This document shows positions 1 through 47,418 of a stretch of 47,418 bases of DNA, in pieces. Position 1 is the stretch's first letter; each line of letters begins with the position of its first letter. This DNA comes from Planctomycetota bacterium (lineage in GTDB: Bacteria; Planctomycetota; MHYJ01; JACPRB01), in assembly GCA_016190155.1 (NCBI GenBank), contig JACPRB010000095.1:1-47418 (forward strand), written 5' to 3'. The notes under the pieces were generated by a model. It saw only the letters and a program-made list of their open reading frames with translations, was not told the DNA's origin and made no database searches. The position numbers and the translations under genes were made by a program.

Positions 1-48
1 CACAGAGTTCCTTGAGGAGGAAGGTTGTGCGCACACGCGTGGGTATAA

Positions 49-88
49 TCCGTGAAAATCCTCAGAATCCGAGAAATCCGTGTTGAAA
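49..88. repeat. AATCCGTG-type 8-9 bp periodic repeat
   Basis: Four degenerate units related to AATCCGTG follow each other at a spacing of 8-10 bp. The same unit, inverted, recurs at 16279-16300. Short periodic elements of this appearance are common in gaps of large environmental bacterial genomes; their role is unknown. Confidence 0.6.
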
Positions 89-100
89 GGGCGCCATAAA

Positions 101-147
101 ACATCTTCGTGCCGCGAGAGTATCTTGACCGTGAGTAGTCCAGAGGG
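101..147 (+). repeat. Dispersed 47-bp repeat, copy A
   Basis: By eye this aligns without gaps to 18171-18217 with about 35 of 47 identical bases, including the shared blocks ATCTTCG, CGCGAGA and GTGAGTAGT. Both copies lie in repeat-rich non-coding gaps, each near a GGAAGCCA-type repeat. Confidence 0.5.
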
Positions 148-252
148 TAACCGAGGACCCGGAGCAGCCCCCAACACCGGAGAACGCAGGGCGGCGGTGC
201 CCCAACCCAATCCCGGAACTCAATCGCGGCTCGACCGCTCGGAGTACCTATA

Positions 253-278
253 AGGAAACCAGGAAGCCAGGAGGAAGA
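253..278. repeat. GGAAGCCA-type 8-bp tandem repeat
   Basis: Three units read GGAAACCA, GGAAGCCA, GGAGGAAG with a strict 8-bp period. A 20-base core is shared with 17956-17982, where the unit is also present as an inverted copy. Confidence 0.65.
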
Positions 279-423
279 GACGGGCATGAGGCTGGAGCAT
301 GAGGAGTTGACACCCCCATCGAGGCATGGCGTCCCCGAGATGACCTTGCCTCATGGAGCTTTTGAGAGCCCTCCGTCTCCTCAGAAAGATCCTCATCTGG
401 GTATGGTACGCGGGCGTAACGCC

Positions 424-439
424 GTTACCTCGAGGTAAC
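424..439. repeat. Perfect 16-bp palindrome
   Basis: GTTACCTCGAGGTAAC is its own reverse complement. It lies 190 bp before the first pseudopilin gene in otherwise non-coding DNA, so it could be a dimeric regulator site or part of the local repeats (GGTAACCGAGG also occurs at about 146-156). No regulator can be named. Confidence 0.4.
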
Positions 440-628
440 CGAGGTTTGCGAGGTGGTGTAAGGGAAGAGTGGAAATGGGCGAGGATCAACGTAGAATGGG
501 CTCTTGGGTGGAAACAGACTCCCTGGCGCGGGCACGAGCTTTGCTTTCCTTGGCGTGGCGCGGCAAGGGGTAGTGACCGTGGATATTGCGTTCCCGGACG
601 CTGTGGGCGCTTTTCGGTGGGGGGTGTC

Positions 629-1138
629 ATGAATCGCGCACGGACATGTGGAGCGATCCGTCGTCGGTCAGGCTTCACGCTGGTGGAGCTTCTGGTGGTC
701 ATCGTCGTCATCGGCCTTCTGGCGGCCCTGTTGCTGCCGGCCTTGGGAAGGGCGATGTGCACCGGTCGAATGGGCGCCACGGAATCCTTGGTGGACAACC
801 TCCATCAGGCCGCGAAGATGTACGAGTTGGACAACAACGCCTATCCTCCGGACGGCGGCGGGGCGTTCCCGTCGTCGAAGCTGGCGTTGCCGCTGAAGAG
901 TCTGGGCGGCAAGAAGGTCGCGTACTTCGAGTTCCAGCCGGACATGCTCGATTCGAGCAACAACATCAAGAGCCGTGTCCATGACTGGGATACGATCCGG
1001 TACCGCAACAACGCCGTGAACTACCCGGGCAATCAGCTCGACGCGAGCGCGCATAACAAGAGCTCCATCGATTTGTGGTGCAGCGACTGCAGCGGGACGC
1101 AGGTCAGTCCCAACACCAACGTGAATAACTGGGAGTAG
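629..1138 (+). CDS. Type II secretion pseudopilin, GspG-like
   Basis: A 169-residue prepilin-like protein. A short basic leader (about 16 residues) precedes the processing site and the hydrophobic N-terminal helix starting GFTLVELLVV, with Glu at mature position 5 as prepilin peptidase substrates require. The C-terminal part keeps the GspG-like pattern of an alpha/beta domain with tyrosine/proline-rich turns (YELDNNAYPPDG) and an IDLW segment. The start at 629 is chosen because longer in-frame starts would bury the leader. It is first of five pseudopilin genes; the next starts 5 nt downstream. It is probably part of the pseudopilus of a type II-like secretion machine, but a type IV pilus minor pilin is possible. 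Confidence 0.85.
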   Translation: MNRARTCGAIRRRSGFTLVELLVVIVVIGLLAALLLPALGRAMCTGRMGATESLVDNLHQAAKMYELDNNAYPPDGGGAFPSSKLALPLKSLGGKKVAYFEFQPDMLDSSNNIKSRVHDWDTIRYRNNAVNYPGNQLDASAHNKSSIDLWCSDCSGTQVSPNTNVNNWE

Positions 1139-1143
1139 ACGCG

Positions 1144-1659
1144 ATGAGAAGGTGCGCCCCCAAGGGATTCACCCTGATCGAGCTGCTCGTGGTCATCTGC
1201 ATCATCCTCATCTTGCTCGCGCTGATGGTGGTGCTCATCCGCGGCGTCATGGAGCGCGCCAAGAATACGAAGTCGAAGGCGTTCATCGAAATGCTGGATC
1301 GGGCGTGCAAGGATTACCACACGGATTGCGGGCAGTATCCGCCGGGCCCCGGCTCGCAGAATCTCCATCGGTGTCTCGGATCGCCTCGCGTCGTCGTCGT
1401 TCAGTATGTGAGCTCCGGGCCGAACATCACGACGACCAAGCCTCCCTACGTCGAGTTCAAGAAGGAGATGCTGCCGATCACCGCCGTGTCGACGTCCCCC
1501 AATCCGCCGCAGGTCTTGATCGACGCGTGGGAGCGCGTCGTCGAGTACGGCGGTTTCCCGGGGCAGCACAACACGAAGGCCGTGGACATCTGGTCGTCCG
1601 GCAAGGACGGCTTGAACAACACGGAGGACGACATCGCCAACTGGATTCGCGATTTCTAG
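1144..1659 (+). CDS. gspG: Type II secretion major pseudopilin GspG-like
   Basis: 171 residues. Residues 8-30 form the class III prepilin signal and hydrophobic helix (GFTLIELLVVICIILILLA, Glu5 present). The tail DIWSSGKDGLNNTEDDIANW is the calcium-loop region typical of the major pseudopilin GspG, which makes this the best GspG candidate of the operon. GspG polymerises into the inner-membrane-anchored pseudopilus that drives folded proteins through the outer-membrane secretin. GGAG lies about 10 nt before the ATG. A second GspG-like gene directly upstream suggests duplication. Confidence 0.88.
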   Translation: MRRCAPKGFTLIELLVVICIILILLALMVVLIRGVMERAKNTKSKAFIEMLDRACKDYHTDCGQYPPGPGSQNLHRCLGSPRVVVVQYVSSGPNITTTKPPYVEFKKEMLPITAVSTSPNPPQVLIDAWERVVEYGGFPGQHNTKAVDIWSSGKDGLNNTEDDIANWIRDF

Positions 1660-1679
1660 CGCGATTGAGCGGGGTGCTT

Positions 1680-2255
1680 ATGAAGCAGCGGGGATTCACG
1701 TTGATCGAGATGCTGGTGGTGATCGTCATCATCGTGATCCTGGTCGGGGCGTCGGTGGCGATGATTAACGTCTTCTTCCGCGGCCAGGGGGTGCGCCAGG
1801 GCGCGTTGATCGTCACGCAAGCCATCGCCCAAGCCAAGCAGTTGGCCGCGGACAAGCGGTCCGTCCACTTCGTCGTATTCGAGAACAAGCCCGACGGCGG
1901 CGAGATGCGCATCTATCAGGACACGAGCGCGCCTTTCAAGGAGTTCACGCTGGGCGATACGGAGATCGAACAACGCCCGATCGGTCTTTCCAAGCATGTG
2001 CGGTTTCGCGGACCGTTTTGTCCCGCGTGGCTCGGCGTCGAGCCGAGCGGCTACGTCATCTTCAGCCCCGGCTCGATTTCCGGAGGCGGATTCATGGAAG
2101 TGCATGCGTCTTGGTTTGAAGGGCAGCTGCGGGCCGATCCGCCCGTCCTCGCCGGCGACATCGTTCTGGAGATGGCGAGCCAGCGCTACTTCATGTGCAT
2201 GGACGTCGATCGGGCGGGCGGCAAGATCCGTCGATCGCATTTCGTGACGCAGTAG
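1680..2255 (+). CDS. Type II secretion pseudopilin, GspH-like
   Basis: 191 residues with a very short leader (MKQR) before GFTLIEMLVVIVIIVILVGA, Glu5 present. The following region (QAIAQAKQLAADKRSVHFVVFE) resembles GspH/FimT minor pseudopilins, in which an amphipathic helix is followed by beta strands. GGGG lies 6 nt before the ATG, and the preceding gene ends 20 nt upstream, so it is in the same operon. The H assignment rests on gene order and the post-helix pattern and is less certain than the prepilin assignment. Confidence 0.82.
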   Translation: MKQRGFTLIEMLVVIVIIVILVGASVAMINVFFRGQGVRQGALIVTQAIAQAKQLAADKRSVHFVVFENKPDGGEMRIYQDTSAPFKEFTLGDTEIEQRPIGLSKHVRFRGPFCPAWLGVEPSGYVIFSPGSISGGGFMEVHASWFEGQLRADPPVLAGDIVLEMASQRYFMCMDVDRAGGKIRRSHFVTQ

Positions 2256-2270
2256 GTCGGAGGCGATTTT

Positions 2271-3026
2271 ATGAGGCGGCGCGAACGCGGCTTGACCTTG
2301 ATCGAGATCCTGTTGGCGCTGATGGTGCTGGTGCTGGGAGTCGTGGGGATCTTGGCCCTCTTTCCGCGCGCCATGCAGTCTTCGAAGGAGTCGACGGAGT
2401 TCACGCAAGGCGCCATTCTGGGAGAGTCCGTGGCCAACGCGCTGACGACGGCGGCGCGGTTCGCGCAGTACGACGTCGGGACCGGACGATACCGGCTGAC
2501 GATGACGCACGACTCGAAGAACCTGGCCAGCGGGGCGCTGGTCTACTATCAGTTCCTGTTGCCGGGCTTTCAGGATCCGATGCTGGGCCCTTCGGGCACG
2601 CAGTGGTTCCATCACCCCGTCAACGGCGCGCCCATCGGGGTCGTCATGGCGGGCCAACCGGAGGATCCACAATGGTCTTGCTGGCAGCTGACGGGCGATC
2701 CGTGGACGAAGGCGCAGTTCGATCAGATCAAGGGTACCAGCGACACGACAGGGACGGACGGTTCGGAGCCGCTCAACCAATTCGCGTACTCGTTCGACGT
2801 CCGCAAGATCAACACGCTGGAGTATCTCTTGGGGACGCCCAAACCGACCGGCGGCAACTACGCGCTGGTGGATCTGGATCCTCTGGTGCGCGTCTGGGAG
2901 TTTCGCATTCACACCTTCCGGTTGATGCAGCCGGGGTCGATGGGCGCCGGCGGAGCGAGCAACGTGGCCGGCCAGGTCCCCAAGAAACTGATCGCGACGC
3001 TCACCACGCGCATTACCGTGAGATAG
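2271..3026 (+). CDS. Type II secretion pseudopilin, GspI/PilV-like
   Basis: 251 residues. The leader MRRRER is followed by GLTLIEILLALMVLVLGVVG, the usual GspI/PilV variant in which LAL and VLG replace the GspG pattern; Glu5 is present. The C-terminal two thirds form a longer soluble domain than the usual 120-130 aa GspI, as is common for PVC-group prepilin-like proteins. A good ribosome site (GGAGG) precedes the ATG by 7 nt. It would form part of the pseudopilus tip with the H- and J-like proteins. Confidence 0.8.
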   Translation: MRRRERGLTLIEILLALMVLVLGVVGILALFPRAMQSSKESTEFTQGAILGESVANALTTAARFAQYDVGTGRYRLTMTHDSKNLASGALVYYQFLLPGFQDPMLGPSGTQWFHHPVNGAPIGVVMAGQPEDPQWSCWQLTGDPWTKAQFDQIKGTSDTTGTDGSEPLNQFAYSFDVRKINTLEYLLGTPKPTGGNYALVDLDPLVRVWEFRIHTFRLMQPGSMGAGGASNVAGQVPKKLIATLTTRITVR

Positions 3027-3036
3027 GAGAGCACCC

Positions 3037-3921
3037 ATGAGGACGCCCGCGGGCCGCACGGGGTTCACCCTGATGGAGCTGTTGGTGTCGGTGGTGCTGA
3101 TGGTCATCCTCTTGTCCGCGGTGACCCTGGTGTTCATGAGGACGACGGAGACGGTCGCCATGAGTCAGGCCCGTACCACCGTCTACACCAACGCGCGCTA
3201 TGCGATGGACGTGATGGAGAACGACCTTCTGGGGTGCCTGCCCTTCACCAGCGGGCAGCAGAAGTTCATCCTCCAGAACGGGCGGACGATGCCGCCGTCC
3301 AATCCGCCGGCGGTCGGCGGAGGTTTTCACGTCGGGCAGGCGGCGGACTTCATCAAGTTCCGCGCCACGGCCCCTGTCGGCAACAGGCTGCAGACGGCGG
3401 AGATTTCGTATCATCTGATCCCGGGCAACCGGGCGCTGGCGATCCCGGGGCCGACCGCCTTGCCGGACGCCCTCAATCTCATGCCCCTCTGGCCGCCGGG
3501 CGATCCCGACCGGGGCCAGACGGTGCGGACGCCTTCCAGGCCGATCTACACGCTCGTGCGCCGGGTGCGGGTGCAGAACGCGCAGAATCCCGCGAACTGG
3601 GACCAGGTGGCCGTGGATTCGTTCGGCAACGCGATCCCGGACATGGAGGTGTGCTACTTCGTCGTCAGCTTCAACATCGAGTACCTGGCGAACAACATGA
3701 GCTTCTCGCAGATCGACGCCGGGCCGGCCATGCCCGGCGGCTCTCCGTGTCCGCCGAACGACCCGCTGGGGGACGGGGCGGGGCTGAACGACGGGATCGG
3801 TGCCGGGGCGGGCGTGGCCTTGCGCATCCCGGCGCTGCGCATCACGCTGGTGATCGTGGAGGACGTCGGGGCGCGCCAGGAGCGGCAGATCCAGAAGGAA
3901 ATCTGGATCCCGATGGGCTAA
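3037..3921 (+). CDS. Type II secretion pseudopilin, GspJ/PilW-like
   Basis: 294 residues, the largest of the set. The leader MRTPAGRT precedes GFTLMELLVSVVLMVILLSA with Glu5. The segment RYAMDVMENDLLG, about 55 residues in, matches the GspJ/PilW pattern of a conserved helix after the transmembrane segment. AGGAG lies 7 nt before the ATG. It closes the operon; no GspK-like gene (which would lack Glu5) and no assembly ATPase, secretin or prepilin peptidase is visible, so those must be encoded elsewhere. Confidence 0.8.
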   Translation: MRTPAGRTGFTLMELLVSVVLMVILLSAVTLVFMRTTETVAMSQARTTVYTNARYAMDVMENDLLGCLPFTSGQQKFILQNGRTMPPSNPPAVGGGFHVGQAADFIKFRATAPVGNRLQTAEISYHLIPGNRALAIPGPTALPDALNLMPLWPPGDPDRGQTVRTPSRPIYTLVRRVRVQNAQNPANWDQVAVDSFGNAIPDMEVCYFVVSFNIEYLANNMSFSQIDAGPAMPGGSPCPPNDPLGDGAGLNDGIGAGAGVALRIPALRITLVIVEDVGARQERQIQKEIWIPMG

Positions 3922-3924
3922 CGG

Positions 3925-3930
3925 TATAAT
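3925..3930 (+). promoter_or_regulatory. -10 element of a probable leaderless lpxH promoter
   Basis: A perfect TATAAT ends 6 nt before the lpxH ATG, so transcription would begin at or next to the start codon. lpxH has no Shine-Dalgarno. No convincing -35 hexamer lies 16-18 bp upstream. The same spacing recurs at other genes in the window. Confidence 0.55.
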
Positions 3931-3936
3931 CGCGCG

Positions 3937-4725
3937 ATGCCGCGCTTTCTCTTCGTGGGCGACGTCCACCTTCGACCCGGCGATGCGGCGTTCAACGCGC
4001 CGTTCTTGAGGTTTCTCGAGACGCAGCGTGAGCGCGGTTTGGACGCGCTGATCATCGTGGGCGATCTCTTCGATTATTGGATCGGTCCGAAGCACCTGGA
4101 AGGCGACGACTATCGGGAGGCGCTGGAGGCTCTGCGGGGGCTGACGCGCGCGGGCGTGCGCATCGAGTTCCTCCACGGCAATCGCGACTACTTCGTCGAG
4201 GAGCGATTCGCTCGAGCGACGGGGGTACGCGTGGCGGGACGGGACCTCAGGATATCGCTCGGCGGTCGCGAGGTGTGGTGCACGCACGGCGATTTCGTGT
4301 ACAACCGCAACCCGAAGTACGCGGCGTATCGAGCGGTCATGCGTTTCAAGCCGTTGCGGGCCGCGTATCTGGCGATGCCGGCCTGCGTGGGAAAGGGCAT
4401 CGCGCGCGGGTTCCGCAAGGTTTCGCCGCGCACCACGCCGCAGGTTCGATGGACGCGCGAGGAGCTCGTCGAGGGGGCGCGCCCGCTCTTCGAGCGCGGG
4501 GCGGACGTGTTGATCTGCGGGCACATCCACTGGCCGAGCCACATCGAGTGCGCGCACGGATCGCGGCGGCGCGAGATCTTCGTGTTGGGGGATTGGTGCG
4601 GCGGCACGCGCGATTATGTGGAGTGGGACGGCGTCGATTTGAGGTTACTGAGGCCGCGAGGAACGGAGGTCCCAGAGAAAGAGGAATCGACACCCGAGGA
4701 CTCCGAGGACGCAGAGAAGAGATAA
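3937..4725 (+). CDS. lpxH: UDP-2,3-diacylglucosamine diphosphatase LpxH
   Basis: A calcineurin-like metallophosphoesterase of 262 residues that fits LpxH, the enzyme that cleaves the pyrophosphate of UDP-2,3-diacylglucosamine to give lipid X on the cytoplasmic face of the inner membrane. The metal-binding motifs are in order: GDVHL (Asp9, His11), GDLFDYW, HGNRDYF (Asn-Arg-Asp, as in LpxH rather than the usual Asn-His-Glu), THGD and GHIHWPSH. This shows the host makes lipid A. The last 18 residues are acidic low-complexity sequence encoded by a repeat that also occurs in the ftsL-like gene, so the native enzyme probably ended near residue 244. There is no ribosome site; see the TATAAT at 3925. 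Confidence 0.9.
   Translation: MPRFLFVGDVHLRPGDAAFNAPFLRFLETQRERGLDALIIVGDLFDYWIGPKHLEGDDYREALEALRGLTRAGVRIEFLHGNRDYFVEERFARATGVRVAGRDLRISLGGREVWCTHGDFVYNRNPKYAAYRAVMRFKPLRAAYLAMPACVGKGIARGFRKVSPRTTPQVRWTREELVEGARPLFERGADVLICGHIHWPSHIECAHGSRRREIFVLGDWCGGTRDYVEWDGVDLRLLRPRGTEVPEKEESTPEDSEDAEKR
4667..4722. repeat. CAGAGAAG/CGAGGAC 9-bp periodic repeat inside the lpxH 3' end
   Basis: Degenerate units of about 9 bp (CAGAGAAAG, CGAGGACTC, CGAGGACGC, AGAGAAG) make up the last 18 codons of lpxH. The block resembles 7614-7680, which encodes the N-terminus of the ftsL-like protein, and, inverted, 44412-44450. Confidence 0.65.
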
Positions 4726-4737
4726 GCGGCGGCGGCC

Positions 4738-4765
4738 GTTCGACAGGCTCACGGCAAGCGAGCCG
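4738..4765. repeat. GTTCGACAGGCTCACGG-type dispersed repeat
   Basis: This element resembles a short dispersed motif (TTCGACA-GGCTCA) seen in intergenic DNA of many unrelated bacteria. It contains a GGCTC/GAGCC inverted repeat and sits between the convergent ends of lpxH and the zinc-ribbon gene, where it may also help transcription to end. Only one copy is seen in this window. Confidence 0.4.
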
Positions 4766-4770
4766 TACGC

Positions 4771-4956
4771 CTACTTTTTCACAGGCCGCCCCGTCCGGTC
4801 TTCCTGATAGACGAACCCCGCTCCGCAGCGTTGGCACGTGCAGTGCTTCTCGACGATGCCGCTCGACATGGGGCGGCGGCGATGGACCACGAAATCGCCG
4901 AGCCTACAGATCGGGCACGCCACCGTCATTCGGTGGATCATCACGGCCTTGTGCAT
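4771..4956 (-). CDS. Small zinc-ribbon protein
   Basis: 61 residues with two Cys pairs, CPIC at residues 14-17 and CQRC at 41-44, which would hold one zinc ion. It has a basic patch (HRRRP) between the pairs. The start is set by an excellent ribosome site, GGAGGT 5 nt before the ATG. It overlaps the end of the upstream pseudo-receiver/PilZ-like gene by 53 nt, so the two are translationally coupled. Function unknown; such ribbons often bind nucleic acid or protein. Confidence 0.65.
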   Translation of the reverse strand: MHKAVMIHRMTVACPICRLGDFVVHRRRPMSSGIVEKHCTCQRCGAGFVYQEDRTGRPVKK

Positions 4957-5557
4957 GCGCCACCTCCAGCTGTGCAAACCGCTCGGGCGCCACGCGGACC
5001 GCGATGACGCCGCGGTCCCGGAACGCCACGTCTCCCTCCACCCGGACTTCGCCGCGGCAGATCGCCAGAGTGCCGCCGCGGGGTACGTCGAAGGACTCCC
5101 GCGCGATCGCGTCGTCGACGAGGAGTACGGATCCTCTCGAGACGCGCACGACGCGACACGCCCGCCGCTGTTCTCCCACCATGACATCGACGGGCATGTC
5201 GTAATGCTTGCGCGCGTCCGCCGCCGCGCGTTGCAGGATCGCGCGCACGGCGGCGCGCAGACGTTCCACGCAGAGCGGTTTGGCGAGGACCGCCACGACG
5301 GGGCCGGCGGGCGGTACCTCGCGTTCCACGCCGGCGAAGACGATCGGCAGCGTCGGCCACTCTGTCTCGACGTGCTCGGCCAGTTCCGCGGGCATGCCGC
5401 CGGGGCCGATGACGAGCGCGTCGAAGAGCGCCGTGTCGAGCTTGAGGCGCGCCAGGCTCGGCTCGGGCTCCACGCAGACGCGGCATCCGCACGCGGCCAG
5501 GCCCGCGCGCACGAGCGCGCCGATCGATCCGTCCCAATCGAACGCGAGAATGTTCAC
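4904..5557 (-). CDS. Pseudo-receiver protein with a C-terminal PilZ-like domain
   Basis: 217 residues from the GTG at 5557 (a longer GTG start at 5599 adds 14 residues). Residues 1-115 look like a response-regulator receiver fold (NILAFD at strand 1, LAKP with the conserved Lys at strand 5), but the phosphoacceptor position in strand 3 reads LVIGPGGMP, so the Asp is missing. Residues about 125-210 resemble a PilZ domain (ARKHYDMPVDVMV followed by beta strands), but the c-di-GMP motifs RxxxR and DxSxxG are degenerate. It is likely a regulator or adaptor without phosphorylation. It is divergent from the mraZ cluster and coupled to the zinc-ribbon gene. Confidence 0.6.
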   Translation of the reverse strand: MNILAFDWDGSIGALVRAGLAACGCRVCVEPEPSLARLKLDTALFDALVIGPGGMPAELAEHVETEWPTLPIVFAGVEREVPPAGPVVAVLAKPLCVERLRAAVRAILQRAAADARKHYDMPVDVMVGEQRRACRVVRVSRGSVLLVDDAIARESFDVPRGGTLAICRGEVRVEGDVAFRDRGVIAVRVAPERFAQLEVAHAQGRDDPPNDGGVPDL

Positions 5558-5632
5558 GCACGAGAAATATCGGCGTTCTCGGGAGGCGTCTTGAGGCACT
5601 ATGGATTGTGCGCGGGTGTCGGCGAGGCCCCA

Positions 5633-5658
5633 TGGGTATTAACCCATACGCTAACCCA
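5633..5658. promoter_or_regulatory. Cluster of three TGGGT boxes, candidate operator
   Basis: TGGGT at 5633-5637 (plus) faces ACCCA at 5642-5646 and again at 5654-5658, giving a 14-bp inverted repeat plus a direct repeat 12 bp away. It ends 33 bp before the -35 box of the mraZ promoter, between divergent genes. MraZ of E. coli binds TGGGN direct repeats about 10 bp apart; the geometry here differs, so the regulator is uncertain. Confidence 0.4.
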
Positions 5659-5690
5659 TATTTTTTGTGTTCCGCGCGCGTGATTTTGCC

Positions 5691-5718
5691 TTGACAGCTT
5701 AGGTCGGAGCGGTATCAT
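5691..5718 (+). promoter_or_regulatory. Sigma-70 promoter of the mraZ cell-wall cluster
   Basis: A perfect -35 box TTGACA (5691-5696) is followed after 16 bp by TATCAT (5713-5718, 5 of 6 to consensus). Transcription would start near 5725, giving a leader of about 95 nt before mraZ. This is the best consensus promoter in the window. Confidence 0.75.
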
Positions 5719-5730
5719 TCTCGCAACAGG

Positions 5731-5758
5731 AGGCGGCGAAGTGAGCCGCCTGTTTTTT
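5731..5758 (+). terminator. Terminator-like hairpin in the mraZ leader (possible attenuator)
   Basis: AGGCGGC pairs with GCCGCCT around a 7-nt loop, followed by GTTTTTT. This is an intrinsic-terminator shape located about 5-30 nt after the predicted start of transcription and 60 nt before mraZ, so it would end or attenuate transcription of the whole cluster. Confidence 0.6.
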
Positions 5759-5765
5759 ACCAAAC

Positions 5766-5785
5766 GTGGTGGAAGAAAGTGGAGG
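5766..5785 (+). promoter_or_regulatory. GTGG direct repeats upstream of mraZ, possible MraZ sites
   Basis: GTGGTGGAAG and GTGGAGG occur 13 bp apart just after the hairpin. MraZ autoregulates by binding GTGG/TGGG direct repeats before its own gene. The period is not the usual 10 bp, so this is tentative. Confidence 0.3.
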
Positions 5786-5820
5786 CGCGGGGAACGGCCT
5801 CCCACGAAAAGTAGGCTGGA

Positions 5821-6294
5821 ATGTTCCTGGGAGAGCAGGCGCTGACGCTGGACGCGAAGAATCGTCTGGTCCTCCCGAGCAAGTTCAGGGTTTTTCTTAC
5901 CGACGACGACCTCAAGGGCTTCTTCATGGTGGTCAATCCCACCCGAACGGAACGCTGCCTGCGGCTGTACCCGCGGTCCACCTGGCAGCGTGTTCAGAAG
6001 GGGCTGATGAAAAAGGCGGACGACGCGAGCGATCCCTCGGAGTTCCTGAGGCTCATCGCGTCGCACGCCGAGTTCGCACCCATCGACGCGCAATTCCGCT
6101 TTGTGGTGCCTCCCAAGCTTGTGGAGTTTGCCCATCTTGGTCGCGACGTCATCATGGCGGGTAACCACGATTGGTTGGAGATCTGGGATCCGGGCGAGTG
6201 GGAAACCATCGCGGAGCAGACCCGCGAGAAGTACCGCCCGATGCTGCAGCGCGCGCTGTGGCCGGGGACGGAGGGGGACCAGCACAAGACGTAA
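5821..6294 (+). CDS. mraZ: Transcriptional regulator MraZ
   Basis: 157 residues with two SpoVT-AbrB-like swapped-hairpin halves. The first starts FLGEQALTLDAKNRLVLPSKF and carries the DxKxRLxxP motif. The second, at about 80-100, reads IDAQFRFVVPPKL, the matching half motif. MraZ forms ring oligomers that bind repeats upstream of its own gene and tune the division and cell-wall cluster. It is first in the cluster after a strong promoter, as in most bacteria, and the family length is about 145-155. Confidence 0.93.
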   Translation: MFLGEQALTLDAKNRLVLPSKFRVFLTDDDLKGFFMVVNPTRTERCLRLYPRSTWQRVQKGLMKKADDASDPSEFLRLIASHAEFAPIDAQFRFVVPPKLVEFAHLGRDVIMAGNHDWLEIWDPGEWETIAEQTREKYRPMLQRALWPGTEGDQHKT

Positions 6295-6379
6295 CTGTGT
6301 CGGATCGCGACGGCAAAGATCGAGTGCGAGGGGAAGTGCGGACGCCCTGGCGCGTCCGGCGACCTGGAGAGAGGGAAGC

Positions 6380-6640
6380 ATGGAACCAGGGAACGGGGGC
6401 ATGTCTTCGGTGGAGATCGTTCGGCAGTTTCTGGAATCGCTCGACGGGCGCCAGCCCCGGCCGGAGGAAATCCGCCGGATCCGGCCGGCGCTGGATGATC
6501 TGGTCGCCAAGATCACGCGCCTGCACCAGATCGCTCCGGCGTACGGCCGCGCCACGCTGAGCGAGGAGGTCAAGGCGCTCGTGCGGCTGGCGCACGATCC
6601 GGCCGGGCCCGAATGGCTGCGGATCGCGGCCCTCTTCTAG
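6380..6640 (+). CDS. Hypothetical 86-residue protein between mraZ and rsmH
   Basis: The product is mostly helical and charged (VEIVRQFLESLDGRQPRPEE), with no signal peptide or membrane segment. I do not recognise a family. It is probably real because GAGAGAGGG lies 4 nt before the ATG, it lies in the mraZ-rsmH gap on the same strand, and codon use matches its neighbours. Its stop codon forms the left edge of the long inverted repeat at 6639-6727. Confidence 0.6.
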   Translation: MEPGNGGMSSVEIVRQFLESLDGRQPRPEEIRRIRPALDDLVAKITRLHQIAPAYGRATLSEEVKALVRLAHDPAGPEWLRIAALF

Positions 6641-6727
6641 CGGTGAGGCAGGTAGTGAGGATGGAATGGCAAGGAGAATAGGCGCATGAGAGAGGGGGCC
6701 GTTCCACTCGCTACCTCCCTCGCCGCT
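6639..6727. repeat. Long imperfect inverted repeat before rsmH
   Basis: The left arm (6639-6670) and right arm (6698-6727) pair along about 30 bp around a 27-nt loop. Differences are one C-C mismatch, a 2-nt bulge, and several positions that would be G-U pairs in RNA. There is no T-tract, so it is not a standard terminator. It ends 17 nt before the rsmH start and could be a small mobile hairpin element (MITE or REPIN-like), an RNA processing site, or a control on rsmH translation. Confidence 0.7.
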
Positions 6728-6744
6728 GGCGGCCCAGGGGCGTG

Positions 6745-7599
6745 ATGCACGAACCTGTTCTTTTAAACGAAGTCGACCAGATCCTCCGGCCCGAACCGGG
6801 CAAGCTCATCGTCGACGCCACGCTCGGCCTCGGCGGCCACGCGGAAGCGTTCCTCGAACGCGGCGCGCGGGTCGTCGGAATCGAGTGGGACGAAGACGCG
6901 GCGGAGCATGCCGCGCGACGGCTGGAGCGTTTCGGCGGCGCGTTGACCATCGTCCGCGAGAACTTCGCGGAGTTGCCGGCGATCCTTGACAAGTTGAAGA
7001 TTGCGACCATCGACGGACTACTCCTGGATCTTGGGGTCTCCAGCCTACAGCTCGACGACGCATCGAGGGGATTCAGTTTCCGTTTCGAAGCTCCGCTGGA
7101 CATGCGCATGTCGCGCGCGTCCCGGCGGACGGCGGCCGAGGTGCTGTCCAGCCTGACCGAGAAGGACCTGGAACGGATCTTTCGCCAGTACGGGGAAGAG
7201 CCCAAAGCGCGGGCGCTGGCGCGGGAGCTCTGGAGACGTAAGGGGGAAACGGCGCGGTGGACGACCCGGGAGCTGGCTGAGTTCGTGCTCCGACTCGTAG
7301 GGAGACGCGGGCGAATTCATCCGGCGACCCGGGTCTTCCAGGCGCTGCGCATCGAGGTCAACCGCGAGCTGGATAATTTGAAGCGGTTGCTCGCCGTTGC
7401 CGATAAATATGTCGGGAGCGGAGGACGGATCGCCGTCATCTCGTTCCATTCCCTGGAAGACCGGATCGTGAAACACGCCTTGCGCGGGAACGCGGCCTGG
7501 AAGATCGTGACGAAGAAGCCGATCCGGCCGACGCGCGAGGAAACGCTGGCGAACCCAAGGTCGAGGAGCGCGAAGTTGCGGTCGGCGGAGCGCGTTTGA
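6745..7599 (+). CDS. rsmH: 16S rRNA m4C1402 methyltransferase RsmH (MraW)
   Basis: 284 residues starting MHEPVLLNEV, the family's conserved start (a GTG lies one codon earlier). The SAM-binding motif is VDATLGLGGHAEAFLE at about 24-39, followed by GIEWDEDA. Later motifs include LLLDLGVSSLQLDD, GRIHPATRVFQALRIEVN and VISFHSLEDRIVKH, all diagnostic of RsmH. It methylates N4 of C1402 in the ribosomal decoding centre. It is slightly shorter than the usual 300-310 residues. Its stop overlaps the TTG start proposed for the ftsL-like gene. Confidence 0.95.
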   Translation: MHEPVLLNEVDQILRPEPGKLIVDATLGLGGHAEAFLERGARVVGIEWDEDAAEHAARRLERFGGALTIVRENFAELPAILDKLKIATIDGLLLDLGVSSLQLDDASRGFSFRFEAPLDMRMSRASRRTAAEVLSSLTEKDLERIFRQYGEEPKARALARELWRRKGETARWTTRELAEFVLRLVGRRGRIHPATRVFQALRIEVNRELDNLKRLLAVADKYVGSGGRIAVISFHSLEDRIVKHALRGNAAWKIVTKKPIRPTREETLANPRSRSAKLRSAERV

Positions 7600-7973
7600 G
7601 GACGCAGAGCGACGTGGATACCAGAGGACACAGAGAAGAAGAACCGACACCAGAGGACGCAGAGAACCCAGAGAAGAAGGGCACCGCCGGGTTCTCGGCT
7701 CTGCGCGCGATGCTGATCGTGATGGTCGTCCTGAATCTCGCGCTGGTCGTCGTCTTCCTGGAGGCGCGAGGAACGAAGCTTCGCTATGCGCTGGCCCGCA
7801 AGCGCGAAGCCGTCCGCGCGGAGACGCTGGAGAATCGGAAGTGGATGTTGGCCGTGGCGAAGGCGCGGCGACCCGAGGCGTTGGCCCGGCAGGCCGCGCG
7901 CTTCGGCCTGACGATCAAAGACGAGGAGAGAGGGGAAACGGGGGAGGTCGCGCGCGACCGCCGCCGTCCGTAA
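7596..7973 (+). CDS. ftsL: FtsL-like division protein
   Basis: 125 residues with one membrane segment (about residues 39-55, MLIVMVVLNLALVVVFLEA) followed by a helical periplasmic stretch, lying between rsmH and ftsI where ftsL is normally found. FtsL forms a trimer with FtsB and FtsQ that activates FtsW/FtsI at the septum. Sequence support is the topology and position only, as FtsL diverges fast. The start is uncertain: the TTG at 7596 overlaps the rsmH stop. The first 30 residues (acidic, low complexity) are encoded by a 9-bp periodic repeat also found in lpxH. Confidence 0.65.
   Translation: MRTQSDVDTRGHREEEPTPEDAENPEKKGTAGFSALRAMLIVMVVLNLALVVVFLEARGTKLRYALARKREAVRAETLENRKWMLAVAKARRPEALARQAARFGLTIKDEERGETGEVARDRRRP
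7614..7680. repeat. CAGAGGACA-type 9-bp periodic repeat in the ftsL-like N-terminus
   Basis: Units such as CAGAGGACA, CAGAGAAGA, CAGAGGACG, CAGAGAACC and CAGAGAAGA follow with a period of about 9 bp. Nine-bp periodicity keeps the reading frame, which explains how the block could be tolerated inside a gene. It resembles 4667-4722. Confidence 0.7.
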
Positions 7974-7976
7974 CGG

Positions 7977-9644
7977 ATGTCGGAGAGAACGGAGAGAGAA
8001 ACCCGGGGCGGAACCGAACCGTCCTCGGACAGGGTGCGCCGCGCCCGCGTGTTCCTGCTGCTGGTGACGGCCGCCTTCCTGGGACTCTCCGTCCGGCTCT
8101 TCGCCGTTCAGGTGAAGGACCACGACGCCCTTCGCGCGCGGCGAGAGAAGCAGCGCCTGGGCCTCGTGGACGTGCGCTCCCCGCGCGGCGCCATTCGGGA
8201 CGCGCGCGGCGAGATCCTCGCGGTCTCCGTGCCCGTTTCGTCGATCTATGCCGTCCCCGCCCAGATCGCGGATCCGGCGGCCCTCGGTCGCGCGCTGGGC
8301 TTCGATGTCGCGTCCAAGCTGAAGCCGGGCCGCGAGTTCGTGTGGCTCAAGCGCCGCGCCACGGAGGAAGACGTCGCGCGCGTCGCGGCATGGCCCGGCG
8401 TCGGGGTGCGCACCGAGCACCTGCGGCGCTTTCCGCACGGCTCGGTCCTCGCCCATGTGCTCGGCATGACGAACGTCGACGACCAGGGCCTTGAGGGCCT
8501 CGAGCGCGTCCTGGAGCCCGTGCTGGCCGGAGAGAGCGAGCGCGGCGCGATCGTGGTCGACGGCCGGCGCGGGAAGCTCTCGTATCCGGAGTCCGAATTC
8601 GGCGCGGCGGACGTGGAGCTGACGATACCGCTCGCCTTCCAATACGTCGTCGAGGAGGCCTTGGATGCCGCCGTGGAACGCTTCCACCCGAAGTGGGCGG
8701 CCGTGGTGGCGATGGATCCGCGCACGGGCGCCGTTCTCGCCCTGGCCAACCGCCCCGCATTCGATCCGAACGCCCCGATCACCGACCCGAAGGCGCATCA
8801 GAACATGGCGATCATCGCGCCCTACGAGCCGGGCTCCACGCTCAAGCCGTTTCTCATCGCGGCGGCGCTCGAGGAGAAGCTCCTCACGCCGAAAACGACG
8901 CTCTTCTGCGAGAACGGGGAATGGAAGCACGGGTCGCGGAGGCTGCACGACCACGAGTCCTACGGCACGCTCACCGTCAAGGACATCATCGCCAAGTCGA
9001 GCAACGTCGGCGCCGCCAAGATCGGCGCGCTCGTGCTGGGCCGGGCGCGGATGAAGAAATGGGTGGAGGCGTTCGGCTTCGGCGAGAAGACCGGCGTCGA
9101 GTTCCCGCTGGAACACCCGGGAAGCGTCGCCCCGCGGGGGTGGAACGAATTCACGCTGACGTCGATTCCCATCGGCCATGAGATCGCGGTCACGATGTTG
9201 CAGCTGGCGCGGGCCATGTCGGCGATCGTCAACGGGGGACGCCTCGTGCGTCCGTACGTCGTGCGCCGCCTGGTATCGCCGGGCGGCGACGAGCTGTGGG
9301 CGGCGCGCCTCGTCGAGGAACGCATGGTCCTGTCGCCGCGGGTGTGCGATCAGATGCGCGAGATCCTGGTCGAGGTGGTCAAGAACGGAACCGGCAAGAA
9401 CGCCGCCGTCGAAGGCGTGCTCGTGGGGGGGAAGACGGGCACGACCCAGAAGGTCGATCCGGCGACGGGGCGATACACGAGCCAGCGGCACATCGCTTCC
9501 TTCGTGGGCTTCGCGCCCGCGGAGGACCCGCGCGTGTGCGTGGCCGTCGTGCTGGACGAGCCGCAGGGGGCGTATTACGGCGGGACCGTGGCCGCGCCGG
9601 TGTTCGCCGAGATCGTGAGGAGGGGACTGCCGCACTTGAAGTGA
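7977..9644 (+). CDS. ftsI: Peptidoglycan D,D-transpeptidase FtsI (PBP3-like)
   Basis: 555 residues. One membrane anchor at about 24-43 (ARVFLLLVTAAFLGLSVRLF) is followed by a PBP dimerisation domain (RGAIRDARGEILAVS) and a transpeptidase domain. The catalytic motifs are STLK with Ser287 and Lys290, SSN at about 341-343, and KTGTTQK near 487. It cross-links septal peptidoglycan in the periplasm together with FtsW. There is no PASTA domain. It starts 3 nt after the ftsL-like stop, in the usual dcw order. Confidence 0.95.
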   Translation: MSERTERETRGGTEPSSDRVRRARVFLLLVTAAFLGLSVRLFAVQVKDHDALRARREKQRLGLVDVRSPRGAIRDARGEILAVSVPVSSIYAVPAQIADPAALGRALGFDVASKLKPGREFVWLKRRATEEDVARVAAWPGVGVRTEHLRRFPHGSVLAHVLGMTNVDDQGLEGLERVLEPVLAGESERGAIVVDGRRGKLSYPESEFGAADVELTIPLAFQYVVEEALDAAVERFHPKWAAVVAMDPRTGAVLALANRPAFDPNAPITDPKAHQNMAIIAPYEPGSTLKPFLIAAALEEKLLTPKTTLFCENGEWKHGSRRLHDHESYGTLTVKDIIAKSSNVGAAKIGALVLGRARMKKWVEAFGFGEKTGVEFPLEHPGSVAPRGWNEFTLTSIPIGHEIAVTMLQLARAMSAIVNGGRLVRPYVVRRLVSPGGDELWAARLVEERMVLSPRVCDQMREILVEVVKNGTGKNAAVEGVLVGGKTGTTQKVDPATGRYTSQRHIASFVGFAPAEDPRVCVAVVLDEPQGAYYGGTVAAPVFAEIVRRGLPHLK

Positions 9645-9771
9645 GTCCGCCGGGACAGGAGAGAGGGGGAAACGCATGCCGAGGGATCCGCGCCAATCGC
9701 AATTCAGTCCGCTTCGAGAGATCTACCTGGACACGTCGCCGGTGCACTATCGGCGCAGAAGGGAGGACGTC

Positions 9772-11244
9772 ATGGCCGTGCCGCTGAGCGTCGTTGTGGA
9801 AGGCATCGCGGGCGAGCGCCACGCGTTCCGTGAGGTGGAGATCCGCGGCGTGACCTGCGACTCTCGCCAGGTCCAGGAGGGCTTCCTCTTCGTGGCCATC
9901 CCGGGCGACAAGGACGACGGCCGCCGCTTCATGCATGACGCCGTGCACCGGGGTGCCGCCGCCGTGGTGGCGCAGAAGCCGCTTGAGGAGCGGGCGGACG
10001 TGCCGATGCTGCTGGTGCGCGACGCGCGGGCGGCCCTGGCGGACGCGGCGGGACGATTCTACGGGAGCCCGACGCGGAAGCTCAACGTCGTCGGCGTCAC
10101 CGGCACGAAGGGGAAAAGCACCACGACGTACCTCTCGCGGGCGATCCATGAGGCCGCCGGGGAGCGGGTGGGGCTCCTGGGGACGATTCAGTACGCGTTG
10201 GGTCAGCGCGTGCAGGCGGCGCCCATGACGACTCCACCCGCGGATGAGCTGCAGCGGTACTTCGCGGACATGGTGGCGGCCGGGTGCAAGACGGCGGTGA
10301 TGGAAGTCTCCTCGCACGCGCTGGCGCAGCAGCGGGCGCGCGCCGTCCGATTCGCCGCCGGCATCTTCACGAACTTCGCCCACGATCACCTCGACTATCA
10401 CAAGACGAAGGCGGAGTATCGCGCCGCCAAGGCGCGGCTCTTCGCGCAGCTGCCGGACCATGCGATCGCGGCGCTCAATGCGGACGATGCGTCGTACGGA
10501 TATTTCGCGCGGCGGACGAAGGCGCGCGTGGTGGGCTACGGCTTGGATCCGAAGCTCGAGGCGCACGCGGAGATCGAGAGGATCACGTTCAGCGGAACTC
10601 GGCTGCGCCTGACGCTGGGAACGGAGGCGGTCTCGCTCCGTTCGCGGCTCGTCGGTCGACACAATGTGTACAACATCCTGGCGGCCTCGGCGGCCGCGTG
10701 GGGCATGGGCTACGACCTCGAGCACATCAAGGCCGGCATCGAGGGCATGACGGCCGTGCCCGGCCGGCTGGAGCCGGTGGACGCGGGCCAGGACTTCGCC
10801 GTCTTCGTCGATTACGCGCACACGGAGGATTCGCTGCGCAACGTCCTGAGCGCGCTGCGGCCGCTCACGCCCGGCCGCCTCATCGCGGTCTTCGGGTGCG
10901 GGGGCGATCGCGATCGGGCCAAGCGTCCGAAGATGGGCGCGGTGGCCGAGGAGCTCGCGGATTTCTTCGTCCTCACCAGCGACAACCCGCGCACCGAGGA
11001 TCCCGTGGAGATCATTCGGCAGATCGAGATCGGCACGCAGCGCTCGTCGAAGCACGTGACGGAGCCGGATCGTTACGCGGCGATTCGCCTGGCGATCTCG
11101 ATGGCGCGCAAGGACGACACGATCCTCATCGCGGGCAAGGGGCACGAAACGGTCCAGATCATCGGCCCGGAGACGCGGCCGTTCGACGATCGCGCGGTGG
11201 CGCGGGAGATTCTCGGAGAAACCGTGAGGACGAGACATGATTAA
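9772..11244 (+). CDS. murE: UDP-MurNAc-L-Ala-D-Glu:meso-DAP ligase MurE
   Basis: 490 residues. The N-terminal domain carries CDSRQVQEGFLFVAIPG, the ATP-binding loop VTGTKGKSTTT is at about 108-118, followed by VMEVSSHAL, FTNFAHDHLDYHK, and the Mur C-terminal domain. DNPRTEDP at 404-411 is the signature of MurE enzymes that add meso-diaminopimelate rather than lysine. The start at 9772 has GGGAGG 5 nt upstream and gives the family length. An in-frame ATG at 9676, also with a ribosome site, would add 32 residues without homology. The 3' end overlaps murF by 8 nt. Confidence 0.94.
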   Translation: MAVPLSVVVEGIAGERHAFREVEIRGVTCDSRQVQEGFLFVAIPGDKDDGRRFMHDAVHRGAAAVVAQKPLEERADVPMLLVRDARAALADAAGRFYGSPTRKLNVVGVTGTKGKSTTTYLSRAIHEAAGERVGLLGTIQYALGQRVQAAPMTTPPADELQRYFADMVAAGCKTAVMEVSSHALAQQRARAVRFAAGIFTNFAHDHLDYHKTKAEYRAAKARLFAQLPDHAIAALNADDASYGYFARRTKARVVGYGLDPKLEAHAEIERITFSGTRLRLTLGTEAVSLRSRLVGRHNVYNILAASAAAWGMGYDLEHIKAGIEGMTAVPGRLEPVDAGQDFAVFVDYAHTEDSLRNVLSALRPLTPGRLIAVFGCGGDRDRAKRPKMGAVAEELADFFVLTSDNPRTEDPVEIIRQIEIGTQRSSKHVTEPDRYAAIRLAISMARKDDTILIAGKGHETVQIIGPETRPFDDRAVAREILGETVRTRHD

Positions 11245-12589
11245 TCTCCATCTCGGCGAGATCGCCCGGCTCTTGGGAGCGACGGTGGACGGCGCGATCG
11301 ACGGCGTGACGGCGTGCGGCATGTCCGCGGATACGCGCACGGTGCGGCCGGGAGAGATCTTCTTCGCGTTGCGCGGAGGCCACGAGCATGTGGCGGAGGC
11401 GTTCCGAAAGGGCGCGTGCGCGGCCGTGGTCGAGCGCGACGTGCTGGGGCGCGGGCTGCTCCTGCGCGTGCAGAGCACGATCGCCGCGCTGGGCGCCTTG
11501 GCGGGCGTGTATCGACTGATGCTGGACGCGCGCGTCGTCGCCGTCACGGGCTCCAACGGGAAGACCACGACGAAGGACATGATCGCGCACATCCTTTCGA
11601 AGAGCCGGCGGGTGGTGCGTTCGCGCGCGAGCTTCAACAACGACATCGGATTGCCGCTGACGATCGTGAGCACGCCCGCGGAGGCGGAGTTCCTCGTGGT
11701 GGAGCTCGGCACGAATCATCCGGGCGACATCGCGCGGCTGGCTCAGTGGGCGCGGCCCGACGCGGCGGTGATCACGTCGATCGGCGAGGCTCACCTGGAG
11801 GGGTTGGGATCGCTGGAGGGAGTGGCGGCGGAGAAGGCGTCGCTCCTGCGTCACTTGAAGAGCGGCGGCTTCGCGGTGGTGCCGGCCGAGGAGGCGACGC
11901 TGGCGCCGCATCTGTGTCGCATGCGATCCGAGAGGATCGTCCTGTTCGGTTTCGACGAGCGGGCCGACCTGCGGGTGACGGATTTCGCGCGCACGCCGGA
12001 AGGCATCCGGTTCCTGTGCCGGGGCACGGAGTTCCGGCTGGCCCTGGCGGGGCCTTGGAACGCGCTGAACGCCATCGCCGCGACGGCTGTCGCGATGATG
12101 TACGGGGTGCCGCTTCCGGAGTGCGCGGCGCGCCTGGCGAGCTTCCGTCCTCCCAAGATGCGCATGGAGCGTCTGGAGATCGACGGGACGACGATCATCA
12201 ACGACGCGTACAACGCGAATCCCGTCTCGACCCGCGGGGCGCTCCTGGAGTTCGATCGCCTGCCGTGTCGCGGGAAGAAGATCGCCGTGATCGGCGAGAT
12301 GCGTGAGCTCGGGGCGGAATCCGATCGCCTGCACGAAGAGATCGGGCGGCTGTTGATGGAGCTTTCGTCGGTCGATGCCGTCGTCACGATCGGTCCGGCG
12401 GCGCGGCGGATGGGCATGGCGTTCCACTATGACACGGTGGAAGAGGCGCGGAGTCTGTTGTGCGCGATCGTGGAGCGCGGGGACCTCGTGCTTCTGAAGG
12501 GATCGCGGGCGGTGGGATTGGAGAACGTCGTGAAATTCCTGGCGGAGAGAATGTCCGAGGCGCGAGGCCATGCTCCTGCGACTGTTTAG
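11237..12589 (+). CDS. murF: UDP-MurNAc-tripeptide:D-Ala-D-Ala ligase MurF
   Basis: 450 residues, within the normal range. The N-terminal domain (SADTRTVRPGEIFFALRG) is followed by the ATP loop VTGSNGKTTTKDM at about 104-116, the motif ELGTNHPGDI (MurF-specific), and the C-terminal domain with INDAYNANP, also typical of MurF. It adds D-Ala-D-Ala to complete the pentapeptide precursor in the cytoplasm. It overlaps murE by 8 nt and mraY by 20 nt, so the three are translationally coupled. Confidence 0.95.
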   Translation: MINLHLGEIARLLGATVDGAIDGVTACGMSADTRTVRPGEIFFALRGGHEHVAEAFRKGACAAVVERDVLGRGLLLRVQSTIAALGALAGVYRLMLDARVVAVTGSNGKTTTKDMIAHILSKSRRVVRSRASFNNDIGLPLTIVSTPAEAEFLVVELGTNHPGDIARLAQWARPDAAVITSIGEAHLEGLGSLEGVAAEKASLLRHLKSGGFAVVPAEEATLAPHLCRMRSERIVLFGFDERADLRVTDFARTPEGIRFLCRGTEFRLALAGPWNALNAIAATAVAMMYGVPLPECAARLASFRPPKMRMERLEIDGTTIINDAYNANPVSTRGALLEFDRLPCRGKKIAVIGEMRELGAESDRLHEEIGRLLMELSSVDAVVTIGPAARRMGMAFHYDTVEEARSLLCAIVERGDLVLLKGSRAVGLENVVKFLAERMSEARGHAPATV

Positions 12590-13643
12590 CGCGGATTACC
12601 TGAAGCTGATCACGCCCCGGGCGGCGATGGCGGGCGTGGGGGCGCTGCTGCTGTGTCTGCTGGTGGGGCCGCGCGTCATCGCGTGGCTGCGACGCAGGAA
12701 GCTGGGCGAGCGGACGGAGAAGGGGGATTCGCGGCGGCTGGACGACATCATGCGCGCGAAGAAGGATACGCCGACGATGGGCGGGTTGTTCCTGAGCGCG
12801 GCGGTGTTGCTGGCGATGGGGCTGTTCGCCAACACGAGCAATCGCGTGGTGCCGATCCTGGTCTCGGCGGTGGTGGCTCTCTGCGCGCTGGGAGCGGTGG
12901 ACGACTGGATGAAGCTCTCGGGCCGGCGCCGGACGGGGATGCCCGCGTATCTCAAGCTCCTGGGGCAGTGCGTCATCGGATACAGCGCGGGCTGCTGGCT
13001 GTTCGTGGCGCTCCTGCGCACGGATCCGGGGCAGGCGTCTCGATTGCATGTCCCGCTGATGGGGACGATGGATCTGGGGATCGCGTATCCGCTCTTTGTG
13101 ATGCTCGTGACGGTGGCGAGTTCCAACGCGGTGAACATCACCGACGGGTTGGACGGGCTGGCTGGCGGGTGTCTGGCGATCTCGTTCTTCGCCTTCGCGA
13201 TGATCGCCTACGCGGTGGGGCGGGTCGACTTCAGCGGGTATCTCGGCGTGCCTTATGTGCGGGCGAGCGCGGAGGTATCGGTCTTCTGCGCCGCGGCGCT
13301 GGGCGCGACGCTGGGATTCCTTTGGTTCAACAGCCATCCGGCGCAGGTCTTCATGGGCGACTCGGGGTCGCTGCCGATGGGAGGGGCGTTGGGATTGGCG
13401 GCGTGCGCGACGAAGCAGGAGTTCCTGTTGGCGCTGGTCGGGGGCGTGTTCGTCGTCGAGGCGGGGTCGAGCCTGGCGCAGATTCTGTGGTTCAAGGCGA
13501 CGGGGCGGCGGCTGTTCCGCATCGCGCCGCTGCATCATCACTATCAGTTCGGGGGGGTGCCCGAGACGAAGATCGTGACGCGCTTCTGGATCGGCGCGGC
13601 GGTGTTGGCGGTGGCGAGTTTGGCGACGTTGAAGTTGAGGTGA
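12570..13643 (+). CDS. mraY: Phospho-MurNAc-pentapeptide transferase MraY
   Basis: 357 residues with about ten membrane segments. Diagnostic stretches are KKDTPTMGGLF near 66-76, GAVDDWMKL (Asp pair) near 109-117, NAVNITDGLDGLAGG near 186-200 and PLHHHYQFGG near 316-325. It moves phospho-MurNAc-pentapeptide from UDP to undecaprenyl phosphate to form lipid I. It is the last gene of the cluster; murD, ftsW, murG and ftsZ are not next to it, and a convergent unknown gene ends only 4 nt away. Confidence 0.95.
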   Translation: MLLRLFSADYLKLITPRAAMAGVGALLLCLLVGPRVIAWLRRRKLGERTEKGDSRRLDDIMRAKKDTPTMGGLFLSAAVLLAMGLFANTSNRVVPILVSAVVALCALGAVDDWMKLSGRRRTGMPAYLKLLGQCVIGYSAGCWLFVALLRTDPGQASRLHVPLMGTMDLGIAYPLFVMLVTVASSNAVNITDGLDGLAGGCLAISFFAFAMIAYAVGRVDFSGYLGVPYVRASAEVSVFCAAALGATLGFLWFNSHPAQVFMGDSGSLPMGGALGLAACATKQEFLLALVGGVFVVEAGSSLAQILWFKATGRRLFRIAPLHHHYQFGGVPETKIVTRFWIGAAVLAVASLATLKLR

Positions 13644-13647
13644 CTCC

Positions 13648-14172
13648 TCAGATCCTCTGCATCTCGATGACGAAGTCCGGCCCGTCGTCTTCGGGGTAGG
13701 CGTCCGGATCGTGCAGGAATTCGTGTTCCATCTCCTGGGTCGCGTCCACTGTCAGACCGAGTTGGTAGACGCCCGGTTGCACGGTGACCGCCGGCTCCAG
13801 CGCGGGCGAGCCCAGTTCGCGCAGGGAGGCGATGATCAGTTCTCCTGTCGGACAGACCAGATAGCGTTCGCGCGTCTCGTGCCCCAGGAACGGTTCGTAT
13901 TGCGCGGGAGTGAACTCGCGCGGGGTCTCTTCGGGCCAAACCGTGAATTCGCCCTTGAACACGCCGTCGAAAAGGACGATCCAGGCGAGCAGGTCCCCGC
14001 GGTCTTGAAACCGCCCCCAGAACGCGTTGAAGTCGGCGATGTCGGTCTCCGGGTGCGTGAGGACGCGACGGGCCCTCCAGGGGATGCGCGGATCGTTTAC
14101 CGGCGACGCGCGATCGAAGATCCCGAGATAGCAGCCCTCGGTCTTGACCAGCTTGTTCACGCGCTTGATCAC
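13648..14172 (-). CDS. Hypothetical protein, convergent with mraY
   Basis: 174 residues from a GTG start. No signal peptide or membrane segment is visible. The protein is acidic, especially its C-terminus (HDPDAYPEDDGPDF), with a mixed alpha/beta pattern in the middle. I do not recognise the family. Small acidic cytosolic proteins of this kind include contact-system immunity proteins, but no toxin gene is adjacent, so this is only a thought. There is no clear ribosome site. Its last codon lies 4 nt from the mraY stop. Confidence 0.6.
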   Translation of the reverse strand: MIKRVNKLVKTEGCYLGIFDRASPVNDPRIPWRARRVLTHPETDIADFNAFWGRFQDRGDLLAWIVLFDGVFKGEFTVWPEETPREFTPAQYEPFLGHETRERYLVCPTGELIIASLRELGSPALEPAVTVQPGVYQLGLTVDATQEMEHEFLHDPDAYPEDDGPDFVIEMQRI

Positions 14173-14228
14173 CAGGTCATTGGAGCAGCGGAACCCGGCG
14201 CGGGCAACTTCGAAGCCTCACCATTTGC

Positions 14229-14256
14229 TTGATTCCAAGTTCCGTAGGGATACCAT
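14229..14256 (+). promoter_or_regulatory. Candidate promoter of the malate dehydrogenase gene
   Basis: TTGATT (14229-14234), 16 bp, then TACCAT (14251-14256). This leaves a leader of about 85 nt before the gene, which has a strong ribosome site (GGGGGA, 5 nt). Confidence 0.35.
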
Positions 14257-14349
14257 GGCCGCAGCCTCCGTGCGCATCTTGAGCTTTCGGCTGCGGGTCG
14301 TGAATCTGGGCGGAGGCGGGATCCGCGACCGAATCAACAGGGGGATCTT

Positions 14350-15276
14350 ATGCCGCGTCCAAAAGTCGGAATCGTCGGCGCCGGAAACGTCGGCGCCGCT
14401 TGCGCCTTCATCCTGCAGAAGAGGAACGTCGCCGACGTCGTCATGAGCGACATCGTGCAGGGCCTTCCGCAAGGCAAGGCCCTCGACATGAACCAGTGCC
14501 GCCAGGTCGATCACCACAGCACCCGCGTCACGGGCACCAACGAGATCAGCGACATGCGGGATTGCCAGGTGGTCGTCATCACGGCCGGAGTGCCGCGCAA
14601 GCCGGGCATGACGCGCGAACAGTTGCTCGACGTCAACGCCGGCATCATCAAGGACGTCTGCTCGAAGCTGCTCGGCACGGGCGCCAAGCCGGTCATTATC
14701 GTCGTGACGAATCCGCTGGACGTCATGACCTACGTCGCGCTCAAGATCACGGGGTTTCCGCGCGCGCGCGTGCTGGGCATGGCGGGCATGCTGGATTCGA
14801 ATCGCTACGCGCACTTCATCGCGGAGCGCCTGCAGGTTTCGCCGCGCGACATCAGCGCCATGGTGCTGGGCTCGCACGGCGACACGATGGTTCCGCTTCC
14901 GCGCTTCACCACGGTGGCGGGCATCCCGATCACGGAGCTGCTGCCGAAGGAGGAGTGTGACCAGCTGGCGATTCGGGCGCGCGACGGCGGGATCGAGATC
15001 GTGAACTTCCTCAAGACGAGCGCGTGGTTGGCGCCGGGAAGTTCCATCGCGTCGATGGTCGAGGCGATCCTCAACGACGAGAACCGGGTCATGCCGTGCG
15101 CGGCGTATCTGGACGGCGAGTACGGCCTCACGGACGTCGTGGTCGGCGTGCCCTGCAAGCTCGGCGACGGTGGCATCAAGGAGGTCATGAAGCTCAAGCT
15201 CTTGCCCGACGAGCTGGCCGCGCTGAAGAAGTCTGCGGCGGTCGTGAAGGAGAACTGCGGCTTGCTGAAACTGTAG
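14350..15276 (+). CDS. mdh: Malate dehydrogenase (LDH-like type)
   Basis: 308 residues, typical for the lactate/malate dehydrogenase family. The NAD-binding loop is VGIVGAGNVGAACA at 6-19. The mobile loop reads AGVPRKPGMTRE near 82-93, with Arg after VP, the residue that selects malate/oxaloacetate over lactate. The catalytic histidine lies in GSHGDTMVPL near 175-184. It interconverts malate and oxaloacetate in the TCA cycle. It is a single gene with its own candidate promoter, facing two minus-strand genes. Confidence 0.94.
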   Translation: MPRPKVGIVGAGNVGAACAFILQKRNVADVVMSDIVQGLPQGKALDMNQCRQVDHHSTRVTGTNEISDMRDCQVVVITAGVPRKPGMTREQLLDVNAGIIKDVCSKLLGTGAKPVIIVVTNPLDVMTYVALKITGFPRARVLGMAGMLDSNRYAHFIAERLQVSPRDISAMVLGSHGDTMVPLPRFTTVAGIPITELLPKEECDQLAIRARDGGIEIVNFLKTSAWLAPGSSIASMVEAILNDENRVMPCAAYLDGEYGLTDVVVGVPCKLGDGGIKEVMKLKLLPDELAALKKSAAVVKENCGLLKL

Positions 15277-15291
15277 CGGCGCCGGCCTTCC

Positions 15292-15492
15292 TCAGAAGAT
15301 CGCGCGGACGGTGAGGACGAGCCCCACGAGAAACAGGGGGATGCCCGCGACGGGAATTCCCAGGGGCTCGATGAGCAGCAGCCCCGCGCCCATGAGGAGG
15401 AACCCGACGGCGCCCATCGTCACGCGTCCCACGACCTTCATGAGAAAGCCGGCCGCGCGCAGGGGCGCCAGGAAGATGTCGCGGAAGTTCAT
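15292..15492 (-). CDS. Small two-segment membrane protein
   Basis: 66 residues. Two hydrophobic stretches (about 21-40 and 46-62) separated by a short EPLG turn suggest a hairpin in the inner membrane. It overlaps the preceding gene by ATGA, so it is translationally coupled to it. Family unknown; such small proteins often help a larger membrane partner. Confidence 0.6.
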   Translation of the reverse strand: MNFRDIFLAPLRAAGFLMKVVGRVTMGAVGFLLMGAGLLLIEPLGIPVAGIPLFLVGLVLTVRAIF

Positions 15493-16160
15493 TCGACGGG
15501 GCTCCGACTCTGGGCCGTCCTGTTCTCGATTTCGACGACGAGGCGGCCTGCCTCCGTGGCCTCTTCGCTCTCGGGGTCCGCTTTGGCGAGTTCGACGGCC
15601 TTCTGGCGGGCGAGGTCCCACATCTCCAGCTCCATGTACGTCCTGATGTGCTGCAGCCTCTTGCGGAGCTCGTCCTTGCGCTGGGGGGCAGGCGAGGCCG
15701 GCGGCGTCGGCGGTGCCGGTTTGGGTTCCGCCTTCCAGCGCAGCTCATGCATGTTGCGCTCGACGATCTCCGCCTGCGGAGTGCCCGGGAAACGTTCGAG
15801 AATCTCGTTGGCCTTTTCGAGCGCCAAGTCCCACATTTCAAGGCCGACATGGGTGCGCATCTGTTGGAGCAGCGCGGGTGCGTCGGGGGTTTCGGCGGGT
15901 TTCTCCGGGGCCGGCGCCGGTGCAGGCGCCTTGCTCGCCGGGGGCGCCGGGACGCGCGTCCATCGCAGCGTCAGGCCGAAGAGCGCCGCGAACGAGAATC
16001 CGCCCAGCGCGAGCAGCCACGCGTGCTCGAAGGTCGGCCGCGCCGTCGCGGTTGGATCGACGATCGTCCAGACGCCCAAGGCGACTCCCCCGCCGGCGGC
16101 GATTACGCCGCCGAGCGCGAGCAGCGTCACGAAGAGGCCGCGAATCAGTCGAATGGCCAT
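15489..16160 (-). CDS. Membrane protein with duplicated helical repeat
   Basis: 223 residues from the ATG at 16160, chosen because GGAGGG lies 8 nt upstream and the longer open frame has no signal. Two membrane segments fill about residues 5-32 and 47-65. A proline/alanine-rich linker follows, then two copies of a helical unit built around LEMWDLA (about 110-150 and 178-215) that look like an internal TPR-like duplication separated by another Pro/Ala linker. The soluble part could lie on either side of the membrane. Function unknown. Confidence 0.65.
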   Translation of the reverse strand: MAIRLIRGLFVTLLALGGVIAAGGGVALGVWTIVDPTATARPTFEHAWLLALGGFSFAALFGLTLRWTRVPAPPASKAPAPAPAPEKPAETPDAPALLQQMRTHVGLEMWDLALEKANEILERFPGTPQAEIVERNMHELRWKAEPKPAPPTPPASPAPQRKDELRKRLQHIRTYMELEMWDLARQKAVELAKADPESEEATEAGRLVVEIENRTAQSRSPVE

Positions 16161-16278
16161 GGTTGAAACCCTCCATACATTGAGACGCATCGAGGGCGAT
16201 GTCAATGGCGATGCTTTCAATTGCCGCAGGCCCCGGGGGGAACTATAAGAGACAACGACCCAAGATGAAGCTGACCCA

Positions 16279-16300
16279 CCGCGGATTGCACGGATTGACC
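16279..16300. repeat. Inverted copy of the AATCCGTG-type repeat
   Basis: Read on the minus strand, this contains AATCCGTGC and AATCCGCGG with a 9-bp period, matching the unit at 49-88. It lies in the gap between the divergent membrane-protein and PLP-enzyme genes. Confidence 0.5.
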
Positions 16301-16383
16301 GAGCCGGGAAAGTCCGCGGTCGCTTCTCTTGAATCCATGATCGGTCTTGGCTTCGTCGCGGATCATTGATGAAAGAAGCCCTC

Positions 16384-17529
16384 ATGCGTCTCTCCACCCG
16401 CGCCGTTCACGGCGTCCACCCGCAGCCGAGTGTTACGGAGCCGATCGCGCCGCCGATCAGCGTGGCTTCCGTCTACGCGCATCCCGACTTGGATGTGCTG
16501 GAGGCCGTGGCCGCAGGTCGCCGGCCGGCATGGCACTATCGTCGTTACGGCCATCCCAACGGGCGGCTCTTGGAAGAGACCGTCGCCGCGCTGGAAGGCG
16601 GCGAAGACGCGCTGGCGTGCGCCTCCGGGCAGTCCGCGTCGCTCGTGCTCTTCTGGAGCGCGCTGGCCAAGGGCGATCATGTCGTCTCGGCGCAGGAGAT
16701 CTACGGCGGGACGTACTCGCTGCTGGATCGACAGGGGCCGCGCCTGGGCATCGAAGTGTCGTTTGTTCCATGCGAGCCGGAGGCGATCGAGCGCGCCTTG
16801 CGGCCGAACACGCGCGCGATCTTCTTTGAGACCATCACGAATCCTCTCATTCGCGTGCCCGATGCGAAGCGGATCATTGGGATCGCCAAGAAGGCGGGTG
16901 CGGCGGTCTTTGTCGACAACACGTTCGCCACGCCGGTGCTGGCGCGGCCGCTCCTGTGGGGGGCGGACGTGGTGCTGCACAGCGGGACGAAGTTTCTGGG
17001 CGGCCACGGCGACGCGATGTCGGGCTTGCTGGTGGGAAAGCGGGAGTTCGTCAGGCGGGCGCGGAAGCTGGCGGTCTCGCTGGGAGCTGCGGTGTCGCCG
17101 TTCGACGCGTGGTTGACGCTGCGGGGTGTACGAACGCTGTCGCTGCGCGTCCGGCGTGCGTCGGCCAACGCTCATCGGTTGGCCGCGTTTCTGTCGCGGA
17201 AGGTCCGGGTCCACTATCCGGGCTTGCCTCGGGATCCGTCGCACCAGGTGGCCGAGGATCTCCTGAACGGGGCGTACGGGGCGATGCTGTCGTTCGATCT
17301 GGGCGGATGGGCGGCGGCGAAGCGGTTCGTGAAGGCATGCCGGCTGGTGCGGCTGGTGCCGAGCCTCGGCGACGTGGCGACGACGATGACGCATCCGGCG
17401 CGCTGTTCGCACGCCTATCTGACGCCGGAGGAGCGTCGGCGCGTCGGCGTGGGCGAGGGGCTGATCCGCGTGTCGACCGGCGTGGAGGACATCGAGGACA
17501 TTCTCGAGGAATTCAGGAGGGCGTTATGA
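16384..17529 (+). CDS. Cys/Met metabolism PLP-dependent enzyme (cystathionine gamma-synthase/lyase type)
   Basis: 381 residues. The fold-type I PLP signature is complete: YGHPNGRLLEETVAALEGGE, ASGQSA in the phosphate loop, FVDNTFATPVL, and the Schiff-base lysine Lys203 in HSGTKFLGGHGD, then STGVEDIEDI at the C-terminus. Members make or cleave cystathionine, homocysteine or methionine; motif reading cannot separate gamma-synthase, beta/gamma-lyase and O-acetylhomoserine sulfhydrylase. The start MRLSTRAVHG matches the usual beginning of the family; an ATG five codons upstream is also possible. It overlaps the next gene by ATGA. Confidence 0.88.
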   Translation: MRLSTRAVHGVHPQPSVTEPIAPPISVASVYAHPDLDVLEAVAAGRRPAWHYRRYGHPNGRLLEETVAALEGGEDALACASGQSASLVLFWSALAKGDHVVSAQEIYGGTYSLLDRQGPRLGIEVSFVPCEPEAIERALRPNTRAIFFETITNPLIRVPDAKRIIGIAKKAGAAVFVDNTFATPVLARPLLWGADVVLHSGTKFLGGHGDAMSGLLVGKREFVRRARKLAVSLGAAVSPFDAWLTLRGVRTLSLRVRRASANAHRLAAFLSRKVRVHYPGLPRDPSHQVAEDLLNGAYGAMLSFDLGGWAAAKRFVKACRLVRLVPSLGDVATTMTHPARCSHAYLTPEERRRVGVGEGLIRVSTGVEDIEDILEEFRRAL

Positions 17530-17882
17530 CGGAGGCGTCGCCGGCGGGGTCAGGAGCGAGGATCACGTTGGAGGAATTCAAGAAGATCGACCTGCGCGTC
17601 GCGAAGGTCTTGGAAGTGGCGGACCATCCCAACGCGACGAAGCTGCTGGTGCTCAAGGTCGATTTAGGCACGGAGCAGCGCCAGCTCGTGGCGGGGATCA
17701 AGCCGTGGACGCCGGATCCGCAGGCGCTGGTGGGGAAGGAGGTCGTGGTCGTCGCGAACCTACAGCCGGCCATGCTGCGCGGGGTGGAGTCCAACGGGAT
17801 GCTCTTGGCGGCGAGCGGAGGGACGGACGTGGCGGTGCTGGCGCCGATTCGCGAGGTGCCGCCGGGCAGTCCGGTGAGCTGA
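17526..17882 (+). CDS. Stand-alone tRNA-binding domain protein (MetRS C-terminal/CsaA type)
   Basis: 118 residues forming one OB-fold tRNA-binding domain: FKKIDLRVAKVLEVADHPNA at 15-34, then LVLKVDLGTEQRQLVAGI, VGKEVVVVANLQPAMLRGVE and SNGMLLAA. It corresponds to the dimerisation/tRNA-binding module found at the end of many methionyl-tRNA synthetases but is encoded on its own. It may act as a separate MetRS beta subunit or as a CsaA/Trbp111-like protein. Coupling by ATGA to a sulfur-amino-acid enzyme may link it to methionine supply. Confidence 0.85.
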   Translation: MTEASPAGSGARITLEEFKKIDLRVAKVLEVADHPNATKLLVLKVDLGTEQRQLVAGIKPWTPDPQALVGKEVVVVANLQPAMLRGVESNGMLLAASGGTDVAVLAPIREVPPGSPVS

Positions 17883-17955
17883 GGACGCGGAGGACGCAGC
17901 GCGGCGACCACAACCGAACTCGGGGATCCTCCGTTTTCCGTCCGGAGAATACGAT

Positions 17956-18032
17956 GAGGAAGCCAGGAAGCCAGGAGGAAGACCGAAGGATAGGACGACC
18001 GACTTCCTTTCCTGGTTTCCTACCTTCCTCAG
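17956..18032. repeat. Inverted pair of GGAAGCCA-type repeats
   Basis: The left arm (17956-17982) has three 8-bp units; the right arm (about 18005-18032) is its imperfect reverse complement, with about 20 of 26 positions pairing around a 22-nt loop. The left arm shares a 20-base core with 253-278. Confidence 0.6.
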
Positions 18033-18170
18033 AGATACTCCGGCGACTGGCCTGGAGGTTCATGAAGAATCTTGTCGTAGCACAAAGACTTGCCCGATTA
18101 GCACAGCAGAGATTCCTTTCGAAAACGGACGCAACCGCCTGAGATCGGGTCGGTTGCCCGAGCACCCCGG

Positions 18171-18217
18171 AAGATCTTCGCGGCGCGAGAAGATGTGGAT
18201 TGTGAGTAGTGCGGGGG
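18171..18217 (+). repeat. Dispersed 47-bp repeat, copy B
   Basis: Partner of 101-147, about 74% identical by eye. This copy contains the short inverted repeat ATCTTC/GAAGAT around a 9-nt loop, which copy A has largely lost. Confidence 0.5.
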
Positions 18218-18269
18218 GACGGAAGCGGGAGCAGGGAAAGGGCGAAGCGGCGTGGGGTGCTGAGAACCT

Positions 18270-18301
18270 GGGAACGAAGGAACGGAAGAACGGGGGAACG
18301 G
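18270..18301. repeat. GAACGGNN 8-bp tandem repeat, four units
   Basis: GGGAACGA, AGGAACGG, AAGAACGG, GGGAACGG follow with an exact 8-bp period and end 1 nt from the stop codon of the DUF4388/receiver gene. Inverted copies of the same unit lie at 30166-30197. Confidence 0.75.
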
Positions 18302-18302
18302 G

Positions 18303-19565
18303 CTAAGGCGATGGCGCGGCCGGCGGAGGTTCGGGGGCGGGGGCTTGCGTGGAATCGCCCGGTCGGAACAGCTCTCCCAGCCGTTCCAGGATGACCTCAC
18401 GCGTGAACGGCTTGACGATGTAGGCGCGGGCGCCGCTGCCGAGGGCGAGCTGCGCCGTCTCGCGGCTGGCGTCCGTGGAGAGGACGATGATTGGGGCGGG
18501 CGTGTTTTCGGAGAGCCACGTGCAGAACTGGAAGCCGTCGCTGGTGCTGATGCCGATGTCGAGGATCACGCAATCCAGTTTGCGGCCCTCTCCGATGACG
18601 GCCAGGGCTTGGCCGGCCACTTCCTCGATGACGTCGAAGCCTCCCTCGCGCAGGATGGCGGCCAGGATGCTGCGATACTTGAGCATCTCGCCGAGCAGGA
18701 GGATAGTGCGTCGGCCCGAAGCGCCCGGGGCGAAGGCCGGCGCGGTGGGAGCGGGTTGAAGCGCGGCGGGGGCGCCGGCGATCGGGAGTTTGACCTTCGT
18801 GGTCTCGGCGCGCAAGCTGACGGTCGTTGCGCTCTCGCGGTCGAAGATGCGCACGTACCCCTTGGTGGCCAGCAAGTACATCGTCCGCAGCGCCTCGAAC
18901 CTGGGATAGAGCGAGCGGCGGATGACCTCCTCGATCGAATAGCGCCCCGTGATTTGCGAGTAGACGGCGAGGGCCAAATTGGGATCGTCCCCGGCCGTGG
19001 CGGCATCGAAGGGACGCGTGGTCTTCATGGCGATCATCTTCTCGCTTCGGATGACCTTCATGATCTGCTGGATCTCGTCGGCGCGTCGCGCGGCCTCCAG
19101 CATGATCGTGGTGGGGTTGGCGTCCAGAATGGCCTCCGAGAAGGGGGAGTCCGATTTGACGGACGGAGCGCCTTCCACGAATTCGAAGCAGGCGTCGGTC
19201 CACGTGAACAAGTCGTAGATCTCCTCTTCGACCTGCTCGCGCAGCGCGCGGTCGATGTCCTTCTTGGATACGAGCCCGAGTTTGCCGACGATCTCTCCCA
19301 ACTTCTTTCCCGTGCGCTTCTGCTCTTCGAGGTACTGGTCCAGCTGTGGACGGGTGATCTTCTTGGTGCGGATCAGGATTTCGCCCAGGGAGCTCGTCCG
19401 GCGGCTGGTCGTCATGAGGAGTCGTATTCCCGTGGGGCAGAGGTAGATCGCCTTCTTGTGGTCTCCCTGGGAGATCGTCAGGACGCCCTCACGCGCGTTC
19501 TGGCTGAGGAATTGAAGCAGATCGGCGATGCTCAGGACGCCGACGTCTCCTTGCAGTTTACCCAT
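18303..19565 (-). CDS. DUF4388-type regulator with C-terminal receiver domain
   Basis: 420 residues. Residues 1-100 resemble DUF4388 (PATAN), starting GDVGVLSIADLLQFLSQNAREGVL. A helical segment at about 65-115 (LGEILIRTKKITRPQLDQYL) resembles the GspE N-terminal domain. After a Pro/Ala linker (about 265-285), residues 288-400 form a receiver with the phosphoacceptor Asp in CVILDIG and Lys in YIVKPF. The protein likely takes phosphoryl groups from an unlinked histidine kinase and acts through protein contacts, as it has no DNA-binding domain. It directly abuts a shorter paralogue upstream. Confidence 0.75.
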   Translation of the reverse strand: MGKLQGDVGVLSIADLLQFLSQNAREGVLTISQGDHKKAIYLCPTGIRLLMTTSRRTSSLGEILIRTKKITRPQLDQYLEEQKRTGKKLGEIVGKLGLVSKKDIDRALREQVEEEIYDLFTWTDACFEFVEGAPSVKSDSPFSEAILDANPTTIMLEAARRADEIQQIMKVIRSEKMIAMKTTRPFDAATAGDDPNLALAVYSQITGRYSIEEVIRRSLYPRFEALRTMYLLATKGYVRIFDRESATTVSLRAETTKVKLPIAGAPAALQPAPTAPAFAPGASGRRTILLLGEMLKYRSILAAILREGGFDVIEEVAGQALAVIGEGRKLDCVILDIGISTSDGFQFCTWLSENTPAPIIVLSTDASRETAQLALGSGARAYIVKPFTREVILERLGELFRPGDSTQAPAPEPPPAAPSP

Positions 19566-20351
19566 CTAGCCTTGCGCCTGACCCTTCTGCCGCGTCGGTA
19601 CGGCGAGTGTGACCGTCGTTCCGGAGAGGGAACGCACCTTCGCGAAGCCGCCGGCGATGAGCGCGTAGACGGCGCGCATGGTGGCGAACCGAGGATAGAT
19701 CGAGTATTGCACGATTTCGCGCACGGTGCAATTGCCGTCGATCAGCGGCAGGATGGTGCGGGCGGTCTCGTTGACGTCTCCCAGGGCCTCCGCCCGGATC
19801 GGTTCTCCGGTCAGCAAGACGATCATTTCGTCGTTGACCAGCCGGCGGATCTGGCGCAGCTCGTCCTGGCGGCGCGCCGCTTCCAGGACGACGTGGGTGA
19901 TGGTGACGTCGAGGGTCAGCTCGGCCAGCGGGTTGTCGGCTTTTTCGCGCGGCGGTCCCTCCTGGAACTCAAACGTCGCGTCGGGCCACATGAACAGATC
20001 GAAGATCTCCTCTTCGACCTGCTCCTGCAGGGCTTCCTCCAGGTCCTTCCGTGTGATCTTGCCGGTGTCGATGGCGATCTCGCCGAGCTTCCAGCCGACG
20101 AGCCTCTGCTCTTCAAGGAGGGCTTTCAAATCGTCCACGCTGATCTTACGCCGTCGCAGGAGGATCTTGCCCAGGCGATTGATCTGCTTCATGGTGGTCG
20201 AGAGCAGGCGGATGCCGTGGGGGCCGAAGTAGATCGTCTTACGTTCCGTGTCTCGGGACAGCGTAAGGACCCCTTCACGCCCGTTCATGGTGAGCGCTTG
20301 CAGGAGCGTGCCCAGGCCCAGGATTTCTACGTCGCCTCTGAGGATGCCCAT
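19566..20351 (-). CDS. DUF4388-type protein
   Basis: 261 residues, a paralogue of the next gene without the receiver: GDVEILGLGTLLQALTMNGR, then KILLRRRKISVDDLKALLEE and the shared QVEEEI-DLF block. The two are clearly a tandem duplication, with the downstream copy gaining (or this one losing) the receiver. It overlaps purN by 25 nt and ends exactly where the next gene begins, so all three are probably one transcript. DUF4388 proteins occur with two-component systems and surface motility; the role here is unknown. Confidence 0.75.
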   Translation of the reverse strand: MGILRGDVEILGLGTLLQALTMNGREGVLTLSRDTERKTIYFGPHGIRLLSTTMKQINRLGKILLRRRKISVDDLKALLEEQRLVGWKLGEIAIDTGKITRKDLEEALQEQVEEEIFDLFMWPDATFEFQEGPPREKADNPLAELTLDVTITHVVLEAARRQDELRQIRRLVNDEMIVLLTGEPIRAEALGDVNETARTILPLIDGNCTVREIVQYSIYPRFATMRAVYALIAGGFAKVRSLSGTTVTLAVPTRQKGQAQG

Positions 20352-20953
20352 GATGCGGGAGGCCTCACCTTGCCGTCGGCAAACAGGCGGACCGCTTCGG
20401 GGTAAGCGATGCATTCCTCGCGGAAGACCCGTTCCGCCAAGGCGTCCGGCGTATCGCCGGGCAGGACCGGCACCTTCCGTTGAAGGACGGTCGGTCCGTG
20501 ATCGTACCGGTTGTCGGCGAAGTGGACGGTACAGCCGGATTCGCGCGTTCCGGCGGCCAAGACCGCTTCGTGGACGCGGCGTCCGTACATCCCCTTGCCT
20601 CCGAACTTCGGCAGAAGGGCGGGATGGATGTTGATGACCCGTCCGAGATACCGCGGCGGGATGTGAAAGAGGCTGGTGAAGCCCGCCATCAGAACCAGGT
20701 CCACTTCGGCGCGATCGAGGATGTCGGCGACGGCTTTGCTGAACGCCTCGACGCTTGGATAATCCTTTCGGGGCACGATTTCCACGGGCAGTCCGTGGCG
20801 ACGCGCGCGCTCGATCCCGACAGCGTTGAGGCGACTGGAGACGACGACGCGGATGCGGGCGGGCAGCTCCCCCTTCTCGATGAGGTCGATGAAATTTTGA
20901 AGCGTCCGGCCGGTACCGGAAAGCAAGACGGCGAGCCTCAGAGGAAGCGTCAC
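20327..20953 (-). CDS. purN: Phosphoribosylglycinamide formyltransferase PurN
   Basis: 208 residues from a GTG start. Features of the formyl-THF-dependent enzyme of purine synthesis are in order: LAVLLSGTGRTLQNFIDL at the N-terminus, LVLMAGFTSLF, the catalytic Asn and His in INIHPALLPKF, and the Asp in HFADNRYDHGP. It transfers a formyl group to GAR in the cytoplasm. The promoter at 20960-20990 is 6 nt from the start codon, with no separate ribosome site, so the mRNA may be leaderless. Confidence 0.9.
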   Translation of the reverse strand: MTLPLRLAVLLSGTGRTLQNFIDLIEKGELPARIRVVVSSRLNAVGIERARRHGLPVEIVPRKDYPSVEAFSKAVADILDRAEVDLVLMAGFTSLFHIPPRYLGRVINIHPALLPKFGGKGMYGRRVHEAVLAAGTRESGCTVHFADNRYDHGPTVLQRKVPVLPGDTPDALAERVFREECIAYPEAVRLFADGKVRPPASWASSEAT

Positions 20954-20959
20954 ACCTGA

Positions 20960-20990
20960 ATTGTACCAGAACGCGACGGCGAGGTGCCAA
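20960..20990 (-). promoter_or_regulatory. Promoter of purN, probably leaderless
   Basis: On the minus strand TTGGCA (20990-20985), 19 bp, TACAAT (20965-20960), then 6 nt to the GTG. The spacer is slightly long; the -10 box is 5 of 6 to consensus. Confidence 0.5.
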
Positions 20991-21007
20991 GGTACGGAGT
21001 ATTCTCG

Positions 21008-23782
21008 CTACGCATTGATCGCCGCCGCGCAGCGCGCGCAGAGCGTCGGGTGCTCGGCGTTCCGGCCGACCGTGGGGCGCAGCGCCCAGCAGCGCTCGCA
21101 TTTCGCGTGCGGGGATTTCTTCACCCGGACGTGAAGCCCCTTGAAGGCCTCCGATTCCTCGCCGATCGGCGCGGGCATGACGATCACCTGCGAGACGATG
21201 AACAGCTCCTCGAGATTGGCCGAGAGCAACGCCGCCTGCAGATCCGCGTCCTGCGCGTGGATCTCCACTTGGGCCTCGAGCGACTTGCCGATCTCGCCCG
21301 CGGCCCGCAGGCGCTCCAGCCGCCGATTCACCTCGTCGCGTGCCCGAAGGAGCTTCTCGAACTTGGCCAGGAGGGCGGCGTCGGGAATCGGGCGCGCGGG
21401 CCAAAGGGCGAGGTGCACGCTTCCGGCCTCCTTCGATCCCGGAAGGTGTTCCCAGACTTCTTCGCAGGTGTGCGCGAGGATCGGGGCGAGCGCCTTGACG
21501 AGCGTCATCAGAATCTCGTGCAAGGCCGTCTGCGCCGAGCGGCGCTCCCGCGACCCGGCGGCGTACGTGTAGAGCCGGTCCTTGAGCACGTCGAAATAGA
21601 CCGAGCTCATGTCCACCACGCAGAAGTCGTGCAGGCGGTGGAACGTCCGGGAGAACTCGTAGTTCTCGAAATGCTTCGTGACGTCCGCGACGACGGAGGA
21701 GAGCTTCTCCAGCGCCCATCGATCGAGTTCCAGCAGTTCGTCGGCCCGGACTCGGTCGCGCGACGGATCGAAATCGTGGAGATTGCCCAGCAGGTAGCGG
21801 AACGTGTTGCGGATCTTCTTGTAGGGATCCGCCATGCCCTCGAGGATCTCCTTGGAGAAGGGGATGTCGTCCGTGAAGTCGATCGAACAGATCCAGAGGC
21901 GCAGGAGATCGGCGCCGATGCGGTTGACGATCTCATCGGCCCGGAGGAGCCATTTCTCGCCGGGGGCCGACTTGGAGATCTTGTCCTTCGTGCGCGCGTC
22001 CACGAGGAAGCCGTGCGTGACGACGGTCTTGAACGGCGCCTGTCCGTTGGACAGCAGGCTGGCCAAGAGCGACAGCTGGAACCACCCGCGGTGTTGGTCG
22101 GTTCCCTCCAGGTACAGATCGGCCGGGAAGTTCAGGTCCGGGTGCTTCATGCAGACGGCGCGATGGCTGGATCCGGATTCGAACCACACGTCGAAAATGT
22201 CTTCCTCCTTGCGGAATTCGGCGCCGCCGCAGTGCGGGCAGCGGAAGCTCTGCGGAAGGATCTCCTTGGCGGATGTGGTGAACCAGGCATTGGCTCCGCC
22301 GACGGCGAAAAGGGCCTTGACCGCGCCGAACGTGGTCTCGTTCAGGATCTCCTTGTTGCACGCGCCGCAGTAGAAGGCGGGGATAGGCACGCCCCACGTG
22401 CGCTGGCGGGAGACGCACCAGTCGGGCCGCTCTTCGAGCATGGAGCGGATGCGCTTCTCGCCCCAGGCCGGCACCCATCGCGTGCGGCCGACGGCTTCGA
22501 GCGCGCGCCGGCGGCCGTCGGCGTGATCCACGGCGATGAACCACTGCTCGGTCGCGCGGAAAATGACGGGCTTCTTGCAGCGCCAGCAGCACGGGTAATC
22601 GTGGGTGAACTCGGCGTCCTTGATCAGGACCCCGCTCGCGCGAAGGTCCCCGATGATCATGCGATCGGCCTCGAACACCTGCAAGCCGGCGTAGCGGACC
22701 GCCTCCTTCGTGAAATGTCCGGACTCATCGACGGGCGAGAGGATGGGCAGGTTGTACTTGAGCCCGGTCTCGTAGTCCTCGGCGCCGTGGCCCGGGGCGG
22801 TATGGACGAGCCCCGTGCCGTCGGAGACGGTGACGTAGTTCGCCAGGACGACGGGGCACTCGTGGTCGAAGAGCGGATGCTTGTACTTCCAGCCTTCCAG
22901 TTCCTTGCCCGTGATCGTGCCGACGGTTTCGCCGATGGCGAAGAGCTTGCGGCACTCCTCGATGCGCTGGGGCGCGATGACGCCGCGGCGCTTGCCGCGC
23001 GCGCCTTCGTAGTCCACGATTGCGTCTTCGAGCTGGGGGTGCGCCGCGACGGCGACGTCGGCGGGCAGGGTCCAGGGCGTCGTGGTCCAGACCAGGAGGT
23101 CCTGGGCTTCGCTGCGGCCGACGAGCTCGAAGGCGAGATAGATCGAGGGCGAGGGGAGCGCCTTGTATTCCAGCTCCGCTTCCGCCAGGGCGGTGCGGTC
23201 GAAGGGGCACCAGCGGATGGACTTGCGGCGCCGGTACACGTGGCCGCGCTTCCAGAGCTCCTCGAAGACCTCGACGATCGACAGCTCGTACGTCGGATCG
23301 AGCGTCAGGTAGGGACGTTCCCAATCGCCGAGCACGCCGAGCGACTTGAACTGTCGGCGCTGGATGTCGATGTAGTTGCGGGCGAACTCCTCGCAGAGGC
23401 GGCGGATCTCCGCCTTTTCGGCGGTCTTGGCTTTGGGGCCGAGTTGCTGGAGGGCTTTCTGTTCGATCGGCAGGCCGTGGCAGTCCCAGCCGGGGACGAA
23501 AGGCACGAGGCAGCCCTGCATGGTCCGGAACTTGACGACGACGTCCTTGAGGACCTTGTTCTGACCGGTGCCGACGTGGACGTCGCCGTTGGCGTATGGC
23601 GGGCCGTCGTGAAGGATCCACTTGCCTCTCGGGGAGCCGCGCCGGGCGGCGAGGATTTTCTCGTAGAGGTGTTCGTGTTCCCAGCGCTCGCGGATGCGAG
23701 GCTCCATCTTCGTGAGGTTGGCTTGTTGGGGGAAGTCGGTCTTGGGGAGGTTGATCGTGTCCTTGTAGTTCTTCGTTGGCAT
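21008..23782 (-). CDS. ileS: Isoleucyl-tRNA synthetase
   Basis: 924 residues, a full-length class I synthetase. The first signature is DGPPYANGDVHVGTGQNK with HVGT at 69-72 (the HIGT-type variant known in several bacterial IleRS). The editing domain includes LVWTTTPWTLPADVAV and GTGLVHTAPGHG. The second signature is KISKS near residue 600, and a C-terminal zinc site reads CERCW then CARC. It charges tRNA-Ile and hydrolyses mischarged Val-tRNA. It ends 54 nt before the purN start; no ribosome site is visible before its ATG. Confidence 0.96.
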   Translation of the reverse strand: MPTKNYKDTINLPKTDFPQQANLTKMEPRIRERWEHEHLYEKILAARRGSPRGKWILHDGPPYANGDVHVGTGQNKVLKDVVVKFRTMQGCLVPFVPGWDCHGLPIEQKALQQLGPKAKTAEKAEIRRLCEEFARNYIDIQRRQFKSLGVLGDWERPYLTLDPTYELSIVEVFEELWKRGHVYRRRKSIRWCPFDRTALAEAELEYKALPSPSIYLAFELVGRSEAQDLLVWTTTPWTLPADVAVAAHPQLEDAIVDYEGARGKRRGVIAPQRIEECRKLFAIGETVGTITGKELEGWKYKHPLFDHECPVVLANYVTVSDGTGLVHTAPGHGAEDYETGLKYNLPILSPVDESGHFTKEAVRYAGLQVFEADRMIIGDLRASGVLIKDAEFTHDYPCCWRCKKPVIFRATEQWFIAVDHADGRRRALEAVGRTRWVPAWGEKRIRSMLEERPDWCVSRQRTWGVPIPAFYCGACNKEILNETTFGAVKALFAVGGANAWFTTSAKEILPQSFRCPHCGGAEFRKEEDIFDVWFESGSSHRAVCMKHPDLNFPADLYLEGTDQHRGWFQLSLLASLLSNGQAPFKTVVTHGFLVDARTKDKISKSAPGEKWLLRADEIVNRIGADLLRLWICSIDFTDDIPFSKEILEGMADPYKKIRNTFRYLLGNLHDFDPSRDRVRADELLELDRWALEKLSSVVADVTKHFENYEFSRTFHRLHDFCVVDMSSVYFDVLKDRLYTYAAGSRERRSAQTALHEILMTLVKALAPILAHTCEEVWEHLPGSKEAGSVHLALWPARPIPDAALLAKFEKLLRARDEVNRRLERLRAAGEIGKSLEAQVEIHAQDADLQAALLSANLEELFIVSQVIVMPAPIGEESEAFKGLHVRVKKSPHAKCERCWALRPTVGRNAEHPTLCARCAAAINA

Positions 23783-23911
23783 GGGCTTTTCAGGGAGTGG
23801 GGAGGATCCTAGCGGAGCCGGGGGAGCAAGTCAATTCTTCGAAAAGGACTTGCGGACTTCGCATTAAAAATGTACAACAGGGGAGGTGCGGGCAGGCCTG
23901 GAGGGGTGGCT

Positions 23912-26017
23912 ATGCGGGAGCCCGAGGGTCGGGTGTGGCTGCACGCGGACAGAGTCTTGCGCTGTCTCGTCGCCGCCGTCTGGGTCGTGACGGTCGCTTG
24001 CGGCGGGGAAAAATCGTCCAGCCGGCAAGACCCCGCCGCCTCTTCGCCGGCGGAACCGCCGCCGCCCCCCTCCAACGTGATCAGACTGAATCAGGGCCAA
24101 ACATACGGGGCCATGACGCTGGCGACGTCCGACGTCGTTCTTGACGGCCAGGGCGCATGGATCATCGGCGCCGCGTTCGGCGATCCCCGCAATTTCACCG
24201 GCACGGGCATCAGGGTCGCGGGCGTCGCCAACGTCATCATCCGCAACGTCAACGTACGGGGCTTCGAGACGGGACTGCGGGTCGCGGACAGCTCGAACGT
24301 GCTCGTGGAGGGATGCAACTTCTCGGACAACTTCCACGATCCCTCGTTCGGGTGGGGAGAGAACGGCCGGCGCGGCGGCATCGTGATGGAACGCGTCACG
24401 AACTCCGTCCTTCGCAACAATCGCGCGAATCGCGTCTGGGACGCGTGCGTGCTGGTCGATTCCGACGACAACACGATCGAGAACAACGACTTCTCCGTGA
24501 CGTCCGACACGTGCCTCAAGATGTGGACGTCGTGCCGCAACACGGTGCGCGACAACAACCTCAGTTACGGGATCCGGATCAGTCCCGGCGAGGTCCATGC
24601 GCGCGATTCGTGTTGCGTGCTGATCGAGAGCGGGTCCAACGGCAACACGTTCCTCAACAACAACGCCACGCACGGGGGAGACGGCTTCTTCCTGCGCGGG
24701 ATGAACCGCTGGGTCAGCACGGGGAATTATTTCGAGGGCAACGACGCGTCCTACGCGAACAACAACTGTTTCGAGTCGTGGTGTCCCGGCAACACCTACG
24801 TCGGCAACACGGCGAATTGGGGGAGTTACGGTTTCTGGATGGGCGCCTCCAACAAGACCGTGCTCATCGGCAACGAAGCCGCGTATAATGGACAGCCCAG
24901 CGGCAACGACAACGCCCCCGAGCCTGGATTCGGCTTCGGCGGAATCGTCATCGTGAACGATCCGTCCGCCCACGTGTTCGTGTCGCAGAACAATTGCCAT
25001 CACAACAACGGCGGGGGCGTGGTCCTGCGCGGGGACATGGCGACCGCCGGCGGCAAGTACAAGGCGCGCCACTGGATCATCCAGCAGAACACGCTGGAGG
25101 CGAACCGGTGGGGCATCTACATGCAATACGCCGACTGGGTCAGCGTGGCCGCCAATACGTATCTCAACAACACGATGGGGACCGTGGCCAACGTGGGCGG
25201 CGTCACCAATCTGACGATGTATCCCGACAATCTGTCGGTCACGCAGAGTCCGAACGTCGTCCTGGAAGGGCCGTCGATCGTTTCCGCCGGCGCCGCGTTC
25301 TCGATGAGCACGGAGAAGACGGTGGACCCGGCGGGATTGCCCCTGACGTTCCGGTGGGATCTCGGGGACGGGACGATTTCGACGGCCGCCGATCTGACGC
25401 ACGCGTACGCCGCCGCCGGTTTCTACCGGCTGGGCTTGACGGTGAACAACGGGTCGCTCTCTCAGCTGGCGTATCGGGACATGTACGTCTTGGAGAACGT
25501 CCCTGAAGTCGGGACGGACGGGGCGGCTTCGTTATGGGCGCTCGCGGACGAGGGGTTCGGCTCCGTGCCGACGTTCTCCAACGATACGACCGTCGCGCTT
25601 CACGGCGGTTCCTCGATCAAGGCCGTCATCAAGCCGTACAGCGGGAGTCGCGTGCATCTGCAGTATCCGAGCACGCAGTTCGCGGGGATCAGTCTGGCGG
25701 GGAAGACGCACGTCGTGTTCTGGATCAAGCATCAGAATCAGAATGTATGGAGCTGGCAGGACACGAATCCGACCGTTCGGCTCTATCAGACCGGAGGGCA
25801 GTCCCGCATGTTCACTCCGACGTCCGATCTGCTCCACAATCCGCCATACGTGGAAGCGTGCGAGGGCTGGCTCTACGTGGCGATCCCGCTCGCGGGCGGG
25901 AGCGGATGGACGGTCTCCGGATCGGCGTTATCCACGGTCAACTGGATCCGGATCGGCGTGGACTCGTGGGAGTACGAGCCGATCACGGTGTGGGTGGACG
26001 GGTTGGGGTTCAGGTAG
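23912..26017 (+). CDS. Secreted beta-helix lipoprotein with PKD domain
   Basis: 701 residues from the ATG at 23912, chosen for GAGGGG 6 nt upstream; a start at 23870 adds 14 residues. A signal segment (LRCLVAAVWVVTVAC) ends in an imperfect lipobox, so it is probably anchored in a membrane or exported. Residues about 55-440 are Asn-rich strands of a right-handed parallel beta-helix (NosD/pectate-lyase type), with repeats such as NTFLNNNATHGGDG. A PKD-like domain follows (FRWDLGDGTISTAADLTHAY, about 470-530), then a C-terminal beta-sandwich of carbohydrate-binding type. A role in polysaccharide binding or cleavage is inferred from architecture; no catalytic residues are assigned. Confidence 0.8.
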   Translation: MREPEGRVWLHADRVLRCLVAAVWVVTVACGGEKSSSRQDPAASSPAEPPPPPSNVIRLNQGQTYGAMTLATSDVVLDGQGAWIIGAAFGDPRNFTGTGIRVAGVANVIIRNVNVRGFETGLRVADSSNVLVEGCNFSDNFHDPSFGWGENGRRGGIVMERVTNSVLRNNRANRVWDACVLVDSDDNTIENNDFSVTSDTCLKMWTSCRNTVRDNNLSYGIRISPGEVHARDSCCVLIESGSNGNTFLNNNATHGGDGFFLRGMNRWVSTGNYFEGNDASYANNNCFESWCPGNTYVGNTANWGSYGFWMGASNKTVLIGNEAAYNGQPSGNDNAPEPGFGFGGIVIVNDPSAHVFVSQNNCHHNNGGGVVLRGDMATAGGKYKARHWIIQQNTLEANRWGIYMQYADWVSVAANTYLNNTMGTVANVGGVTNLTMYPDNLSVTQSPNVVLEGPSIVSAGAAFSMSTEKTVDPAGLPLTFRWDLGDGTISTAADLTHAYAAAGFYRLGLTVNNGSLSQLAYRDMYVLENVPEVGTDGAASLWALADEGFGSVPTFSNDTTVALHGGSSIKAVIKPYSGSRVHLQYPSTQFAGISLAGKTHVVFWIKHQNQNVWSWQDTNPTVRLYQTGGQSRMFTPTSDLLHNPPYVEACEGWLYVAIPLAGGSGWTVSGSALSTVNWIRIGVDSWEYEPITVWVDGLGFR

Positions 26018-26083
26018 GGCATCCCGCGGGAAACGGCCGTCAAGGCGCGACGAATCGCATCGCAATGCCGCAATGCAATGACG

Positions 26084-26112
26084 TTGCAATAGGTGGACGG
26101 CTCTGGTAAAAC
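26084..26112 (+). promoter_or_regulatory. Candidate promoter of the chimeric sigma gene
   Basis: TTGCAA (26084-26089), exactly 17 bp, TAAAAC (26107-26112), then 6 nt to the GTG start. Both boxes match consensus at 4 of 6 positions. No ribosome site is present. Confidence 0.35.
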
Positions 26113-26118
26113 CCGTCC

Positions 26119-27369
26119 GTGCCGCGCAAGGAGACGTCCCTGGCGGGGGGCAACCCGGCTTTCCCGCGCACGCAATGGTCCGTGATCGCGATCGCCCAGG
26201 CGGGCGATCCGCAGGAGCGCCGGCGCGCGCTCGAGGGGCTGATTGCGGCCTACTGGAAGCCGGCGTATTACTTTTTGCGCGGGGGTGGGTACGCGATCGA
26301 AGATGCCAAGGATCTCACCCAGGGGTTCTTCGCGATGCTTCTCGAGAAGGACGTGTTGGAGGGGGTCTCGCGCGGAAAGACCGCCTTTCGGACGTTCCTG
26401 CTCGTGGCCCTGAAGCGATTCGTCTCGAAGGAACGCGATCGCGCAAGGGCCCTCAAGCGCGGCGGAGGGCGCCGCATACTCGGGCTCGAGTTCGACTCGG
26501 CGGAGCGGGAGTTCGGGACGGGGTCGGCGTGGCCCACCCCGGAGCAGGCGTTCGCGCACTCGTGGTATCGCTCCCTGTTGGAACGTGCGATGGCTCGATT
26601 GGAAAGGGAGTGTGGCGATTCCCGGCCTCATGCGCGGCTCCTGCTCGAAGTGTCGCGGGCGGACAAGCCGCGCATCTTCCAGGACCAGTTCGCCGTCGTG
26701 CTGGAACAGGCGGAGCTTTCGGTGGAGGGAGAAAGTCCGGAGAAGATGGAGGTGCGTTGCCACATTACGTTCGCCTGGGAACCCGGCAATCGGTTTGTGG
26801 GTCTCACCGAGAAGCTCGATTCTGCAAGGGATGATCGAGGGCGCTCCTGGCTTGGTTGGGTGGCGATGCCTCCCCTGACGGGCTCGTGGGTGACGCACAA
26901 GACGTTCGTGCTTGGTCCCCGGTTCGATCCGGACGCGAAAGGGGTCTCCCGACTGAGCGGGCATTTCACTTTGAGGGTCCCCGAGGAGTTTTCGGTGGAA
27001 CAGATCGTGGATCTCCATTCCGATAGCTGGGTAGAAGCCGGTTTTGTTCAGGCGCGGATTGGGCGTGACGAAACTTCCGAGAATCTCACCTATCGGATCG
27101 AGTTCCGTGCTCCGGCGTGGCCGCACTTTCGGCCTGACGATACGGGTTACCGTGTGATCGACGACATGGGTACGATGCACGTGGGTCAGGGAGCGAGGTT
27201 CAGCCATGATGTCCGTACGCGCGTGCAAGCGGCGGTCGTCGGCTTTCAAGTCCCCGCGGACACGAAGGTCAAACGACTGTACCTGATAGCGCCGCGCACA
27301 TGGCGCACGGTGGAGGTACCGTTCGAGTTCAAGGACGTCGCGCTTTCTCCCGCTAAGGAGCCCAAGTAA
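26119..27369 (+). CDS. Chimeric protein: ECF sigma region 2 fused to a beta-rich domain
   Basis: 416 residues from a GTG. Residues 17-110 are a planctomycete-type ECF sigma region 2 (RTQWSVIAIAQAG, AAYWKPAYYFLR, EDAKDLTQGFFAMLLEKDVL), and PEQAFAHSWYRSLLERAM matches the linker of the paralogue at 36214. From about residue 180 the expected region 4 helix-turn-helix is absent; the frame continues into about 235 residues of beta-rich sequence ending VEVPFEFKDVAL, unlike any sigma domain and less GC-biased in codon use. It may be a deletion fusion of two genes or a real architecture. Without region 4 it is unlikely to recognise -35 DNA as a normal ECF does. Confidence 0.7.
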   Translation: MPRKETSLAGGNPAFPRTQWSVIAIAQAGDPQERRRALEGLIAAYWKPAYYFLRGGGYAIEDAKDLTQGFFAMLLEKDVLEGVSRGKTAFRTFLLVALKRFVSKERDRARALKRGGGRRILGLEFDSAEREFGTGSAWPTPEQAFAHSWYRSLLERAMARLERECGDSRPHARLLLEVSRADKPRIFQDQFAVVLEQAELSVEGESPEKMEVRCHITFAWEPGNRFVGLTEKLDSARDDRGRSWLGWVAMPPLTGSWVTHKTFVLGPRFDPDAKGVSRLSGHFTLRVPEEFSVEQIVDLHSDSWVEAGFVQARIGRDETSENLTYRIEFRAPAWPHFRPDDTGYRVIDDMGTMHVGQGARFSHDVRTRVQAAVVGFQVPADTKVKRLYLIAPRTWRTVEVPFEFKDVALSPAKEPK

Positions 27370-27371
27370 GC

Positions 27372-28694
27372 CTACAAAGTCAGCGTGAAATCGTCCACCA
27401 GCGCCCCGGGCACCAGGCGGCTTTGCGTGGATCGCTGATAGTAGGTCCCCGGGTCGAGGATCAGATCCTGTTCCCTCGTCAGCCCCACGAGATTCTCCCC
27501 CAGCATCCGGAAGAGCGTCTCGTCGAATCGCATCACGTTCAGCGGCGCCTTGATCCGCGCGCCTTCCACCCAGAACGTGGCGAAGCGCGTCATGCCGGTC
27601 GTCCGGCAATTGCTCCGGTCTGAATAGTTGAGGTACCAGACGTTGCCCACGTAGATTCCCGTCTCCAACGTACGGAGCACTCTTTCCATGGGCAGATCTC
27701 CCGGCGCCACCTCCAGCGACTCCGGGATCTCCATGAGCGAGGCCCCGTTCGTGGGCACGCCGTACTCCATCGCCGAGCGGGGAGAGACGAGGCAATCGCG
27801 ATGGGCTCCGGCCTCGATCAGCGTCACGCGATCAGGACGAATGAACCCCGCCTCCTGGAAGTTGGCCGCGATTCCGGCCCCGGTGTGTTCCGCGATGTTC
27901 ACCGACGGATGCATGCGCACTTCGCCTTCGATCATCTTCAGCAGCGGCGTCTGCTTTGTCCGGTGGGACTTCAGCCCGAAGCCGCCCGAGTTGAGGATGC
28001 CGACGATGTCATAGAGGGCCGCGGGGGCGAGATAGACCCGGTACCGGCCGGGATGGACGGTGCGCGCAGGATGCGAGAGCGCCTCCAGCTGTTCCTTTGC
28101 CCACGAAACCTTGCGGTCGAACTCCTGGGGCTTCCACTCGAAGCCGGCGTAGGTCGTCTTCACCGCCTTGTCGAGCTGATGGTAGAAGCTCCAATCGAAG
28201 TTGAAGGTGTGGGTGCCGTACCAATTCCGCTGGCCGAACGAATTGGCGAATCCTTTGTGGATGCCGCCGGAGGCGTAGATGCCGACCAGGTCCCGCCCTT
28301 GGCCCGCCTTGCGGATTTCCTCCACCGCGGCCGCGGCGTCCGGCAGGCGGCTCGAGCCGGTGCGCTCCGTCGATCGCACCTCGGTGGCATAGAGAAGATG
28401 GGGATCCTCCGGGAGGTGGCTCCTTAGCTCTCGCAGGCTCTTGATCAGCCGGGCGATCCGCGGCCGGTCGGTCTCCAGATCCCCGGAGAGCGATCCACAG
28501 CCGGACGCGTGCCGCTTCCCGGAAATCAGGTCGATCTCCAGCATCCGCTGGGTGACGTGCCCCGCCTGGCGGATCTCGTTGCGATTGAAGCGCACGAAGT
28601 CCGAGTCCTCCGCGCCGAAATCGGAGGTGAACGCCTCGTCCGCATGAAGATGGGACTGGATTTCGTCGGCGATCGTGTTGAAGTATTCCCGCAT
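27372..28694 (-). CDS. TldE/PmbA-like metalloprotease homologue (non-catalytic partner)
   Basis: 440 residues of the TldD/PmbA family: GKRHASGCGSLSGD, YASGGIHKGFANSFGQRNW, LETGIYVGNVWYLNYSDRSN and MTRFATFWVEGARI. It lacks the HExxxH zinc motif found in the upstream partner, as is usual for the E subunit. The start at 28694 lies 1 nt after the partner's stop and is preceded by GGAG. With TldD it forms a heterodimer that degrades unfolded peptides and processes some ribosomal peptides. The convergent chimeric sigma gene ends 2 nt away. Confidence 0.85.
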   Translation of the reverse strand: MREYFNTIADEIQSHLHADEAFTSDFGAEDSDFVRFNRNEIRQAGHVTQRMLEIDLISGKRHASGCGSLSGDLETDRPRIARLIKSLRELRSHLPEDPHLLYATEVRSTERTGSSRLPDAAAAVEEIRKAGQGRDLVGIYASGGIHKGFANSFGQRNWYGTHTFNFDWSFYHQLDKAVKTTYAGFEWKPQEFDRKVSWAKEQLEALSHPARTVHPGRYRVYLAPAALYDIVGILNSGGFGLKSHRTKQTPLLKMIEGEVRMHPSVNIAEHTGAGIAANFQEAGFIRPDRVTLIEAGAHRDCLVSPRSAMEYGVPTNGASLMEIPESLEVAPGDLPMERVLRTLETGIYVGNVWYLNYSDRSNCRTTGMTRFATFWVEGARIKAPLNVMRFDETLFRMLGENLVGLTREQDLILDPGTYYQRSTQSRLVPGALVDDFTLTL

Positions 28695-28695
28695 G

Positions 28696-30129
28696 CTAGG
28701 CTCCGCCAAACACGTCGACATTGCCGAAGACGCACGCCGGGGAGGCATGACCCACGCGGATCGACTGGTTCGGTTCGCCCTTGCCGCAGAAGGGCGTCCC
28801 CAGCACCTGCAGGCCCGCGGCGTCGCCCACCTGTTTGAGGCTCCGCCAGAAGGTGGCGGAGACGCCTCGGTAATTGGGCTTGCGGACCACGCCTTTGAGC
28901 TCCCCGTCCTCGATCATCCGCCCCCACTCGCATCCGAACTGAAACTTGTTGCGGGAGTCGTCGATCGACCAGGAGCAATTGGTCTCCATGGCGATGCCGC
29001 GCTCGATTCCGCGCACCATCTCGTCGAACGTGGACTCGCCCGGCTCCAGGTTGAGGTTCGCCATCCGATCGATGGGCGGGCGGTTCCAGCCCGCCGCCCG
29101 GGAGTTGGCGACGCCAGGAATGCCCGCTCGCGCCTGCGAGATCGCCCCGCCGAGCGGCCGCAGCAGGATGCCGTTGCGGATGATGTACTCCTTCTTCGCG
29201 GGTGTCCCGTCGTCGTCGAAGGCGTAGGTCGCGAGTTGATTGGGCCGCGTCGGGTCGAACGTGACGTTGAGGAGCTCGGTCCCGTAGCGATACGCCCCGA
29301 ACATGTCGAGCGTGACGAAGCTCGTGCCCGCGTAGTTTCGTTCGTCTCCGAGAATCCGGTCGAGCTCCAGCGGGTGCCCGATCGATTCGTGGATCTGGAG
29401 GATCATCTGATCGGGCGCGAGCAGCACCTCCATCTTTCCGGTGGGGCAGTCCGGGGCCGCCAGGAGCTGGAGCGCTTCGGATGAGATCCGGGGGGCCGCC
29501 TCGTGGAATCCCAGATCGTCCAGGACCTCCAGGCCGCCCTGCCGCGCGCAGCCGATGCCGCCGAACGAGCGCGTCTGCGTCTCCGTCCCCTCGTTCGCCG
29601 TGGCGGTCATGTTGGGCACGAGAAAGTGGAAGCGCTGATAGACTCGCCCTCCGTCGGACGTCAGAAGGAGCGTCTCCAGCTCCGTATGCCAGAGGCGTGC
29701 GTCCCAGTCGACGATCCGGTCGTCCGCTTTGAGTTGCTCGCACACCTCTTGAAGGAGGGCGATCTTGTCGCCGAGCGAGACCGAATCCCAAGGCTTCGCG
29801 GGACGGGACGTGTATTCGCCCTTCGGCGAGCGCGGGTGGACCCGGGTGAAGTCCAGCACGCTCTTCCCGGCCGTGCGATGCGCCCACTCGAGAGCCTTGT
29901 CGGCGGCGCGCTTCAGCCCGGCGCGCGTCAGGTCGCAGGTTCCGGCGTAACCCAGTCCGCCTCCGTCGACCACGGTGATCATCGCGCCGACATCTTCCGA
30001 CGTGGAGACCGGTTCCACGATGTTCTGGCGGACGGCGACTTGCTCGTTGCGCCCGCGAACGTATCGGAGGGAAGCGTAGTCCGCCTCGGGCGCGGCCTCC
30101 CGGAAAAGTCTCTCGACGGCTTCCAGCAT
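28696..30129 (-). CDS. TldD-like metalloprotease
   Basis: 477 residues from the ATG at 30129, chosen for GGAGG 5 nt upstream. The zinc-binding HExxxH motif is present as IHESIGHPLELDR near residue 248, with YAFDDDGTPAKKEYIIRNG and a C-terminal glycine-rich segment. This makes it the catalytic half of a TldD-TldE protease, with the TldE-like gene next to it. No precursor peptide or microcin gene is seen nearby, so a general peptide-degrading role is as likely as a maturation role. Confidence 0.88.
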   Translation of the reverse strand: MLEAVERLFREAAPEADYASLRYVRGRNEQVAVRQNIVEPVSTSEDVGAMITVVDGGGLGYAGTCDLTRAGLKRAADKALEWAHRTAGKSVLDFTRVHPRSPKGEYTSRPAKPWDSVSLGDKIALLQEVCEQLKADDRIVDWDARLWHTELETLLLTSDGGRVYQRFHFLVPNMTATANEGTETQTRSFGGIGCARQGGLEVLDDLGFHEAAPRISSEALQLLAAPDCPTGKMEVLLAPDQMILQIHESIGHPLELDRILGDERNYAGTSFVTLDMFGAYRYGTELLNVTFDPTRPNQLATYAFDDDGTPAKKEYIIRNGILLRPLGGAISQARAGIPGVANSRAAGWNRPPIDRMANLNLEPGESTFDEMVRGIERGIAMETNCSWSIDDSRNKFQFGCEWGRMIEDGELKGVVRKPNYRGVSATFWRSLKQVGDAAGLQVLGTPFCGKGEPNQSIRVGHASPACVFGNVDVFGGA

Positions 30130-30165
30130 GATGGCCTCCTGGAGACCGCACAGCCTACCAGAAAA

Positions 30166-30197
30166 ACCGTTCGACCGTTCACCTGTTCGTCCGTTGT
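30166..30197. repeat. Inverted GAACGGNN 8-bp tandem repeat, four units
   Basis: ACCGTTCG, ACCGTTCA, CCTGTTCG, TCCGTTGT follow with an exact 8-bp period; on the minus strand this is the GAACGG unit of 18270-18301. It lies in the divergent gap between the tldD-like gene and the lysine-rich gene. Confidence 0.7.
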
Positions 30198-30219
30198 GTG
30201 CATTCGCAGGTGATTCTGC

Positions 30220-30248
30220 TTGACCCGAGCCGCTTGAGTCACTAAACT
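30220..30248 (+). promoter_or_regulatory. Sigma-70 promoter of the lysine-rich gene
   Basis: TTGACC (30220-30225), 17 bp, TAAACT (30243-30248), then 9 nt to the ATG. Five of six and four of six consensus matches at ideal spacing; the transcript would have only a few leader bases. Confidence 0.6.
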
Positions 30249-30257
30249 CTGCAGCCC

Positions 30258-30638
30258 ATGACCGACAAGCAGGAAGCACTCAAGAAGATCATCGCCGAGT
30301 TCAAGGAGAAGGTCTCCAAGCAGACGGCGGCCTCGAAGGAACCTAAGAACGACCCCGAACTGCGCGAGCTTCGCAAGCAGCTCAAGCGAGCACAGCGGCG
30401 CCTGGCCAAGATCACCAAGTACTCGCTCGAAGAGAGCGTCAAGAGGACGCAGAAGCGCTCCGACATTATTTCCAAGCTCCTCTCGGACATGACCAAGGGC
30501 GCGAAGAAAGTGCAGGCTGATCCTTACGTGCACTCGCTGCGCAAGAAGTCGAAGTCGCTCAACAAGCGCCTCAAGAAGCTCAATCGGTTGATCGAGAAGC
30601 AGAAGAAGGCGGCCCCGCCCGCCCCACAGACCTCATAA
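30258..30638 (+). CDS. Lysine-rich coiled-coil protein
   Basis: 126 residues, very rich in Lys and Arg, with heptad patterns suggesting coiled coils at about 3-65 and 88-118 and an AP-rich tail. It has no signal or membrane segment. The basic charge suggests nucleic-acid or nucleoid binding, but the family is not recognised. It has a good promoter, almost no leader and no ribosome site. It precedes a helicase gene by 36 nt on the same strand. Confidence 0.7.
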   Translation: MTDKQEALKKIIAEFKEKVSKQTAASKEPKNDPELRELRKQLKRAQRRLAKITKYSLEESVKRTQKRSDIISKLLSDMTKGAKKVQADPYVHSLRKKSKSLNKRLKKLNRLIEKQKKAAPPAPQTS

Positions 30639-30674
30639 GGCCGGCTATCCTTGTCAGACCTCGGGGCTGCGTCC

Positions 30675-32675
<2,001 letters not shown>

Positions 32676-32690
32676 CGCGTAGTCGAGCGG

Positions 32691-33833
32691 CTATTCCCTC
32701 GGCGCGAGCTCCTCCTCGCGACGCCCCGTCAGCGGCGGACACCGCTGCGACTCCTGGCGCACGACGTCCTCCAGCGTCCCCTCGCGGATGGCTGCGCGCA
32801 GGCGCCGCATGAGCCCGACGTAGTAGTGGATGTTGTGCAGCGACAGCATCGCGAGCCCGACGATCTCGTCCACATTGAAGCAGTGACGCAGGTAGGCTCG
32901 TGAGAAGGCGGCGCAACAGGGACAGGAGCAGTTCGGATCGACGGGCCGCGCGTCCTCTTTCCATTCCGCGTTGCGGATCTTGATCATGCCCTCGCTGGTG
33001 AACGCCCAGCCGTTGCGGCCGAGGCGCGTGGGGAGCACGCAGTCGAACATGTCGATGCCGAGCGCCACGCTGCGCGCGATGTCGGCGGGCGTGCCCACGC
33101 CCATCAGGTAGCGCGGCTTGTTCACGGGCAGGAGCGCCGCGGTGACGTCGGTGATTTCGTAGAGAAGCTCCGCGGGTTCGCCGAGCGAAAGGCCGCCGAT
33201 CGCGTACCCGGGGAGATCATGCGCGCAGACGGCCTCCGCGGAGGCTCGCCGGAGGCGTGCGTCCATGCCTCCCTGGACGATGCCGAAGAGCGCTTGCGGG
33301 CCGTCGCCGGCCCACGCGCGCTTGCACCGTGTCAGCCAGGCGTGCGTCCGCTGCATCGCTTTCTCGACGCGTGCTCCGTCGCACGGCCAGGGGGCGGGTT
33401 CGTCGAGCGGCATGATGACGTCGGCGCCGAGGCGGCGCTGGATTTCGACCGCGCGCTCCGGGGTGAGCGAGACGAGGCTGCCGTCGAGATGCGACTGGAA
33501 CTCGACTCCTTCATCGTTGACCTTGCGCAGGCGCGCCAGGCTGAAGACCTGATAGCCGCCGCTGTCGGTGAGGATGGGGCGCGGCCAGGCCATGAAGCGG
33601 TGCAGTCCGCCCATCTTCGCCACGAGCTCCTCGCCGGGCCGCAAGGCGAGATGGTAAGTGTTGCTCAGGATCATCTCTACGCCTGCCACTTCGAGCTGCG
33701 AGGGGAGGAGGGACTTGACCGCGGCCTTGGTGCCGACGGGCATGAAGACCGGGGTCTCGACGGCGCCGTGCGTCGTTTCGAGTCGGCCGGTGCGTGCGCG
33801 CCCGGATTGGTGGAGGACCTCGAAGCGGATCAC
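32691..33833 (-). CDS. tgt: tRNA-guanine transglycosylase Tgt
   Basis: 380 residues from the GTG at 33833. It exchanges guanine 34 for preQ1 in tRNAs with GUN anticodons. Key stretches are the N-terminal GAVETPVFMPVGT, ILTDSGGYQVFSL, GADVIMPLDEPAP, GIVQGG, MFDCVLPTR with the catalytic Asp, and a zinc site CSCPCC followed by RAYLRHCF. Length matches bacterial Tgt. The start lies 7 nt after a TACCAT box without a ribosome site, inside a promoter that overlaps the end of the YjbQ gene. Confidence 0.95.
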   Translation of the reverse strand: MIRFEVLHQSGRARTGRLETTHGAVETPVFMPVGTKAAVKSLLPSQLEVAGVEMILSNTYHLALRPGEELVAKMGGLHRFMAWPRPILTDSGGYQVFSLARLRKVNDEGVEFQSHLDGSLVSLTPERAVEIQRRLGADVIMPLDEPAPWPCDGARVEKAMQRTHAWLTRCKRAWAGDGPQALFGIVQGGMDARLRRASAEAVCAHDLPGYAIGGLSLGEPAELLYEITDVTAALLPVNKPRYLMGVGTPADIARSVALGIDMFDCVLPTRLGRNGWAFTSEGMIKIRNAEWKEDARPVDPNCSCPCCAAFSRAYLRHCFNVDEIVGLAMLSLHNIHYYVGLMRRLRAAIREGTLEDVVRQESQRCPPLTGRREEELAPRE

Positions 33834-33840
33834 GCGCAGG

Positions 33841-33869
33841 ATGGTAGCCGCCGCGCGCGGGAAACTCAA
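33841..33869 (-). promoter_or_regulatory. Promoter of tgt, probably leaderless
   Basis: On the minus strand TTGAGT (33869-33864), exactly 17 bp, TACCAT (33846-33841), then 7 nt to the GTG. It overlaps the last codons of the YjbQ gene. Confidence 0.5.
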
Positions 33870-34285
33870 TCGCCGATCATCTGAAGCACGATCTCGCGCT
33901 CGCGCGCCCGCGTGTCGAAATCGATGAGGACGATCTGCTGCCACGTGCCCAGGGTGAGCCGGCCGTTCGTGAAGGGGACGGTGATGGACGGGCCCAGCAG
34001 CGAGGCGCGCACATGCGAATGGCCGTTGTCGTCGCCCCAGCGCTCGTGATGCTTGTACGGGCGGTTCGAGGGCGCGATCTCCTCGAACATCCGCTGGAGG
34101 TCGGAGACGAGGCCGGGTTCGTACTCGACGGTCGTAATGCCGGCCGTGGAGCCGACGGTGAAGACCGTGACGATCCCGTTCTTCAGGCGGGAGCGTTCCA
34201 GGGCGGATTGGACGGCGGCGGTGATATCATGGATATCCGTGTGCCCGCGGGTCGAGAGCTTGATCGTGTCGGTAGCGACGGTCAT
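33866..34285 (-). CDS. YjbQ-family protein (UPF0047)
   Basis: 139 residues, the normal length for YjbQ. Conserved parts are GIVTVFTVGSTAGITTVEYEP reading into the sheet, the His-rich DDNGHSHVRASLLG, and GTWQQIVLIDFD. E. coli YjbQ has weak thiamine-phosphate synthase activity in vitro; the biological role of the family is unsettled. A -10-like TACAAT lies 8 nt before the ATG. It is divergent from the peptidase gene and 32 nt upstream of tgt. Confidence 0.88.
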   Translation of the reverse strand: MTVATDTIKLSTRGHTDIHDITAAVQSALERSRLKNGIVTVFTVGSTAGITTVEYEPGLVSDLQRMFEEIAPSNRPYKHHERWGDDNGHSHVRASLLGPSITVPFTNGRLTLGTWQQIVLIDFDTRAREREIVLQMIGD

Positions 34286-34293
34286 GGCATCGG

Positions 34294-34299
34294 ATTGTA
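34294..34299 (-). promoter_or_regulatory. -10 element before the YjbQ gene
   Basis: TACAAT on the minus strand (5 of 6), 8 nt before the ATG; no -35 match at normal spacing. Another candidate leaderless start. Confidence 0.35.
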
Positions 34300-34321
34300 G
34301 CCGAAGGGGTGTCAGATCGGT

Positions 34322-35863
34322 ATGAGCTTGCGCTGGGCGGCCGTCCTTCTCTTCATCGCCCTTGAGGCGCGCGCGGACGATCTGGACAAGGCGCTGCGGA
34401 CGATCAAGGCGGCGGATCTGCAGAAGCATCAGGTGGTTCTGGCGTCGGACGCGTTCGAGGGGCGGGAGGCGGGCAGCGAGGGCGGTCACAAGGCGGCGCT
34501 CTACATCAGCGAGCTCCTGTCGAAGTGGGGCCTCGAGCCTGGCGGGCAGGACGACACGTGGTTCCAACCGTTCGGCGGCGAGGTGACGTACGGCGACTTG
34601 GCGGAGGCGAACGCCCTGCGGGTGTACAAGGACCGGACGATGCGCTCGTGCGACCTCTACAAGCTGAACGAGTCGCTGATGCCGCTGCGCGTGGGGCGGG
34701 CGGGGACGGCGACGGGCGAGATCGTGTTCGCGGGGTACGGCATCACGGCGCCGGAGTACGAGTACGACGACTACAAGGGTCTGAAGGCGAAGGAGGCGAT
34801 CGTGCTCGTGCTGGATCACGAGCCGCAGGAGCGTGATGCGTCGAGCCGTTGGAACGGCGAGAAGCCGACGAAGTACTGCGATTGGGAGCACAAGATCTCC
34901 AACGCGGAGCGCAACGGCGCCGCCGCGCTCATGATCGTGCTCGATCCCGTCAATCACGAGGAGCGAGGGATTCCGGAGCACGATGGATTGCGATGGCCGG
35001 GGGACGTCAAGGAGGCGAAATGCCGGATCCCGGTCGTCTATCTGACGGCCGACGCGGCGGAGGGTCTGGCGAAGCTTGCGTCGAAGAGCCTCAAGCAGCT
35101 GCAGCACGAGATCGACACGACGGGCAAGCCGCGCGCGTTTCGCGTCGCGCGGCCGGCGAAGCTCTCGGTCGCGTATCGAGGGCTGCCGGGCAAGGGCCAG
35201 AAGAACATCGTCGCGATTTGGCGTGGGACGGATCGGCCGGACGAGTATGTGGTGATCGGGGCGCACTATGATCACGTGGGGTTCGGCCGCGCGGGCAGCA
35301 ACGGCAAGGCGGGCGAGATCCACAACGGCGCGGACGACAACGCGTCCGGGACGTGCGCGCTGCTGGAGATCGCGGAGGCTCTGGCGGTGGCGCGGCCGAG
35401 GCGCTCGATCGTCTGCATCTGGTTCGACGCGGAGGAGAAGGGGCTGGTGGGATCGCAGGAGTGGTGTCGCAAGCCGACGGTGCCGATGGAGAAAGTGGTC
35501 GGCATGATCAACCTGGACATGATCGGGCGCAACGAGGTGCGCGACATCAAGGTGGGGGTGGAGGGCGGGACCCATCCGAAATATCCGAAGCTCGCGGCGC
35601 TGATGAGGGAGGCGGAGCGGGTGTTTCAGGTGCGGTTCGATTGGGACACCATCATCAACCAGAATCTGATTCAGCGCAGCGATCACTGGAACTTCATGCA
35701 GGCGGGAGTGCCGGCGACCTTTCTTTCGGGCGGGTTGCACGGGGACTACCACACGGAGCGCGACGACGCGGACAAGATCAACTATCCGAAGGAGGAGTTG
35801 ATCGGGCGGATCGTTCTATGGCTGGCTCACCGGATGGCGGCGATGGAGGGGGCGTTGAAGTAG
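34322..35863 (+). CDS. Secreted M28-family zinc aminopeptidase with PA domain
   Basis: 513 residues with a signal peptide (about 1-18, cleaved after ARA). Residues about 125-250 are a protease-associated insert, and 300-510 the M28 catalytic domain. Zinc ligands and catalytic residues are visible: His in GAHYDHVG, Asp in NGADDNASG, Glu-Glu in DAEEKGLVGS, Asp in NLDMIGRN, and His in GDYHTERDDADK. It would release N-terminal amino acids from peptides in the periplasm or outside the cell. It starts 36 nt from the divergent YjbQ gene. Confidence 0.9.
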   Translation: MSLRWAAVLLFIALEARADDLDKALRTIKAADLQKHQVVLASDAFEGREAGSEGGHKAALYISELLSKWGLEPGGQDDTWFQPFGGEVTYGDLAEANALRVYKDRTMRSCDLYKLNESLMPLRVGRAGTATGEIVFAGYGITAPEYEYDDYKGLKAKEAIVLVLDHEPQERDASSRWNGEKPTKYCDWEHKISNAERNGAAALMIVLDPVNHEERGIPEHDGLRWPGDVKEAKCRIPVVYLTADAAEGLAKLASKSLKQLQHEIDTTGKPRAFRVARPAKLSVAYRGLPGKGQKNIVAIWRGTDRPDEYVVIGAHYDHVGFGRAGSNGKAGEIHNGADDNASGTCALLEIAEALAVARPRRSIVCIWFDAEEKGLVGSQEWCRKPTVPMEKVVGMINLDMIGRNEVRDIKVGVEGGTHPKYPKLAALMREAERVFQVRFDWDTIINQNLIQRSDHWNFMQAGVPATFLSGGLHGDYHTERDDADKINYPKEELIGRIVLWLAHRMAAMEGALK

Positions 35864-35937
35864 CGGGAGCGGCTGCGTGGAATCTGGAAGCCGAGGGCCG
35901 CTGAAGCTATGATTCCCTCCGCCATGCGGTCGTGTGC

Positions 35938-36013
35938 GCCGGGGTAGCTCAACGGTTAGAGCGGCGGTTTCATAAGCCGTAGGCTGCCGGTTCGAGTCCG
36001 GCCCCCGGCACCA
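35938..36013 (+). tRNA. tRNA-Met (anticodon CAT)
   Basis: A 76-nt cloverleaf with encoded CCA: acceptor GCCGGGG pairs with CCCCGGC, D-stem GCTC/GAGC, anticodon stem GCGGT/GCCGT with loop TTCATAA, T-arm GCCGG-TTCGAGT-CCGGC. The anticodon CAT sits at 35971-35973. It is not initiator tRNA, because it has a G1-C72 pair and lacks the three G-C pairs in the anticodon stem. A tRNA-Ile with lysidine-modified CAT cannot be excluded, but elongator Met is more likely. Confidence 0.93.
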
Positions 36014-36201
36014 CTCGTGGCGCTGGGGTTCGTGCACTTTCCTATTCGTGAAGGCTTTCGGCTGAGGCGTGCAGGCAGCGACGAAGGGCACGCGAGCGAC
36101 GTGCAAGACTGAAGCCGATCAGAAGGGGCGGTTGGAGTCGTCCCCTTTCGACCGGCGACGTCGAAACGCCCTTCGAGATTCCATCAAGTCCGGAGGGTAG
36201 A

Positions 36202-36207
36202 TAGAAT
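36202..36207 (+). promoter_or_regulatory. -10 element before the ECF sigma gene
   Basis: TAGAAT (5 of 6) ends 6 nt before the ATG at 36214. A GGAGGG lies 17 nt upstream of the ATG, too far for a ribosome site. This fits the leaderless pattern seen at other genes. Confidence 0.45.
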
Positions 36208-36213
36208 GCCACG

Positions 36214-36861
36214 ATGTCGGAAGAGACGGCGACGGGCGGGCCGAACGTCCGCTTTCAGCAGACGCTTTGGACGATGGTGCTGGAGGCGAAGCAGGGGACG
36301 GCCGAGAGCGTGGATCGGCTCGTGGCGCTGTACTGGAAGCCCGTCTACTTTTTCATCCGCCGGCGGGGGTATTCGATCGAGGACGCAAAGGACCTGACGC
36401 AGTCGTACTTCGCGACGTTCTTGGAGAAGGACTTCCTGAAGGACGTCTCGCCGGATCGGGGACGCTTCCGGTCGTTCGTGCTGGCGACCGTGGCGCATTT
36501 CCTGTCGAACGAGGCGCATCGGGCGCGCGCGAAGAAGCGGGGCGGGGATTTCGATTTCGTCCGGGCGGAGACGGAGATCGTGTCGGCCGAAGCCGAGCCC
36601 GAGAAGGCCTTCCTCAAGCAGTGGGCGCTGGAGACGCTGGGGCAGGCCATGGATCGGCTCCGGAAAGAGTGTTCGGCGGAGGACGTGGCGCTCTTGAACG
36701 GCGCGGCGCGGCCGGATCTGAGCGAGAGCGACCGGAAGAACCGGCTTCATCGCCTGCGACAGCGGCTGCGCGAGTGCCTGCGGGAGATCGTGCGGGCGTC
36801 GGTGGAGCGGGAGAGCGACGTGGAGGACGAGGTGCGGGAACTTCTTGCAACGCTGGGCTGA
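36214..36861 (+). CDS. ECF sigma factor, planctomycete type
   Basis: 215 residues. Region 2 carries FQQTLWTMVLEAKQG, LVALYWKPVYFFIRRRGYS and EDAKDLTQSYFATFLEKDFL; after a linker (EPEKAFLKQWALETLGQAM), region 4 is short but ends SDRKNRLHRLRQRLRECLRE like other members. These sigma factors lack a linked membrane anti-sigma and are usually next to a Ser/Thr kinase, as here: the kinase gene begins 53 nt downstream. Control by phosphorylation is inferred. Region 2 is clearly homologous to the chimeric protein at 26119. Confidence 0.88.
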   Translation: MSEETATGGPNVRFQQTLWTMVLEAKQGTAESVDRLVALYWKPVYFFIRRRGYSIEDAKDLTQSYFATFLEKDFLKDVSPDRGRFRSFVLATVAHFLSNEAHRARAKKRGGDFDFVRAETEIVSAEAEPEKAFLKQWALETLGQAMDRLRKECSAEDVALLNGAARPDLSESDRKNRLHRLRQRLRECLREIVRASVERESDVEDEVRELLATLG

Positions 36862-36914
36862 AAGTTTAAAACCATCCGTCGCTTTTCTTTCTGATAGCGG
36901 CGGAGGAAATCGCC

Positions 36915-38597
36915 ATGGAATGTCCGCGTTGCCGCAAGGAAGTGCCTGAGCCGGTGTTGCAGCGTTACGGGGGCGTTTGTCCGCCGTGTCTGGCCGGTTT
37001 CGCGGGGGAGGGCGCGGGGGCGCCGACGGAGCTTGAGGTGCCGACGGTTCAGCCGGGGATGCGCTTTCACGGGTTTGAGATCGTGCGCCGGTTGGGTCAG
37101 GGCGGGATGGGGACGGTGTACGAGGCGCGGCAGGTGGGGCTGGAGCGGTCGGTGGCGCTGAAGATCCTGTCGGCGAAGCTGGCGCAGGACGAGCAATTCG
37201 CGCAGCGGTTCGCGCGGGAGGCGAAGGCGATGGCGTCGCTGAACCACCCGAACATCGTGCAGGTGTTCGATTTCGGGAAGGAGGACGGGCGGTACTTCCT
37301 GGCGATGGAGTATGTGGAGGGGGTGTCGCTGCGGGGCTTGATGGCGGGGAATCGTTTGCGGCCTGAGGAGGCGCTGCGGATCGTGCCGCAGATCTGCGAG
37401 GCGCTGGAGTACGCGCACGGGCATGGGGTGGTGCACCGGGACATCAAGCCGGAGAACATCTTGGTGGGGCGGGACGGGCGGGTGAAGATCGCGGACTTCG
37501 GGCTGGCGAAGATGGTGATGGAGGAAGGGGGGACGCTGACGCGGACGAGCGTGGCGATGGGGACGCCGCAGTACATGGCGCCGGAGCAGTACGAGCGGAT
37601 GAAGGACGTGGACCATCGGGCGGACATCTATTCGTTGGGGGTGGTGTTCTACGAGATGCTGACGGGGGAGGTTCCGGCGGGGCACTTTCAGCCGCCGTCG
37701 CGGAAGGTGGACGTGGATGCGCGGCTGGACGGAATCGTGCTCAAGGCGATGGCGAGGGAGCCGGAGAAGCGATATCAGCGGGCGGTGGAAGTGAGGACGG
37801 ACATGGAGCTGATGGCGTCGGGACGCGGGGTCGTAAATGAGGTACAACCAGCGCCGGCGCGGACTTCCAAGGTTGCGGTGTGGAGTCTGGCGTGTTGGGG
37901 CATTGCGGTGGCGGCGCTGGTTGCCGGAGCGGTAGGGGATGCTGAAGGGGTGAGATGGATTGCCTCGCTGGGAAAGACGGGTGCGATCCTCGCTTTCTTG
38001 GCCTCGCCGATTCTGGCCATTGCCGCGCTGATTCGGATTCATCTGAGCCACGGACGGCTGGTCGGAAGGGCGTATGCCGTGACGGCGCTTGCGTTCCTCC
38101 TCCTCCCTTGCGCCGCAATAGCTGTCTTGTCTTATTCTACAGGTATGCCTGTAGAAGAGGTTAGTCAGCGCCGGTCCGTGCCCGCGCGACGGCCGTTGAA
38201 ACTTGATCTTGATGATGTGGTGTCGGACCTGAAGCTCACGCACGGAAGCCTCTTCGCGGACGGGCAGGGCTGGGTTGTCACGCGAGAGCACTCCGAGATC
38301 CGTGAAATCCGGGCGGAATGGGATCGTCTCTTGGGCCGCCAGACCTTCACGTCCGATAACTACACGGGGGCATGGCGCGGCGTCCTTCAAACGGGAGGCA
38401 CGATCATCATCATCTTGGAGATGAACGGGGGAGCGGGATCAGGCCGCTCCCTGAAGGAAACGGCGGGCCCAGGGTCTTTTCGGTGTCTTGAATCAGATAG
38501 TTTCCACGCACTCATTCGTCAGACGCGCGACGACGAGGTCACCTCCGAAGAGGCGCGCCGGGTGGCGGATCTTCTTCGGGGGAAGTTCAAGCCGTGA
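36915..38597 (+). CDS. Membrane Ser/Thr protein kinase with N-terminal zinc ribbon
   Basis: 560 residues. Residues 3-30 hold CPRC and CPPC (zinc ribbon). The Hanks-type kinase domain spans about 52-310: RLGQGGMGTVYEARQ, VALKIL with the ATP lysine, HRDIKPENIL near 174, DFGLAKM, GTPQYMAPEQ, and ADIYSLGVVFYEMLTGEVP. Three hydrophobic segments (about 319-340, 347-375, 386-405) anchor it, followed by an extracytoplasmic tail of about 150 residues with no recognised domain. GGAGGA precedes the ATG. It is paired with the ECF sigma gene upstream, its likely target. The 3' end overlaps the convergent zinc-ribbon gene by 11 nt. Confidence 0.92.
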   Translation: MECPRCRKEVPEPVLQRYGGVCPPCLAGFAGEGAGAPTELEVPTVQPGMRFHGFEIVRRLGQGGMGTVYEARQVGLERSVALKILSAKLAQDEQFAQRFAREAKAMASLNHPNIVQVFDFGKEDGRYFLAMEYVEGVSLRGLMAGNRLRPEEALRIVPQICEALEYAHGHGVVHRDIKPENILVGRDGRVKIADFGLAKMVMEEGGTLTRTSVAMGTPQYMAPEQYERMKDVDHRADIYSLGVVFYEMLTGEVPAGHFQPPSRKVDVDARLDGIVLKAMAREPEKRYQRAVEVRTDMELMASGRGVVNEVQPAPARTSKVAVWSLACWGIAVAALVAGAVGDAEGVRWIASLGKTGAILAFLASPILAIAALIRIHLSHGRLVGRAYAVTALAFLLLPCAAIAVLSYSTGMPVEEVSQRRSVPARRPLKLDLDDVVSDLKLTHGSLFADGQGWVVTREHSEIREIRAEWDRLLGRQTFTSDNYTGAWRGVLQTGGTIIIILEMNGGAGSGRSLKETAGPGSFRCLESDSFHALIRQTRDDEVTSEEARRVADLLRGKFKP

Positions 38598-38835
38598 CCC
38601 CCGCGACCTTCAGGACCGCGCACAATCGCCTTCCGGCGGGCGTGGAGTGCAGGCGCTGCGCCGCTTCCGCCAACGCCCGCCCGCGCTCGACATCCCCCGC
38701 TCGAAGGGCCTCCCGCGCCCGGCGGCGCAGGTCGTGGCCGGCCACGGCGAGCGTCATCAACGGCCCCAGGTCCGCGCCGCAGCGCGGGCACTCGCGCGAC
38801 TGCCGGAACCGCGCCCGACACACCGGACAGCTCAT
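38587..38835 (-). CDS. Small zinc-ribbon protein, end of the Hsp70 operon
   Basis: 82 residues. CPVC (3-6) and CPRC (16-19) form a zinc ribbon; the rest is helical and Arg/Ala-rich (RRRAREALRAGDVERGRALA), resembling a single TPR-like helix pair. Its ATG shares the last base of the stop codon of the Hsp70 fragment (TGATG), so translation is coupled. It is likely an accessory of the Hsp70 set; function unknown. Confidence 0.65.
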   Translation of the reverse strand: MSCPVCRARFRQSRECPRCGADLGPLMTLAVAGHDLRRRAREALRAGDVERGRALAEAAQRLHSTPAGRRLCAVLKVAGVTA

Positions 38836-39905
38836 CACTTCCCCTCCACGAAGAAGAGCAACTCCTTGAGTTGGTCCACCGCTTTGGAGAGCGTCTCGGG
38901 GTCGCGGCGGGAGATCGCGATCGCGATCCGCTCCGTGAGCCCGAGGGCGTCCTCGCGGTCCTCTTCGTGCATGCCCTCCAGGACGCGGTGCGAGCGCTCG
39001 ACCAGACGCTGCGCGTCCCCCGAGACCCGATCCCATTCGAGACCAGGGGCCGCGGCCGGCGCGGGCGCGATCTCCACGTGGTCCTGCGGGACTTCTTTGG
39101 GCTCGTCCCCGACGACGGAGAACATCCCTTCCAGATCTTCGGCGCGAGCGGTGTAGAGCGAACGGAGCTTCTCGCGCGCGGCCTCCAGCTCCTTCTCGCT
39201 CCTGGGCCGGAGGGCGCCCGTGATCTTGATTCCCTTCGACAGGCCAGTGCGCTTCTCCGTCGCCGTGACGCCCAGAATCCCGTCCACGTCCAGGCTCATG
39301 CGGACCACGACGTCGCTGGGCTCCGGTGTCGGCGTCAGGCCTTCGACGCGAAACGTTCCGATGCGCGCGTTCTTGAGCGCGTCCGGGTCCTCGCCCTGGA
39401 AGATCTCCACCTCGACGTCCGTCTGGTACGGCGCGGCCGTGTAGTACGTCTCCGCGCGGGTCACCGGCAGGGGCGTGTTTCGCCGGATGATCGGCCGGTA
39501 GCAGTAGGGATAGGGGACCTCTTCCTTCTCGCCCAGGTAGGAGGGCCCGAAGGAATAAGGCGAGACATCGACCAGGACGCGGTCGATCTCGTGCCCCGCC
39601 AGCCGCGAGGCCAGCACGCCCGCGCCCAGCGCCACGCACAGATCCGGATGGACCTCCTGCCTCGGAGCGAGACCCGTGCGCTCCTCGAGAAGGCGCGAGA
39701 CGAGCGGCGTGCGCGTCGAGCCCCCTACCAGGAAGATTGCGTCCAGATCGGAGGGCTTCTTGCCCGCGTCGGCCAGCGCTTTGGATACGCTTTCGAGGGT
39801 CGATTCGACGAGGTGTCGAATCAGGTTCTCGTATTCTTCGCGCGTAATCTCGACCTCGAGGTGCAGCGGCTTGCCTTCGTGCACGACGAGGGCCTCCTCG
39901 CGCAC
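38835..39905 (-). CDS. Hsp70 (DnaK-like), C-terminal part of an interrupted gene
   Basis: 356 residues downstream of the amber codon at 39966-39968 and in the same frame as the upstream part. It contains the rest of the ATPase lobe (DAIFLVGGSTRTPLV, HPDLCVALGAGVLA), the substrate-binding beta domain (YRPIIRRNTPLPVTRAETYY, MSLDVDGILGVTATEK) and a short helical lid. About 20 codons between the stop and this GTG still encode normal Hsp70 sequence (RLWWAAEEAKKRLSF), so the GTG is a default start, not a natural one. Alone it lacks the ATP-binding half. Intact length would be 610 residues, shorter than DnaK (about 640), because of a reduced lid. Confidence 0.7.
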   Translation of the reverse strand: MREEALVVHEGKPLHLEVEITREEYENLIRHLVESTLESVSKALADAGKKPSDLDAIFLVGGSTRTPLVSRLLEERTGLAPRQEVHPDLCVALGAGVLASRLAGHEIDRVLVDVSPYSFGPSYLGEKEEVPYPYCYRPIIRRNTPLPVTRAETYYTAAPYQTDVEVEIFQGEDPDALKNARIGTFRVEGLTPTPEPSDVVVRMSLDVDGILGVTATEKRTGLSKGIKITGALRPRSEKELEAAREKLRSLYTARAEDLEGMFSVVGDEPKEVPQDHVEIAPAPAAAPGLEWDRVSGDAQRLVERSHRVLEGMHEEDREDALGLTERIAIAISRRDPETLSKAVDQLKELLFFVEGK

Positions 39906-39965
39906 GACCGTGTACGGCTCGAAGCTGAGGCGCTTCTTGGCCTCCTCCGCCGCCCACCACAGTCG

Positions 39966-40667
39966 CTAGTTCGCCACCCTGTGGCCTTGCCGGAGGTCGA
40001 TGCCGTGGCGGTTCTGGATCGCCGCCAGGAGGCGCTCCAGCAGGAGCTGGTCGAAGTCGTCGCCGCCGAGTTGCGTGTTGCCGTGGCTGGCCAGCACCTC
40101 CGTGACGTCCTTCTCCGTCGTGACGATCGAGACGTCGAAGGTCCCGCCGCCGAGGTCGTAGATCATGAGCGTGCGCCGTCGGCCGTCGCCGTGGCCGTAC
40201 GCGAGGCTCGCGGCCGTCGGCTCGTTGAAGATGCGCACGACGTCGAGACCGGCCAGCGCGCCGGCCTCGCGCGTCGCGTTGCGCTGGGCGTCCGAGAAGT
40301 AGGCGGGCACGGTGATGACGGCCTTGCGCACCGGGCGGCCGAGCGAGCGCGTGCCCCACTCCGCCAGCTCGCGCAGGATGAGCGCGGACAGCTCCTGGGG
40401 GGTGAACGTCCGATCGGCCAGCCGGATCGTCTCGGGGCTCCCCATCTTGCGCTTGACGCTGCGCACGGTGCGCTCCGGGTAGAGGATCTGCTGGTTGCGG
40501 GCGGACTCGCCGATCAGCAGCGCCCCGCTGGGTGAGATTCCCACGCAGGAGGGGAGCATGCGTGTGGCGCCCGGGCCGAGGACCTGGACGCGCCCTTCCA
40601 CGAAGGCGGCGATCTCCGAATTGGTCGTGCCCAGGTCGATGCCTACGATGAGGTCGTCACTCACCAT
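39966..40667 (-). CDS. Hsp70 (DnaK-like), N-terminal part ending at an in-frame amber codon
   Basis: 233 residues. The nucleotide-binding domain begins DLIVGIDLGTTNSEIAAFVEG and has VITVPAYFSDAQRNAT, NEPTAASLAYG and IYDLGGGTFDVSIV, all DnaK signatures. It stops at TAG just after HGIDLRQGHRVAN. Reading through keeps homology, so one codon splits a single gene of 611 codons (38835-40667). It overlaps the GrpE-like gene by 11 nt. It is either a recent nonsense mutation, a sequencing error, or a readthrough site. TAG is used as a normal stop by several other genes in the window. Confidence 0.72.
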   Translation of the reverse strand: MVSDDLIVGIDLGTTNSEIAAFVEGRVQVLGPGATRMLPSCVGISPSGALLIGESARNQQILYPERTVRSVKRKMGSPETIRLADRTFTPQELSALILRELAEWGTRSLGRPVRKAVITVPAYFSDAQRNATREAGALAGLDVVRIFNEPTAASLAYGHGDGRRRTLMIYDLGGGTFDVSIVTTEKDVTEVLASHGNTQLGGDDFDQLLLERLLAAIQNRHGIDLRQGHRVAN

Positions 40668-41385
40668 GGTCGTTCTCCGTTTGTCCGCGGGCCACCTTCA
40701 CTTCTGCCGGACGAACCGCATCTCCGTTCCACTCGTACCCGGCGCGATAGACTTCCAGCACGGTTCCGTCCGGAACATCGGGACGGACTTCCATCTCGAC
40801 CGCCCTCATTCGATGCGGATCGAAGAGGAGTCCGGCGCACGCGATCTCGTGGACGTCGTTGCGCTCGAGGGCCTCGTTGAGGCGAACGAGCGTCAATTCG
40901 TAGCCTTTGACCAGCGCCTCGGTTGCGTCGTGGGGCCGGCGGAGGAGCCGCTCCCAGAGGCCGGTCTTCTTGGCGACGTGCGCTCGCGCGGACGAGAGCC
41001 CTCGCTGGAGGCGGTCGCGCAGATCGAGGAGCAGGTCGAGGATGTCTTGCCAAGCGGCGCGCTTGATTTCCGCGGCGCGCGTCGCGCGCAGCTCGGACAG
41101 GATCTGCGGCTGGGCCTCCAGGGCGGCCTTCACGCCGGGTCCCAGCGTGTCGCTCAGTTCCTTGAACGCCCTTCCCTGGAGCTTGATTTCCTGGGTCAGC
41201 GCCGTCGCGGCCGCCCAGAGGGAATAAAGATCGCGCGGGTCTTCCTCGGGCGTCGGCTTGCCTTCGGCGAAGAGCTCGGGGGCGATTCCCGAGGGCGGCT
41301 CTTCCTGGGCGAGGGCTTCATCGAGCCAGCGCGTAAAGCGTTCCAGGATTCGTTCCCGGACGGCGGATTGATCGACGTCGCTCAT
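40657..41385 (-). CDS. GrpE-like nucleotide exchange factor
   Basis: 242 residues. An acidic N-terminus is followed by a long helical region (about 50-165) and a small beta domain near the C-terminus with DPHRMRAVEMEVRPDVPDGTVLEVYRAGYEWNGDAVRPAEVKVA, here read as GrpE's closing domain (xxVxRxGYxxxxxxLRxAxVxV pattern). It would release ADP from the adjacent Hsp70. It is longer than standard GrpE (about 200). It overlaps both neighbours (11 nt and ATGA), with GAGGA before the ATG at 41385. Confidence 0.8.
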   Translation of the reverse strand: MSDVDQSAVRERILERFTRWLDEALAQEEPPSGIAPELFAEGKPTPEEDPRDLYSLWAAATALTQEIKLQGRAFKELSDTLGPGVKAALEAQPQILSELRATRAAEIKRAAWQDILDLLLDLRDRLQRGLSSARAHVAKKTGLWERLLRRPHDATEALVKGYELTLVRLNEALERNDVHEIACAGLLFDPHRMRAVEMEVRPDVPDGTVLEVYRAGYEWNGDAVRPAEVKVARGQTENDHGE

Positions 41386-41675
41386 TTCTTCCTCAGGACC
41401 TCCAGCCACGGTTCCGGCCCGACGAACAGGCGGGCCGTCTTGATGCCTTCCAGCAGGGAGGGTAGGGGGCGCAGTGGATCCTCCGCCAGGAACGCCAGTC
41501 GCGCGCGCTTACGGGGATCACGCAGCGTCTCGTAGGCGTCGCGGATGCGTTCGAACTTGAGGGGGGAGCGCTCCGGGGGATGCTCCTTGACCTTGCGCAG
41601 GTAGGCCGCGCGGATCTCTTCCTCGCCGGCCTCGGCGGACACTCCCAGGATGGCGCGCGGATCTTCGTGAGTCAT
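41382..41675 (-). CDS. Divergent J-domain protein (HPP instead of HPD)
   Basis: 97 residues. Residues 1-62 are a J domain: DPRAILGVSAEAGEEEIRAAY, then KVKEHPPERSPLKFERIRDAYETLRDP. The loop tripeptide is His-Pro-Pro where J proteins that stimulate Hsp70 have His-Pro-Asp. The Asp is essential in classical J proteins, so coupling to this Hsp70 must differ or be absent. No zinc finger or client-binding domain follows. It overlaps the GrpE-like gene by 4 nt and begins 2 nt after the upstream gene's stop. Confidence 0.8.
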   Translation of the reverse strand: MTHEDPRAILGVSAEAGEEEIRAAYLRKVKEHPPERSPLKFERIRDAYETLRDPRKRARLAFLAEDPLRPLPSLLEGIKTARLFVGPEPWLEVLRKK

Positions 41676-41677
41676 CG

Positions 41678-44245
41678 CTACCTCCCGAATCCGAAGAGGA
41701 TCCTTCCTATTTCTCGAAACAGCTTGGGATCCGTTCTCTCGAGCTCCCGCGGGTCCGGCAGGCCTCCGTATTTCTCGAGTATCTCCGCGAGGACGGGCAG
41801 GAGCTCGGGGTGCATCCCCGGAGGGAGCGGCAGGTCCTCTTCGTCTCCGTCGTCCTCCTCGTCGAAGTCGTCGGGAGCCGGGTAGGCGAGGTCGTTCTTC
41901 TCGCGCTCGAGGACGCGATGGGCTTCTTCGAGGGACATAGGGGATGGCTTTTCACCCATCGCCCATGGCGGCAGGATCTCCTCCTCGTCCAGGAGATCCA
42001 TCGCCTCCTCGATCACGGATTCGTCCCGCTGTTGCCGCGCCAGTTCGGCGGCGGCCCGGAGGCACGTGGAATACCGATCGGACGAGGAGAGACATTGCGC
42101 GCGCAGGAGCAGGAAGCGGGCGGCGAGCGGGCCGCCTCGGGCCAATCCGATACCCGAGGTCGCGTAGGCCAGATCCTCGTATTCGTCGTCGAGGGCGGTT
42201 TCCGCCAGCGCGCGCAGCGCCGAGAGGTCGAGCGAGCGGGCTCCGTCCGGGAGGGATTGTTTTAGCGCGGGCACCCATTGCGGGGGGATTTCCACGCAGA
42301 CCTTCAGGTCCGCTACGAGGGCGCACGCTTGGGCGATGCCCTGAACGAGCTTCTCGCCGGGTTCGGGCTTGAGCTCTGGGGGCGCCTTTCCCGCGGCGGC
42401 AAGGCTCTTCAGGAGGACGAACCCGGCGAAGGGATTCTCCAGGCGCGCGTATGTCTCGTCTTGCAAGCGCCGGGTCTCGGTTTGATCGCACCTGAGGGCG
42501 GCGGATACCCATCGCAAGGCGATCGGGAAGGCGGAGCGGCGTCCCTCGCGGGTCGGGGGAAGCGTCTCAAGGGCGTCCGCGTCTTTCTTGATGAGAGAGG
42601 CGTTCCTCTTTTTCACGTGCTGCATGGCCGAAGCGACCATCAGGCGAAGCCGTGCGCGGGCCACCGCGGGATCGAGGGAGTCGATGCGTTCGGCTTGCTC
42701 CAGATAATCGAGCGCCTTCTTGAAGGCGCCGCGCGCCTCCGCGGACTCCATGAGGAACAGGAGCGGGCGAGTATCGGCGGGTGCGGCGGCGTGCCAGGCG
42801 TGGGCCACCTCGTCGGCGGCCTTGCCGTAGCCTTCGGGATTCTTCACGGCCTCCATCCAGGCGTGGAAGAGCTCCGGATCGGCGTCGATCGCGCAGGAGC
42901 GTCTGTAGAGGACATCAGGTGACAAGAAGGCGGGGTCGGGTTTTCCGGGTTTCTCGTTCCCGAGCGCGGCGAGGATCTCCGGCGGCTGATCCGCGTAGTA
43001 ACGCCCGAGGTCCGGAATCTGCTCTCGCGCCTGCTTGAGGAGCGGTTCCGGCATTCGTCCGAGGATCGTGGCCATGTGGCCGTAAAGCGCGGCGAGTTCC
43101 AGGCCGTCCGGCGGGAGCAGTCCTTCGTGAAGGGCGTGTTTGCGGTACTGCTCCCAGTGGAGGCACGCTTCGGCGGGGCTGCCGGCGCGTTCGGCCGCCA
43201 GAGCATAGAGGCGCCAGAAGGACGCGTCCTTGCGCGACGAGCCGCCCATGGCCTCGCGCACCCGGTCGGCGGGGAGATCGGCGATCGCGCCGCGGATCGC
43301 AAGGTGCTGTCGGAGACGGATCAGCAAGTCGGGGACATCCTGATCGCACTGCTCCACCGCGCGTCGAATGGCCTCGAAGATCTTGCCTCGTTTGCCGCTC
43401 TTGAGGGCGGAATCCAGCGACTGCAGGGCGTCGCGCGTGGCCGTTGTCGTTTTCGCGATGCGCGAGAGGAGGCCCGCCGACGGGGTCGTCAACGTCTTGT
43501 CGCTCTTACCCGAGAGCGCGGCGCGAAGAGCCGGAACCAGGCGCGCCGGGACGGAATCGGGATCGATTGCGTCCAGGCACTGCGCGCACGCGTCGTCCTC
43601 GCGCCGGTAGAACAAGGCGATGGCGCGTACGAGCAGCTTCCAAGGGGCGAGCGGGCTGCGCAGGGAGATCTCAGGAAGCGCGATCTCTTCGTCGCGACCG
43701 GGCCCGCGAGTGGCGGCGGTGACCGCTTGCGCCGCGGCGGTTGCAGCTTTCCTCAGCGGATGGTCAGCTGAGAGAGAGGGGCATTGGGCCAGGGCGTACG
43801 GATCCACCAGCTCCCGTCGCAAGGCGCGCTCGATGTGGGCTTTCTGCTCCTCGGGGAGATCAGGTTGGCTGAGGGGACGTACGAGTTCGGCCAGGGTGTC
43901 GTCGCGCTTTTCCGTCGTCGCGTACAGCGTGTCCAGGACCGCGGAGGAGGAGGGGAATCTCTTCGACACGTATTCAAGGAGGGCTTGGGCTTCGAGGGCG
44001 AGGCCGCGTTCGTTCAGGCTCCGGATGCGTGCCACGTACGCCTCAGCCAGCAGCGCTTCGGAGACGCGTATCGGGAGATCCTTGAGGAGCCTCTTGGCGT
44101 GCTCCACGGCGTTCTTGGTTTCTCCTTTCGCGATGAGGGCTCTGATCTCGTCCGCTCGGCGAGCAAAGGCGGAGTCGCTCTGGTCGTTCGAAGGGCGAGT
44201 TCCCGAGGATTGCAGATGTTGCTTGAATGGTTCTTGAGATGACAC
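41678..44245 (-). CDS. Large helical-repeat (TPR-like) protein of the Hsp70 operon
   Basis: 855 residues from a GTG with GGGGA 5 nt upstream. The protein is almost wholly alpha-helical, with repeated pairs such as LIAKGETKNAVEHAKRLLKDLP and FKKALDYLEQAERIDSLDPA that resemble TPR motifs. An acidic stretch (DDFDEEDDGDEEDLP, near 805) precedes a short C-terminal helical tail. It has no signal or membrane segment. As first gene of a tightly packed J/GrpE/Hsp70 operon, it may be a scaffold or client adaptor for that chaperone. No enzymatic motif is seen. Confidence 0.75.
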   Translation of the reverse strand: MSSQEPFKQHLQSSGTRPSNDQSDSAFARRADEIRALIAKGETKNAVEHAKRLLKDLPIRVSEALLAEAYVARIRSLNERGLALEAQALLEYVSKRFPSSSAVLDTLYATTEKRDDTLAELVRPLSQPDLPEEQKAHIERALRRELVDPYALAQCPSLSADHPLRKAATAAAQAVTAATRGPGRDEEIALPEISLRSPLAPWKLLVRAIALFYRREDDACAQCLDAIDPDSVPARLVPALRAALSGKSDKTLTTPSAGLLSRIAKTTTATRDALQSLDSALKSGKRGKIFEAIRRAVEQCDQDVPDLLIRLRQHLAIRGAIADLPADRVREAMGGSSRKDASFWRLYALAAERAGSPAEACLHWEQYRKHALHEGLLPPDGLELAALYGHMATILGRMPEPLLKQAREQIPDLGRYYADQPPEILAALGNEKPGKPDPAFLSPDVLYRRSCAIDADPELFHAWMEAVKNPEGYGKAADEVAHAWHAAAPADTRPLLFLMESAEARGAFKKALDYLEQAERIDSLDPAVARARLRLMVASAMQHVKKRNASLIKKDADALETLPPTREGRRSAFPIALRWVSAALRCDQTETRRLQDETYARLENPFAGFVLLKSLAAAGKAPPELKPEPGEKLVQGIAQACALVADLKVCVEIPPQWVPALKQSLPDGARSLDLSALRALAETALDDEYEDLAYATSGIGLARGGPLAARFLLLRAQCLSSSDRYSTCLRAAAELARQQRDESVIEEAMDLLDEEEILPPWAMGEKPSPMSLEEAHRVLEREKNDLAYPAPDDFDEEDDGDEEDLPLPPGMHPELLPVLAEILEKYGGLPDPRELERTDPKLFREIGRILFGFGR

Positions 44246-44411
44246 GTTATCCCCATTCTCCTCGATGCGGTAGCGAATCGTAGCGTCGTGAGGGGTTCAG
44301 GGAAAGGGGAATTGCGGTGGGTTCCACGAAGTGCCTTGGGTGCGCACGAATGACGAAGTAGCCGCCGCTGAGATCGCGAAGAAGAACGCTGATGATTCTT
44401 CAAGAAGACGG

Positions 44412-44450
44412 CTCTGCGTCCTCTCCGAACCCTCTGCCCGCTCTGCGGTT
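44412..44450. repeat. Inverted CAGAGG-type periodic repeat
   Basis: CTCTGCGTC, CTCTCCGAAC, CTCTGCCCG, CTCTGCGG follow with a period of 9-11 bp; the minus strand reads as the CAGAG unit of 4667-4722 and 7614-7680. It lies in the 238-bp gap before the Hsp70 operon, in which I see nothing else. Confidence 0.55.
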
Positions 44451-44483
44451 GGTCTTTCGGAGTGAATCGTGGGATCTACTGCC

Positions 44484-45008
44484 TCATTCTCCCGACGGCG
44501 TTCGGTCCACCTTCTGCGCGAACGAGTCCGGGTCTATGGCGGGATATCGGTAGAGGTTCGGGCGGATCTGCTCGAAGCGCGCCTTCAGCTGAACCGGCTC
44601 GATCAGGCCACGCCGGAGCATCTCGCGGACATCGAGCAGATCACGTTCATGCGCGCGCTCGATCTTGGCCAGGGCCTGGGAATACAAGTCATAGTGATGC
44701 CACTGGACGCGCCCTTCCTGGCAGATGAAGGGGCTTCGGGACTCCCAATCCGGGATCGGCGGGATGAACTGGTCTGGACTGGCCAGTTCGATATTGAGGT
44801 GAAGCGCCTCCTTCAATTCAGGCAGGGCGCGGAACGCTTCGTCACGGTCGGGGACGATCTTGATGTCCACATCGATGGTGGTTTCTCGCCAGCCCATCAG
44901 CACGGCGGTCGCCCCGCCGGTGAGATAGATGCGCGTGTCCGTTCGGACGGCTTTACCCAAACGGCGCATGAACTCCCGAATACGATCGGCCGTGGCTAGC
45001 TCGCGCAT
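44484..45008 (-). CDS. Nucleotidyltransferase of the AbiEii/DUF6036 type
   Basis: 174 residues. YLTGGATAVLMGWRETTIDVDI near 27-49 is the nucleotidyltransferase core (Gly-Gly followed by the DVD metal-binding pair), and the C-terminal half is helical. Proteins of this kind pair with a small upstream gene in a toxin-antitoxin-like cassette, as here; the MenT/AbiEii toxins of related fold transfer nucleotides to tRNA. Whether this is the toxin is inference. It overlaps its partner by 13 nt. Confidence 0.75.
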   Translation of the reverse strand: MRELATADRIREFMRRLGKAVRTDTRIYLTGGATAVLMGWRETTIDVDIKIVPDRDEAFRALPELKEALHLNIELASPDQFIPPIPDWESRSPFICQEGRVQWHHYDLYSQALAKIERAHERDLLDVREMLRRGLIEPVQLKARFEQIRPNLYRYPAIDPDSFAQKVDRTPSGE

Positions 45009-45262
45009 TCGAGGGCTCGTTCAAAGCTGACCAGCCTTCGGAGGAGCGCGTTGTATCGAGCATGCGCGTCGTCCCCGTAGGCGCGCGCCAGCATGAGGTA
45101 GAGCAGGTGGTCGGCTTCCGGGATGGGACGTAGGACGGCCAGACCGGCGCGGCGGAGGCGCGATGCTCCGATCGAGACAAGCAGGGCCTCCGCGGTTTGC
45201 CTGTCATTGGCGAGGTCGTCCAACCCTCGACGCACGAACTCCTCGCCCGGCAGTTCCTTCAT
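44996..45262 (-). CDS. Small partner protein of the nucleotidyltransferase
   Basis: 88 residues from the ATG at 45262. The pattern LDDLANDRQTAEALLVSIGA followed by RYNALLRRLVSFERALEC is characteristic of the small proteins found before DUF6036-type nucleotidyltransferases. It is all-helical and is the likely antitoxin. The start is fixed by TATAAT 6 nt upstream; no ribosome site is present. Coupled by a 13-nt overlap to the downstream gene. Confidence 0.7.
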   Translation of the reverse strand: MKELPGEEFVRRGLDDLANDRQTAEALLVSIGASRLRRAGLAVLRPIPEADHLLYLMLARAYGDDAHARYNALLRRLVSFERALECAS

Positions 45263-45268
45263 GACGGC

Positions 45269-45274
45269 ATTATA
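45269..45274 (-). promoter_or_regulatory. -10 element of the nucleotidyltransferase cassette, probably leaderless
   Basis: A perfect TATAAT on the minus strand, exactly 6 nt (GCCGTC) before the ATG, the same geometry as lpxH. The -35 region has no good match. Confidence 0.55.
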
Positions 45275-45317
45275 GCGCATGGAAGTACCGAGGTGCGAGT
45301 GGGGGGAGCCTCGATGT

Positions 45318-46325
45318 TCATCGATGGCACGCCGTACACGCGTCGCCGTTGTCGGGGTGCCGCAGCCCGATCGAGTGGCACGGCCGGCAGTCCATCGTCA
45401 AATTGTGCCAAGGAGGCATGGGGGGCACCAGGTCGTGTCCCGGCGCCGACCTGTGGCAGGCGAAACAGCCTCCGCTGAACTGCAGGGGTAAGTGGCAACT
45501 CACGCAGTGCCGGTCCTGCGGCGCGTTCCATCCGGCCGTGTGCGATCGCGGCGAGGTTTCCTCGTGGCAGCGCACGCACATGTCGCTCGCATGACAAACC
45601 GTGCAGCGCCCGCGGTCGATCGAGGCGGCGATGCCGTGGGGCTGGAATCGCCACGCTCCGTTGTGATCGTCCGGAAGGCGAGTCTGGTGGCACGTGACGC
45701 AGGAGTCGTTCTGATGGCACATCGAACAGTCGTTGGCCGTGTGCGCGGCGGGGCCTTCGCGGGCGCGCCGGCCGTGGAGGGTACTCCACATCCTCAGGTG
45801 GTCCGGCGGGGCGTGATCGCGGTCGAGCTGGGTGTGGCAGGTGGAGCACTCGTTCTTGCGTGGCGCCTGGGCGGCGTGACACGCGGTGCAGGATTCCATG
45901 CGCTGAACCAGGCCGGGCTGGAGGCCCTTGTTCTTGTCGATGCCGACGTGGCATTGCGCGCATTCGACGTTCGCGGTCGCATGCGCCTGGTGCGAGAAAC
46001 GAATCTCAGGCGATTGCTCGGTGAAGGCGCTCCACACCGGCCGGCCCGAAGGGTCCAGGTACCACGAGGCCTTCCTCTCCGGCGGTTTGGCGGGATCCTG
46101 GTCGAGTTCTTCGTGGCACTCCAGGCACGATTCCATGGAGGGCATGCCCGCCTCGGCTTGCGTTTCCGCGTCTTCGTGGCACGACAGGCAGTCCGGGCCT
46201 CGCCGCAGGTGCGACGCGTGGTTGAACGGCCGCGGTGGGGGCGCGGCGGACGGCATGATCGCGTGGATCACGCTGCACGCGGCGGTCAGCCCCAAGGCGA
46301 TCCCGATCATGGGTCTAAAACGCAC
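45318..46325 (-). CDS. Exported 13-haem cytochrome c
   Basis: 335 residues with an N-terminal signal/anchor segment (about 5-30). I count 13 CxxCH haem-binding motifs, beginning CLSCH and ending CTACH, several preceded by the F-x-H-x-x-H pattern of c3/c7-type multihaem cytochromes (FNHASH, FSHQAH). It would carry electrons in the periplasm or across the outer membrane. It overlaps the end of an outer-membrane beta-barrel gene by 11 nt, so the pair could be a porin-cytochrome electron conduit. It is not a simple MtrA (10 haems). Confidence 0.9.
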   Translation of the reverse strand: MRFRPMIGIALGLTAACSVIHAIMPSAAPPPRPFNHASHLRRGPDCLSCHEDAETQAEAGMPSMESCLECHEELDQDPAKPPERKASWYLDPSGRPVWSAFTEQSPEIRFSHQAHATANVECAQCHVGIDKNKGLQPGLVQRMESCTACHAAQAPRKNECSTCHTQLDRDHAPPDHLRMWSTLHGRRAREGPAAHTANDCSMCHQNDSCVTCHQTRLPDDHNGAWRFQPHGIAASIDRGRCTVCHASDMCVRCHEETSPRSHTAGWNAPQDRHCVSCHLPLQFSGGCFACHRSAPGHDLVPPMPPWHNLTMDCRPCHSIGLRHPDNGDACTACHR

Positions 46326-47418
46326 GGCGTCCCCCGATTTCCAAGGTGTTGAACGTGTCGAAATCGTCGCGGTCGATGCTGTAGCGCAGGTCCACCGCCG
46401 TCCCTTTGGCCGCCGTCCAGCGGGCCGCGGCGTAGATCGAGCGCACCCGGCGGCGTTCGGTGCCCGCGAAGGCGTCGATGACGTAGAGGGAGAACGACGT
46501 GCCGGTCGTCAGAGAGAGGGCGGGATGGGCTTGCCAGGCGACGTCGGCGCCGGCGGTCCAGAAGTCGTCGTTGCTGGTCTCCCAGAAATCGAGCGGCACC
46601 GCGATGGACACCTTGGGCAGCGGCCAGTCGGCCGTCCGCGGCGTCACGTTCCATCGCTGGAATTCGTGATTGAAGGGGGTCTCCTCGTCGTCGTCGATCA
46701 GTTCCCGCAGGGTGGCGGAGGCGTCCACGCTGAACAGCGAGCCGAGGCCCTTGGAAGCGCGTAACGCCAGCTGGGCGTAGGGCTCCAATTCGAACAGGAA
46801 GACGGAATACGGGTCGATCGCAAGGGCCTGCGCGTGTTGGGTTTCAAAGAGGTACGTGCCTTGGATGTCGATGACGAGATCCGCGGCGGGAAACGTGCCG
46901 GTGAGCCGCGCGGCGACATCGCGGTTCTCGCTTTCGAGCACCGTGTATCGGGCCCACGTGAAGAACGGTCCGGAGCCGTGCTCGACGGAGAAACCGACGA
47001 GGTCGTCCTTGAACAATCCGAACGCGTTCTCGTCGCGCAGGTGGAGGTACTCGATGCGCGCGCGGGTTCGGGTCCACGGAAGCGCCTCGATCCACCCGCC
47101 ATACATGGCGTCGTCGGAGGTGGAGCTTTCGAACAGGTTGACCGGCAGGCCGCCGAAGACGGCGGCGGTGATGTGATCTTGGATCTGAAGCCAGGCTTGT
47201 CCGCCGTCCATGGGGACGGCCTCGGGCATCTCCTCGACGATGAGGCGGCCGGCGCGCGCGCGGAGGTTCGGCATCGGGCGGTGCAGGTCGACGAACGCGG
47301 TATAGAGGCGGGACGTGGCGGCGCGCCGGTAGCTGTCGTCGAGGGAGTCGAAGGCGAAGAAGCCGGCCTCGTCGCGTTCTCCGTCGAGGTCTTCGGCGAA
47401 GCGGGCGCTCAAAGAGGC
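46315..47418 (-). CDS. Outer-membrane beta-barrel protein, partial (5' end outside the window)
   Basis: At least 365 residues; the beginning lies beyond the right edge. The sequence alternates amphipathic strands and polar turns (for example WLQIQDHITAAVFGGLPVNLF, ARIEYLHLRDENAFGLF) and ends in Phe (GGRRAF), the usual last residue of outer-membrane barrels. Translational overlap with a multihaem cytochrome suggests a MtrB-like porin sheath, but no family motif such as CxxC is visible in the part present. Confidence 0.7.
   Translation of the reverse strand, partial: ASLSARFAEDLDGERDEAGFFAFDSLDDSYRRAATSRLYTAFVDLHRPMPNLRARAGRLIVEEMPEAVPMDGGQAWLQIQDHITAAVFGGLPVNLFESSTSDDAMYGGWIEALPWTRTRARIEYLHLRDENAFGLFKDDLVGFSVEHGSGPFFTWARYTVLESENRDVAARLTGTFPAADLVIDIQGTYLFETQHAQALAIDPYSVFLFELEPYAQLALRASKGLGSLFSVDASATLRELIDDDEETPFNHEFQRWNVTPRTADWPLPKVSIAVPLDFWETSNDDFWTAGADVAWQAHPALSLTTGTSFSLYVIDAFAGTERRRVRSIYAAARWTAAKGTAVDLRYSIDRDDFDTFNTLEIGGRRAF

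Follow-up and report, generated by a model that had tools for sequence, protein, structure and literature searches.

Region 2 of a sigma factor contacts the beta-prime clamp helices and the -10 element, and region 4 contacts -35 DNA and the flap. In planctomycetes, ECF sigmas linked to protein kinases (NCBIfam TIGR02937, with TIGR02989, the Rhodopirellula/Verrucomicrobium family, for the sister gene considered below) occur as many paralogues per genome, and in the case of EcfK/PknS a Hanks-type kinase is known to phosphorylate an ECF sigma (PMC13147305). ECF sigmas that carry an extra C-terminal domain are also known; in ECF56/SigG1, with its SnoaL_2 domain, and in CorE-type ECF238 it comes behind region 4 (PMC7730460, PMC8103513). 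The gene described here likewise joins an ECF sigma to an extra C-terminal domain; however, the domain belongs to another family and substitutes for region 4. With the kinase-linked ECF sigmas the gene has in common the region 2 core-binding positions, the N-terminal start motif and many paralogues in the genome, and it differs from them in its replaced region 4 and in having no adjoining kinase gene.

The window (the whole 47,418-nucleotide stretch of Planctomycetota DNA that was analysed) is contig C25 of a 4.49 Mb draft genome (360 contigs, 88% complete). One uninterrupted forward-strand frame at 26119-27369, from a GTG at 26119 to the stop at 27369, encodes a 416-residue product. The parts of this gene, its 3' neighbour and the sigma gene used for comparison are as follows:

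26119..26622, forward strand: ECF sigma region 2 and the start of the region 2-4 linker, residues 1-168 (BLASTP, sigma HMM)
26620..26670, forward strand: junction zone, residues ~168-184, for which either parent is a possible source
26650..27348, forward strand: complete two-lobed beta domain of an exported Planctomycetota family, residues 178-410 (family HMM)
27316..27339, forward strand: VPFEFKDV, the family C-terminal motif, followed by ALSPAKEPK and not by PLP-stop
27372..28748, reverse strand: convergent PmbA/TldE-type gene (Pfam PF19289), ending 2 bases past the fusion stop
36214..36861, forward strand: second ECF sigma, the comparison paralogue, with a shortened region 4
36915..38597, forward strand: Ser/Thr protein kinase directly 3' of the second ECF sigma (Pfam PF00069, E 8e-56)

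The sigma half, its paralogues and the junction

The original prediction, made from the DNA letters, aligned the N-terminal 175 residues with the ECF sigma at 36214. The alignment holds (43% identity, E 1e-38, residues 4-166 by BLASTP), but the exact joint at residue 175 gives way to a zone at residues ~168-184. In its own genome the fusion protein has 48 matches at E<=1e-5, itself counted, and essentially all of these are to the sigma half. Against a sigma profile of 252 positions, built from 22 sigma ORFs of the same genome, the fusion protein covers just positions 9-175, whereas most paralogues reach 248-251; its sigma half nevertheless scores 189 bits when left out of the profile, within the paralogue range of 156-215, and keeps 23 of the 25 near-invariant paralogue positions. 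The GTG start agrees with the N-terminal motif of the ECF paralogues. By sequence, the first half of the fusion protein is thus an intact ECF sigma region 2. A region 4 with its helix-turn-helix was found neither in the fusion frame nor in any of the six frames nearby, and a frameshift concealing an intact sigma gene was rejected on that ground.

The sigma profile stops at about residue 168 and the beta profile begins at residue 178; the closest sigma paralogue can be aligned up to residue 182, which leaves the junction ambiguous, and residues 170-185 appear by eye to resemble the end of the STN-like part in sister proteins as well. Three-base codon periodicity is unbroken across the junction. 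The different codon bias that had been reported for the C-terminal part is real (GC3 0.84 before the junction and 0.72 after, Fisher p 0.0045) but weak, as an equally large gap occurs in 7% of same-sized splits of ordinary window genes, and we rejected it as proof of a foreign origin.

A kinase gene, recognised by motif, follows 12 of 20 sampled ECF genes of the genome, that at 36214 among them, and none of these usual partners adjoins the fusion gene. Four of 21 paralogues, again including 36214, have a shortened region 4 from which, to judge by the alignment, the first helix of the helix-turn-helix is missing. Since a kinase gene still adjoins at least two of the four, a sigma gene of this lineage that loses region 4 does not necessarily lose its function. 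Two further ECF paralogues (contigs C84 and C88) are frame-broken, which suggests either turnover of an expanded family or assembly errors; the gene set thus seems to decay or rearrange, which favours an origin of the fusion by rearrangement. No Shine-Dalgarno sequence is evident before the GTG of the fusion gene (26094-26119), and the sister ECF gene at 36214 differs in this respect. A NosD-like right-handed beta-helix protein with a PKD domain is encoded on the same strand at 23870-26017, 101 bases upstream. The synteny of the TldD/TldE neighbours, compared in relatives, was not conserved and was uninformative.

The beta domain and the family to which it belongs

Sequence searches with the C-terminal part in Pfam, NCBIfam, PHROGs and the PDB returned nothing, and single-sequence matches from 392 genomes of the phylum and from a scan of GTDB contigs were discarded on checking as being at chance level. 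The terminal VPFEFKD of the fusion protein led to a first related protein from the same class, and GTDB contigs, scanned with a degenerate DNA pattern encoding F-E-[LF]-K-D-x-P-L-P, then yielded 57 loci, mostly from Planctomycetota; together with three loci from relatives, these gave 48 usable members, from which a family HMM was built. Residues 178-410 match this HMM with 44 bits (E 1e-12 for 2000 sequences), and the best of 2000 shuffles scored 6.8. Because members had been picked by the terminal motif, it was taken out of both model and query, after which the match still had 26 bits (E 5e-7; best shuffle 6.6). The match extends over positions 39-288 of 289, and the beta domain is therefore complete. 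The WEP(R), DDxG, LxG and terminal FE[FL]KD positions of the family are all present, and the beta half is no less well conserved than the free-standing members that sister genomes encode.

These results bear out the claim that region 4 had been replaced by unrelated beta-rich sequence: in the AF2 model (pLDDT 79, pTM 0.74) the C-terminal part consists of beta structure throughout, the sequence belongs to a separate family, and no region 4 lies nearby. The relatives of the C-terminal part, which the original prediction had proposed to seek, form a free-standing family. Its usual architecture comprises a signal peptide, a HEAT-like and an STN-like segment and the two-lobed beta domain, with the end FE[FL]KD[VIL]PLP. 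By profile search, members occur in all five genomes of the source organism's bacterial family and in 70 of the 392 genomes sampled from the phylum; the source genome itself has three free-standing members (two in tandem on C158, one on C136), and another free-standing member is a protein of Singulisphaera acidiphila. Among 145 distinct beta ORFs (138 loci), 118 have the HEAT/STN-like N-terminal part, 111 have a signal-like hydrophobic segment upstream (by a crude rule), and one, that of the window, is fused to a sigma.

The fusion protein thus has the complete beta domain in common with the free-standing members, but lacks the export signal and the HEAT-like and STN-like parts, in place of which it has the sigma half; no HEAT/STN segment was found anywhere in the window. 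The C-terminus of the fusion protein (P0001) reads KDVALSPAKEPK and does not have the KD[VIL]PLP end of the family, PLP being exchanged for ALSPAKEPK.

The best fold match of the beta domain in the PDB is 3FBQ (PF18705; E 1.4e-3, probability 0.98), the DUF4179-DUF5643 ectodomain of an ECF anti-sigma factor from Firmicutes, with a low TM-score of 0.23-0.26. DUF5643 commonly comes after DUF4179; the fusion protein, by comparison with the 3FBQ system, has neither the DUF4179 part nor a membrane segment. When DUF5643 was compared with the beta family, one of 33 members matched at E 6e-5 (the best), a same-family gene at 0.0017 and others at 0.1-0.2, and where a position was given the weak matches sit in the second lobe of several members. 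No family member among the matches listed reached the PF18705 gathering cut-off, and the query from the window (P0003) was unmatched. Taken together, these likenesses are suggestive of kinship between the beta family and anti-sigma ectodomains. Foldseek with the full-length model, in which the sigma half was poorly modelled, was uninformative.

Origin and possible role of the fusion

We favour, with a probability of roughly 0.6, an in-frame gene fusion that is specific to this lineage, any role being hypothetical. A chromosomal rearrangement (a deletion or a non-homologous joining) would have placed the beginning of an ECF sigma gene, encoding region 2 and the linker, in frame before the 3' portion of a gene from the exported beta family, with a join close to a domain boundary in each partner. 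Missing from the result are region 4, the kinase gene that usually follows and, from the beta protein, the signal peptide together with the HEAT-like and STN-like segments. The product, if made, would be cytoplasmic, and its region 2 could probably still dock, perhaps weakly, on the beta-prime clamp helices; since region 4 is missing, the protein would contact neither the -35 element nor the beta-flap and would not by itself be a promoter-specific sigma. The chimera, presumably recent and confined to its lineage, would be neutral, compete weakly for core polymerase, or be decaying.

The pairing occurs nowhere else in the survey, and a one-off fusion is therefore more probable than a new class of regulator. 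For the same reason, and because the two halves match separate free-standing families and the kinase neighbour is missing, a deletion joining two genes is the better supported of the two options offered by the original prediction. An ancestral sigma-beta operon, fused by a simple local deletion, was also considered and is unsupported, as no other beta gene adjoins an ECF gene in the stretches scanned. Several observations nevertheless sit less easily with the favoured reading: neither half has decayed and 416 codons remain open, which fits a used protein equally well; the junction lies nearer to domain boundaries, on both sides, than a random deletion usually gives; and paralogues with a short region 4 exist in this genome, some with their kinase retained.

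A second reading is that the protein is a working, sigma-derived one-component regulator. Its region 2 would bind core polymerase, and perhaps -10 DNA too, and this docking would be controlled by the beta domain through a ligand or partner bound there. The integrity of both halves, the precedent of ECF sigmas with C-terminal regulatory extensions (PMC8103513) and the reduction of region 4 already seen in some paralogues here are consistent with it, and PMC6066255 was counted in its favour. However, it would have to be reconciled with a single occurrence among the 145 distinct beta ORFs, with described extensions that come after region 4 and not in its place, with a cytoplasmic location for a member of a family that normally carries export signals, and with the low TM-scores to 3FBQ, and we consider it unlikely. 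The sensor proposed in the original prediction is conceivable but unsupported, the weak anti-sigma ectodomain likeness of the beta family being what points towards it. A more specific version, in which region 4 was exchanged for a domain related to anti-sigma ectodomains to give a self-contained protein whose docking on core polymerase is controlled by a ligand and which regulates with no need to read the -35 element, seems to us quite improbable. If functional, the fusion would be a sigma-derived protein that retains the polymerase-docking half without promoter reading by region 4, and would bear on why planctomycetes have dozens of ECF sigmas, some with a reduced region 4.

It is rather unlikely that the gene is an artefact of assembly or binning, in which two genes were joined, or an intervening stretch lost, in a draft metagenome assembly. 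The draft state of the genome, the sharp change of family and the modest drop of GC3 at the junction count in favour of such an error. Yet the junction lies within a 47 kb contig, its sequence is not repeated elsewhere in the genome, and the tetranucleotide composition of the flanks matches the remainder of the genome (left-right distance 0.147-0.201, against an own-own median of 0.175), and an assembly chimera is disfavoured because of this agreement in composition and the lack of a junction repeat; composition likewise speaks against a chimera between organisms. Furthermore, the reading frame is kept across the join, which falls close to a domain boundary in each half, and neither a lost region 4 beside the gene nor a lost HEAT/STN segment in the window was found.

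A last reading takes the C-terminal 235 residues for a region 4 that has diverged extremely, or for an ECF C-terminal extension of the canonical kind. The reach of the closest paralogue's alignment to residue 182 might be cited for it, but this reading is almost certainly wrong, as it is refuted by the match to a different family over 250 of 289 profile positions, by the all-beta predicted fold and by the lack of any region 4 signal.

Whichever origin applies, the C-terminal half of the fusion led to a family of exported beta-domain proteins that is found across the phylum and whose second lobe hints at anti-sigma ectodomain kinship. Neither Pfam nor NCBIfam has a model for this family, and we regard the family, undescribed in the libraries searched, as a more durable finding than the fusion itself. 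Its PLP-stop is the exact end of nearly all of the 48 usable members, and an end so nearly invariant suggests that a C-terminal signal or strand is being recognised. Tandem pairs of exported beta-family genes are frequent within the bacterial family of the source organism.
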